Source of the DNA: Singulisphaera sp. GP187
GTDB lineage: Bacteria > Planctomycetota > UBA1135 > UBA2386
Direction: 5' to 3'
Length of the DNA stretch: 41,311 nt
Assembly: GCA_945871815.1 (NCBI GenBank)
Contig: CAMBXM010000014.1
Location: 1-41,311, forward strand
Numbering within the stretch: position 1 is the first letter of the stretch; each line of letters opens with the position of its first letter. A program made the translations under genes and the position numbers. The notes below the pieces were generated by a model that searched no databases, was not told where the DNA came from, and saw only the letters and a list, made by a program, of their open reading frames with translations. This document shows, piece by piece, positions 1-41,311 of the stretch.

Positions 1-930
1 CTCGTCAAGTTCCTCGCCGACCTTCGCGCCACCGAAGCGACACCCGCGCTGATCGGCGTACTACAACGGTTCTTCGACCATCCGGAGCAGGTGCAGTCCG
101 GGGCGCTGTCGACGCTGCTGCTGTATCGAACACACGAGACCCTGGTCACCCTCACGGGAGCTGTGTTCCCAGCCGAGCAGCCGACTCAGTGGCGCGAGTT
201 CTGGGATCGCGAGCAGCAGAAACTCTTGGGTGACGAGCGCAAACAGGCCCGGCCGTCGAAGGCTGGCGACAAGACCGCTGCGTTCTGTGGCATTCCGGCA
301 CAGGGCAGCCGCATCCTGTTCGTCGTCGACCTGTCAGGCAGCATGGAGTTCGCCATGAAGCAACTGGCCGGCGAGGACGCCGACGACACCAAGGGCGGCG
401 GTACGCGGTTGGCGTTCGCGAAGCGGCAGATGAACAAGGTCATCGCCGAGATCCCCGCTGCATCGCGCATGAACTTCATCACGTTCAACGGCCGCGCCGA
501 GGCCCGGGTCTGGAACAAGGACCTCGTCGAGGCCAACGAGAAGAACAAGAAGAAGGCCCTCGAGTTCGTCGACGGCTGGACCGCGGTCTACCCATCTCCC
601 AATCAGCGCGACGGCGGCACCAACATGTGGTCTGGCCTCGAAGCCGCGCTGACCGTGACGACCCGCGTCTACGGCGAACGCCAGGAGACCACGATCGACG
701 AGATCTTCGTCGTATCCGACGGCGCGCCGAGCGTCGGCGAGATCCTCGACCCCATCGAGATTCTCCGCCTCGTCAACGAGGCCAATCGCTTCACGAAGAT
801 CCGCATCAACACGATCTTCATCACCTCGAAGGACGACCGCGACCCGCGCGAACTGTCGCTATCCCCGAGCGAACTGATGCGGCGCATGGCCGAGGAAAAC
901 GGCGGCCGCTTCGTCGAGTTCAAGAACTGA
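1..930 (+). CDS. VWA domain protein, 5' end cut by window
   Basis: The frame is open from base 1, so the true start lies upstream; 309 residues are visible. The first 40 or so residues are helical and leucine-rich (ATPALIGVLQRFF), resembling a HEAT-type repeat. A von Willebrand factor A domain follows: the MIDAS motif DLSGS starts at visible residue 110, the conserved threonine is in GGTNMWSGL, and a late Asp is in VVSDGAPSVGE. VWA domains bind a divalent metal and mediate protein contacts; no enzyme activity is predicted. The fusion of repeats with a C-terminal VWA is common in planctomycete proteins, but the partner and role are unknown. The 3' end overlaps the convergent membrane-protein gene by 11 bases. 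Domain assignment is secure; function is not. Confidence 0.88.
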   Translation, partial: LVKFLADLRATEATPALIGVLQRFFDHPEQVQSGALSTLLLYRTHETLVTLTGAVFPAEQPTQWREFWDREQQKLLGDERKQARPSKAGDKTAAFCGIPAQGSRILFVVDLSGSMEFAMKQLAGEDADDTKGGGTRLAFAKRQMNKVIAEIPAASRMNFITFNGRAEARVWNKDLVEANEKNKKKALEFVDGWTAVYPSPNQRDGGTNMWSGLEAALTVTTRVYGERQETTIDEIFVVSDGAPSVGEILDPIEILRLVNEANRFTKIRINTIFITSKDDRDPRELSLSPSELMRRMAEENGGRFVEFKN

Positions 931-1261
931 CGCGCTTGGCCGACCGCCGACCACGGGGCAACAGCGGCGCGGTAACCGCGATCAACACTCCCACCGCGAC
1001 CAGCGTCCACGCCGCGAAGTCACATTCGCGCAGCACCTCGGGCGGCGCCTCGGTCATCGCCATGGCCATCTGAACGTCGCCGCCTTGGAGGAAGATCGTC
1101 GCTTCGCCGATCGCCCGCCACAGGAAGAAGGTCTGCTGCACCTCGTTGGTCATGGCGCGCACGAGAGCAACCTGACCGTGCAGGACGAGACCTGCGCCGA
1201 GCAAGACGCCGCCGAGCAGAGTAAGAAACCAACGCCCGAATCCGGCGACGAAGGTGCGCAT
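920..1261 (-). CDS. small two-segment membrane protein
   Basis: 113 residues with two hydrophobic segments: residues about 8-32 (FGRWFLTLLGGVLLGAG) and about 84-102 (AAWTLVAVGVLIAVTAPLL), followed by a basic tail (RGRRSAKR). The segment between them is polar and acidic. I do not recognise a family. I chose the ATG at 1261; a TTG one codon upstream is the alternative. It lies 37 bases downstream of the lipoprotein gene on the same strand and is probably cotranscribed with it. Its 3' end overlaps the VWA gene. It is likely an inner-membrane accessory protein; nothing more can be said. Confidence 0.6.
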   Translation of the reverse strand: MRTFVAGFGRWFLTLLGGVLLGAGLVLHGQVALVRAMTNEVQQTFFLWRAIGEATIFLQGGDVQMAMAMTEAPPEVLRECDFAAWTLVAVGVLIAVTAPLLPRGRRSAKRVSS

Positions 1262-1298
1262 CAACGGCCCCCAGAAGGCGGTCTGTAAGACGTCGCCT

Positions 1299-2027
1299 TC
1301 ACCGATCGATCGGGAACGTCTTGCACTCGCGCGAATCGAACACGGCCTGATAGCGCGGCGCCAACCGCCGCACGAGGTCTTCCGGCGTGCAGATCTGATC
1401 GGCAGTGATCTTTGCGGTCACCTCGCAGTCACCGGTCTGGTCCATGTTCGCAGTGTAGCGCAGCACCTTGCCCGGCAAACGCAGTCGGAACGTCACATCG
1501 AGCCCCTGCAGCTGCGCGCGTCGCCGCGCGAAGAAGTCCGCCGCAACGGGATCGATGGCGTCCTTCATCTGCTCGGCCTTGATGCGCGCGTCGGTCCAGG
1601 CCTTCTTGCCCTGTGGGTAGAGCGTCACTTCGATGGTGTCCGGTGCCGGTCCTGGACCAAAGTGCCACTCCGCCGCCGCGCCGACGAGCGGACTCTGTCG
1701 CAGTGCCGACAGCGAAGTGAACTTCGCTTGCATCGACACCTTCTTGGTCGTGCCGTCCTCGGTCGTCTCGTGCGTCACCAACTCCAGCCCGCGGGTTGTG
1801 AGTTCTTGCTCCATCGACTCGCGCACAAACAGCACCTTCGTGTCGCTGGCCGCGCCGTTCTGATTGACGGAGGCCGCCAACCGCACCGCATCGAGCGTCG
1901 CTTGCGGCGCCGACATCACGAAGTCCTGCGTTCCCGCGCCGACCTGGTCGATCGTGATCGTCTCCTCGATCTGCAGGCAGCCGGCAAGCCACAGGCACAG
2001 GAAGGGAGTCCCAACGCAGCGGTTCAT
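1299..2027 (-). CDS. predicted lipoprotein of unknown function
   Basis: 242 residues. The start at 2027 gives a short signal peptide ending in a lipobox (LWLAGC, Cys16), so the mature protein is probably lipid-anchored. A possible Shine-Dalgarno AGGA lies about 5 bases upstream. The frame stays open for 95 more codons upstream, but that part is arginine-rich and lies under the divergent tRNA nucleotidyltransferase gene, so it is rejected. The mature part is mixed alpha/beta (VKVSMQAKFTSLSALRQS, then EVTLYPQGKKAWTDARIKAE) and ends with ECKTFPIDR. No family recognised. It is divergent from the gene at 2189 and probably leads a two-gene unit with the membrane protein downstream. Confidence 0.72.
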   Translation of the reverse strand: MNRCVGTPFLCLWLAGCLQIEETITIDQVGAGTQDFVMSAPQATLDAVRLAASVNQNGAASDTKVLFVRESMEQELTTRGLELVTHETTEDGTTKKVSMQAKFTSLSALRQSPLVGAAAEWHFGPGPAPDTIEVTLYPQGKKAWTDARIKAEQMKDAIDPVAADFFARRRAQLQGLDVTFRLRLPGKVLRYTANMDQTGDCEVTAKITADQICTPEDLVRRLAPRYQAVFDSRECKTFPIDR

Positions 2028-2188
2028 GCGTCCTGGATCGGCCGTTGCCATCGACCTGCTGGAGCCGTTCGCGACGAACAGCAGTCCGGGCAGCGCCACG
2101 GCACCGACCCCGGTTCTGGGCCAACCCTGTCCTGCTGCGCTGCGGTCGGCTACATCAGCAAGCTCCGACCTGCAGCAGCCCTGCCTTC
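2028..2188. promoter_or_regulatory. divergent intergenic region
   Basis: About 160 bases separate the divergent lipoprotein and tRNA nucleotidyltransferase genes, so promoters for both are expected here. I could not pick out convincing -35/-10 boxes. The plus-strand frame stays open through this stretch, so the nucleotidyltransferase could start further upstream; the translated extension (rich in Arg, Pro and Ser) does not look like protein. Confidence 0.3.
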
Positions 2189-3538
2189 GTGAACCCCGGC
2201 GAACTCGACCCCCACCGTGATCCCCTTGCCTACGTGCGCCACCATGCGCCGTGGCTCTGCGCGGCAGAACTCGGCACCTGCATCGTCGGCAGCCACGCGC
2301 TCGCGATTGCATGCCGTCGCGCCAGCGTCGCCGGGCCGACCCCCAAGGACCTCGACCTCGCCTGGGCCCTCGATGTCGATACCGGCCGCGCGGTGCTCGA
2401 ACAGCATGGCGCCTTCGTGCCGACGACTACCGGCAACCTCGACCGGGGCACGCTGGCGGTCCGCGTTGGCGACCTGCGCGTAGAACTCACGACGCTGCGC
2501 GCCGGCACACCGTCGATGCCGCTGCATCAGCGCATCGAGTGCGATCTCGAAGCGCGCGACATGACCTGCGGCGCTGTCGCGATCGAGGTCTCGACCGGCA
2601 AGGTCCACGATCCGCAGCACGGCCTCGCTGACTGGCGCGCCCGCAAGGTGGTGCCCGTCGGCGACGTGCGCGCGCGCGTCGAAGAGCATCCCGTTCGCTG
2701 GCTGCGCTACTACCGCAAGGCCCGCGAATGGGGCTTCGAGCTCGATCGCAGCGTGCGCAAGCTCGCGCTATCCCCCACGCTGTTCGACGCGCTGCCGCGA
2801 GAAGCGGTCGCCACCGAGTTGCGCGCAGCCTTGTTGCAGTGCGACTCGCCGGGCCGGTTCTTCGTCGAACTGTTCGAGGCCAACTTGTTGCAGCACCTGC
2901 TGCCCGAGCTCGCGTTGCAGTTCGACGGTCGCAGCGCCGGCCCGCAGCGCTGGCATCCAGAACTCAGCCAAGGCCTTCACCTCGTGCTGTCGCTGGAGTG
3001 GGCTGCCGAGCACTCTCGCGGCCTCGACGACCGCGATCGACTCGCGGTACTCGTCGCCGTGCTCTGCCACGATCTCGGCAAGGGCTACACCCGCGACCAC
3101 GAACTGCCGTCGCACCCTGGGCACGAGGGCCTCGGCTTGGCGCCGCTCGCGACGATGCTGGATCGCTTTCCAGGCCTCGCCGACCAACGCTGCCGCTGGC
3201 TCGCCGCCAAGGTGTGCGAACTGCACTTGCTCGCGCGCCGTTTGCGCGAACTGCGTCCCGGCACGCTCGCGAGCCTCTACGACCAGCACTTCCGCGCCAA
3301 GGACTCGCCCCTTCAGTTGTTTGCGCTCGCCGTCGCCGCCGATGTTGCGGGTCGCTTGGGCGAGGCCGCCAGCGGTGAGCCAGAACGCGTTCGCGTGCTC
3401 AGCGAACTGCAGCAACTGCGCACCTGTTGCGAGAGCGTTGATGCCACTTCCTTGCGGGCGCAGTTCGATGACGTCGAGGCCTTCAAAGCCGCGCTGCACG
3501 CCGCACGAGCCCGGGCGATCGCCGCGTCGTTCTTTTGA
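2189..3538 (+). CDS. CCA-adding-type tRNA nucleotidyltransferase with HD domain
   Basis: 449 residues from a GTG at 2189; E. coli Cca has about 412. Order of elements: a nucleotidyltransferase core with the metal-binding DLD at residues 54-56 (in TPKDLDLAW); a motif-B-like segment (DLEARDMTCGAVAIEV) in place of the usual RRDFT; a DP.GGLAD-like turn (DPQHGLADW); the neck helix (HPVRWLRYYRKAREWGFEL), and then an HD phosphohydrolase domain with His294-Asp295 in LCHDLGKG and a later SHPGHEGLG. This order matches class II bacterial CCA enzymes with a C-terminal HD domain. The glycine-rich GGxVRD signature is replaced by GSHALA. It may be a true but divergent CCA-adding enzyme, a poly(A) polymerase relative, or a paralogue with another nucleotide substrate. 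Fold assignment is firm; activity is uncertain. Confidence 0.82.
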   Translation: MNPGELDPHRDPLAYVRHHAPWLCAAELGTCIVGSHALAIACRRASVAGPTPKDLDLAWALDVDTGRAVLEQHGAFVPTTTGNLDRGTLAVRVGDLRVELTTLRAGTPSMPLHQRIECDLEARDMTCGAVAIEVSTGKVHDPQHGLADWRARKVVPVGDVRARVEEHPVRWLRYYRKAREWGFELDRSVRKLALSPTLFDALPREAVATELRAALLQCDSPGRFFVELFEANLLQHLLPELALQFDGRSAGPQRWHPELSQGLHLVLSLEWAAEHSRGLDDRDRLAVLVAVLCHDLGKGYTRDHELPSHPGHEGLGLAPLATMLDRFPGLADQRCRWLAAKVCELHLLARRLRELRPGTLASLYDQHFRAKDSPLQLFALAVAADVAGRLGEAASGEPERVRVLSELQQLRTCCESVDATSLRAQFDDVEAFKAALHAARARAIAASFF

Positions 3539-3869
3539 TCGGTCGCCACTCGGATCGTTGCCGCGACCACAGTGCGTTGCGCGGTGACTCCGACGCTGCT
3601 GTTCGAGGTCAGCATGTCAGGCCCGTCACGCAGAAGGCGCCGCAACCACACGACGAATGCGTGGACACGATGCGGAGCCACTGCGAAGCACCATGCGAGC
3701 ACGACCAGCGTGCTCGAGTGCACGACTGTGCGTCACGCCGCTTGACCCGCATCCGCGGCAGCATCTCGATCGTCGAGCAGCATCTCGATCGTCGAGCGCC
3801 AGTTGAAGAGCAGCCTCGTCGCCGATCGCGCCGGCAGCATGCGGGATGCCACGGGCGGCAAACCGCGTC
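3539..3869. other. 331-base convergent intergenic region
   Basis: This lies between the convergent tRNA nucleotidyltransferase and the exported protein ending at 3870. Open frames on both strands are arginine/serine-rich and without family features, so I call no gene. It contains a 19-base perfect tandem duplication (listed separately). No terminator hairpin with a T-tract was found. Confidence 0.5.
3759..3796. repeat. 19-base tandem duplication, two copies
   Basis: The unit cagcatctcgatcgtcgag occurs twice head to tail (3759-3777 and 3778-3796) with no mismatch. The unit contains the self-complementary stretch ctcgatcgtcgag-like half-sites around cgatcg. There are only two copies, so a slippage duplication is the simplest explanation; a protein-binding site is possible. 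Confidence 0.85.
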
Positions 3870-4979
3870 TCACTTACCTGCTGCCCTCTTCACATCCGCC
3901 ACCAACTTCCGGCACGCCGCGATCTCCTCTCGTGAGTAGGCGTCGTTCTGAACGACCTCCTGCGGGCTCCTCAGCAGCAGCGTGACGAGAATGTCGGCGA
4001 CGTAGTCGAGAACTTGTTCTCGAGTTCGGTCCTTCTTCAGCGCCTCCACTTTGAGGCCTTTGACCTGCGCTCTTGCTGCGGTCATGTTCGCCTCGACCTG
4101 CGCAATCAACTCAGCTAGCGGCACGTCATCGCTGGCCGTGAGCGGCGTCAGCCAGCGCTCGAGTCGGGCATCGACCTGCGCCGCAACCGCGTCCAGACTC
4201 TCGCGCAGCACGCGCTGCACGTCATCGACTGGAGCTTCGCGTTCGGCGGCCGTCGCCGGCGCCTTGCTCGCGGCGTGCTGCAGAATGCGCTTCACCTCGG
4301 CACGCACGCCGACGGCTGCGGTGCGTCGTCCCGGTCGAGCACGAGCGTGCTCTTCCAGCATGGCTGCGGCCTTCCGGTGCGTGGGCTCGGCAAGCGGCGC
4401 ACCAACTTCGAAGACACCGCGCAGCAGCGCGAGCCCGTTGAGTTCGACCTGACTGCCGATGGCCATCGCACTCGACGACGACTGCGCCCCGAACTGGCGC
4501 GAGAAGGCCAACAGCGTCGACGCGTCGTGCAAGGAAGCTTCGAAGGTGCCCTCGCGGCTGCATCCCCAACCGTGCGCCGCCGTCAGCTGGGCCAGCGAGA
4601 ACAGCGGCGAGATCATCATGTCGCACGCGAGCAACCCATCGTCTCCCTCTTGGCCAAAGGTGCACTCGGTCGTGTGCGCGGCTTGTGCGAACAAACCCAG
4701 TTCGTTTGCGACCTTGGTGACCAGATCGTCCCAGGACGCCTCCTCGTAGCGGCGGGCGCGAGGATCCTCGGCGAGGGGCTCTGGCAACCTCACGTCATAG
4801 ACCGAATCAACCCCCAGAGCACGCGGCAGCCCGTCGGCGGCGGCAAGGTAGAGGGTGGCGGCGTTGGGGCGCTTCACCGCCACCTTCGGGGCAGCAGGAA
4901 CTTCTTGCGGAGGCGTCGCCATCAGGGAAGCCCCGATGAGCCACGTCAGGGGCAGCAATGCTCGATCCGTTGCTTGCAT
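3870..4979 (-). CDS. exported protein of unknown function
   Basis: 369 residues. The N-terminus has a signal-peptide pattern (RALLPLTWLIGASLMA, then a polar stretch). The rest is mostly helical, with long amphipathic stretches in the C-terminal half (EVKRILQHAASKAPAT; VDARLERWLTPLT; EANMTAARAQVKGL). No catalytic motif or family recognised. The middle (GDDGLLACDMMISPLFSLAQ) resembles exported planctomycete proteins that work on per-record or helical scaffolds, but this is only an impression. It lies 43 bases downstream of the toroid gene on the same strand. A possible -10 hexamer at 4995-5000 could give it a separate promoter with a very short leader. Confidence 0.72.
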   Translation of the reverse strand: MQATDRALLPLTWLIGASLMATPPQEVPAAPKVAVKRPNAATLYLAAADGLPRALGVDSVYDVRLPEPLAEDPRARRYEEASWDDLVTKVANELGLFAQAAHTTECTFGQEGDDGLLACDMMISPLFSLAQLTAAHGWGCSREGTFEASLHDASTLLAFSRQFGAQSSSSAMAIGSQVELNGLALLRGVFEVGAPLAEPTHRKAAAMLEEHARARPGRRTAAVGVRAEVKRILQHAASKAPATAAEREAPVDDVQRVLRESLDAVAAQVDARLERWLTPLTASDDVPLAELIAQVEANMTAARAQVKGLKVEALKKDRTREQVLDYVADILVTLLLRSPQEVVQNDAYSREEIAACRKLVADVKRAAGK

Positions 4980-4994
4980 GGTCGGTAACGCGTC

Positions 4995-5000
4995 ATGCTA
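4995..5000 (-). promoter_or_regulatory. possible -10 element upstream of 4979
   Basis: TAGCAT on the minus strand, 15 bases before the ATG at 4979. No clear -35 box sits 16-18 bases upstream. It is listed because similar TAGNNT hexamers precede several other genes in this window. Confidence 0.25.
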
Positions 5001-5022
5001 GCCACGGCGGAGGAGGGCGCTA

Positions 5023-6306
5023 CTAGCGGTGCTTGAGGTACCAGAGCTCCGCCTTTTTGAGTGCCTCGCTGTTGCTGTCGACATCGGCCAGCTCATCGAT
5101 GCCGAAGGACTGACCGGCGATGACCGAGAGGGCCGCGACCGCCGCGCGCCTCCGGGTCGACAGGTCTGATCGCAGCGCCGTCAGCACTTCAGTCATCGCG
5201 CTCATGCCGCGCTTGCCGAGGGCCTCGGCGCATGCCGTCACGTCAGCATCGCTCGACTGGTCCGACAGTGCCGCCAACATGACAACGCGTGCACCGGTGA
5301 TGGGGCCGGCGATCTTCTGGAACTTGCGGCGCAGAAACAGCACGGCAAACGCCGTGTCGACCGGTTGACTCGCGGCCTCGTCGCGCGCGCCGGCTCCTGG
5401 CAGCATGCCTGCTTTCAACGGCACACCCCAACCACCATCGACGCACTGACGCTCGACCAACATCGCCGCCCCGCTTGCGTACCAGTCAAGTCCGTCGACC
5501 GCCGTGACGTCGTTGAGGATCGCAGCGCGCTCGAGACCGTAGTGGAAGTACAGCGCGTGGGGCGCGCCGTAGGCCCCGATCGCCGCCTTGTGTTCGCCGA
5601 GCCACTTCCAGCCGCGCGCGATGCGGCGATCGACTTCGGCCAACGCTGACCGCCCTGGCCGATCGAGCGCCTGCCGACAGATCGACAGCACGCCGATGCC
5701 AGCGGCCGTCATCGACGCCGTGGGGGCATCCGAGTCATCGGTGTAGCTGAAGCCGCCTTTGGAGCCCTGCAGGCGCTCGGTGGCCCTAGCGAGCGAGGAC
5801 CACACGGTGCGCGACACGGCTAGTCCCATGCTCTCTGCCGCTCGCAAGCCAAGCGCTCCGTACTGCGTGTTGCTCAGGTCCGGGTTGCCGCCATGTGGCG
5901 AATAGCCGAAGGTGCCATCGTCGCAGTTCTTCAACAGCGCCTTCAGGTCCTGCTTCGCGAGCGCATCGCGATTCCGAAAGTCGACGCCGGCCTCCATGAC
6001 CATCAGTCGCAGCCCCAGCGCGTAGGTCCGGTCGGTGGTCGCCGTGGACAGCCGAACCAACGCGGCACTCAGAGTCGCGTCGCTGGAGGGGACTCCGTCA
6101 TGAATCGCGGCCAAGCAGACGAGGCCCAAGACCCCTGGATCGGCTTGCGCCATGCCGATGCCCAAGTGCACCAACAGGGCCGGCCGCGCGCGTTCGAGAG
6201 TCTTCTGGATGCGCCCGTCGAGGTCGAGCTGCGCCGCCAGCGGAGAAAGGCAAGCACTCCCTGCCAGCCCGACCAAGCACCACAACGAACGCAACCATCG
6301 ATGCAT
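5023..6306 (-). CDS. prenyltransferase/squalene-oxidase-repeat exported protein
   Basis: 427 residues with an N-terminal signal peptide (LWCLVGLAGSACLSPLAAQ). The body has alpha/alpha-toroid repeats with the typical glycine- and aromatic-rich turns: DDGTFGYSPHGGNPDLSNTQ, QGSKGGFSYTDDSDAPT, and a final QCVDGGWGVPL. These are the repeats of the prenyltransferase and squalene oxidase family. I see no DXDD cyclase motif, so a cyclase is unlikely; exported toroids of this kind in planctomycetes have no known reaction. A Shine-Dalgarno-like GGAGA precedes the ATG at 6306 by about 9 bases. It sits 77 bases downstream of the D-aminoacylase gene with its own possible -10 box. Confidence 0.85.
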   Translation of the reverse strand: MHRWLRSLWCLVGLAGSACLSPLAAQLDLDGRIQKTLERARPALLVHLGIGMAQADPGVLGLVCLAAIHDGVPSSDATLSAALVRLSTATTDRTYALGLRLMVMEAGVDFRNRDALAKQDLKALLKNCDDGTFGYSPHGGNPDLSNTQYGALGLRAAESMGLAVSRTVWSSLARATERLQGSKGGFSYTDDSDAPTASMTAAGIGVLSICRQALDRPGRSALAEVDRRIARGWKWLGEHKAAIGAYGAPHALYFHYGLERAAILNDVTAVDGLDWYASGAAMLVERQCVDGGWGVPLKAGMLPGAGARDEAASQPVDTAFAVLFLRRKFQKIAGPITGARVVMLAALSDQSSDADVTACAEALGKRGMSAMTEVLTALRSDLSTRRRAAVAALSVIAGQSFGIDELADVDSNSEALKKAELWYLKHR

Positions 6307-6348
6307 TTCCAGGTCTCCGTGGCGCTACCAAGCGAGCGCCATTGCAGC

Positions 6349-6354
6349 AGCCTA
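6349..6354 (-). promoter_or_regulatory. possible -10 element upstream of 6306
   Basis: TAGGCT on the minus strand, 42 bases before the ATG at 6306, within the 77-base gap after the D-aminoacylase gene. The same hexamer occurs upstream of the M24 peptidase gene. No good -35 box was identified. Confidence 0.28.
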
Positions 6355-6383
6355 CGCGCTCGCGCTCGGCGCGACAGCCCCGT

Positions 6384-8054
6384 TCAGCGCGCCAGAGCCT
6401 TGCTACTGAGCCAGCGTCCAGGCCGCGCCGTCGTTCCACTGCCGTCGCGCACGACGAGTTCCCCGTTGACGACAACGTGCACGATGCCGGTCGGGTAGCG
6501 CTGCGGCTCGGCGTAGGTCGCCTCATCACGCACCGTCGCCGCGTCGAACACCACGACGTCGGCAAAGCCCAGAACGGCGATGCGGCCGCGACCCGCGAGT
6601 CCGGCTCGATCGGCCGGCATCGCTGTCATCTTGCGGATCGCGGTCGGCAAGTCGAAGAGCCCTTCGTCGCGGCAATAGACTCCTAGAACGCGCGGAAAAG
6701 TCCCGTACGAGCGCGGATGCGGTCGTTCGAGGACACGCCCCGTAGGCGCCATGCTGCGGCCGTCGGAGCCGACCATCACGAGCGGGTGCGCAAGCACGCG
6801 CGCGACGCCTTCCTTCTGCATGCCATGGCCGATGAACGACACGTCGGCATTGCTGGCCTCGAGAAGGCGCATGTATGCCTCGGCTGCATCGACCTTCCAC
6901 ACCGCAGCAATCTCGGCGAGCGACCTACCGACGCAGACTTCGTGGTCCTTCGCCGTCACGGCGGCGATGACGACGAGCTCGAAGCCACCCGGGTCGCTTT
7001 GTACATGGGGGCCGAGTTCGTCGCGCATGCGCGAACGCAGCGCTTGGTCCTGCAAGCGCCCGACGATCGCCTCGCTCCCGCCCTCTCGCGACCACGGCTC
7101 CAGCAAGATCGTCAGAGTCGTCGAGTAGGCCGTGTACGGATACGCGTCGGCCATCACGTCGACGCCGGCTTGGCGGGCGTTCTCGATCCGAACGATCGCC
7201 TCGTCCAGCAGCTTCCAGTTGTCGCGCCCACACGCTTTCAGATGTGAGATCTGCACGCGGACGCCGGTCTTACGACCAACCTCGATGGCTTCGTCGACGG
7301 CCTCGAGCAACCGATCCTCTTCGCTGCGCATGTGCGACGCGTAGAGCCCACCACGCGCCGCCACCGAACGCGCGAGGTGCTCGATCTCCTCGGCAGGCGT
7401 GTAGATGCCCGGGACGTACTCCAGTCCGGTCGAGAGCCCGATCGCCCCTTGGTCGAGCGCGGTCTCCAGCAACTGCGTCATGGCTGCGAGTTCGACCGTC
7501 GTCGCTCGGCGATCGACCGCTCCGAGCACGGCGCGACGAAGCGTGCCGTGACCGACCAGCAGCGCGTGATTGAGGGCCGGGTCCGCGCTTGCCCAGGCCG
7601 CCGCGTACGAGCGAACATCGGTCCAGCGCGGCGTCACACTTCCGGCATCTTCCTCGTCACCCTCCTGCCGCGGCGCCGCCGAGCCGCCGCAGTTGCCGGT
7701 GATCTCCGTGGTCACGCCTTGGCGAACGCGGCTCTCGGCACCGGGGTGGCGAAAGATCGACGAGTCGGAGTGCGTGTGCACATCGACAAAGCCAGGCGCC
7801 ACCACGAGACCGCGCACGTCGAGCGTGGTGCTCGCGTCGCTGGCGTCGTAGCTACCGATCCCGACGATGCGGTCACCGACGATGGCAACATCGGCCACGA
7901 AAGCAGGGCCGCCGCTGCCGTCGATGACTGAGCCACCCCGCAGCAAGAGGTCGATGGGTTGGCCCTTCTGCAAACCCTCCGTTCGAGCCACAGCGCAGGC
8001 GGCGGCGAGCAGCGAAGCGCCGAGGAAGAGCTGACGACGATCGATCCACTTCAT
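6384..8054 (-). CDS. N-acyl-D-amino-acid deacylase, predicted lipoprotein
   Basis: 556 residues. Amidohydrolase superfamily enzyme that hydrolyses N-acyl-D-amino acids to the free D-amino acid and a carboxylate. Residues seen: the metal HxH (His93, His95 in DVHTHSD), the family Cys122 in TGNCGG that bridges or binds zinc, histidines in YASHMRSEED and VQISHLKACG, the Asp in VGSDGRSM, and the D-aminoacylase signature HPRSYGTFPRVLG. The N-terminus carries a twin-arginine-like RRQLFL followed by a hydrophobic run to a lipobox (LAAAC, Cys20), so export by Tat and lipid anchoring are likely. The start codon forms a 4-base ATGA overlap with the epimerase stop, so the two are translationally linked. 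It could also act on other N-acyl or D-configured substrates such as dihydropyrimidine-like amides, but the signature favours D-aminoacylase. Confidence 0.9.
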   Translation of the reverse strand: MKWIDRRQLFLGASLLAAACAVARTEGLQKGQPIDLLLRGGSVIDGSGGPAFVADVAIVGDRIVGIGSYDASDASTTLDVRGLVVAPGFVDVHTHSDSSIFRHPGAESRVRQGVTTEITGNCGGSAAPRQEGDEEDAGSVTPRWTDVRSYAAAWASADPALNHALLVGHGTLRRAVLGAVDRRATTVELAAMTQLLETALDQGAIGLSTGLEYVPGIYTPAEEIEHLARSVAARGGLYASHMRSEEDRLLEAVDEAIEVGRKTGVRVQISHLKACGRDNWKLLDEAIVRIENARQAGVDVMADAYPYTAYSTTLTILLEPWSREGGSEAIVGRLQDQALRSRMRDELGPHVQSDPGGFELVVIAAVTAKDHEVCVGRSLAEIAAVWKVDAAEAYMRLLEASNADVSFIGHGMQKEGVARVLAHPLVMVGSDGRSMAPTGRVLERPHPRSYGTFPRVLGVYCRDEGLFDLPTAIRKMTAMPADRAGLAGRGRIAVLGFADVVVFDAATVRDEATYAEPQRYPTGIVHVVVNGELVVRDGSGTTARPGRWLSSKALAR

Positions 8055-9112
8055 GATGGCACCGGCAATGCGCCCAGCCCTGGACGCGACAAGGTGGACA
8101 TGCGGCCTTCGCGAATGGCAAAGCCGCCTTCGTACGGATCGGCCGCCAGATCGAGGCTGCCGTCAAGGTCGAGGAAGCGCGTGGCGTTGCATGCGAACGC
8201 GGTGTGCAGCGCCGCGGCGATCCCGAGCGCACTTTCGTCATTGCAGCCCCACATGATCGCAAGGCCATGGCGTTCGCAGGCGCGCGCAAGGCGCAAAGCG
8301 GCGCGCGGTCCGCCGCACTTCTGCAGCTTGATGTTGACGACTCCGAACGGACAGCCGGCGGCGACCAACTCGTCGAGGGCGCGTTCGTCATGCACGCTCT
8401 CGTCGGCGCACAGCATGAGCTGCACATGGCGGGGCAACGTGCGCAAGAACGACTCCTGCCCCCGAGGCATCGGTTGCTCGATCATCTCGAGGTCCAGGTC
8501 GTTGGCTCGCGCCGCGAGCCGCAACATAGCGCGTTCGTCGTAGCCCTGGTTGGCGTCAGCACGCAACTGCACGCGGGCGCCGAAGCGCTCGCGCAGCCGG
8601 GTGAGCCGTTCGAGGTCGAGGTCGATCGACTCGCCAATCTTGACCTTGAGCGCGGTGAAGCCACGCGCGACGTACTCGTTCGCTTCCAGAAGCGTCTCGG
8701 CCACCGGCTTGCAGCCGATCGTGATCGAAGTCGCGAGATGCGCGTGCACCCGGCCGAAGTGCTCGACCAGCGGCAGCGCCCGCCGGCTTGCGCCGAGATC
8801 GCACAAGGCCATGTCGATCGCCGCACGCGCACCGGGGCCAGCAACGCGCTGCTCCAAGTCCACCACCACCGCGGCGTCGTCCAGGTCGCGCCCGACTAGC
8901 CACGAGGCCCTGCGCAACTCGGCGAGCGCAGCGTCGCGCGTTTCCCCCGTGACCTCGACTGCGGGCGCGGCCATTCCGTGCCCTTGTTGACCGTCATCAC
9001 CGCGCACGATGACAAAGGCCAACTCCACCGCGTCCCAGTGCCCGTTGGCAATCGCGTACGGCCGCGACAACGGCACGTCGAAGGCGCGCGCCGATACGGT
9101 CGCGATCCTCAT
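8051..9112 (-). CDS. enolase-superfamily epimerase (dipeptide epimerase / DgcA-like)
   Basis: 353 residues, full length for the muconate-lactonizing subgroup. It should invert the alpha-carbon of a dipeptide or N-acyl amino acid through a Mg-stabilised enolate. Seen: catalytic KxK (Lys156, Lys158 in ALKVKIG), metal ligands Asp186 (RADANQGY), Glu212 (IEQPMPRG) and Asp237 (CADESVHD), second-side catalytic Lys262 (NIKLQKCGG), and a C-terminal LDLDG matching the DxD that holds the substrate amino group in dipeptide epimerases. Start at 9112 chosen because ATG overlaps the DUF1611 stop (ATGA); the open frame upstream lies antisense-free but under DUF1611. Next to DUF1611, the known precedent is DgcA, which racemises N-acetyl-D-glutamate. 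An Ala-Glu or other dipeptide epimerase is the alternative. Confidence 0.88.
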   Translation of the reverse strand: MRIATVSARAFDVPLSRPYAIANGHWDAVELAFVIVRGDDGQQGHGMAAPAVEVTGETRDAALAELRRASWLVGRDLDDAAVVVDLEQRVAGPGARAAIDMALCDLGASRRALPLVEHFGRVHAHLATSITIGCKPVAETLLEANEYVARGFTALKVKIGESIDLDLERLTRLRERFGARVQLRADANQGYDERAMLRLAARANDLDLEMIEQPMPRGQESFLRTLPRHVQLMLCADESVHDERALDELVAAGCPFGVVNIKLQKCGGPRAALRLARACERHGLAIMWGCNDESALGIAAALHTAFACNATRFLDLDGSLDLAADPYEGGFAIREGRMSTLSRPGLGALPVPS

Positions 9113-10185
9113 CGAGCCCGCTCGCTCTCGATGTAGCCGAGGACCGCGTCCATCGCGCGCTCGGCACCATCGATCAGCGGATAGAACGCTGTGAGCCCGG
9201 TCTCGCCTTCGATGCGTTCCTTGTGCGCAACGCGCGCAGAAGCGTCGAGGTGTTCGTGGTTGAGCGAAATCGCCAGCACGCGCGAGCCGTACATCCGGAT
9301 CAGCTCGAGTTCGGAAGTCAGCGACGGGATCTCGTGGTGCAGGTGCTCTTGGTCGTCGAAGAACTTCCGCGCTGGCGCGTGCTGCAAGATCACGCCGCGC
9401 GCGCCGCCCGAAAGCATCAACTCGGCGCCGCATGGGCCCGACGGATTGCGCAGTGCCGACTGGCCTTCGAGCAGGATCAACGACGGCCGCAGTTCGCGGT
9501 CGCACGAGACGATTGCGTGCTCCAGTTCGCCGGAGACGAAATCGTTGGCCGTCGAGTCGAGCACGAAACCAAAACGCGAACCCTGCAGCCAACCCGTCTG
9601 CCCGGTGTAGACCATCTCGGCAGTGAGGCCGCGGCGGCGCATGGCGGCGGCGATCACCTGACAGGTCGTACGCTTGCCGAGCGCGCAGTCGGTGCCGAGC
9701 ACGGCGATCCGCGGCGCCGTCACCTGATGGATCGCGCCGCTCCAGAAGTGAATCTCACTGCGGTGCTTTGGCCGACGGATGTCGACGATGGCAGCACCAC
9801 TGCGCGCCGCCGCGGTCACGAGTTGAAGATCGTCGCTGACGAAGTCGTGCAGCCCGTTCGCGACGCTGATGCCGCGCTCGAGGGCCTGGTACAGAATCGG
9901 CTTCATGCCCGCAGGCAGCACGCCACCTGGTGTCGCGACGCCGACGACCAGCCACTGCGGCGCCGCACCGCTGTGCAGCAGCGTGTCGAGGTCGGCGACC
10001 ACCGGGATGCCGCGGTGCAAGCCGTCGAGCACGGTGCCCGCATCCTGACCCGAGCTAGCAGCATCGATCACCGCGGTGATGCGGAAGCGACTCGGGCCGC
10101 GCACCAGTCCGTGCGCAGTCTTCGCGTTGGAGGTGGTGAACTGACCGTGGGTCAGGATCGCGGCGGTGTCGGCCATTTGGCCCAT
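9109..10185 (-). CDS. DUF1611 P-loop protein (DgcN-like)
   Basis: About 358 residues. An N-terminal Rossmann-like domain (GLVRGPSRFRITAVIDAASS, near residues 27-46) is followed by a P-loop NTPase-like domain with the Walker-A-like GTDCALGKRTT (about residues 164-174), VYTGQTGWLQG, and ILLEGQSAL. This is DUF1611. A member called DgcN was described as a D-glutamate N-acetyltransferase working with DgcA. The gene is first in a three-gene unit with ATGA overlaps. The start is unclear: ATG at 10185 fits homologue N-termini; ATG at 10176 and GTG at 10215 are alternatives and none has a good Shine-Dalgarno. Family call is strong, reaction by analogy only. Confidence 0.87.
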   Translation of the reverse strand: MGQMADTAAILTHGQFTTSNAKTAHGLVRGPSRFRITAVIDAASSGQDAGTVLDGLHRGIPVVADLDTLLHSGAAPQWLVVGVATPGGVLPAGMKPILYQALERGISVANGLHDFVSDDLQLVTAAARSGAAIVDIRRPKHRSEIHFWSGAIHQVTAPRIAVLGTDCALGKRTTCQVIAAAMRRRGLTAEMVYTGQTGWLQGSRFGFVLDSTANDFVSGELEHAIVSCDRELRPSLILLEGQSALRNPSGPCGAELMLSGGARGVILQHAPARKFFDDQEHLHHEIPSLTSELELIRMYGSRVLAISLNHEHLDASARVAHKERIEGETGLTAFYPLIDGAERAMDAVLGYIESERAR

Positions 10186-10263
10186 CGTCTTACCACGCAC
10201 CACCGCAGCGGACACGAGCGCGTTGGCCGCAGGAGGACAACGCCCACGCAGTTCACGCCACCG

Positions 10264-13200
10264 TCAACGCGCCGGCAACCGCAGCTCGATGTCGCCCTTG
10301 GTCTTGCCACCCTCGACGTCGACCTCGACCTCGGGTCCGAACTGGCTGCCGCCGCCGCCGAGCGGTTGGGCCTGCAGCAGGTAGCGCCCGGCCGCGAGAC
10401 CCGCAAAGGTGAACGAACCGGTCATCGCCGGCTGACGCTCTGGCTCGGCATCGGCGCGAGCGGCCGCACGACAGCTGACGAGCACCATGCGCACGGGCTT
10501 GCCGTCGGCGTCCAGCACGCGACCGCGAATGCGACCGGCGGTGTCGAGCTGCACACGCCCGACGTCGGTCGTCGCATTCTCGAGGACCTCCTGGTCGGCG
10601 ACTTCGCGCTTGGCATAGCGATCGTGCGAGATGCGCACGATGTAGCGACCGGGCGGCACGTCTTCGAGCGCCACCTCGCCATCGACGTCGGTCAGCGCGC
10701 GTTGTCCACCCAGCGTCATCGTTGAAGTCGAGGCATTGCCATCGCTGTCGCCGCTCACGGTCATGCTGACCATCATCATCTGCGGCCGCCGCGGTGGTTT
10801 CGGCGCACCGGGAGCGGCTGCTTCGATCAGCTCGATGTCGGCGCCCTCGATCGGCTGCCCGGCGGGATCGACGACCACCAAGGTCATGCGCCCGTGGCGC
10901 AAGCGCAGGTCGCGCACGATCTCGACTTCGCCATCGTGGATCTCGAGATCCATGCTGTCCTTGACGAGTTGCTGCGGCTTGCCCCAGCGCAACCGATAGC
11001 GACCGGGCAGGACCTCGGTGAGCGCGTAGGCGCCATTCGCGTCCGTCGTTACCGATTGCTCGTTCAATCCAGGCGGCTCATGGTCGTCGAAGCCAACCGT
11101 GCCACCAGCGACCGCCGGAGCCGCTGGCGACAGCTCGACCTCGACGCCAGCGGTGGGACCGTTCGAACCGGTCACCACGCCATTCACCGTGGCCATCGTT
11201 GGCAAGCGCAGGGTGACCGCGGTCTCGCGCCCCGCCTCGACCACGAACGGCACGCGCGTGCTCGTCAGCGACCGGCCATTGCCGGCAATGAAGATGGGGC
11301 CACTGCCACCAGCCATCGTCTGTGTCTTGGGCTTTTGCTGCAGCACTGCCTCGTAGTTACCGGGTGGTAGCTGCCCCATGGTGCCGATGCCATCTGCCGA
11401 GGACGTGTCCTTGTGCTTCTCGGCATTCTCGCCGGCGCCAAGAGGTCCGTTGACGACGAACTCGGCAGCGACCCCGACGCCGCGCGCATCGGTGACGTTG
11501 ACACGCAACGATCCTCCGGTGCGGAGCACGAGGCGGAGTTCGATCTCACCATCGGCCGGGAGGACCGTCGCCACCGCCGTCGAACTAGCGAAACTCTCGT
11601 GCTTGCCGGAGGCCTCGGCGTCGCCGCTCGGCAAACCGGCAATGCGCGCAAAGCCGTCGGCACCCGTGATGCCGCCACCCAACTTCTCGGCCTCGCCACC
11701 GATCCGGATCGGAGAATCAGCCTCGCGGTCGATGCGCACGGCCGTGCGGATCATCGTGCCGTTGCCCTCGCTTCGCGGCTGCGGGCGCTGCAGCGTGACC
11801 TCAGCCCCGACGACCGCGTCGCCCTTTTCGTCGACGACTTGGATGCGCACCGAGGAACCAAGCTGAGCCACCAGCGCGACGCCCTCGATCTTCTGCGCCG
11901 CCGCCAGTTGTAGACCCGCACGCTCTGTCGGCCGATGCCTCTCGCCACGCGCACGCACCGTGATCGGTCCGGGTCGTACGCCGTCAATCGTGAACGTGCC
12001 GTCGGCGGCCGTGACCGCGCCGCCGCGGCGCAGCCCGCCGTCGATCTCTTCGTGACCATCGAAGTCCAACTCGACGCCGCCGGGCAGCATGTTGGCCAAA
12101 CCACTCGCCGCTTCGGCAACCGCTCGTCGGGCCGACACGCGACTGCCTGCGATCGGCTTACCGCCGCTGTCGCGCAAGACACCGCTGACCGAGCCGAACC
12201 GCGCCATCCGCATCACCAAGTTGCCGGTGCCGACCCGCACGTCGTTCGCCATCGCGCGTTCGTGCTGAGCGTGCGTCGCTCGCACCGCCGCCGTCTCGCC
12301 AGCGAGACCGCCCAGCGTGAAGAAGCCGCGCGCATCCGTGGTCGTCGCTTCTTCTTCGGCGAAGCGCGAGATCTCCATTCCGGCAGTCTTCTCGCGCCGC
12401 ATACAACCGACCTTGACGCCGGCGATGCCGACCCCGCGGTCGTCGACGACCTGTCCCGCGATCGCGTTACCGCGTCCGAGCGCGATGACCAAGTCGGTCT
12501 TCTGCTCTTCGTCGGCGACTTCGACATCCAGCACCGCGGGCAAGAACTGCGGCGACAGCGTGCGCACGTGCCAGGTGCCGGCCTGCAGCCCGCCGATCGT
12601 GAACGCGCCGGTGCTGTCCGTCGACGTCGAGGACGACAAGCCCATGCCCAACATCGATTGGTCGGCGCCGAGGCGCACGCCTTCGATCGGCTTGCCCGCT
12701 TCGTCGCGAACGACACCGGCGATCCGCGCCGGCAGCAACGTCACCAGGTCGCCGAGATCGGCATCACCGCCATCAGTCGAGAACGACTCCCGGCCCTTGG
12801 CGAGGACCAGGTGCTCGACGTCGAGCGACAGTCGACCAACGCGGCCCTTGGCCACCGAGAAGCGAAACCGTCCGTCGGCGTCAGTGCGCGTGCGGCCCTC
12901 GAACTCGCGCTCGTCGGCGAAGGCAGCGCTGCCGAGCAGTTCGTAATCTGGTGAGCTCTTCCAACTGTGCCAGCGAACCTCGACCTCGCGGCGCGGCGCG
13001 CCACTGCGGTCGACGAGCCGCCCGCTCACCAGTGCCGATGCCTCGGCCACGGCGCCCGAGGTCACGGCCGTGCGGACCGCAGTGCCAGCACCGTCCGCGG
13101 CGGGCGCCGCCTCGGACCGCAGCGAGGCCGCCACGCCGCTCGCCGCTTCGGGCGTTGTCGCCACCGTCTTTGAGGGCGCGGTCGGCGCGGAGCCGAGCCC

Positions 13201-13287
13201 CGGGTCGACGGGCGTCGAGTCGGGCCAGAACGCGTAACAGAGACCGACGACAGCGAGCAGACCGACAACGAGCAGGAGCGAGCGCAT
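10264..13287 (-). CDS. multi-domain carboxypeptidase-regulatory-like protein
   Basis: 1007 residues. A hydrophobic N-terminal anchor (LLLVVGLLAVVGLCYAFW, residues 4-21) is followed by about nine beta-sandwich domains of the carboxypeptidase regulatory-like type. Each begins with a strand of the form IxGxVxDxxGxPIxGVxV, for example GVVRDEAGKPIEGV, GQVVDDRGVGIAGV, GVLRDSGGKPIAGS and GRVLDADGKPVRMV, and ends near LxPGxYxxR (VLPGRYRLRW, VPPGRYIVRI). Such arrays are structural or adhesive modules at the cell surface; no enzyme domain is visible. The ATG at 13287 has a strong GGAGGT five bases upstream. It precedes the DUF1611 gene by about 80 bases and may or may not be cotranscribed. Confidence 0.88.
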   Translation of the reverse strand: MRSLLLVVGLLAVVGLCYAFWPDSTPVDPGLGSAPTAPSKTVATTPEAASGVAASLRSEAAPAADGAGTAVRTAVTSGAVAEASALVSGRLVDRSGAPRREVEVRWHSWKSSPDYELLGSAAFADEREFEGRTRTDADGRFRFSVAKGRVGRLSLDVEHLVLAKGRESFSTDGGDADLGDLVTLLPARIAGVVRDEAGKPIEGVRLGADQSMLGMGLSSSTSTDSTGAFTIGGLQAGTWHVRTLSPQFLPAVLDVEVADEEQKTDLVIALGRGNAIAGQVVDDRGVGIAGVKVGCMRREKTAGMEISRFAEEEATTTDARGFFTLGGLAGETAAVRATHAQHERAMANDVRVGTGNLVMRMARFGSVSGVLRDSGGKPIAGSRVSARRAVAEAASGLANMLPGGVELDFDGHEEIDGGLRRGGAVTAADGTFTIDGVRPGPITVRARGERHRPTERAGLQLAAAQKIEGVALVAQLGSSVRIQVVDEKGDAVVGAEVTLQRPQPRSEGNGTMIRTAVRIDREADSPIRIGGEAEKLGGGITGADGFARIAGLPSGDAEASGKHESFASSTAVATVLPADGEIELRLVLRTGGSLRVNVTDARGVGVAAEFVVNGPLGAGENAEKHKDTSSADGIGTMGQLPPGNYEAVLQQKPKTQTMAGGSGPIFIAGNGRSLTSTRVPFVVEAGRETAVTLRLPTMATVNGVVTGSNGPTAGVEVELSPAAPAVAGGTVGFDDHEPPGLNEQSVTTDANGAYALTEVLPGRYRLRWGKPQQLVKDSMDLEIHDGEVEIVRDLRLRHGRMTLVVVDPAGQPIEGADIELIEAAAPGAPKPPRRPQMMMVSMTVSGDSDGNASTSTMTLGGQRALTDVDGEVALEDVPPGRYIVRISHDRYAKREVADQEVLENATTDVGRVQLDTAGRIRGRVLDADGKPVRMVLVSCRAAARADAEPERQPAMTGSFTFAGLAAGRYLLQAQPLGGGGSQFGPEVEVDVEGGKTKGDIELRLPAR

Positions 13288-13292
13288 GAGTT

Positions 13293-13298
13293 ACCTCC
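13293..13298 (-). promoter_or_regulatory. strong Shine-Dalgarno for the 1007-residue protein
   Basis: GGAGGT on the minus strand, five bases before the ATG at 13287. It is the best match to the anti-Shine-Dalgarno sequence seen in the window; most genes here have weak or no such site. It fixes the start of the gene. Confidence 0.7.
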
Positions 13299-13406
13299 AG
13301 ACGAGCGCCGCCCGACGGTCCGGTGCGACGAAGACTTCCAGTTGGCCGAACCAAGTGCGGTAGACCCAGCCGCGCCATGCAGGATCGCAGGAGGCGACAG
13401 GTCGCA

Positions 13407-13436
13407 TTGGGCAGTGGTAGCCAGCGGGGCTAGGCT
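13407..13436 (+). promoter_or_regulatory. possible promoter for the M24 peptidase gene
   Basis: TTGGGC (13407-13412), an 18-base spacer and TAGGCT (13431-13436), 33 bases before the ATG at 13470. It is in the 182-base gap between divergent genes. It is the best -35/-10 pair among the TAGNNT sites in this window, but still a weak match. Confidence 0.35.
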
Positions 13437-13469
13437 TCGCCACCTTCCGAACCGGACCGATCAGAAGCC

Positions 13470-14882
13470 ATGCCCACCCTCGCTCACCACAAGCGGCGCC
13501 GCGCCGAGTTCTTGAACTCACTCGACGGCCCGGTGCTGCTCTTCGCCGGCGGCTGGATGTCGCGCAACTACCCGGCCAACTGGTGGCCCTTCCGCGCCGA
13601 CAGCACGTTCCTGTTCTTCTTCCCTGACCCCGAGCCGAACGCGGCAGCGCTGTTCGACCCGAAGGATGGCTCGGTCACGCTATTCCTCGACGAACGCACG
13701 CAGCAAGACGCCCTGTGGCACGGCTCGGTGCCGAGCTTCGCTGACATCAAGAAAGCCCTCGGCGTGACTGAGGTGCAGAACCGCAGCGAACTGGGCAAGC
13801 TGGTCAAGAAGCAAGCGGGCAGGCGGAAGGTGCAGAGCCTCGCCGTTGCCGATTCCTTGACGACCGCCGAAGCCGCCGCGATCACCGGCGAAGCGCTCGA
13901 CTTCCGGTCGCCAGCCGCCATCGGCGACGCCGCGCTGCTGGCGAAGATCGCCAGCTTGCGGATGCAGCGCTCGGCCGAAGAACTCGTCGACATGCGCCAG
14001 GCGGCGAAGATCACGCACGAAGCCCACGTGCTCGCCATGGCCCACACCCGCCCAGGGCTCTACGAGCAGGAACTCGCCGGTCAGGTCGAAGGCACGTTTG
14101 CGCGCCACGGCTGCCGCCCGGCCTACAACACGATCCTGAGCGTGCGCGGCGAAGTGCTGCACAACACGCACCATCACAACCTGATGATGGCGACCGATCT
14201 CGTACTGCTCGACGCCGGCGCCGAGGTCCGCAGCGGTTACTGCGCCGACGTGACGCGAACGTGGCCGGTCAGCGGCACCTTCTCGCCCGAAGCGCGCGAC
14301 ATCTATGACGTCGTGCTCGCTGCCGAGAAAGCCGCGATCGAAGCGGTGAAGCCCGGCGTTCGCTATCGCGACGTGCATCTCACCGCCTGCCGCACCATCG
14401 CCGCCGGCCTCGCCCAGTTGGGCCTGCTCAAGGGCTCGCCGGATGCCTTGGTCGAGAGCGGCGCGCATGCGTTGTTCTTCCCGCACGGCGTCGGCCACGT
14501 GCTCGGCCTCGACGTGCACGACATGGAAGCCTTCGGCGACCAGATCCACTACGGCAAGGGCCGCTCGCGCAGCCAGCAGTTCGGCACCGCCTATCTGCGC
14601 CTCGACCTCGATCTGCAGCCGGGCATGTGCTTCACCATCGAACCGGGCATTTACTTTGTGCCGGCGATCCTGCGCGATGCTGAGTTCAGAAAGCAGTGGA
14701 AGGGAATGGTCGACTTCAAGCTGGCGGAGACCTTCCTGACCATGAACAGCATGCGCGGCTTCGGCGGCATCCGCATCGAAGACGACGTGTTGTGCACAGA
14801 GACCGGCGCTGAAGTGCTGACCCAGTCCATCCCCAAGGAACGCATCGCGATCGAAGCGCTGGTCGGCAGCGCCGCGCGCTGA
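13470..14882 (+). CDS. pepP: M24 family Xaa-Pro aminopeptidase
   Basis: 470 residues. Metallopeptidase that removes an N-terminal residue before proline. The N-terminal creatinase-like domain (residues about 1-180; note FRADSTFLFFF, typical of PepP) is followed by the pita-bread catalytic domain. Di-metal ligands seen: Asp248 (LLDAGAE), Asp260 (ADVTRTW), His343 in HGVGHVLGLDVHD, Glu391 (FTIEPGIYF) and Glu437 (IRIEDDVL). All five are present, so the enzyme should be active. No signal peptide, so cytoplasmic. The gene leads a plus-strand run; tag starts four bases after its stop. Could also be a prolidase, but the N-terminal domain favours aminopeptidase P. Confidence 0.9.
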   Translation: MPTLAHHKRRRAEFLNSLDGPVLLFAGGWMSRNYPANWWPFRADSTFLFFFPDPEPNAAALFDPKDGSVTLFLDERTQQDALWHGSVPSFADIKKALGVTEVQNRSELGKLVKKQAGRRKVQSLAVADSLTTAEAAAITGEALDFRSPAAIGDAALLAKIASLRMQRSAEELVDMRQAAKITHEAHVLAMAHTRPGLYEQELAGQVEGTFARHGCRPAYNTILSVRGEVLHNTHHHNLMMATDLVLLDAGAEVRSGYCADVTRTWPVSGTFSPEARDIYDVVLAAEKAAIEAVKPGVRYRDVHLTACRTIAAGLAQLGLLKGSPDALVESGAHALFFPHGVGHVLGLDVHDMEAFGDQIHYGKGRSRSQQFGTAYLRLDLDLQPGMCFTIEPGIYFVPAILRDAEFRKQWKGMVDFKLAETFLTMNSMRGFGGIRIEDDVLCTETGAEVLTQSIPKERIAIEALVGSAAR

Positions 14883-14886
14883 GCCA

Positions 14887-15453
14887 ATGGCTGCCGTTGC
14901 CCGTTGCCCTTGGTGCGCGACCGACCCGCTCTACATCGCCTATCACGACGAGGAGTGGGGCGTGCCACAACACGACGACCATCACCTCTTCGAAATGCTG
15001 ATCCTCGAAGGGGCGCAAGCCGGCCTGTCCTGGATCACCATTCTCAAGAAGCGCCAGAACTACCGCCGCGCCTACGCGGGCTTTGATCCGCACAAGGTCG
15101 CGCAGTTTGACGCCGAGAAGACAGCGGCGCTGCTGCTCGACGCCGGCATCGTGCGCAATCGTCTGAAGATCGCGTCCTCGATCGACAACGCCTCGGCGTT
15201 TCTGCAACTGCAGCAGGAGCACGGTTCGTTCGACGCCTGGCTGTGGCGCTTCGTCGATGGCAAACCGATCGTCAATCGCCCGCGCTCCATGAGCGCAGTG
15301 CCGGCCCGCACCGAGCTGTCGGATCGCATCGCCAAAGAACTCAAGAAGCGTGGCTTCCGCTTCGTCGGCAGCACGATCGTCTACGCCTTCTTGCAAGCGG
15401 TCGGAGTCGTCGACGACCACCTCGCCACCTGCCATCGCGCCAAGCGACGATGA
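14887..15453 (+). CDS. tag: DNA-3-methyladenine glycosylase I
   Basis: 188 residues, the normal family length. It excises 3-methyladenine from alkylated DNA as the first step of base excision repair. The sequence follows E. coli Tag closely: RCPWCATDPLYIAYHDEEWG at the N-terminus, LFEMLILEGAQAGLSWITIL with the substrate-pocket Glu and Trp, and KKRGFRFVGSTIVYAFLQAVG. The zinc ligands expected in Tag are in place: Cys7, His20, His178 and Cys182. It starts four bases after the peptidase stop and its TGA stop overlaps the MOSC start (ATGA). High confidence. Confidence 0.96.
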   Translation: MAAVARCPWCATDPLYIAYHDEEWGVPQHDDHHLFEMLILEGAQAGLSWITILKKRQNYRRAYAGFDPHKVAQFDAEKTAALLLDAGIVRNRLKIASSIDNASAFLQLQQEHGSFDAWLWRFVDGKPIVNRPRSMSAVPARTELSDRIAKELKKRGFRFVGSTIVYAFLQAVGVVDDHLATCHRAKRR

Positions 15454-15905
15454 TCGGAACCCTGCACGCGGTCTACCTCCGTCCCGGCGCTCGCATCCCG
15501 GCCGTCAGCCGACAGCACGCCATCGCCGTCGAAGGTCGCGGACTCGACGGCGATCACCAGGACGGCGGCAAGCGCCAGGTGACGCTACTGGACCGCGACG
15601 CCTGGGCCGCGGCCTGCGCCCTGCTCGGTCGCGACCTCGACGCCGGTGTGCGCCGCGCCAATCTGGTCCTCAGCGGGCTCGAGTTGCACAACGCACTCGG
15701 CGGCACCGTGACAATCGGCGACGTCGTGATCGACGTGCTCGGCGAGACGCGGCCGTGCGAACTGATGGACGACGACGGTCGCCTCGGCCTGCAGAACGCG
15801 CTGCGGCCCGAGCGCCGCGGCGGCGTCTACGGCCGCATTCGCTGCGGCGGCGAGTTGCGCGTCGGCATGGCGTGCAGCTTCGAGCCGAGCTCCGACCGCG
15901 CCTGA
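15450..15905 (+). CDS. MOSC domain protein
   Basis: 151 residues forming one MOSC beta-barrel, the C-terminal domain of molybdenum cofactor sulfurase, which handles sulfur or reduces N-hydroxylated compounds using molybdenum cofactor. Seen: VEGRGLDGDHQ near residue 30, GVRRANLVLSGLEL, and the conserved cysteine (Cys103 in GETRPCELMD), then a YGRIRCGGELRVG tail. The short stand-alone form resembles the YiiM-like single-domain proteins. The start at 15450 is chosen for the ATGA overlap with tag, indicating translational coupling; the frame is open upstream inside tag. A link to base repair is not obvious: YiiM relatives detoxify N-hydroxylated bases such as 6-hydroxylaminopurine, which would suit pairing with a base glycosylase (inference). 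Confidence 0.88.
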   Translation: MIGTLHAVYLRPGARIPAVSRQHAIAVEGRGLDGDHQDGGKRQVTLLDRDAWAAACALLGRDLDAGVRRANLVLSGLELHNALGGTVTIGDVVIDVLGETRPCELMDDDGRLGLQNALRPERRGGVYGRIRCGGELRVGMACSFEPSSDRA

Positions 15906-16059
15906 ACCGTCACTTCGCTTGCTGGCGGCGACGTCGCTGCGATCGATCCGCTTCGGCGCCACGCGAAGGCGCAGACGGAACGGACCCCTAGTGGAGTGAC
16001 TGCGAAGTTGGCCACCGATGGCGCCGGCCGCAACCGATGGCGCTTTGCGCAACCACTCC

Positions 16060-16065
16060 TAGACT
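16060..16065 (+). promoter_or_regulatory. possible -10 element upstream of 16076
   Basis: TAGACT on the plus strand, only 10 bases before the chosen ATG, so transcripts from it would be nearly leaderless. No -35 match was found. Listed as one of the recurring TAGNNT sites. Confidence 0.25.
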
Positions 16066-16075
16066 CGTTGCCCTC

Positions 16076-17482
16076 ATGCCCCCGTCTGCGCCAACGCTCG
16101 ACTCTGCCCAAGTCCGCACCATCCGCCTCGCCGCCCAAGGGATGGCACTGGCGCCAGGGATGCCACCGGCGCACGTCGTTGCACGCGTTGGCTGGCTCCG
16201 GACTCTTGGTGGTGCCGATGCCTATCTCGCGCTGCACGCTCGCCAGAACCGCATCGCTCGCGGACTGATCGATACCCAGGTGCAGCACGGCGAACTGCGC
16301 GTCGTCCCGGCCGTTCGCGGCTGCATCTACCTCGCACCGAAGACCGACGTTGCGCTGTGCCTTTCGATCGCCGAGTCGATGTCGAGTGCCCGTGCTGCAC
16401 GCGAGCATGACAAGGCCGGAATCAAGAAGGGTGAGATCGCAAAGCTCTCCGATCAGGTCTCCACTCTGCTCACGACCAAGGGACCGATGACCACCGATGC
16501 GCTGCGGCGAGCGTTGCCGGATGGCAGCATTCGCAGTCTTGGTGACGCCGGCAAGAAGGTGGGCATCAGCTCGCCACTGCCGCCGGCCTTGCGAGCGCTC
16601 GAGTTCGCGCGCCGCATCGAGCGCACTCCCGAAGACGGGCGGCTTGACCACGAACGCTATCTCTGGCGCGCCCTAGGACCGTCGACACCGGTCGCGATGC
16701 CAAGCGATCTCCCGCACTTGCATGCGCAACTGCTCGAACGCTTCGTTCACTTCGCCGGCGTCGCCACGCTGCCGATGTTCTGCGCCTGGTCGGGACTGTC
16801 GCGGCGCGACGCAACGGCGGCGGTGCCGTTTGCGGCCGTCGACTGCGTGGTCGCCGATCACCAGGACGCCGTTTGCCGAACTGACTCGAACGATCTCCTA
16901 CGCATGGCTCCCGCGGTCGACGGCGCGGTTGCGTTCTTGTCGTTCGAAGACAACTTGGTCCATCTCTACGGTGGACCGGCGCATCTCGTCGACGATGCGC
17001 ATCTCGACATCGAGGTGCCGAGCTGGGGGGCCAGCAAGAGCAAGGCGGCGCCGACACACACGCTCCGCACAGCGCCGCACCTTGCACTAAGGCCTCTGCT
17101 CGCCGACGGCTGCCTCAGCGGTTTCTGGGAGTACGACCCCGACGTCGGGGTCGCCATGCCGCGCTGCTTCCGAACGCCGTCGCGAGAAGCACAGAAGAAG
17201 ATCGAGGAGCACAGCTTTGCGGTCAGCGCGTTCTTGCGCACCGAGATCGGGCACGGCCGCTCGTTCTCCCTCGACACCGACGACGAACTGCGCCTGCGCT
17301 GCAAGCTGCTGCGCTCGATCGGCGGGGATCGAGTTGTGGTTGTTCCAGCGCCGACGCGCAGCAAAGCGCCGCGCATGCCGTCGCCAACGAAGCCAAGGGC
17401 CACGACGCAGAAACCAGCCGCCGCGACGGTAGCGAAGTCGAAGCCCGCGGCTGGCAAACTCCGCAAGAAGCCGAAGGACTGA
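16076..17482 (+). CDS. winged-helix protein related to AlkZ/YcaQ DNA glycosylases
   Basis: 468 residues. The HTH_42 family includes AlkZ and YcaQ, glycosylases that unhook interstrand crosslinks and remove bulky alkyl lesions. Matches: RTIRLAAQGM (residues 14-23), close to the same position of YcaQ; ELRVVPAVRGCIYLAP, the usual RGT-HLV-like strand; a middle winged helix (LLTTKGPMTTDALRRALP); GFWEYDPDVGVAM near the end. Where AlkZ proteins carry the catalytic Q-phi-Q or Q-phi-D, I read GWLRTLGGAD, so the key Gln seems missing. A Lys/Pro/Ala-rich tail (last 45 residues) may bind DNA. I start at 16076; an ATG 13 codons upstream is the alternative. It lies 170 bases after the MOSC gene. Confidence 0.75.
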   Translation: MPPSAPTLDSAQVRTIRLAAQGMALAPGMPPAHVVARVGWLRTLGGADAYLALHARQNRIARGLIDTQVQHGELRVVPAVRGCIYLAPKTDVALCLSIAESMSSARAAREHDKAGIKKGEIAKLSDQVSTLLTTKGPMTTDALRRALPDGSIRSLGDAGKKVGISSPLPPALRALEFARRIERTPEDGRLDHERYLWRALGPSTPVAMPSDLPHLHAQLLERFVHFAGVATLPMFCAWSGLSRRDATAAVPFAAVDCVVADHQDAVCRTDSNDLLRMAPAVDGAVAFLSFEDNLVHLYGGPAHLVDDAHLDIEVPSWGASKSKAAPTHTLRTAPHLALRPLLADGCLSGFWEYDPDVGVAMPRCFRTPSREAQKKIEEHSFAVSAFLRTEIGHGRSFSLDTDDELRLRCKLLRSIGGDRVVVVPAPTRSKAPRMPSPTKPRATTQKPAAATVAKSKPAAGKLRKKPKD

Positions 17483-17780
17483 TCGCGTTTCGGCACCGTC
17501 GACGATGCCGACGCCCGCGGGGAGTGGCTGCGTCGTGCGGATCTGGTAGAGCCACGGGCGGAGCGCAACTGGTTCTGTGTACGTAGGCGCGCGCGCAGCG
17601 GTCAACGCGTTAGAAGTGCTTCCCCAATTGGCCTGCGAGCGCGACCGAGCAGCGAAGGTCGAGGCCAAGGCGCGGACTCGCGGCGGAACTTGCAGATTCC
17701 GCGACGAGCCCGCAACGCCGCCCTCGCCCGACGTAGCGGCCGCTGGCGCTTCTTAACTCCACGTCTAGCCTACGAGTCTG
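17483..17780. other. 298-base intergenic region
   Basis: No coding frame with protein-like composition on either strand. It holds a possible -10 site near its right end, and a GTGGCT/AGCCAC inverted pair (17525-17556) with a 20-base loop that is too open to call a terminator. Nothing else identified. Confidence 0.45.
17766..17771 (+). promoter_or_regulatory. possible -10 element upstream of 17781
   Basis: TAGCCT on the plus strand, nine bases before the ATG at 17781. A transcript from it would have almost no leader. No -35 match. Confidence 0.25.
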
Positions 17781-18440
17781 ATGTTCACTGCCTACCTCCG
17801 CGCCTTCGGCCAGGTGTTCGATCCGCGCATCGTCCGGATCCTCGGAGTCTCCGTGCTGCTCTCGGTGGTCGTCTTCGCACTGCTGTGGAGCGGCATCGCA
17901 TGGCTGCTGACCCAATCCGAAGTCACGTCGTGGTGGCTGCTCGAGAAACTGCTCGACGTGCTCGGCGGCGTCGCCACCATCGTGACGACGTTCTTTGTCT
18001 TCCCCGTCGTGATCAGCGCCACGATCGGCCTGTTCCTCGACTCGGTCGCCCGTGCGGTCGAACAACGCTACTACCCCGATCGCAAGCCCAAGGGCCTCAG
18101 CGTGCTCGCCGGCATCTGGGCCTCGGTGCGCTTCTTGCTCAAGGCCGTCGTCATCAACCTCGTGCTGCTGCTGTTCCTCTTCGTGCCCGTGCTCTACCCG
18201 TTTGCGTGGTTGGCGGCGAATGCCTACCTGCTCTCGCGCGAGTACTTCGAACTGGTCGCGCTGCGGCACCTCGATGCGCGAGCAGCACGCGAACTGCGTC
18301 GCAGTCGCAGCCTGCCGCTGTTCTTCGCCGGGCTCCCGGCGGCGGGACTATTCGCGATCCCGGTCGTCAACCTCATCGCGCCGGTGCTCACGACCATGGC
18401 GATGGTGCACGTGTTCGAGCGCGGTCGACGCGCTCCTTGA
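17781..18440 (+). CDS. EI24/CysZ-like integral membrane protein
   Basis: 219 residues with about four membrane segments: residues about 18-44 (ILGVSVLLSVVVFALLW), about 58-80 (GGVATIVTTFFVFPVVISAT), about 118-150 (FLLKAVVINLVLLLFLFVPV), and about 175-205 (LFFAGLPAAGLFAIPVVNLI). The final pattern, with AGLFAIPVVNLIAPVLTTMAM, is characteristic of the EI24 family, which includes the sulfate transporter CysZ. Nothing nearby suggests sulfate or cysteine metabolism, so the transport role is not established. It converges with the stress-protein gene seven bases away. Confidence 0.8.
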   Translation: MFTAYLRAFGQVFDPRIVRILGVSVLLSVVVFALLWSGIAWLLTQSEVTSWWLLEKLLDVLGGVATIVTTFFVFPVVISATIGLFLDSVARAVEQRYYPDRKPKGLSVLAGIWASVRFLLKAVVINLVLLLFLFVPVLYPFAWLAANAYLLSREYFELVALRHLDARAARELRRSRSLPLFFAGLPAAGLFAIPVVNLIAPVLTTMAMVHVFERGRRAP

Positions 18441-18447
18441 ACCCGAC

Positions 18448-18891
18448 TCAGGCAACCCCGCCGGGCGGCGGATAGACCAGGACTGGGATGTGTGCGTGGC
18501 GCAGCACGCTTTCCGCAACCGAGCCGAGTAGAAACCGCCGCAACCCGCTTCGCCCATGGGTAGCGATCGCGAGGAATGCGGCCTGCTCCTTGTGTGCGAA
18601 CTCGACGATCGCACGCGGCACATCCGCAGCTTCGATCAACACCGAGCGCACGGGCACTGCGCTGCCGAGCGCCTTGGTCAGCTCCGCGAGCCGTTTGGAC
18701 CAGTCGGCGTGAATCCGGCCGCGATCGGGATAGACCGACACCAAGCCGCCGGCAGTCGGCTCGAACGGGAGGTACTCGAGCACTGCCAGCAACACGATGG
18801 ACAGGCCCAGGCGCTCCGCCAAGAGGACTGCCGGCTTGAACGCGCGCTCGGACTCGGGGGACAGATCGGTCGTCAGGACGATGCTGCTCAT
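18448..18891 (-). CDS. universal stress protein (UspA family)
   Basis: 147 residues, the usual single-domain length. It begins with the UspA strand (SSIVLTTDLSPESERAF) and ends with the ATP-binding loop (ATHGRSGLRRFLLGSVAESV), where the canonical first Gly is Ala, then HIPVLVYPP. The loop glycines and the Ser after the second one are kept, so ATP binding is likely. I chose ATG 18891 at the domain start; the frame is open upstream but without domain sequence. It shares a 129-base divergent region with the M1 peptidase gene. Role in stress tolerance is by family only. Confidence 0.92.
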   Translation of the reverse strand: MSSIVLTTDLSPESERAFKPAVLLAERLGLSIVLLAVLEYLPFEPTAGGLVSVYPDRGRIHADWSKRLAELTKALGSAVPVRSVLIEAADVPRAIVEFAHKEQAAFLAIATHGRSGLRRFLLGSVAESVLRHAHIPVLVYPPPGGVA

Positions 18892-19020
18892 GCGGCCACC
18901 TTGCCGCAATGAGGCTCCAACGGCAAGTCGCTCGAATGCGGCCCCCCGCGGTAGCGAAGTAGAGTCAACGGCCGCCTGCCCCGCGACTTTGCGTCGCCTT
19001 GCTGGCACCTTGTCAGCTCC

Positions 19021-20919
19021 ATGCCTCACGCACGCCCGTTCTCGTCGTTGTTGCTGCTGGTCGCCGCCGCCTCGTCGCTGCCGTGTCAGGACCCGGTGGT
19101 CGCGCGCGTGCAGCCGTATCCGATCGATCTTCCACCCGAGTTCGAAGCCGCCATCGCCGAAGGCACGCGCACGCGCACCGGCAAACCGGGCGAGAAGTAC
19201 TGGACCAACCGAGCGGACTACGACCTAGCGATCGAACTCGATCCTGTGACCGCGCGCCTCACCGGCAAGGCCAAGCTCACCTATCACAATCGCGCGCCGC
19301 ACGAGCAGAAGCAGCTGGTCCTGCATCTCTATCAGAACTTGATGAAGCCCGACGCCGAACGCACGCGCACCGTCGTGCCGACCGACGGCTTCGAACTCGG
19401 CGAAGTGCGCATCGGCGGCAAGGTCGTCCGCGCCCGCCCGCGGGACACGAGGCTCACGTTGAACTTGCCCGAACCGCTGCCGAGCGGGCAAAGCCTCACG
19501 ATCGAGATCGACTATGCGTTCACCGTTCCGGTAGCTGGCACCGCCCCGCGCATGGGCCACGAGAACCAGGACGTCTACTACCTCGGCTACTGGTATCCGC
19601 AGTTCGCGGTGCACGACGACGTGAACGGCTGGGTCGCCGATCGCCATCGCGGCAACGGCGAGTTCTACATGGGCTACGGCGACTACCAGATCGCGATCAC
19701 AGTGCCGCAGGGCTACGTCGTGCGCGCCACCGGCGACCTGCAGAATGCGAGCGAGGTCCTGACGGAGAAGGCCATCGCCGCGCTGCAACAGGCAAAGACC
19801 TCGACGGATGTCGTTCACGTCGTCGACGCCGACGACCTCGAAAAGGGCACGCAGACGCGCACCCACGAGAGCGGCAAGCTGACCTGGCGCTTTCACGCCA
19901 AGGACGTGCGCGACGCGGCTGTCAGCATCGGCCGCACGTATCTCTGGGACGCGACCCACGCCGTCGTCGAACGCAAGGACGGCAACGAGCGCACCTGTGA
20001 GATCCACGCGGTCTACGAGAAGAACTCGGGCGACTGGGTTCGCGCGGCGGAGTACGCGCGCAAGACCATCGAGTGGATGTCGGAGCAGGTCTATCCCTAC
20101 CCGTGGCCGCACATGACTGCGTGCGAGGGCATCATCGGCGGCGGCATGGAGTACCCGATGATGACCATCTGCGGCGGCCGTCGCCCGCAAGGCGTCATCA
20201 CGCATGAGCTCACGCACATGTGGTTCCCGATGCTGCTCGGCAGCAACGAGAAGCGCTACGCGTGGCAGGACGAAGGGTTCACTTCGTATTGGTCGTCCTT
20301 GTGCTCGGCGAGTATCGCCGGCCGCCGCGCCGGCTCGCGGGGCGACGTCATGTCGGCAGCATCCCAGATCGCATCGGGCGGCGACGTGGTCTCGATGCGC
20401 CACGGCGACGGCTACGTCGACGACGACTTTGGCTTTGCGAGCTACGGCAAACCTGCTGCCGTGTTGGCGCAGCTGCGCGGCCTGATCGGCGACGAGAAGT
20501 TCGTGACCGGCTTCCGCCGCTATGCAGCGGACTGGGCGTTCAAGCACCCGTATCCGTACGACTTCTTCTTCACCATGAGCGACGTCGCCATGGTCGACCT
20601 CGAGAGTTACTTCCGCACGTGGCTGTTCGAGACCTGGGCGCTCGATCATGCGATCGCGGACGTGACGGTGAGCGACAGCGAGACGGCGGTCCAGGTCAGC
20701 GATCGCGGCCGCGCGCAGCATCCGTGCATCGTCGAAGCGACGTTCGAGGACGGGAGCAAGATGCGAGCGTCGATCGACATGGCGCACTGGGAGAACCACC
20801 GCTCGGCGACCTTGAAGATGCCCGGGAAGGCGACGAGCGTGGTGTTGGATCCGGATGTGAACACGATCGACGTCGATCGTGACAACAACAGCTGGAAGGC
20901 GCCGAAGGTAGAGAAGTAG
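19021..20919 (+). CDS. M1 family aminopeptidase, exported
   Basis: 632 residues. A signal peptide (FSSLLLLVAAASSLPC) leads, so the enzyme probably acts outside the cytoplasm. The N-terminal beta-domain (YDLAIELDPVTARLTGKAKL) carries the typical M1 opening. The substrate motif is IGGGMEYPMM, equivalent to GAMEN/GGMEY. Zinc is bound by HELTH (His395, Glu396, His399) and Glu418 in QDEGFTSYW, 18 residues after the second His, as in gluzincins. All catalytic residues are present. A carboxy segment from about residue 540 (VDLESYFRTWLFETWALDHA) closes the helical part. The upstream 129 bases are shared with the divergent stress protein; a TAGAGT lies about 63 bases before the ATG. Confidence 0.93.
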   Translation: MPHARPFSSLLLLVAAASSLPCQDPVVARVQPYPIDLPPEFEAAIAEGTRTRTGKPGEKYWTNRADYDLAIELDPVTARLTGKAKLTYHNRAPHEQKQLVLHLYQNLMKPDAERTRTVVPTDGFELGEVRIGGKVVRARPRDTRLTLNLPEPLPSGQSLTIEIDYAFTVPVAGTAPRMGHENQDVYYLGYWYPQFAVHDDVNGWVADRHRGNGEFYMGYGDYQIAITVPQGYVVRATGDLQNASEVLTEKAIAALQQAKTSTDVVHVVDADDLEKGTQTRTHESGKLTWRFHAKDVRDAAVSIGRTYLWDATHAVVERKDGNERTCEIHAVYEKNSGDWVRAAEYARKTIEWMSEQVYPYPWPHMTACEGIIGGGMEYPMMTICGGRRPQGVITHELTHMWFPMLLGSNEKRYAWQDEGFTSYWSSLCSASIAGRRAGSRGDVMSAASQIASGGDVVSMRHGDGYVDDDFGFASYGKPAAVLAQLRGLIGDEKFVTGFRRYAADWAFKHPYPYDFFFTMSDVAMVDLESYFRTWLFETWALDHAIADVTVSDSETAVQVSDRGRAQHPCIVEATFEDGSKMRASIDMAHWENHRSATLKMPGKATSVVLDPDVNTIDVDRDNNSWKAPKVEK

Positions 20920-21045
20920 GGTAACGGCGCCCTCACCGGAGTCCTCTGCCATGCACGACACGTGGAAGAACGCCTCGGTGCTGCCGGCATCGTGATGCGC
21001 GCCACGGAGAAGGCCACGGGCAGGCGCGACGTCCCGCGCTGACGC

Positions 21046-21822
21046 TCAAGCGCACGTGACGCGCGCGCGCCGACGATGGCGCACCGCGAGCATGGTGCCG
21101 AGCGCGATCGTGAGGCCGCGACCGATGTTGGGCCACAGCCCACCGGCCGCACTCCCCGCGACCGCGAACACCATCCACGCTGCATTCATGACGGCGTGGA
21201 GCAGGATCGTGGTCCAGAGATTCCATTCGTAGACGCGCAGCAGCCACGAGTACCAGAGCCCCCCGGCCAGTGTCGCCGCCAGCACGCCCATGTGTTCGCC
21301 GCCGAACTGGGCGTTCCAGGGCACGTGCATCGAGGCGAACACCAACGCCGAGAACGTCGCCACGGGCCAAAACGAGAAGCCCCCGAGCCGCACCGGAATC
21401 CCGACGAGCACGGCGCGAAACAGCAGTTCTTCCACGAACGGGGCCACACCGACGCCACGAAGCGTGCCCGCGTGGGCACGCACACCATCGCTTGCGATCC
21501 ATGCCTGCAGCACCATGGGCGCACCAGCCGCCGCAGCAAACGACGCACCCAGGAGGAACGACGCGCGCAAGCCAAGTCCGCGCAGAACCCCGCCTTGACC
21601 GTACGCAAGACGCGCTGCGCCGAGGCTCGCGAGCACCAGCAGCAGCGGTCCATCGAGCCCACGAACCGCATCCGATACCCCGAGGTCGTGCAGCCAGCGG
21701 TGGAACTCGACGTAGCAAGCCACCTCGCCACGGACGCGGGTGAACACAAATACCGCGATCGCCAAGGTCAACCCACAGGGCCACTGGGAGGAGCGAGGCT
21801 GCGGCTCGATGTTTATCGACAC
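21046..21822 (-). CDS. CPBP family intramembrane metalloprotease
   Basis: 258 residues with six to eight hydrophobic segments. The three CPBP (Abi/Rce1-like) motifs are present: EELLFR (Glu131, Glu132, Arg136), FASMH with His166, and HAVMN (His209, Asn213). These form the membrane-embedded metal site in Rce1-type proteases. Planctomycetes have many CPBP paralogues, often without known substrates; some process prenylated or bacteriocin-related proteins. It is 57 bases downstream of the secreted 617-residue protein on the same strand, so the two may be cotranscribed. Confidence 0.9.
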   Translation of the reverse strand: MSINIEPQPRSSQWPCGLTLAIAVFVFTRVRGEVACYVEFHRWLHDLGVSDAVRGLDGPLLLVLASLGAARLAYGQGGVLRGLGLRASFLLGASFAAAAGAPMVLQAWIASDGVRAHAGTLRGVGVAPFVEELLFRAVLVGIPVRLGGFSFWPVATFSALVFASMHVPWNAQFGGEHMGVLAATLAGGLWYSWLLRVYEWNLWTTILLHAVMNAAWMVFAVAGSAAGGLWPNIGRGLTIALGTMLAVRHRRRARVTCA

Positions 21823-21879
21823 GGCAGCAGCATGCCGTGTCCCTCCGGGATCACACCAGTTCGGCGTCGGGTTCCGCGC

Positions 21880-23733
21880 TCACCGATGCGCGTCGCCGCA
21901 GCCGCATTGGTCCATGCGTGCGGGCGGCACTTCCAATTCCGGCGGCGCTGCCATGCGCGCCCCGACAGGTCGCGGACGCAGCAGAATGGCGGGCGTCTTC
22001 AGCACGACGTTCGTGCTACCTCGGCGGGTCATGTAGCACTGGATCACGAGCTGCTGGACAGCGGGGATCGAAGCCAGCGTGACCTCGCAACTGTCGGACA
22101 CCACGTCGACCTTGCGTTCTTGCAGGATCGAAAGTCTGTCGATGGCCAGATGCGGACCGCCGCCGAACAGCGGCAGCGTCTTCGCCACTTTGGTTCCGAA
22201 GACGATGTGCGCGCTACTGCCGCTCTCGAGCCCGGTGACGCGCAGGCGCAACTCTTGTCCGACCTCGGGCAATTCACTGAGCACGCTGATGCGCGCGACC
22301 ACGCCGTCCGAACCCGGGCGATACGAGCCAAACTGGCGCACGAAACCGTAGGTCGGTTCGATCAAGAACGAGGCCTGAAGGTCGGTCGAACTGACGTAGT
22401 CGCCGAACGGCGTCGTCACCACGTCCCACCCGCCGTTGTACACCGCAGGCCACGTGGGCACGGTCATGTTGGCGTGGAAGTAGCCATTGGACCCAGCCGG
22501 CGGCGTCGCCGACAGCGGCACGTGGGCGAGCATGCGAACCGTGCTTTGGTCCTTCTGACACTGGTAGGTGAAGTAGCCGCCAGTGAAGTGCGCCATCGGC
22601 ACCGAATCCCATGTGTGGCTCCGGCACTCCAACATGCGCGAACCGACGTTGTGCACCGCGTGGAGCCGATTACCGGCATCGGTCAACCAGCCGACCAGTT
22701 CTGGATTTCGACCCTGCCAGAGGCCGGTCGCGTCGAGCACGGCTGCCTTGCTGATGACCTGGTTCGGAGCCGCTCCGAACGCATAGGCTTCGAAGCCAGC
22801 CGCCAATCGCGGGTGGCCATCGGGGGAGTTCTGCAACTGCACGACATTGTGCATCGAGCCGGTAGCAGGCCCGCCGTACACCGCCAAGCGTCGCGCCGTA
22901 GCCATGCGCGTTGGCGCCGAGGCGTCGTAGAACGCAAAGTAGGACACGTTGCCGCGCTGGGGTTGCTGGATCGTCGTGGCCCAGACCGGATGCCCGTCGA
23001 TGTCGAGGAACTGGCTGTCGAACAGCGTCTGGTCGCCGGCATCGGGACCGACGAAGACCGACAGTAGGCGCGGACGCAACGGGTCGTTCTTGACGTCGAA
23101 GAACACCGCCGGCGAACAGCCAGGAGTCAACGGCGCCGGCAGCGGGTTGGCAAACACGTCGACGCCGTTGAGAACGAGGATGCCGCGTTCGGCGTCGAGT
23201 CGCATCGTGTGCACCCCTCGGACCGTCACCGGCAGACCGATCTGGATCGGCCACCGCACCGTGGTCAGGGTCGGGAAATCCGTGACGTCGGTGATCTCCA
23301 GTTGGTTGGTGCCGCGCGAGGCGAAGTAAACATAGGCACGTTCGCGGCCACCATTGTCGACGATGCGCGTCGCAATGACGTCCGACCACACGACGCTGGC
23401 GCCGGTAACCGGCCAGTAGCGCTGCGAGCGGACACTCCATTCGTCGTCGACGAGCGATGCGAGCACCCCCGTAGCGCCCGAGGACACGTACAGGTAATCG
23501 TCGCGATACTCACCGACGCTCGCATCGAAGCGCGGCATGCGCACGGCATCGACGCCGCTATGGCTACCACAAGACGGATGGCCAAAACGTTGAACGCGCT
23601 CGACGCCTCTGGACAGGGCCATCAGCGGGTCCGCGATCTCAACCGCGAGGGTCTGCTCCGCGGAACCGCCAGAACAGGCATGGAACCAGAGCAGCGCCAC
23701 AAAAGGCACCGCACAGCGAATCCTGTGCTGCAT
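21880..23733 (-). CDS. large secreted protein, probable beta-propeller
   Basis: 617 residues. The start at 23733 gives a signal peptide (CAVPFVALLWFHACSGGS); the Cys could be a lipid site, though FHAC is a poor lipobox. The body has repeated strand-and-turn blocks such as RAYVYFASRGTNQLEITDVT, FFDVKNDPLRPRLLSVFVG and YFAFYDASAPTRMATARRL, which resemble the LVIVD/choice-of-anchor propellers of planctomycetes and other bacteria, though I cannot place it in a named family. A Cys-rich tail (DQCGCGDAHR) ends the protein. An ATG 20 codons upstream is an alternative start. Likely an extracellular or cell-surface protein. Confidence 0.75.
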   Translation of the reverse strand: MQHRIRCAVPFVALLWFHACSGGSAEQTLAVEIADPLMALSRGVERVQRFGHPSCGSHSGVDAVRMPRFDASVGEYRDDYLYVSSGATGVLASLVDDEWSVRSQRYWPVTGASVVWSDVIATRIVDNGGRERAYVYFASRGTNQLEITDVTDFPTLTTVRWPIQIGLPVTVRGVHTMRLDAERGILVLNGVDVFANPLPAPLTPGCSPAVFFDVKNDPLRPRLLSVFVGPDAGDQTLFDSQFLDIDGHPVWATTIQQPQRGNVSYFAFYDASAPTRMATARRLAVYGGPATGSMHNVVQLQNSPDGHPRLAAGFEAYAFGAAPNQVISKAAVLDATGLWQGRNPELVGWLTDAGNRLHAVHNVGSRMLECRSHTWDSVPMAHFTGGYFTYQCQKDQSTVRMLAHVPLSATPPAGSNGYFHANMTVPTWPAVYNGGWDVVTTPFGDYVSSTDLQASFLIEPTYGFVRQFGSYRPGSDGVVARISVLSELPEVGQELRLRVTGLESGSSAHIVFGTKVAKTLPLFGGGPHLAIDRLSILQERKVDVVSDSCEVTLASIPAVQQLVIQCYMTRRGSTNVVLKTPAILLRPRPVGARMAAPPELEVPPARMDQCGCGDAHR

Positions 23734-23989
23734 ACACAGACGGGGGATAGGGGTATGGCCGGGATCGAGGCCGCGGGGGAGCGGCTGGGACAAGGGATCA
23801 TCCCGACACCGTCAGAGTAACACTCGAATCGCGCCGCGGCGGACCGACCCACCGAGGAGCCGCACAGCCGACCTCGCAACCTCGCTGCAACGGACCGTAC
23901 CGGATCAGGCTTCTGCCCGGCCAGAATGGCGTTCGTGGTCCCGCGCGCTCCCCCCGCCGAGGTCCATCTGCCATGATCTCGCTTCTGCC
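23734..23989. promoter_or_regulatory. divergent intergenic region
   Basis: 256 bases between divergent starts. Two short direct repeats occur near the right end (cttctgcc twice, gatctcgcttctgcc before the ATG). No confident promoter or binding site was found. Confidence 0.3.
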
Positions 23990-25549
23990 ATGAATCGCAC
24001 CCATCGCCGCGCGTTCGGCCTCCCCCTCGCCGTCGTTGCTTGCTCGCTCGCGCTCTCCGCGCAGAGCGCCGTTGTGGAACCTCGCGTCGGCATCGAGTTC
24101 AAGCCACCCAAGGGCTGGACCGAACTCCCCGGCGGTGGCGACCGCCACGCCACCGTTCGACTGTTCGCCGGACCGCGTGCGCTGGTCGGCAAGGAGGACG
24201 TGCAGCACACGCCTATCTTGCGCGTGATGTTCTTCGACAAGGGTGGCGACGCGAGCAAGGACAAGATCGATGACCTGCCGCGAATGACGGCCTACCGCAG
24301 CCTCGAGGACTTCGCCTTGCGCGGCCTTGGCATCAAGGACGCTACCAAGGCAGCGGACAAAGCCGGCGCGCTCGAGTTCCAGCGAGTCTCGGGCAAGAAC
24401 GCTGCGCGCTCGGTCTATGGCGCCGCGTTTGCGGTTGACGGTGCGGAGGCGGCGGTGTGCTTTGAGGTCCTCACTCAGCACCTCGACAAGCTCAAGAAGG
24501 AGTTGGATGCGACTATCACCTCGGTAGCCGTCATCGCGCGCACGCCAGAGCCACGAATCGACCCGCCCTGGGTGACGGATGCAGATTGGAGCAAGAAGGA
24601 CCTCGCAGCCCGCAATGCCACGCGCAAGGCCTGGTCTGAGGGCGCGGTCGCACGGACCACCAAGAACGCGGGCCCGACCTACAAACCCAGCAAGTCCAAA
24701 CACTGGTCCGTTCTCAGCGCCGCGGATCCGGCCTTCACCAAGAAGGCGATCGCGGCAGCCGAAGTGATGCGCGCCTGGATCGCGGCGAAGCTGCCCGAAT
24801 TGGCCAAGGAACCAATGCCCGCGGTCCTGCGCGTGTTCGACTCGAAGGACCACTACAACGCGTATCTGACGACCGTCACGGAGACACGCGAGTACGACCA
24901 GCGTCTGCGCGAGTTGCACTTCGTCAACGACCCGGACAACGGCGGCAGCGGCGGTTACGGCATGCTGTTCCGCGCGGTCATGTGGCACGCGTTCGACGAC
25001 CTCGACGACCAGGTGCTACCAGCCTTGCCACGTTGGCTCGACAACGGCATCTGGGAGTTCCTGCGCAGCTCGCAGTGCGATGGCAAGAAGGTCGAGTTCG
25101 CGTCGAGCGACACCGAGAAGGGTCGCATGGCGTGGTATCCCCAGAACAACCAGGAGATCCCGGCTCTCTGGCACCTGATCGAAGAGTCGCTGCAGAAGAG
25201 CCCTGAGGACGGCAAGAACGAAGATCCGTGGGCCTACACGCCGGACTGCGCGCGCGTGATCCGCTGGTGGCTCCTGAACGACGGCATGAAGGCGTTCGAC
25301 AAGCCGAACCTGTTCGTCGACTACGTGCGCGCGCTCGGCAAGGCCCACGCCGAGACCGGGCCCGATCCGATGCTCGACGTCGGCAGCGGCATCCTCACCG
25401 ACGACGAGAACAAGAAGCGGAACAAGGGCCAGTACGCCTGGCGCGACGCGCTGCTGGTCAAGATCAACACCCTGGTGTTGGCGATCGGCGAGCCGAAGTG
25501 GCGCGAAGCCAACGAGAAGTGGGGCGCGTTCAACAAGTCCTTCAAGTGA
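23990..25549 (+). CDS. exported metallopeptidase-like paralogue lacking HEXXH
   Basis: 519 residues with a signal peptide (PLAVVACSLALSAQ). It shares a layout with the gene at 26031-27650: an N-terminal beta-domain on 'PPKGWTELP' type strands, a middle HWSVLSAADPAFTKKAI segment, then a peptidase-like helical domain. At the place of the zinc motif it reads VMWHAFDDL, where the paralogue has VMFHEAFHQY, and the downstream acid is lost (RWLDNGIWEF against SWFNEGHGDY). It is therefore probably not a zinc protease. Binding or structural role is a reasonable guess. It is followed 11 bases later by the methyltransferase-like gene. The start ATG at 23990 is followed by the signal peptide. Confidence 0.8.
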   Translation: MNRTHRRAFGLPLAVVACSLALSAQSAVVEPRVGIEFKPPKGWTELPGGGDRHATVRLFAGPRALVGKEDVQHTPILRVMFFDKGGDASKDKIDDLPRMTAYRSLEDFALRGLGIKDATKAADKAGALEFQRVSGKNAARSVYGAAFAVDGAEAAVCFEVLTQHLDKLKKELDATITSVAVIARTPEPRIDPPWVTDADWSKKDLAARNATRKAWSEGAVARTTKNAGPTYKPSKSKHWSVLSAADPAFTKKAIAAAEVMRAWIAAKLPELAKEPMPAVLRVFDSKDHYNAYLTTVTETREYDQRLRELHFVNDPDNGGSGGYGMLFRAVMWHAFDDLDDQVLPALPRWLDNGIWEFLRSSQCDGKKVEFASSDTEKGRMAWYPQNNQEIPALWHLIEESLQKSPEDGKNEDPWAYTPDCARVIRWWLLNDGMKAFDKPNLFVDYVRALGKAHAETGPDPMLDVGSGILTDDENKKRNKGQYAWRDALLVKINTLVLAIGEPKWREANEKWGAFNKSFK

Positions 25550-25560
25550 ACTGCTGAGCC

Positions 25561-26007
25561 GTGGCCGACAAACGCCGCTTCGAACTGTTCGCCGACCTGG
25601 TGACGCGCCACTTCCCCGGCTGCCGTCACGCGTTCGACATCGCCGGTGGCATGGGCAAACTCAACGAGGCCTTGTCGGGGCGCGGCCTCGACGTCGTCAC
25701 GTTCGACAAGCGGTGGAAGCACGCCGACGTGAAGTATGCGCAGCGGCTGTTCACGTTGACCGAACCGTGCACGTGCGACTTGTTGGTCGGCATGCACCCG
25801 GACGGCGCCACGCGCATCATCGTCGAGTATGCGAGCCAGCACGGGCGACCGTTCGCGATCGTGCCGTGCTGCTCGGACAACGGCATGCCCTACAAGCCGT
25901 GGATGCGACACCTCGCGGAGCTGGGTGAGGAGCGCGGGATGGTCGTCACCGAAGAGGTGCTACCGATGCAGGGGCGCGCGCGGGTGTTGGTCGGACGACC
26001 GAAGTAG
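25561..26007 (+). CDS. SAM-dependent methyltransferase-like protein
   Basis: 148 residues from a GTG 11 bases after the previous stop, so cotranscribed. A Rossmann core is visible: FDIAGGMGKLNEAL (SAM-binding motif I), VVTFDKRWK, then DLLVGMHPDGATRIIVEYA and the characteristic PFAIVPCCSDNG. The VPCC signature is found in a group of small methyltransferase-like proteins related to Trm13/METTL25 and not in ordinary protein methylases. The substrate is unknown. Shorter than typical methyltransferases, lacking the C-terminal half of the domain. Could also be a degenerate or nucleic-acid-binding relative. Confidence 0.72.
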   Translation: MADKRRFELFADLVTRHFPGCRHAFDIAGGMGKLNEALSGRGLDVVTFDKRWKHADVKYAQRLFTLTEPCTCDLLVGMHPDGATRIIVEYASQHGRPFAIVPCCSDNGMPYKPWMRHLAELGEERGMVVTEEVLPMQGRARVLVGRPK

Positions 26008-26017
26008 CGCGGCATTG

Positions 26018-26034
26018 GTGAGCGAGCAGCTCAC
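26018..26034. terminator. possible weak bidirectional hairpin
   Basis: GTGAGC, a five-base loop (gagca) and GCTCAC, placed between two convergent genes and running into the stop of the peptidase gene. The stem is only six pairs and there is no T-tract, so a true terminator is uncertain. Confidence 0.3.
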
Positions 26035-27650
26035 AGCTTCTCGACCCAGGCCCGGAAGTCCTTGTCCAACGCCTCCAGGTCGATGCCGGCGAACGCCTTG
26101 TCGACCGCTTCCGACAGGATCTCCGCGACCTTCTTGCTGTCCTCGAAGTCGATGATCTCGATGCCCGGGATCCCGGGGACCGGCTCAGCACTCGTATCGG
26201 CTCCGTCCTTCTCCTTCTTCTTCGCGCGGAACGCTTCGATGTTGTCCGCGAGGTAGTTGAAGTAGACGTCGAGGCACTTCTCGAGGCGGTCGTCCTTGGT
26301 GACGTTGCGCAGGTAGTAGATGAACGCCCAGCCCTGCGAGTACTTGAGCCCACCGTTGGTGTAGTACTCGCGCTGCGGTAGGCGAATCAGAGTGCGCAGC
26401 GGGATCAGGTCCTTCTTCTGGCTGATGTGCCGCTTCAAGAAGTCGACGCGCCAGTCGAACGGTGCGAACTTGATGTTGGTCCCCTTGACCTCGATGCCGG
26501 CGAAGTAGTCGCCGTGCCCTTCGTTGAACCACGAATGCGGCGACACGTCGCCGACCGCGAAGTGGATGTACTGGTGGAACGCCTCGTGGAACATCACCGA
26601 CCGGCAGTAGGCCATCGAGTTCGACTTGGTGACGTCTTCGAACTTGGTGAACAGGACCAACTCGCCGCTACGCGGGTTGAAGTAGCCCGCTGATCCGCGG
26701 GGCCCACCGTACTTGTAGTACTCCGACTCGGTGTCGAGCACGCGTACCGGCGAGATGGGGCGCTCTTCGTTCCGCGGCTGGAACTGCTTCACGTAGACCT
26801 TCTCGCGAACCAGCTCGAGGTCCTTGGCAATCGACTGCAGGAACGCCTTGTTGCTGCTGTTGCTCAAGAACACGTAGTGCTCGGAGTCGATCGAGTACCA
26901 ACCCGGCGTGCCGGCGATGCTGGCCTTCAGGGCCTCGCGCTTCTCCTCGCCCTTCAGCTTGTTCGGGTCCTTGCGCGAGGCCGCGATGACATCTGAGTTG
27001 GCTGGTTCGAACAGGGTAAAGGTCTGCAGACTCTTCAGATACCAGTCGTGATAGGTCTTGCTCGTTTCTTCGAAGGCCTCGTAGCAGACCCCCCACTCGA
27101 CGCCGGCCTGCTTGAAGTAAGCGATCGTGTAGGACGAGGCGCCTGAGCCAAACTCGATCAGCTCGCCCTCGAGCTTGCCGGCCTTGAACGGCTTGCGCAC
27201 CCATCGCTTGTCACAGTCCTTGAACGCGCCCTGCAGGTAGTCGTCGAACGACTTCGGGTTGAGCAGCTTCTCGAGCTCGGGGCTGATCTTGAGCTTCTCG
27301 CGCTCGGCGGCTTCGCGCGCGAGCTCTTCCTCGCTCTTCGGCTTGCCGGTCAGCGTGATCGTCGAGATGCGGATGATGGCCAGGTCGCAGAACGAGCCCG
27401 CCTGCTCCTGCTCCCACAGACCGCGCACGCGCATGTCATCAGTGTTCAGCTTCCAATGACCGACGGTGAACTTCTCCTCCGGCTTGATCGCGATCGAGTC
27501 CCAGCTTTCCAAGGTGCGGATGCTGTAACCCCAGTCTTTGATCTTCTGCACCTTGTCGAGCTTGATCTTCGACTGGGCAAGCCCTTCGACGGAGAAGCCG
27601 AGAACGGCGACGAGCGGAAGGAGAGCGAATAGGAGCGTTCGAACAAGCAT
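26031..27650 (-). CDS. exported zinc metallopeptidase-like protein with HEXXH
   Basis: 539 residues. Start at 27650 gives a signal peptide (LLFALLPLVAVLGFSVEG). An AGGA sits five bases upstream; the frame is open further but without signal. The C-terminal part carries a gluzincin site: HEAFH (His355, Glu356, His359) and Glu377 in NEGHGDYF, 17 residues later. The upstream half has a beta-domain beginning DWGYSIRTLESWDSIA. The family resembles the DUF1570-type exported proteins of planctomycetes, which usually carry the same motif. The paralogue at 23990 has lost the motif. A possible -10 lies 65 bases upstream. Confidence 0.82.
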   Translation of the reverse strand: MLVRTLLFALLPLVAVLGFSVEGLAQSKIKLDKVQKIKDWGYSIRTLESWDSIAIKPEEKFTVGHWKLNTDDMRVRGLWEQEQAGSFCDLAIIRISTITLTGKPKSEEELAREAAEREKLKISPELEKLLNPKSFDDYLQGAFKDCDKRWVRKPFKAGKLEGELIEFGSGASSYTIAYFKQAGVEWGVCYEAFEETSKTYHDWYLKSLQTFTLFEPANSDVIAASRKDPNKLKGEEKREALKASIAGTPGWYSIDSEHYVFLSNSSNKAFLQSIAKDLELVREKVYVKQFQPRNEERPISPVRVLDTESEYYKYGGPRGSAGYFNPRSGELVLFTKFEDVTKSNSMAYCRSVMFHEAFHQYIHFAVGDVSPHSWFNEGHGDYFAGIEVKGTNIKFAPFDWRVDFLKRHISQKKDLIPLRTLIRLPQREYYTNGGLKYSQGWAFIYYLRNVTKDDRLEKCLDVYFNYLADNIEAFRAKKKEKDGADTSAEPVPGIPGIEIIDFEDSKKVAEILSEAVDKAFAGIDLEALDKDFRAWVEKL

Positions 27651-27938
27651 GGAAGTCCTCTCGTGGAGCAGGTCGGGGATCCCCGTTGGCATTCCTCGAT
27701 CCGACCAGGGGCGGAGTCTAACGGGAGCGGCGAGGCAGAGAGCGGCGTGAGATACGGATGTCGAAGGCGCAGAGACGGTGGCAGACGGAGTTTCCTTCAG
27801 AAACGATGACGTCCGTGGTGTGGAGGATTTCCAAACCAGCGGACTGTCGGGTGCAGAACGAGCGGCGTCGACGACCGTGGCTACCGCGGCGGGGCGCGCG
27901 CAACGCGCACGCTTCCGAGAGGTTCCAAAGGCTTCCCG
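27651..27938. other. 288-base intergenic region with a possible promoter
   Basis: No protein-like frame. On the minus strand it holds a TAGACT at 27715-27720. The part from 27740 to 27860 is less GC-rich than its surroundings and has repetitive cgaaggcgcagagacgg-like runs, of unknown meaning. Confidence 0.4.
27715..27720 (-). promoter_or_regulatory. possible -10 element upstream of 27650
   Basis: TAGACT on the minus strand, 64 bases before the peptidase ATG. It matches the recurring TAGNNT motif. No clear -35 seen. Confidence 0.28.
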
Positions 27939-28574
27939 TCAGCGCGCTTGCACGCGCAGGCTGCGGAAGCAACCGACGTCGTCGAACGAGCCTAAGCCGA
28001 CCTTTCCAGGCCCCGCCGGCACCTCCCCACTCAGCACTTCCACCCCGTCGAACGACACCGTCACCGACGTGCCTGTTCGCCGTAGGTGCAGTGTGTGCCA
28101 GCCATTGCCCCAATCCACGCCGCCGCTGCGCTGCGTCGTCACGGGCCGGCGATCGGCCCCGTCGACCAACTGGATGTGGTGCGCGGACTCGTCGCCCACC
28201 GAGGCCAGATGTGCATAGGCGAAGTGCGCAGCGTCGCGATAGGCGAAGACCAACACCAGGTCCCGATGCGGATACTCGCGCCCTGTCTGCCGCGCCTCGA
28301 CGGTCAGTTCGAGATCATCGAACGCAGCGCCGTCGAGGATCGCAAGGCTGTGCGGCGAGCGGTGTTCTGGTTCGTAGGCACTCGCCGCGTGCAGTTCGAG
28401 CCAACCTGAGCACTCGAGCGACTCGTACCACCGCCACGCCGCGCGGTCAGTGAACGTGAAACGCTGCAAGGCCGACGGACCGACGCATTCGAGCGCGGTG
28501 CGCGATGCGACGCCGGCGCAGGCCGCGGTGGCGGCGAGGGCTGCGAGCCCGAGACCCCTTGGCGAGACCTTCAT
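27939..28574 (-). CDS. lectin-like exported lipoprotein
   Basis: 211 residues. A signal peptide with a lipobox (ALAATAAC, near residue 19) points to a lipid-anchored protein. The mature part has the jelly-roll pattern of concanavalin/LamG-like domains: FDDLELTVEARQTG, RDLVLVFAYRDAAHFAYAHL, GVDWGNGWHTLHLRR and SVTVSFDGVEVLSG, ending VGLGSFDDVG. It may bind carbohydrate, or be a DUF1080-like glycosidase relative without visible catalytic acids. The ATG overlaps the BNR stop by four bases (ATGA), so it is the last gene of the operon. Confidence 0.82.
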   Translation of the reverse strand: MKVSPRGLGLAALAATAACAGVASRTALECVGPSALQRFTFTDRAAWRWYESLECSGWLELHAASAYEPEHRSPHSLAILDGAAFDDLELTVEARQTGREYPHRDLVLVFAYRDAAHFAYAHLASVGDESAHHIQLVDGADRRPVTTQRSGGVDWGNGWHTLHLRRTGTSVTVSFDGVEVLSGEVPAGPGKVGLGSFDDVGCFRSLRVQAR

Positions 28575-29914
28575 CGCCGCAAAGAGACGATCGCCCCGAC
28601 CGCCTCGAGGTCGTAGTCGGTGTAGGTGCGCAGGACGCCGCGCAACCAGAGCAGGGCGCAGCGATCGGATCGCCACCGCGGCACGATCGGCCGCAGGTTG
28701 TCGACCGTGGAATCGCGCGTGACGGCCTCCCACAGAAACGTCGCGCCGGAGTCGCGCGTGCGACCGACGAAGAGCTCGCGGTGCCGCCGTCCGTCGGCCG
28801 CCGACACCAGCGGCGTGCCGGTCGCCGGATGCGCATCCGTGCTGAGGAAGACGACGTCCGGGTCGTCGGGGCACATACAGACGAGCCCGGTGTAGTCGTC
28901 CTCGCCGGCGTAGAGCCGCGTGCCGGCGAACGCGATCTCGTGCGCCACGAACCGCTGACCGTCGAAGCGCGCATACCAGTAGCGATGGTCGAGCCCGCCC
29001 TGCCCGCGCGGCACATCGCGCCCGTCCACCTGCACCGAGAACACGACGACCGGTCGCCCGGCCGCGTCGAGTTCGAGGTCGCACGGCCACGCCACCGCGT
29101 CCGGGCCACCCGCGAACACCCGCGTGCACTGTTGCGGACCGACCGTGCCCCACGAACCCAGCACCTCGCCGGTCGAAGCACACACATCGCCAGTACCGTC
29201 GGTGGTGCCGTGATAGAGCCCGTTGTCGAAGTCGCGCGGATGCTGCTCGGTGACGACGAAGTGCAGCGTGCCAGCACGGCTCGCGTACTTGACGTAGGGG
29301 CGCCCTTCGCCGGCGAGCAGGCGGCCCGCGTTGCGGAAGTCGCGGCCGTCATGGTCGCTCGCGACCAGCACCGTCGGATTCCAGTCCTCGGCGCGCGACA
29401 GGCACACCAGAGCACCGCCGAGTTCGTGCAGGTTGGCGTAGGTCACGCCGCGACCCCGCTGCATCGCGATGCGCGTCGAGACCAGGGGCAGGAACGACGT
29501 CGCGTCGCGCGGCCGTTCGCTGACGCGAACGTGCAGCAGGTCGTCCTTGCCGTGACCCGCGAAGGCCGCGACCACGCGACCGTCGGGCCGCAACCACAGA
29601 GCCGGCGCGTCGTGGTCATCGCGTTCGAACCGATCGAACAGCTCGCACGTGCGCGCTTCGCCGCTCGACAACTGCCACTGGGTGATCTGGACGTCGCCCT
29701 TGCGCGAAGCGTCGCCGCGACCGTTGGCGACCGAGCCGAACACCACCGTGTCGTCGTCGAGCACGAGCGCGCGTTCGTCCTGGAACCAGCACCAACCGGC
29801 GTCCTCGCACAGCACGACGGGCTGCAGGACGAGCGAACGGTCCGGCGACGACCATACCGCGCACGCAGTGAGCACTGCCGTCGCCGCGATCGCGATCCCC
29901 CAACCGCGCTTCAC
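28571..29914 (-). CDS. BNR_4 beta-propeller, exported
   Basis: 447 residues from a GTG overlapping the dehydratase stop (GTGA). Signal peptide with a possible lipobox (IAIAATAVLTAC). BNR_4 signatures follow: GWCWFQDERALVL, DDHDAPALWLRPDGRV, EGRPYVKYAS, LHFVVTEQHPRDFDNGLYHG and DDYTGLVCM. The BNR_4 fold is shared by ulvan lyases of PL24/PL25, so a polysaccharide lyase is possible, but it is also found in non-catalytic proteins. I see the fold signatures but did not establish the catalytic His/Tyr set. Within an operon of carbohydrate-type genes. Confidence 0.82.
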   Translation of the reverse strand: MKRGWGIAIAATAVLTACAVWSSPDRSLVLQPVVLCEDAGWCWFQDERALVLDDDTVVFGSVANGRGDASRKGDVQITQWQLSSGEARTCELFDRFERDDHDAPALWLRPDGRVVAAFAGHGKDDLLHVRVSERPRDATSFLPLVSTRIAMQRGRGVTYANLHELGGALVCLSRAEDWNPTVLVASDHDGRDFRNAGRLLAGEGRPYVKYASRAGTLHFVVTEQHPRDFDNGLYHGTTDGTGDVCASTGEVLGSWGTVGPQQCTRVFAGGPDAVAWPCDLELDAAGRPVVVFSVQVDGRDVPRGQGGLDHRYWYARFDGQRFVAHEIAFAGTRLYAGEDDYTGLVCMCPDDPDVVFLSTDAHPATGTPLVSAADGRRHRELFVGRTRDSGATFLWEAVTRDSTVDNLRPIVPRWRSDRCALLWLRGVLRTYTDYDLEAVGAIVSLRR

Positions 29915-30882
29915 GACGCGCCCGGGGCCATCGGTGCGAGCCAGCGGAAGTCGGTGTTGCCGCCGCTCAGGATCGCGCCGATGCGTTTGCCGCGCAGTTC
30001 GGGCGCGATCGCGCGCAGGGCCGCGAGCACCGTCGCACTGCTCGGTTCGACGACGAGCTTCATGCGTTCGACGAAGAAGCGCGCGGCGTGGAGCATCGCC
30101 TCCTCGGTGACATTCACGACGCGGACGCCACGCTGTAGCAGGATCTCGAAGTTGGGCGCGCCGAGCCCGGTCATCAGCCCGTCGGCCCACGTGCAGGCGT
30201 TCTCGACTCGCGGTTGCCGCGTGCGGGTCTGCATCGAACGCGCGGCATCGTCGACGGCGAACGGTTCGGCCCCGATCACGGCGCACACGGGTCGCATCGC
30301 CGCGACGGTGATCGCCGTGCCAGCGCAGAGGCCGCCGCCGCCGACCGGGACGACCACGATGTCGAGGTCCGTAACGTCGGTGAGCAGTTCCATCGCCGCA
30401 GTGCCCTGGCCCGCGATCACGAACGGATCTTCGAACGGGTGCACCATCGAAGCGCCGCGCGCATTCTGCTCGCGCGCGCACACCGCGTCGCGATCCTTCG
30501 CGTCGCACAACACGACCTCGGCGCCGTAGCCGCGCACCGCGAGGATCTTCACCTCCGGCGCGGTCTTCGGCATCACCACCGTGCACGGGATGCCACGACT
30601 GCGCGCCGCGAACGCGAGCGCGGCACCGTGGTTGCCGCTGCTGTGCGTGATGACTCCGCGCGCGGCGCTCTCGGGCGAGAGCGCCATCACCGCATTCATC
30701 GCGCCGCGCGCCTTGAAGGCGCCGCACTTCTGCAGGTTCTCGGCCTTGAAGAAGACGCTGGCGCCGAGTTCCGCGTCGAGGGTCGCGGAGGTGACGATCT
30801 GCGTGCGATGCACACGACCCGCAATGCGCGCTGCGGCCGCGCGCACTGCGTCGAACGTCACCGCCGTCGCCGCGAGCACCAC
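29911..30882 (-). CDS. PLP-dependent serine/threonine dehydratase or racemase
   Basis: 323 residues, full length for the short form without regulatory ACT domain. Fold type II PLP enzyme: PLP lysine Lys57 in CGAFKARGA, the phosphate-binding region SSGNHG (81-86) and VGGGGLC (182-186), then SGGNTD near the C-terminus. Such short forms include biosynthetic-independent threonine/serine dehydratases and serine/aspartate racemases; the sequence alone does not decide. It starts from a GTG at 30882 (or the next GTG at 30879), eight bases after the glycosidase stop. Why a PLP enzyme sits in a glycan operon is not clear; it may dehydrate an amino acid released by the pathway. Confidence 0.88.
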   Translation of the reverse strand: MVLAATAVTFDAVRAAAARIAGRVHRTQIVTSATLDAELGASVFFKAENLQKCGAFKARGAMNAVMALSPESAARGVITHSSGNHGAALAFAARSRGIPCTVVMPKTAPEVKILAVRGYGAEVVLCDAKDRDAVCAREQNARGASMVHPFEDPFVIAGQGTAAMELLTDVTDLDIVVVPVGGGGLCAGTAITVAAMRPVCAVIGAEPFAVDDAARSMQTRTRQPRVENACTWADGLMTGLGAPNFEILLQRGVRVVNVTEEAMLHAARFFVERMKLVVEPSSATVLAALRAIAPELRGKRIGAILSGGNTDFRWLAPMAPGAS

Positions 30883-30889
30883 TTCAGGA

Positions 30890-33022
30890 CTAGTGCGGTG
30901 AGATCTTCAGGCGACCGTTCTTGCGCTCGACGTCGAACAACTTGTTGCCGAGCGGCATGCCCTGCAGCTTGAAGTCCGGTTGGTCCGCCATGATCGGGTC
31001 GTCCTGAATCTCGCCGTAGCGGATCGCAAAGCCACCGGCGATGCGGAACGCGTTGTCGAGCACGTGGGCGTTGAGAAAGCGATGCACGCCGCGGTAGCGC
31101 GAGCCGATGCCGGTCTCCGGGTTGTAGTGCTCGAACGAGTTTGGCGACTCGCTGCCCTCGATCGCACCCGACATCATCGTGATCGTCTTGCGCAACAGAT
31201 CGCCGGCGAGCTTCTGCGCCTTCTTGTTGCCGCGCTCGGCCCACATCGTGAGGCCTTCGAGGATGTGGCAGTTCATGTTGGGCCACACGCGACCATTCCA
31301 CGGGCAGTTCTTGCGCGTGCCCTTCCAACGACCTGTCGCGTCGTAGTACGGATCGCTGATCGAAACGCTCGGAACCGGGTACTTGGTCCAGAACTCCTTG
31401 CGATCCCCGAGCGTGTCGAGCATGCGCTCGACCATCTTCGGGTTCGGGATGTCCGTCGCGAGGGGATAGAAGCCGACGGCTGCCTTGACGTTGGTCTTGC
31501 GGCGATTGTCGGGATCGAGGTCCATGAAGAGCCCCGCCTTCTCGTCCCACATCTTGCGACGAATCGTGTCCTGGATCACCTCGACCTCCGCCTGGAAGCG
31601 GTTGGCCATAGCCTTCTCTTGGATCTCGTCAGCGACCTTGTGCAGCCACTTCACCATCCGGTAGCGATAGGTGCTCGCATCCACTCCCTTGAGGCGGAAC
31701 TGCTCGAGCATCTCGACGGCGCGATCGGCCTTCTCGTCGATCACCGTGTAGCGCCGCGAGAACTCCTGTCCGGCCTCGAAGTGATTGACGATGTCGGTGA
31801 GGCCACTGCCTTCCGGATCGCGGTTGTTGGCGAGCCACTTCACGTAGCGCTGCATCGCCATCAACACGGCCTTCTTGGTCGCCTTGTCGCTGTGGATCGC
31901 GTCGAGCGACTCGAAACCACCGCCCCAGTCGGCGTGATAGAAGTCCTGCGTCGTGCCGGCCATGAAGACGCGGCCCGGAACCTGGCCGTTGTGCAGCAGG
32001 TTGTCGAAGAACAGCTTGAGGCAGCCGCGCGCCAGCGTCGGGTCCTGGAGCCAACGCGCCTCGCGCATGATCGCGGGCGTGCTGAAGCTCGTCGGGACGT
32101 GGAACGGTCCGTTGCCTTCGCAAACGGCCGGCGAGCTGAAGTTGCCGGCCCCGTGCGGGGCGCGCAGCAAGTAGAGCAGTTCGAAGCGGTGCTTGACGAC
32201 GCGCTCGAGCTCCTTCCAGTCGCACGAGAACTTCGGCACCTTCTCCCAGAAGGCCTGCCAGCTGTTCTCGTCCTTCGGATCGGGGCGGCGCGAACGGAAG
32301 TTGATGCCCTTGCCCTTGAAGATGACGTTCGCTTCGAAGCGATGCTGCGCCTTGCCGCCGGCCTTCAGCGGCACCACGCGGAACAGCCCGCAGTAGACGC
32401 GGCTGCCAGCAATGATCGGGCTCGGCTTCTCCATCACGCGCTTGGCGCGCGGCGTCGGCAGCTCTTCGAGGTCGTACCACGGGGTCTCCTCGTAGTCCGG
32501 CCGATCGCTGCCACCCTCGCAGAAGTAGGCCTGGAGGCAGCGGCCGCCTTTGCTGTCCGGCGACGAGTAATGAATCTCGACCGGGACTTCGGGCTGGGCC
32601 TCGACCTTGAGGTTGCGGCGGATGCGATAGCTATCGCCTTCCAGACTTACGGGCTCACCTTCCGGGTCGGTCGTCGACCACATCACCACGGTGATCTCGC
32701 GGTCTTCCTTGCCGGTGTTGTGGAGGTCGATCACGCTGACGAAACGGTCGTCCTGCGTGATCGAGCGACGCTCGACGACGCGCAGTCCGGTCGCGTCGAC
32801 GTAGCTCAGGATGGCCTTGCCCTGCTCCAACTCGACCTTTTCCAGTTGCAGCGCTCGCGGCGCACCCTTCTCGACGAAGGCCAGGGCGTAGAGCGCGGGG
32901 AGCGGCGCGTTGGAGATGAGGACCTCATCTGCAAATCCCGGCGCTGTCTGGAAGCGCGGGAAGCGCGGAGCGCTCAGGCAGTAGCCACCACCGGCGAGAT
33001 CGATCTTTTTGTTATGGTTCAT
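30890..33022 (-). CDS. clan GH-G glycosidase-like protein (GH63/MGH-related)
   Basis: 710 residues with no signal peptide, so cytoplasmic. An N-terminal beta-rich domain (EKVELEQGKAILSYVDATGL) is followed by an (alpha/alpha)6 barrel. Barrel marks: HADWGGGFESLDAIHSD, where GH-G enzymes have the catalytic Asp-bearing loop; NCPWNGRVWPNMNCHILEGL, close to the WRGPVWPNxN signature; SFEHYNPETGIGS, the equivalent of EYYNPxTG. Such enzymes hydrolyse short alpha-glucosides (glucosylglycerate, mannosylglycerate or processed oligosaccharides). The ATG at 33022 is chosen; an in-frame ATG at 33046 is the alternative and neither has a good ribosome site. It leads the operon. The assignment to clan GH-G is likely, the substrate is unknown. 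Confidence 0.8.
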   Translation of the reverse strand: MNHNKKIDLAGGGYCLSAPRFPRFQTAPGFADEVLISNAPLPALYALAFVEKGAPRALQLEKVELEQGKAILSYVDATGLRVVERRSITQDDRFVSVIDLHNTGKEDREITVVMWSTTDPEGEPVSLEGDSYRIRRNLKVEAQPEVPVEIHYSSPDSKGGRCLQAYFCEGGSDRPDYEETPWYDLEELPTPRAKRVMEKPSPIIAGSRVYCGLFRVVPLKAGGKAQHRFEANVIFKGKGINFRSRRPDPKDENSWQAFWEKVPKFSCDWKELERVVKHRFELLYLLRAPHGAGNFSSPAVCEGNGPFHVPTSFSTPAIMREARWLQDPTLARGCLKLFFDNLLHNGQVPGRVFMAGTTQDFYHADWGGGFESLDAIHSDKATKKAVLMAMQRYVKWLANNRDPEGSGLTDIVNHFEAGQEFSRRYTVIDEKADRAVEMLEQFRLKGVDASTYRYRMVKWLHKVADEIQEKAMANRFQAEVEVIQDTIRRKMWDEKAGLFMDLDPDNRRKTNVKAAVGFYPLATDIPNPKMVERMLDTLGDRKEFWTKYPVPSVSISDPYYDATGRWKGTRKNCPWNGRVWPNMNCHILEGLTMWAERGNKKAQKLAGDLLRKTITMMSGAIEGSESPNSFEHYNPETGIGSRYRGVHRFLNAHVLDNAFRIAGGFAIRYGEIQDDPIMADQPDFKLQGMPLGNKLFDVERKNGRLKISPH

Positions 33023-33289
33023 GCCGCGATGAGGTCTGCCGTGCACTTTGGACGCGCACGAGCGGAAGACTCGTGTTTCGCCCTGGCGGAAGGGTCCGAT
33101 TGGGCGACCCGTTGCAAGATGTCAAGTCCCTTGGAGTTACAGCCACGACTTCATGGGCGCAGCACCCACAGAAATCCGGTCGTGCCGTAAAACGCCGAGG
33201 GATGGAGTGCATCTTGAACACCTTCCCGCATCAGTCAAGCCTTTTCGTCCAAGCAGCCAGCGCCGAGACTCTCGCGACCCGCGGGCACC
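33023..33289. promoter_or_regulatory. divergent intergenic region with a possible -35 box
   Basis: On the minus strand TTGACA lies at 33120-33125, about 97 bases before the glycosidase ATG, with no good -10 at 17 bases. A second TTGACT is further upstream. Either may serve the glycan operon. Upstream sites for the gene at 33290 were not identified. Confidence 0.3.
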
Positions 33290-33726
33290 ATGACGAACTT
33301 CCCGACCGCGCCCGAGGAACTCTGCGCCCGCCTGCGCGCCGCCAACGCCCACCGCGCGAAGCGTCCGGACCCCGAAGCGGAGGCGCGGATCGAACAGACT
33401 TTTGGCTGCTGCCGCCGGCTCGCGGCCTACGGCACACTAGCCCCCGGGGAACGAACCACGGCGAAGTCGCCGATCTCGGCGGCACGTGGCAGCGAGGCTT
33501 CGTCCGGGGCCGGCGCGGGCAACGCACGTTTCCGGTGTTCTCCTGGGACGAAACCCACGGACCGACCGCGGTGCTCGTCCTGGAGAGCCCGGCACTGGCT
33601 GCACGATGGCGAGCACTCGACGCGTTCGAGGGCGTCGATTACCGGCGCATCCTGGTCCCGGTGCACCTTCTGGACGGCACGCTGACGGTTGCAAATCTCT
33701 ACGCCGCGGTCTTGCCGGTGCCGTAG
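33290..33726 (+). pseudogene. gamma-glutamylcyclotransferase-like gene with a one-base frameshift
   Basis: The N-terminal half reads in one frame (from ATG 33290, ...RRLAAYGTLAPGE) and the C-terminal half in another (NHGEVADLGGTWQRGFVRG ... SPALAARWRALDAFEGVDYR). Joined, they give the AIG2/GGCT fold: the YGTLxPGE phosphate-binding loop followed by G.w..gfvrG and the Glu in DAFEGVDYR that serves as general acid in the family. The length is 437 bases, two over a multiple of three; one extra base at the ccccgggg run (33441-33450) would give an intact 145-residue protein. The gene is therefore either truly broken or has a base-call error in a homopolymer. Confidence 0.8.
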
Positions 33727-33881
33727 CGAGACGACCTTCGGCGGCAGGGACACCGAAGACGGGGATCGGAAGGGCAGCAACCGGCTCTGTTCTCGGACGC
33801 CGAAGACGGCAGAGCACGGCGCCGCGCAGGTTGAGACTCGGACTCCGATTTCTGCTGTCAACGCCGCGCTTGCCCCCACTC

Positions 33882-34589
33882 TCAGCCCGCGCCGTCAGCG
33901 CGCAGGCGCGTCACTACGTCGGCGAGCTCCTCGGCCAGCGGATCGATCAACTCCAGTTGCTCGCCGCTCACGGGATGGAGCAACGACAAGCGCGCCGCGT
34001 GCAAAAACAGACGGTCGAGCCCGTAGCGAGCGCGATACAGCGCGTTCCGGCGGGCCTTGCCGTAGCTCACGTCGCCGATCACGTGGCGTCCGCTCACACT
34101 CAGGTGCCGGCGAATCTGGTGATAGCGCCCCGTCGCGATGCGACAGCCGAGGAGCGCCGAGCGACGAAAGGTCTCGACCACCCAGAACTCCGAATGCGCC
34201 GCACGCGCGATGTCCTTGTCGTCCTTCAACGGCTCGGTGCTGACCCAGCGCTCGCCCACTTGGGGCCGGCTGCCTGACCATCGCGCGAGAGCCAGATACT
34301 CCTTCTGCGCTGTGGCCGCCGACAGGCTCGCCTGCAATTGCGCGGCGAGGGGACGCGAGAACGCGTAGACGAGGATGCCTGATGTCGCGCGATCGAGGCG
34401 ATGCACCGGGAACAGGAACTTGCCGAGCTGGTCGCGCACGATCTGCAGCACGGCCGGCGCGTCGGGATGCCGCTCGTCCCGATGCACCAGCAACCCACTC
34501 GGTTTGCTGATCGCGACGATGCTCGCGTCCAGGTAGAGCACCTTCAGGGCTATCGGTGCGGGCGCGGCATTGCGCGGCTCCAGCGGCAT
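33882..34589 (-). CDS. truC: TruC-like pseudouridine synthase (RluA family)
   Basis: 235 residues from ATG 34589. It isomerises a uridine to pseudouridine in RNA; E. coli TruC modifies U65 of tRNA. Marks: catalytic Asp66 in HRLDRATSG, TGRYHQIRRHL, and the long TruC-specific stretch IGDVSYGKARRNALYRARYG followed by LDRLFLHAARLSLLHPVSGE. Upstream starts at 34628 (GTG) and 34676 are possible, but their extra residues look unlike protein. Stand-alone; the next upstream gene on this strand is a small membrane protein, 318 bases away. Symbol is a homology assignment. Confidence 0.9.
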   Translation of the reverse strand: MPLEPRNAAPAPIALKVLYLDASIVAISKPSGLLVHRDERHPDAPAVLQIVRDQLGKFLFPVHRLDRATSGILVYAFSRPLAAQLQASLSAATAQKEYLALARWSGSRPQVGERWVSTEPLKDDKDIARAAHSEFWVVETFRRSALLGCRIATGRYHQIRRHLSVSGRHVIGDVSYGKARRNALYRARYGLDRLFLHAARLSLLHPVSGEQLELIDPLAEELADVVTRLRADGAG

Positions 34590-34907
34590 TGCCGGCGGCA
34601 CGGCGGCGGGATCGGTAGGGTCGGTCACAGAGGCGAGACGCCGGGACCGGCGCCGGCACGCATCGGACCCCTTCACTGCGCCGGCCGCAACCGCTCCTTG
34701 TAGAGGTGGCGCTTGCTGCGCAGCGCCGCGAGCCGCTACACGAAGCCTCGTGAATCTGAGTTCGCCGCTCCGGTTGGAGCGCGAGGCAGCCGACGCCGGG
34801 GCTCTCCATCGAAGGACGCATGGGGGCTGGCGAGGTGCGAGCGTGTTGGCAGTCAGACTACTCGCTCTTCTGCCGCTCGACGTCGACCGTTCGCGCGACC
34901 CAGCCCA
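34590..34907. other. 318-base gap, possible remnant of a small gene
   Basis: No complete frame. On the minus strand the last 20 codons before a TGA at 34675 read RLAALRSKRHLYKERLRPAQ, a basic helical sequence resembling a protein C-terminus; a stop lies in frame just upstream. It may be a fragment or chance. No promoter or terminator identified. Confidence 0.3.
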
Positions 34908-35288
34908 TCAGCCCGCGGGCTTGGCGCGCAATCGCAGCGACCGACCCAACAAAGCCAACCCCACGCCGATCAACCCGTACACGGCATAAAGACCGAACTC
35001 GAAGGGGAACAGCGAGTGCCCCCCGTGACGCGCGAGATCGACCGCGGCCCAGACCGGGAAGCCCGACATCGCCAAGAGACCCGCAAGCCTCGGCACTCCG
35101 AACAGCAGAGCTCCGGCCACGACCGCGAGTACGCCGCCGAACATGAGCATCGCAAGCGGCTCGTCCCCGAGCGGGTGGTGCTGCAAGTGGGCGAGGACGA
35201 AGGCGCCCACGATGCTGGCGAGCGCGACGGCCGCGATGCGCGGGAGCACGCGGACGTTCGACGCGGGTAGGGCCTTGGACGTGGTCAT
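34908..35288 (-). CDS. small four-segment membrane protein
   Basis: 126 residues with four hydrophobic segments (RIAAVALASIVGAFVLA; LAMLMFGGVLAVVAGALLFGV; GLLAMSGFPVWAAVD; FGLYAVYGLIGVGLALLG), with a basic C-terminal end (RSLRLRAKPAG). No family recognised. Its start ATG at 35288 is 25 bases from the end of the gene behind it on the same strand. Likely inner membrane; role unknown. Confidence 0.65.
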   Translation of the reverse strand: MTTSKALPASNVRVLPRIAAVALASIVGAFVLAHLQHHPLGDEPLAMLMFGGVLAVVAGALLFGVPRLAGLLAMSGFPVWAAVDLARHGGHSLFPFEFGLYAVYGLIGVGLALLGRSLRLRAKPAG

Positions 35289-35312
35289 GGCTTGGTCGGC
35301 GGTGGCGAGTTC

Positions 35313-36260
35313 TCAGGTGAGGCGCAGCGCAAAGTGTGCGCACTCAGGGCTTCGCTGACACTCGGCTGCTCGCGCCACCCCAGCCCTCAGCGCCTTCCGG
35401 AACCTTGTCGCTCGAACAACATCGTGCGCCCGTGAATGGCTTCTGCGTCGAGATCCAGCAGGATTGCGTGCAGACGCCCGATATCGGGCGAACTCGTCGG
35501 CAGTGAGGTTTTTCGTCGCATCCCCCACCGCCTTGCTCGAAAGCGACAGGTAGTCATCGATCTCTGCCCTCCGATCAGCCTCCGGCCTGTTGTTCCAGTC
35601 GCGCAGTCGCTCCCAACGAGCTGCGGCGCGGGTTTCGCTCAGCATGCCGTAGACATCCGCAAGCTCTTGCCGCCTCTTCGTATCCACCCATACAACCAGC
35701 TTGCCTTCCTGCCCGCTTCGAAGGGCTGCTGGACCGAGCTCTACGTATACGCAACCCTCGGGACAAGGTGGCGGGGCCTCTCCCACAGGGAACGTGATGT
35801 ACCCACCGGAGCGGATCAATTCCTGCACGGCCTTGTAGAGGTACATGTCTTTGAGCGCCTCGATTTGGCTCCAAGATCTCTGAGCACTACTCAAACTTGC
35901 ATCCTTCTCCGAGCGAACAAGCTCCATGTCACCCCCGGCAATTATGTTGTCGCACACATTCGAAAGCCACCTGACAGCGTTCGGAGTGACCAAGCCCATG
36001 GAATGTACCGGTAGGTTCGCCGTGCCTTGAGCAACTGTGAGTTCTGAACTGACGCCACTTGGATCTTCCGAGGATTGGGACGGAGTCGATGCGGGGGCGC
36101 TATATCGAATCAGCCCTTGGCCATGCTCTGTTGCGGCGGCAGCCCACCTCTCCGGATCGAAAAAGACCAACTCGGACGGCTCCCGATCTACGCGCGAGCA
36201 CTGAATCCAAGTCAGCAGCAACGCGGCGAGAGCAACTAGAAGAATGGCCGGGGCGCGCAT
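35313..36260 (-). CDS. exported protein with a probable C-terminal frameshift
   Basis: 315 residues as read. A signal/anchor (ILLVALAALLLTWIQC) starts at 36260. The body is soluble and mixed helix/strand (RSWSQIEALKDMYLYKAVQE; SGGYITFPVGEAPPPC; VYVELGPAALRSGQEGKLVV; RRQELADVYGMLSETRAAAR). No family recognised. From about residue 257 the sequence turns Arg/Ser-rich (ARNPAGSRRRSHSRAH). In another frame the same DNA reads GRLHAILLDLDAEAIHGRTM and ends at a TGA at 35387, which looks like protein. Removing one C from the gccc run near 35490-35500 would restore that frame. The upstream in-frame extension to 36383 is rejected. Confidence 0.55.
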   Translation of the reverse strand: MRAPAILLVALAALLLTWIQCSRVDREPSELVFFDPERWAAAATEHGQGLIRYSAPASTPSQSSEDPSGVSSELTVAQGTANLPVHSMGLVTPNAVRWLSNVCDNIIAGGDMELVRSEKDASLSSAQRSWSQIEALKDMYLYKAVQELIRSGGYITFPVGEAPPPCPEGCVYVELGPAALRSGQEGKLVVWVDTKRRQELADVYGMLSETRAAARWERLRDWNNRPEADRRAEIDDYLSLSSKAVGDATKNLTADEFARYRASARNPAGSRRRSHSRAHDVVRATRFRKALRAGVARAAECQRSPECAHFALRLT

Positions 36261-36607
36261 CGAGGTCACTCTACGAGATGCTGTAGACATCCTAGTCATG
36301 GGCATGAACAGGTCCCTTGGCATGGCCAAAGAGGCGGCCCGCCGAGGCGGCGGGACACCCATAGCGGGCCACGGCGCAGCCACCGAACTTCGGGGCTGGC
36401 CTCAACCCAGGGGGTTTGCCGCCACTACATCTAAAAGAGCAGCCTAGGAGTCTGAGCCACGGCAGTCGAGCCGGGCGCCATTCGTGAACTCAGCACGTCC
36501 GGATCACGTGGGCGATGTGAGCGGCTTCGGCGATTCGTGCGTCGACCAGACGACTTTGACCCTCAGCCGCGACCGCCTGTCGGCGCTCGTAGGTCTCCAG
36601 CGGCGAG
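36261..36607. other. 347-base gap
   Basis: No protein-like frame on either strand. It holds a possible -10 (36289-36294) for the exported protein, an inverted repeat (CCCGCC/GGCGGG around 36339-36355) of six pairs with a five-base loop, and an AT-richer stretch near 36430 (tctaaaagagcagcctag). No T-tract follows the hairpin. Confidence 0.4.
36289..36294 (-). promoter_or_regulatory. possible -10 element upstream of 36260
   Basis: TAGGAT on the minus strand, 28 bases before the ATG at 36260. No -35 match in the 16-18 bases before it. Confidence 0.28.
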
Positions 36608-36880
36608 TCAGACGGCCCGCCGCGAAGTGCCTGGAGCCGCAGCGCCGCGGAGCAGGCCCGCGACACTCAGATCCTCGTCCACTTCGGGCCAGTGGAGCCC
36701 CTGGCCATCGCCGAGGAACTTCCAGTTTGCACGCTGTTCCGGCGTTGCGTGGAGGAGGCGCGGAAACCAAGCCAGCGGAACACTGAGGCGGCGACCGTCA
36801 GCCAGTTCGACCGACAACTCGTCATCGGAGACCGCAGCGCCCACTGCGCGCGGGTCCACATTAGGCTCCGAAGTAGTCAT
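36608..36880 (-). CDS. DUF2442 protein, putative antitoxin partner
   Basis: 90 residues. Contains the DUF2442 pattern: LSVELADGRRLSVPLAWFPR, then the conserved helix LLHATPEQRANW and LHWPEVDEDLSVAGLL. DUF2442 proteins are often encoded beside DUF4160, in what has been proposed as a toxin-antitoxin type pair; here they are adjacent with the DUF2442 start overlapping the DUF4160 stop by 20 bases. A partner role is inferred from this neighbourhood only. Its own promoter was not identified. Intact, unlike the neighbour. Confidence 0.85.
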   Translation of the reverse strand: MTTSEPNVDPRAVGAAVSDDELSVELADGRRLSVPLAWFPRLLHATPEQRANWKFLGDGQGLHWPEVDEDLSVAGLLRGAAAPGTSRRAV

Positions 36881-37096
36881 GCCATGCCTCCAAGAACGGC
36901 TGCCTATGCTCGCTCACTTGCCGCTCGAGCCGCCGAAGTTGCTGGCCACTGAACCGGCTGGACGCGGCCAAGGATACCGGATCGAGCCAGAACTTGGCGA
37001 GTGCTCCCGCCTGCTCGATGTGGATGTGCGCCGGCTCCGACCCCTCGTTGGAGTAGAGAAGAACCGCGTCGAACCGATCCGCAGGACGGTTGGCAT
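36861..37096 (-). pseudogene. DUF4160 gene with a one-base frameshift
   Basis: The first 13 codons from ATG 37096 read MPTVLRIGSTRFF, the standard DUF4160 start. The rest lies in another frame: LYSNEGSEPAHIHIEQAGAL, FWLDPVSLAASSRFSGQQLR and ending EAWHDYFGA. One added T in the ttcttc run near 37055-37062 would give RFFFYSNE and a 78-residue DUF4160 protein, the usual size; the gene is 236 bases long, one short of a multiple of three. An alternative reading has a longer open frame from ATG 37187 (MSELDDVRSPIESI...), which keeps the DUF4160 C-terminal part. The neighbour DUF2442 is intact. Confidence 0.75.
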
Positions 37097-37359
37097 CTCG
37101 TGCCATGGTAGCGAGAGCCTCGAACTGGATCGTAGATCCTCGAGGGATGCTTTCGATCGGCGACCGCACGTCATCCAACTCTGACATGGCGCGATGTTCG
37201 GATCGGCGTACCAGGGAAGGCGAGCCCGTCTCTCGAGCTGACGAACAGCTTCCTGAAGTTTCGAGTGCTCGCTGCGCAGCCCGGCCCGCGTCACGCATTG
37301 CCTGACCGCACAGAGGGCGGCCCCCCTTCTCGACTCATACCCCACCGCTACGGCCCTAC
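37097..37359. other. 263-base gap upstream of the DUF4160 gene
   Basis: Two minus-strand frames look partly protein-like (ELDDVRSPIESIPRGSTIQF; HSKLQEAVRQLERRARLPWY), but in different frames and without a family match. They could be a decayed gene or an N-terminal extension of DUF4160. No promoter found. Confidence 0.3.
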
Positions 37360-37977
37360 TCAGCGCGCCAGTTCGCGATCGATCCGATCGACCACTTCCC
37401 GATCGACGATCGCGTTCACAGCAGCCTCGGTCATCGCATCCGCCGTCACCTTGACGACGTGCCGATCGCGCAGCACGACCGTCACCTCGCCGTGGCCGTC
37501 CTTGAACTTCACGAGCGCACTGTGATCGCCATACTTCACGATCCGGCCGCCCGAGCCAACTACCCTGTCCGGGTCCTCGAGCAGGCGCGCGAAGGCTTGG
37601 ACCAGCGGCGAGTCGGTCGAGACCTCGATGTCGAAGCGCGCGTCCTCCGTACCGCGATAGCGCCGCTCGACGTCGAGCCCGAGTGCCGCGATCTCCACCG
37701 CGAAGGGATCCTTCGCGGCGGTCGCGGGCGCGACGTCCTCGTGCGTGAACCCTGCCGGCGTCGGCAGGATGGCGAGGACCGCGGCGCGCTGACGTTGCTG
37801 CACCACGAGAATCGCATGCCGCAGCGCGGCAACCGTGGCGCCGCGCTCGTCGCGCGCGAACGCGCGCTGGGCCTTTTCGATCGCAGTAGTGAACTCAGCA
37901 CCGTTCGACGCAGGATCCTGCCCGAAGGAAGCCGCCAGCAGAGCGACGAGGAGACCGACCGGAGCGAGCTTGTACAT
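37360..37977 (-). CDS. exported protein of unknown function
   Basis: 205 residues with a signal peptide (APVGLLVALLAASFGQ). A helical middle (AIEKAQRAFARDERGATVAA) is followed by a small beta-domain (RIVKYGDHSALVKFKDGHGE). No family recognised. It is the last gene of a minus-strand unit; it starts 35 bases after the di-heme peroxidase stop. A role near electron transfer is only by context. Confidence 0.7.
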   Translation of the reverse strand: MYKLAPVGLLVALLAASFGQDPASNGAEFTTAIEKAQRAFARDERGATVAALRHAILVVQQRQRAAVLAILPTPAGFTHEDVAPATAAKDPFAVEIAALGLDVERRYRGTEDARFDIEVSTDSPLVQAFARLLEDPDRVVGSGGRIVKYGDHSALVKFKDGHGEVTVVLRDRHVVKVTADAMTEAAVNAIVDREVVDRIDRELAR

Positions 37978-38012
37978 GGAGCAGAACGGGCCGCGCGCAG
38001 CGGCCCGCGAGA

Positions 38013-39023
38013 TCACTTCACCGCCAAGCCTTCGGGCAACTCGCCGTTCAGCGCCTCGAGGAACGCGACGATCGATGCGACCTCGTCGTCCTTGAGCGTG
38101 CGGTTCAACTGGATCTTCGCCATGAGCGCAACGATCTCGGGCAGAGTCTTGACCGCGCCGTCGTGCATGTAGGGCGCCGTCTTGGCGACGTTGATCAGCG
38201 ACGTCACCTTGAACATCTTCTTGTCGGCCTCGCTCTTGGTGACCTCGAAGCGACCCTCGTCCTTCGACGGATACGCGGCCGTCACGCCGAGCTTCTGGTA
38301 CATCTGCCCGCCCATGAGGCGCGTCGTGTGGCACGCCGTGCAGCCGACGTCGATGAACGTCTTCAGGCCGATCTTCTGCGGCGTCGTCAGCGCGCTGTTC
38401 TTGCCGTCGAGGAACTCATCGAACGCCGTCTTGACCGCGAGCTTGCGCGCGAACGCGCCGATCGCCAGCTTGGCATTGGCGGCCGTGACCGTGTCGCCTG
38501 CACCGAAGGCCTTGCCGAAGGCCTCGACCAGCTCGGGCTTGCCCTTGATCTTGCCGACCAGGTCGGCGTCGTCGGCCAAACCGTGCACCGCATCCTCGAC
38601 CGTCGCGGCGCGACCGTCCCAGAACTGCGCGAACTGTCGATAGGCGTTGACCGTCGACAAGGCCTCGCGCTGGCCCTCGACCGGGGCCTTGGCGTTGGTG
38701 CCGTGGTTGGTCAGGTCGTGGCACGTCGAGCACGCCGCGTCACCGGTCTTCGACAGCTTCTCGTGATACAGCAGTCGGCCGAGCGCGGCCTTCTCATCGG
38801 TGACCGTGTTGTCGCTCTTCGGGGCCGGAGGCTCGCTACCGAAGAACGCCTTCAGCACTTCCTTGTCGAACTTCGGCGGTGCCGCCGGCTTCTTGCCGGG
38901 CTCCTGCGGCGATGCGACTGGCGCCAACTCGGCGATGACCTCGGTCACGCTGCCCGAACCGTCGGTCGCTGCGAGGAGGAAGGGGACCAGGGCCGCCAAC
39001 GCGAGGAGAGGCTTGTTGTTCAT
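38013..39023 (-). CDS. di-heme cytochrome c peroxidase family protein
   Basis: 336 residues with a signal peptide (LLALAALVPFLLAA). Two c-type haem sites: CSTCH (98-102) and CTACH (228-232). The second is followed by the MauG/CCP distal ligand pattern APYMHDGAVKTLPE with Met286. The family reduces H2O2 or performs related oxidations in the periplasm using electrons from small cytochromes. Start at 39023 gives a normal signal peptide; the open frame 12 codons further upstream lacks one. It lies in one unit with a multiheme cytochrome and a thioredoxin-fold protein. Confidence 0.93.
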   Translation of the reverse strand: MNNKPLLALAALVPFLLAATDGSGSVTEVIAELAPVASPQEPGKKPAAPPKFDKEVLKAFFGSEPPAPKSDNTVTDEKAALGRLLYHEKLSKTGDAACSTCHDLTNHGTNAKAPVEGQREALSTVNAYRQFAQFWDGRAATVEDAVHGLADDADLVGKIKGKPELVEAFGKAFGAGDTVTAANAKLAIGAFARKLAVKTAFDEFLDGKNSALTTPQKIGLKTFIDVGCTACHTTRLMGGQMYQKLGVTAAYPSKDEGRFEVTKSEADKKMFKVTSLINVAKTAPYMHDGAVKTLPEIVALMAKIQLNRTLKDDEVASIVAFLEALNGELPEGLAVK

Positions 39024-39077
39024 GGTGGTGTCGGACCGACGCCCCGAGGGTGTCAGCAATTTCGTTTGGCTGCGAAG

Positions 39078-40109
39078 TCAGCGCATCGAACGGCGAGCGG
39101 CCTCGCGGTATGCGCCCGATGCCTCCCTCCAGTTACTCTGGAGTTCGTAGAGCCGACCGAGTGCGAACCAGGCTGGCGCCCCTTCGCGCTCGAGTGCGCT
39201 GCGCAACAACGGCTCGGCCGCGTCGAGCCGCTCGACCGCGAGGAGCGCCTCGCCGAGAGCCAGCGCCACCGCGGTGTCGTCCGGGAGCTCGCGGTGCACG
39301 GACTCCAGCAAATCGCGCGCATCCGGCTGACCGATGCGCCAGGCGGCCACCGCCTGCCCAGCCTGCGCAGCGATGTCGTGGCCGTCCTCCGTGAGCATGG
39401 CTTCGAACTCCTGCAGCGCGTCCTTCGCCTTCCCTGACCGCAGGAGCTGCCAAGCCTGCAGCATCCGCGTTGCGTGCTGCCGCATCGCTGACGACGGCCC
39501 GAGCGACCCGTGGTCCTGCCGCGCGAGTTCTTCTTTCGTGATCAGGCCGAGCCCGACCTTGAGTCGCCCCGCGACCTCACGCGCCAACGTGATGACGTAG
39601 CCGCGCCGCAATACGTCGATCACCCGCGACGTCCGATCCACGATGTAGACCGTCGGGAAGGCGATCATGCCCATGCGCTGGTAGGCGCTTCGATCCGCGT
39701 CCCAACACAGCCGGAACGGAGCCGACAGCTTCTTTGCCGCGTCGATGACCGCTCCGTCGCGTTCCTCGCCGCAGAAGACCAGCAGGATCGAGCAGCGCCC
39801 GCGGCCATCGCCGAGCGTCTCGACCTGACTCGCCAATTCGTCGAGGAAGCGCACGCACAGTTCCTTGTCGCGGTGCAGGAACGCGACCACCAAAGGCCCT
39901 TCGACGTCCTTGGCCTCGAGGGCCGCGTTCAGGGACGACGTCGAGTCGTCCGTCGCGAGCTTCAGCGGGAAGTCGGGCATCGGATCGCCCTGCTCGGGAC
40001 GTTGGTGCGTAGCGGCCCCGGACTCGACCGGTGCCTGCGCTGGGGCAGCCGCGATCGCCGCCGCGAGCAGCAGGATCGAGAACCTAAGTCGGGCGAAGCA
40101 AGTCATCAT
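39078..40109 (-). CDS. exported thioredoxin-fold protein with C-terminal TPR-like helices
   Basis: 343 residues with a signal peptide (FSILLLAAAIAAAPAQA). The N-terminal part resembles a TlpA/AhpC-type thioredoxin fold (DPMPDFPLKL; LVVAFLHRDKELCVRF; IAFPTVYIVDRTSRVID with the cis-Pro). The CXXC is absent: the site reads HRDKELC with one Cys. Two or three helical repeats follow (AKDALQEFEAMLTED; AEPLLRSALEREGAPAWFAL). It is not a normal disulfide reductase. AGAGGA lies seven bases before ATG 40109. Between the two cytochromes, it may assist cytochrome c assembly or redox sensing. Confidence 0.85.
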   Translation of the reverse strand: MMTCFARLRFSILLLAAAIAAAPAQAPVESGAATHQRPEQGDPMPDFPLKLATDDSTSSLNAALEAKDVEGPLVVAFLHRDKELCVRFLDELASQVETLGDGRGRCSILLVFCGEERDGAVIDAAKKLSAPFRLCWDADRSAYQRMGMIAFPTVYIVDRTSRVIDVLRRGYVITLAREVAGRLKVGLGLITKEELARQDHGSLGPSSAMRQHATRMLQAWQLLRSGKAKDALQEFEAMLTEDGHDIAAQAGQAVAAWRIGQPDARDLLESVHRELPDDTAVALALGEALLAVERLDAAEPLLRSALEREGAPAWFALGRLYELQSNWREASGAYREAARRSMR

Positions 40110-40136
40110 GGCACAGTCCTCTTCACGGCCGGGTGG

Positions 40137-41311
40137 TCAGTACTTCTTGTCGCGCGGGCCGGTTCGATCGTACTCACGCGTCACGTGGCATCCCGGCGTG
40201 CACTGGCCGCCGCTCGTCAGCGGCACGTAGTTGGTCGGCAGGTCCCAGATGCCGAACGGCACCGCATCGCGGATGTGGAACGGATGCTGGCTCGCATGCA
40301 CGTCGTGGCAGGCACGACAGGTGCGGCCCTTGCGGTCGCGATTGACGTGCACGTAGTGCAGATTGCGATCGCCCTGGCGGAAGTTCGTGACCGTGTCGGT
40401 GTACTTCTGCAGTACGCGCTCCTGCTCGTGGCAGCCAAAGCAGAGGCTGAACTCCGTCAGCTCGAACTTCTTGGTGTAGAACTCGGGCTCGTAGTTGCGC
40501 ACGAGCATCCGGAAGTTGTCGGAGCCGTGCGGATTGTGGCAGTTCGGACACTGCCCCTCGCGGATCGGACCGTGGTGGTCCGGGTACTTCTGCAGGTGGT
40601 CGCCGATGCCGACCAGCTTGCCGATGGGCTTCTGGTGGCACTTGAGGCACAGGTCGATCGGCACGGCCTCGAGCAACTTCGGTTCGTGCGAGCCGTGCAC
40701 GTTGTGACAATTCAGACACGAGCGCTGCGTCTGGATCGCACCGTGCGGCGTCTTCGAGTCCTGAGCCATCTTCCGCACGTCCTCGTGACAGCGGAAGCAG
40801 AGCTCGGGCACGGTCGCCCGCAGATGCATGCCGTTGTCGGCCCCGTGCGGGTCGTGGCAGTTCGGGCACGACTGCTGCACCGGCGGGTGTGTCACCTGCG
40901 ACGCCGCGATGTGATTGCCCATCTGGTCGTGGCACGAGATGCACAGGGTCGTGCGGGGTGCCCGTAGGAACTGCTGCTCGTCCGAACCGTGCGGGTTGTG
41001 GCACAGCGTGCAGGCGCCGACCGAGACCGGCCCGTGCGCCTGCTTCGAACGACGGACGTGTTCGCGATCATGGCACTGGAAGCAGAGACTGCCGTCGTTC
41101 GGCTTCTTGAACAGGGTCGGCTGCGCGCTGCGGTGCGGGTCGTGACACTGGGTGCAGAGTCCCGTGCGATACGGGAAGTGCTCGTATTTGGGCTGATTCT
41201 TGGGGTGGCACTGTTCGCACATCGACGGGATGTTCGCGAGCGTGATCGCCTCGAACGCGTGCTCATCCTCCTCGCCGCTTGCCGCGTGACACGTCGTGCA
41301 CTGCCCTTCGC
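40137..41311 (-). CDS. multiheme c-type cytochrome, 5' end cut by window
   Basis: 390 residues visible; the frame continues beyond base 41311. I count 13 CXXCH sites and a final one of the form CTPGCH (CXXXCH). Many are followed by PHGxD (TLCHNPHGSDEQQF; PNCHDPHGADNGM; PNCHNPHGSDNFRM), the doubled-CXXCH pattern of DmsE-like decahaem cytochromes. Such proteins carry electrons across the periplasm or outer surface. The protein ends TREYDRTGPRDKKY. First gene of the electron-transfer unit: 27 bases before the thioredoxin-fold gene. The signal peptide is outside the window. Confidence 0.94.
   Translation of the reverse strand, partial: EGQCTTCHAASGEEDEHAFEAITLANIPSMCEQCHPKNQPKYEHFPYRTGLCTQCHDPHRSAQPTLFKKPNDGSLCFQCHDREHVRRSKQAHGPVSVGACTLCHNPHGSDEQQFLRAPRTTLCISCHDQMGNHIAASQVTHPPVQQSCPNCHDPHGADNGMHLRATVPELCFRCHEDVRKMAQDSKTPHGAIQTQRSCLNCHNVHGSHEPKLLEAVPIDLCLKCHQKPIGKLVGIGDHLQKYPDHHGPIREGQCPNCHNPHGSDNFRMLVRNYEPEFYTKKFELTEFSLCFGCHEQERVLQKYTDTVTNFRQGDRNLHYVHVNRDRKGRTCRACHDVHASQHPFHIRDAVPFGIWDLPTNYVPLTSGGQCTPGCHVTREYDRTGPRDKKY

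Follow-up and report, generated by a model that had tools for sequence, protein, structure and literature searches.

A planctomycete operon related to the D-glutamate pathway couples DUF1611 and epimerase genes to a dedicated deacylase with a predicted export signal

DgcN and DgcA form a D-glutamate catabolic pair in marine Proteobacteria and haloarchaea, in which DgcN N-acylates D-glutamate, and the locus described here raises the question of whether a DUF1611 protein and an enolase-superfamily epimerase encoded beside a predicted exported deacylase act on the same amino acid or on a different one. The window, the whole 41,311-nucleotide stretch that was analysed, carries these three genes on its reverse strand, to which all feature coordinates below refer. 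The first codes for a 358-residue DUF1611 protein (9109..10185; DUF1611_N and DUF1611_C, PF17396 and PF07755, with PF07755 and PF17396 both above cut-off at 181 and 87 bits), although translation may begin at the ATG at 10176 instead of the one at 10185, given that homologs start at about that point. It is followed by a 353-residue dipeptide-epimerase-like member of the enolase superfamily (8051..9112; MR_MLE_N and MR_MLE_C, PF02746 and PF13378) and by a 556-residue amidohydrolase of the D-aminoacylase family (6384..8054; Amidohydro_3, PF07969). The two ATGA overlaps recognized in the sequence-only reading are both present, at 9109..9112 (...GCT CGA TGA against ATG AGG ATC) and at 8051..8054 (...CCA TCA TGA against ATG AAG TGG). 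Scans for promoters and terminators returned none. A carboxypeptidase-regulatory-like gene lying upstream (10264-13287) was rejected as a member of the operon, because it is separated by a 78 bp gap and a relative of the same genus has an intervening gene at this point.

A survey of genomes, with neighboring genes in this GC-rich DNA called using a codon model, recovered adjacent DUF1611 and epimerase genes at 37 loci from several phyla; 31 of these pairs share a 4-nt overlap, as do eight of the 11 adjacent epimerase/deacylase pairs, and the DUF1611/epimerase pair is the most tightly coupled part of the operon. Phylogenetic analysis places these DUF1611 proteins in a clade separate from DgcN, in which the epimerase is the neighbor in 32 of 34 rows and a linked deacylase is absent in about half. 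When the search was anchored on the deacylase instead, eight of the nine close homologs were found to adjoin an epimerase gene (window, G001, G002, G004, G312, G399, G375 and G063), while in the ninth (G335) the two genes lie 11.6 kb apart in the same orientation; among 24 lower-scoring deacylases from phylum members having flanking sequence, only one (G010, arranged head-to-head) has a DUF1611 or epimerase gene within 1.5 kb. The co-operonic deacylases form a single clade (SH-aLRT 98) and, judged by tree and neighborhood, represent a subfamily dedicated to the DUF1611/epimerase pair. As the only gene of this family in the host genome at E<1e-20 is the one in the operon, and given the frequency of the overlaps, the linkage goes beyond chance. 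Co-occurrence irrespective of linkage is poor evidence: of the 14 genomes that have the pair, 11 contain a deacylase-family gene, but so do four of the six that lack it. The proposal of an operon with conserved order in a planctomycete host is supported, and the arrangement recurs in many planctomycetes, far beyond this contig. As to the suggestion that the three-gene arrangement may be undescribed, the part of the literature searched contained no paper describing it.

The kinship with DgcN and DgcA posited from the sequence is borne out as homology at the family level. However, the DUF1611 protein scores 129.7 bits against the DgcN model (NCBIfam NF041892, cut-off 480) and the epimerase 175.5 bits against the DgcA model (NF042940, cut-off 400), so that both fail, whereas paralogs from the same planctomycete family pass: two (L048 and L053) for DgcN with 498 and 508 bits, and DgcA-type proteins with 465 and 475 bits. 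True DgcN and DgcA proteins form a clade apart from the window-type ones. Furthermore, one genome (G004) carries a true DgcN alongside a window-type operon and another (G005) carries DgcN/DgcA alongside a window-type pair, which argues for a substrate other than D-glutamate. The epimerase has the full catalytic complement claimed for it, with alignment placing the KxK motif at K156-V-K158 (8639..8647), acidic residues at D186/E212/D237 and a further lysine at K262; together with a DxD motif (D315-L-D317, 8162..8170), these supply the KxK, second lysine, three acidic metal ligands and DxD of the dipeptide epimerase group. In an alignment with 1jpm, 3rit, 3jva and the DgcA-type paralogs, its 20s loop (N23-G24-H25-W26, 9035..9046) places G24 opposite R24 of the Bacillus subtilis L-Ala-D/L-Glu epimerase, the residue that binds the glutamate side chain, and the arginine of the Glu-specific enzymes is missing. 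Hence, of the earlier proposal of D-glutamate salvage, the likely role in D-amino-acid metabolism stands, while glutamate itself is not supported, given the low scores, the separate DgcN/DgcA and the missing loop arginine; the sequences make it very likely that a different amino acid is handled.

The third gene adds a predicted export step. Homolog alignment identifies a Tat signal (7995..8054) with twin arginines at residues 6-7 and a cysteine at the lipoprotein position, Cys20; R6, R7 and Cys20 are invariant in seven homologs, and the arginine pair recurs in every co-operonic homolog with a complete N-terminus, in keeping with the export anticipated in the sequence-only reading. The twin arginines predict Tat export, and the enzyme may also be lipid-anchored, but position -3 of the lipobox region is alanine in the window protein and the L092 homolog lacks the cysteine. 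The nearest solved chains are 9g5m and the D-aminoacylase 1m7j. Following the definition and residue list of the subtype V amidohydrolases (PMC12017989), we observed the metal ligand Cys122 in a GNCG motif (7689..7691) along with H241, H271, D431, H93, H95, K273, Y213, Y305, S311 and R448, thereby accounting for the Cys/His/His metal site, the catalytic aspartate and the conserved anchoring residues, bar the counterparts of OngB Leu370, where R433 appears to stand, and Leu116, which was left unplaced. In the N-acyl-D-glutamate deacylase Arg295 binds the gamma-carboxylate (PMC12017989), and the region facing it lies in an unaligned insertion in the window protein, which also scores below the NCBIfam PRK09061 cut-off (226 against 340).

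Other gene neighborhoods fit the explanation proposed below. In three genomes (L070, L071, L072) a gene of the N-formylglutamate-amidohydrolase family precedes DUF1611 at a distance of about 30-55 bp, and in a fourth (L069) such a gene follows the deacylase about 2 kb downstream; these linked genes are candidates for a cytosolic release step. Outside the operon, the host genome encodes two members of this family as well as M20-family peptidases. In L092 the DUF1611, epimerase and deacylase genes come after one for a tryptophanase/tyrosine-phenol-lyase-like protein (651 bits against a cut-off of 285). While the operon, its linkage, the export signal, the catalytic residues and the separation from DgcN/DgcA can be read from the sequences, we infer in what follows which reaction each enzyme carries out, on which substrate and in what order. 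Our best explanation, tentatively held, is that the operon salvages a non-acidic D-amino acid across two compartments, the three genes probably turning D-amino acids into usable L-amino acids. The deacylase would hydrolyze N-acyl-D-amino acids or peptides with a terminal D-residue outside the cytoplasm, and the freed D-amino acid would be taken up into the cell; the DUF1611 protein would N-acylate it in the cytoplasm, comparable to DgcN on D-glutamate; the epimerase would then invert the C-alpha of the N-acyl-D-amino acid, using two catalytic bases and a divalent metal; and a cytosolic amidohydrolase would release the L-amino acid. Keeping the D-specific deacylase outside would avoid a futile cycle with the DUF1611 protein. 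The substrate is probably a hydrophobic or aromatic D-amino acid, the hint of an aromatic one coming from the single genome with L092 and from the loop comparison.

This explanation is weakened by the fact that the nearest characterized epimerase acts on dipeptides and that the DxD motif, which binds the dipeptide ammonium group, is kept. It also counts against it that the window's operon has neither a transporter gene nor a gene for an N-acyl-L-amino-acid deacylase and that about half of the DUF1611/epimerase clade lacks a linked deacylase. The nearest solved chain is 3rit, the dipeptide epimerase of Methylococcus capsulatus (298 bits); DxD itself was dropped as a discriminator between dipeptide epimerases and N-acetyl-Glu racemases, as DgcA-type proteins keep it too. 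The DUF1611 model (pLDDT 93.5) has a C-terminal domain that looks like an ATP-binding P-loop domain of the BioD type, with GTDCALGKRTT at residues 164-174 (9664..9696) and G164, T165, D166, G170, K171, R172 and T173 invariant across 29 homologs; this counts against an acetyl-CoA transferase, since such an enzyme needs no ATP-binding domain. These features, and partial Foldseek matches to dethiobiotin synthetase, MurC, MurD and pseudomurein peptide ligase, would suit an ATP-dependent ligase that couples the D-amino acid with either an L-amino acid or another acyl group, with the epimerase converting L-Xaa-D-Yaa to L-Xaa-L-Yaa for ordinary peptidases and the exported enzyme being an L-Xaa-D-Yaa dipeptidase. 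We consider this unlikely, though worth weighing, in that the model matches the solved DgcN structure 7xrj, deposited as an N-acetyltransferase, over its whole length but the ligases only in part (TM about 0.2-0.36), and the linked N-formylglutamate-amidohydrolase genes point to chemistry on N-acyl compounds and not on dipeptides. Quite unlikely, too, is that the deacylase and the epimerase each act on D-containing peptides, imported or extracellular, from peptidoglycan or elsewhere, with an unrelated DUF1611 step: NamZ, an exo-N-acetylmuramidase, follows the pair in L084, and a D-aminopeptidase/beta-lactamase-like domain fused to a D-aminoacylase domain adjoins it in L088 and L089, but the pair most tightly coupled is that of DUF1611 and epimerase, and the parallel DgcN-DgcA pair reportedly works in sequence. 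There is a rather slim chance that the DUF1611 protein of this clade, instead of being an acetyltransferase, is a BioD/Mur-ligase-like, ATP-using ligase that would tag a D-amino acid with a handle, allowing a dipeptide epimerase to invert it before release, the dedicated exported D-specific hydrolase feeding this ATP-driven route. That the deacylase removes acyl groups from amino sugars or lipo-amides as part of general scavenging is improbable: its fold family includes the carbohydrate deacetylase OngB (9kb1; PMC12017989), but a single deacylase subfamily is tightly linked to the epimerase pair. A D-glutamate route via N-acetyl-D-glutamate, with the deacylase acting on that compound, draws on the family-level homology and is highly improbable in light of the failed cut-offs, the coexisting true DgcN/DgcA and the loop without the arginine.

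D-amino acids constitute a large pool of organic matter that is slow to degrade, and the operon offers a three-enzyme scheme, export included, that can be tested in organisms difficult to grow in the laboratory. Metagenome surveys count DgcN as a marker for D-glutamate use (PMC12363236); if, as the tree suggests, DUF1611/epimerase pairs comprise further subfamilies that differ in substrate and partners, these surveys may over-assign function. By homology the operon is related to the D-glutamate pathway already known, with the addition of a dedicated deacylase carrying a predicted export signal. It shares with DgcN-DgcA the coupling of DUF1611 to an enolase-superfamily racemase, the gene order and the D-amino-acid context, but its pair belongs to another clade, lacks the Glu-type loop arginine and is accompanied by that deacylase. 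The epimerase has the MWGC-x-DES loop and the DLDG motif in common with the M. capsulatus enzyme (3rit/3ro6), which differs in having F23-R24-S25-I26 in place of N23-G24-H25-W26. The deacylase resembles the D-aminoacylase of Alcaligenes faecalis (1m7j) and the N-acyl-D-Glu deacylase of Bordetella (3gip) in its subtype V metal-binding and most substrate-anchoring residues, but has a Tat signal and a longer insertion between residues 315 and 373. With the GlcNAc1A deacetylase OngB it shares a branch of the amidohydrolases, but the substrate of OngB is an oxidized amino sugar, for which the window offers no such context.

Contig 14 of a planctomycete MAG (completeness 87.6%) carries, all on its minus strand, genes for a DUF1611 protein (9109-10185), an enolase-superfamily epimerase (8051-9112) and a D-aminoacylase-family deacylase (6384-8054), each backed by a Pfam family match. 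ATGA overlaps occur at both junctions, as the sequence-only reading of a translationally coupled triple had held; likewise supported are its full epimerase catalytic set, with the catalytic and metal residues all intact, and its prediction of a Tat-exported deacylase, whose N-terminus bears a Tat motif and, in addition, a Cys placed as in a putative lipoprotein. No second deacylase-family gene was found in the host genome at E<1e-20. The gene 78 bp upstream of DUF1611 (10264-13287, minus) encodes a 1007-aa protein with six carboxypeptidase-regulatory-like stretches, and its counterpart is separated from DUF1611 in a same-genus relative. The product of 26031-27650 (minus) has a stretch 34% identical to an HExxH-containing 538-aa protein; in L066 and L068-L072 the gene for that 538-aa protein is divergent from the operon.

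The survey of co-occurrence and gene order proposed earlier recovers a conserved linkage. DUF1611 proteins of 61 related genomes form two groups, scoring ~220-257 versus ~160-200 bits, and the window protein belongs to the latter; in all 13 inspected relatives of this lower-scoring group the epimerase gene adjoins DUF1611, with the deacylase co-operonic in two (L036, L044) and head-to-head with the pair in four (L039, L040, L042, L043). A scan of the genome collection, yielding 80 named loci, places the pair in Planctomycetota, Thermoanaerobaculia, Acidimicrobiales, Bacteroidota and Sumerlaeota, and the same-strand triple in nine loci (L065, L068, L069, L070, L072, L074, L076, L086, L092). In thermoanaerobaculial L080 a deacylase C-terminus lies upstream of DUF1611. 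Exact 4-nt overlaps join 31 of 37 adjacent DUF1611/epimerase pairs and 8 of 11 epimerase/deacylase junctions. All these counts refer to loci rather than independent lineages, because a few loci are one contig drawn from two collections (e.g. L036 = L065).

As a DUF1611-anchored search is biased, the deacylase was also used as query across 392 genomes of the phylum. Its matches are sharply divided, six exceeding 560 bits and all others falling below 412. The epimerase directly adjoins the deacylase in eight of nine close members (these six plus three from a separate search), and in the ninth (G335) lies on the same strand 11.6 kb off. Flanks fetched for 24 lower-scoring matches show the pair alongside one of them (G010, head-to-head type), and neither DUF1611 nor epimerase within 1.5 kb of the other 23. 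Co-operonic deacylases form a single clade (98 SH-aLRT in a quick tree without bootstrap).

Further neighbors vary by lineage. An N-formylglutamate-amidohydrolase-family gene is linked in one clade of four loci (L069, L070, L071, L072), the triple of L092 has a tryptophanase/tyrosine-phenol-lyase-like gene ahead of it, and a threonine-synthase-like PLP enzyme gene precedes DUF1611 in a sister clade that includes L098 and L107. PALP-family genes, threonine-synthase-like in 3/3 tested, precede and often overlap DUF1611 in L094, L095, L098, L107, L111 and L112; in L098 and L107 a creatininase-domain protein (~780-800 aa) is encoded between DUF1611 and epimerase. In two Bacteroidota loci, the gene divergent from the pair encodes a fusion protein of ~829 aa that combines a beta-lactamase/D-aminopeptidase-like domain with a D-aminoacylase domain (L089:5000-7489, L088:5005-7491); the L089 copy overlaps a gene for an Lrp/AsnC regulator. 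A NamZ-type exo-N-acetylmuramidase gene (L084:3438-4622) immediately follows DUF1611/epimerase in a Cyclobacteriaceae MAG. In a separate DUF1611 clade, an uncharacterized pairing spanning several phyla, an Ala_racemase_N gene is next downstream (L054, L101, L103, L108, L110, L114, L118-L123, L125-L127, L130, L133, L134, L136, L140, L142); the two products tested resemble ornithine racemase Orr at 329 and 349 bits, under the 480-bit cut-off.

The deacylase retains the subtype V metal-site residues and most of the anchoring residues described in PMC12017989; an insertion falls where the specificity residues sit, so that side-chain preference is not readable from its sequence. A D-aminoacylase-like subfamily replaces the metal-ligand Cys (GNCG) with Asp (GPDGG), a non-standard subtype V site; four such copies are head-to-head with the pair (L073:6287-7918, L075:6299-7927, L078:4619-6256, L043:2585-4201) and others are unlinked to it (L150, L151, L155). 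The predicted DUF1611 structure (pLDDT 93.5) matches 2obn, 2g0t and DgcN 7xrj over its full length, and dethiobiotin synthetase, MeaB, ParA and Mur ligases partially. These partial matches, together with an invariant GTDxxxGKRT loop that resembles that of BioD, sit uneasily with an acetyltransferase role.

The pair had been likened to the D-glutamate catabolic enzymes DgcN and DgcA, an identity we reject: the window proteins score only 130 bits against the DgcN cut-off of 480 and 175 bits against the DgcA cut-off of 400, whereas planctomycete paralogues exceed them (498 and 508 bits for DgcN; 465 and 475 for DgcA). When 102 DUF1611 proteins are placed in a tree, a fully supported long branch sets off the DgcN group, whose exact placement is uncertain as branches are long; furthermore, both types coexist within single genomes, G004 encoding a true DgcN of 522 bits alongside the three-gene operon, and G005 holding DgcN/DgcA and a window-type pair. 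The D-glutamate route is not supported, the Glu-type Arg also being missing from the epimerase 20s loop. Taking all the evidence together, we tentatively posit, at slightly less than an even chance, an N-acyl, two-compartment route whose reactions, substrate, donor and sequence of steps we infer; by this reasoning, export of the deacylase would avoid a futile cycle. As to the epimerase substrate, its sequence permits one conclusion, a negative one, that glutamate is unlikely. The nearest solved homologue is the M. capsulatus dipeptide epimerase 3rit, which we take to prefer cationic dipeptides, as we take 3jva to prefer those ending in Tyr. The window 20s loop reads N23 G24 H25 W26, in contrast to R24 of the B. 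subtilis L-Ala-D/L-Glu epimerase and ISRGxR of the DgcA-type paralogues, and shares G24 with the E. faecalis dipeptide epimerase 3jva.
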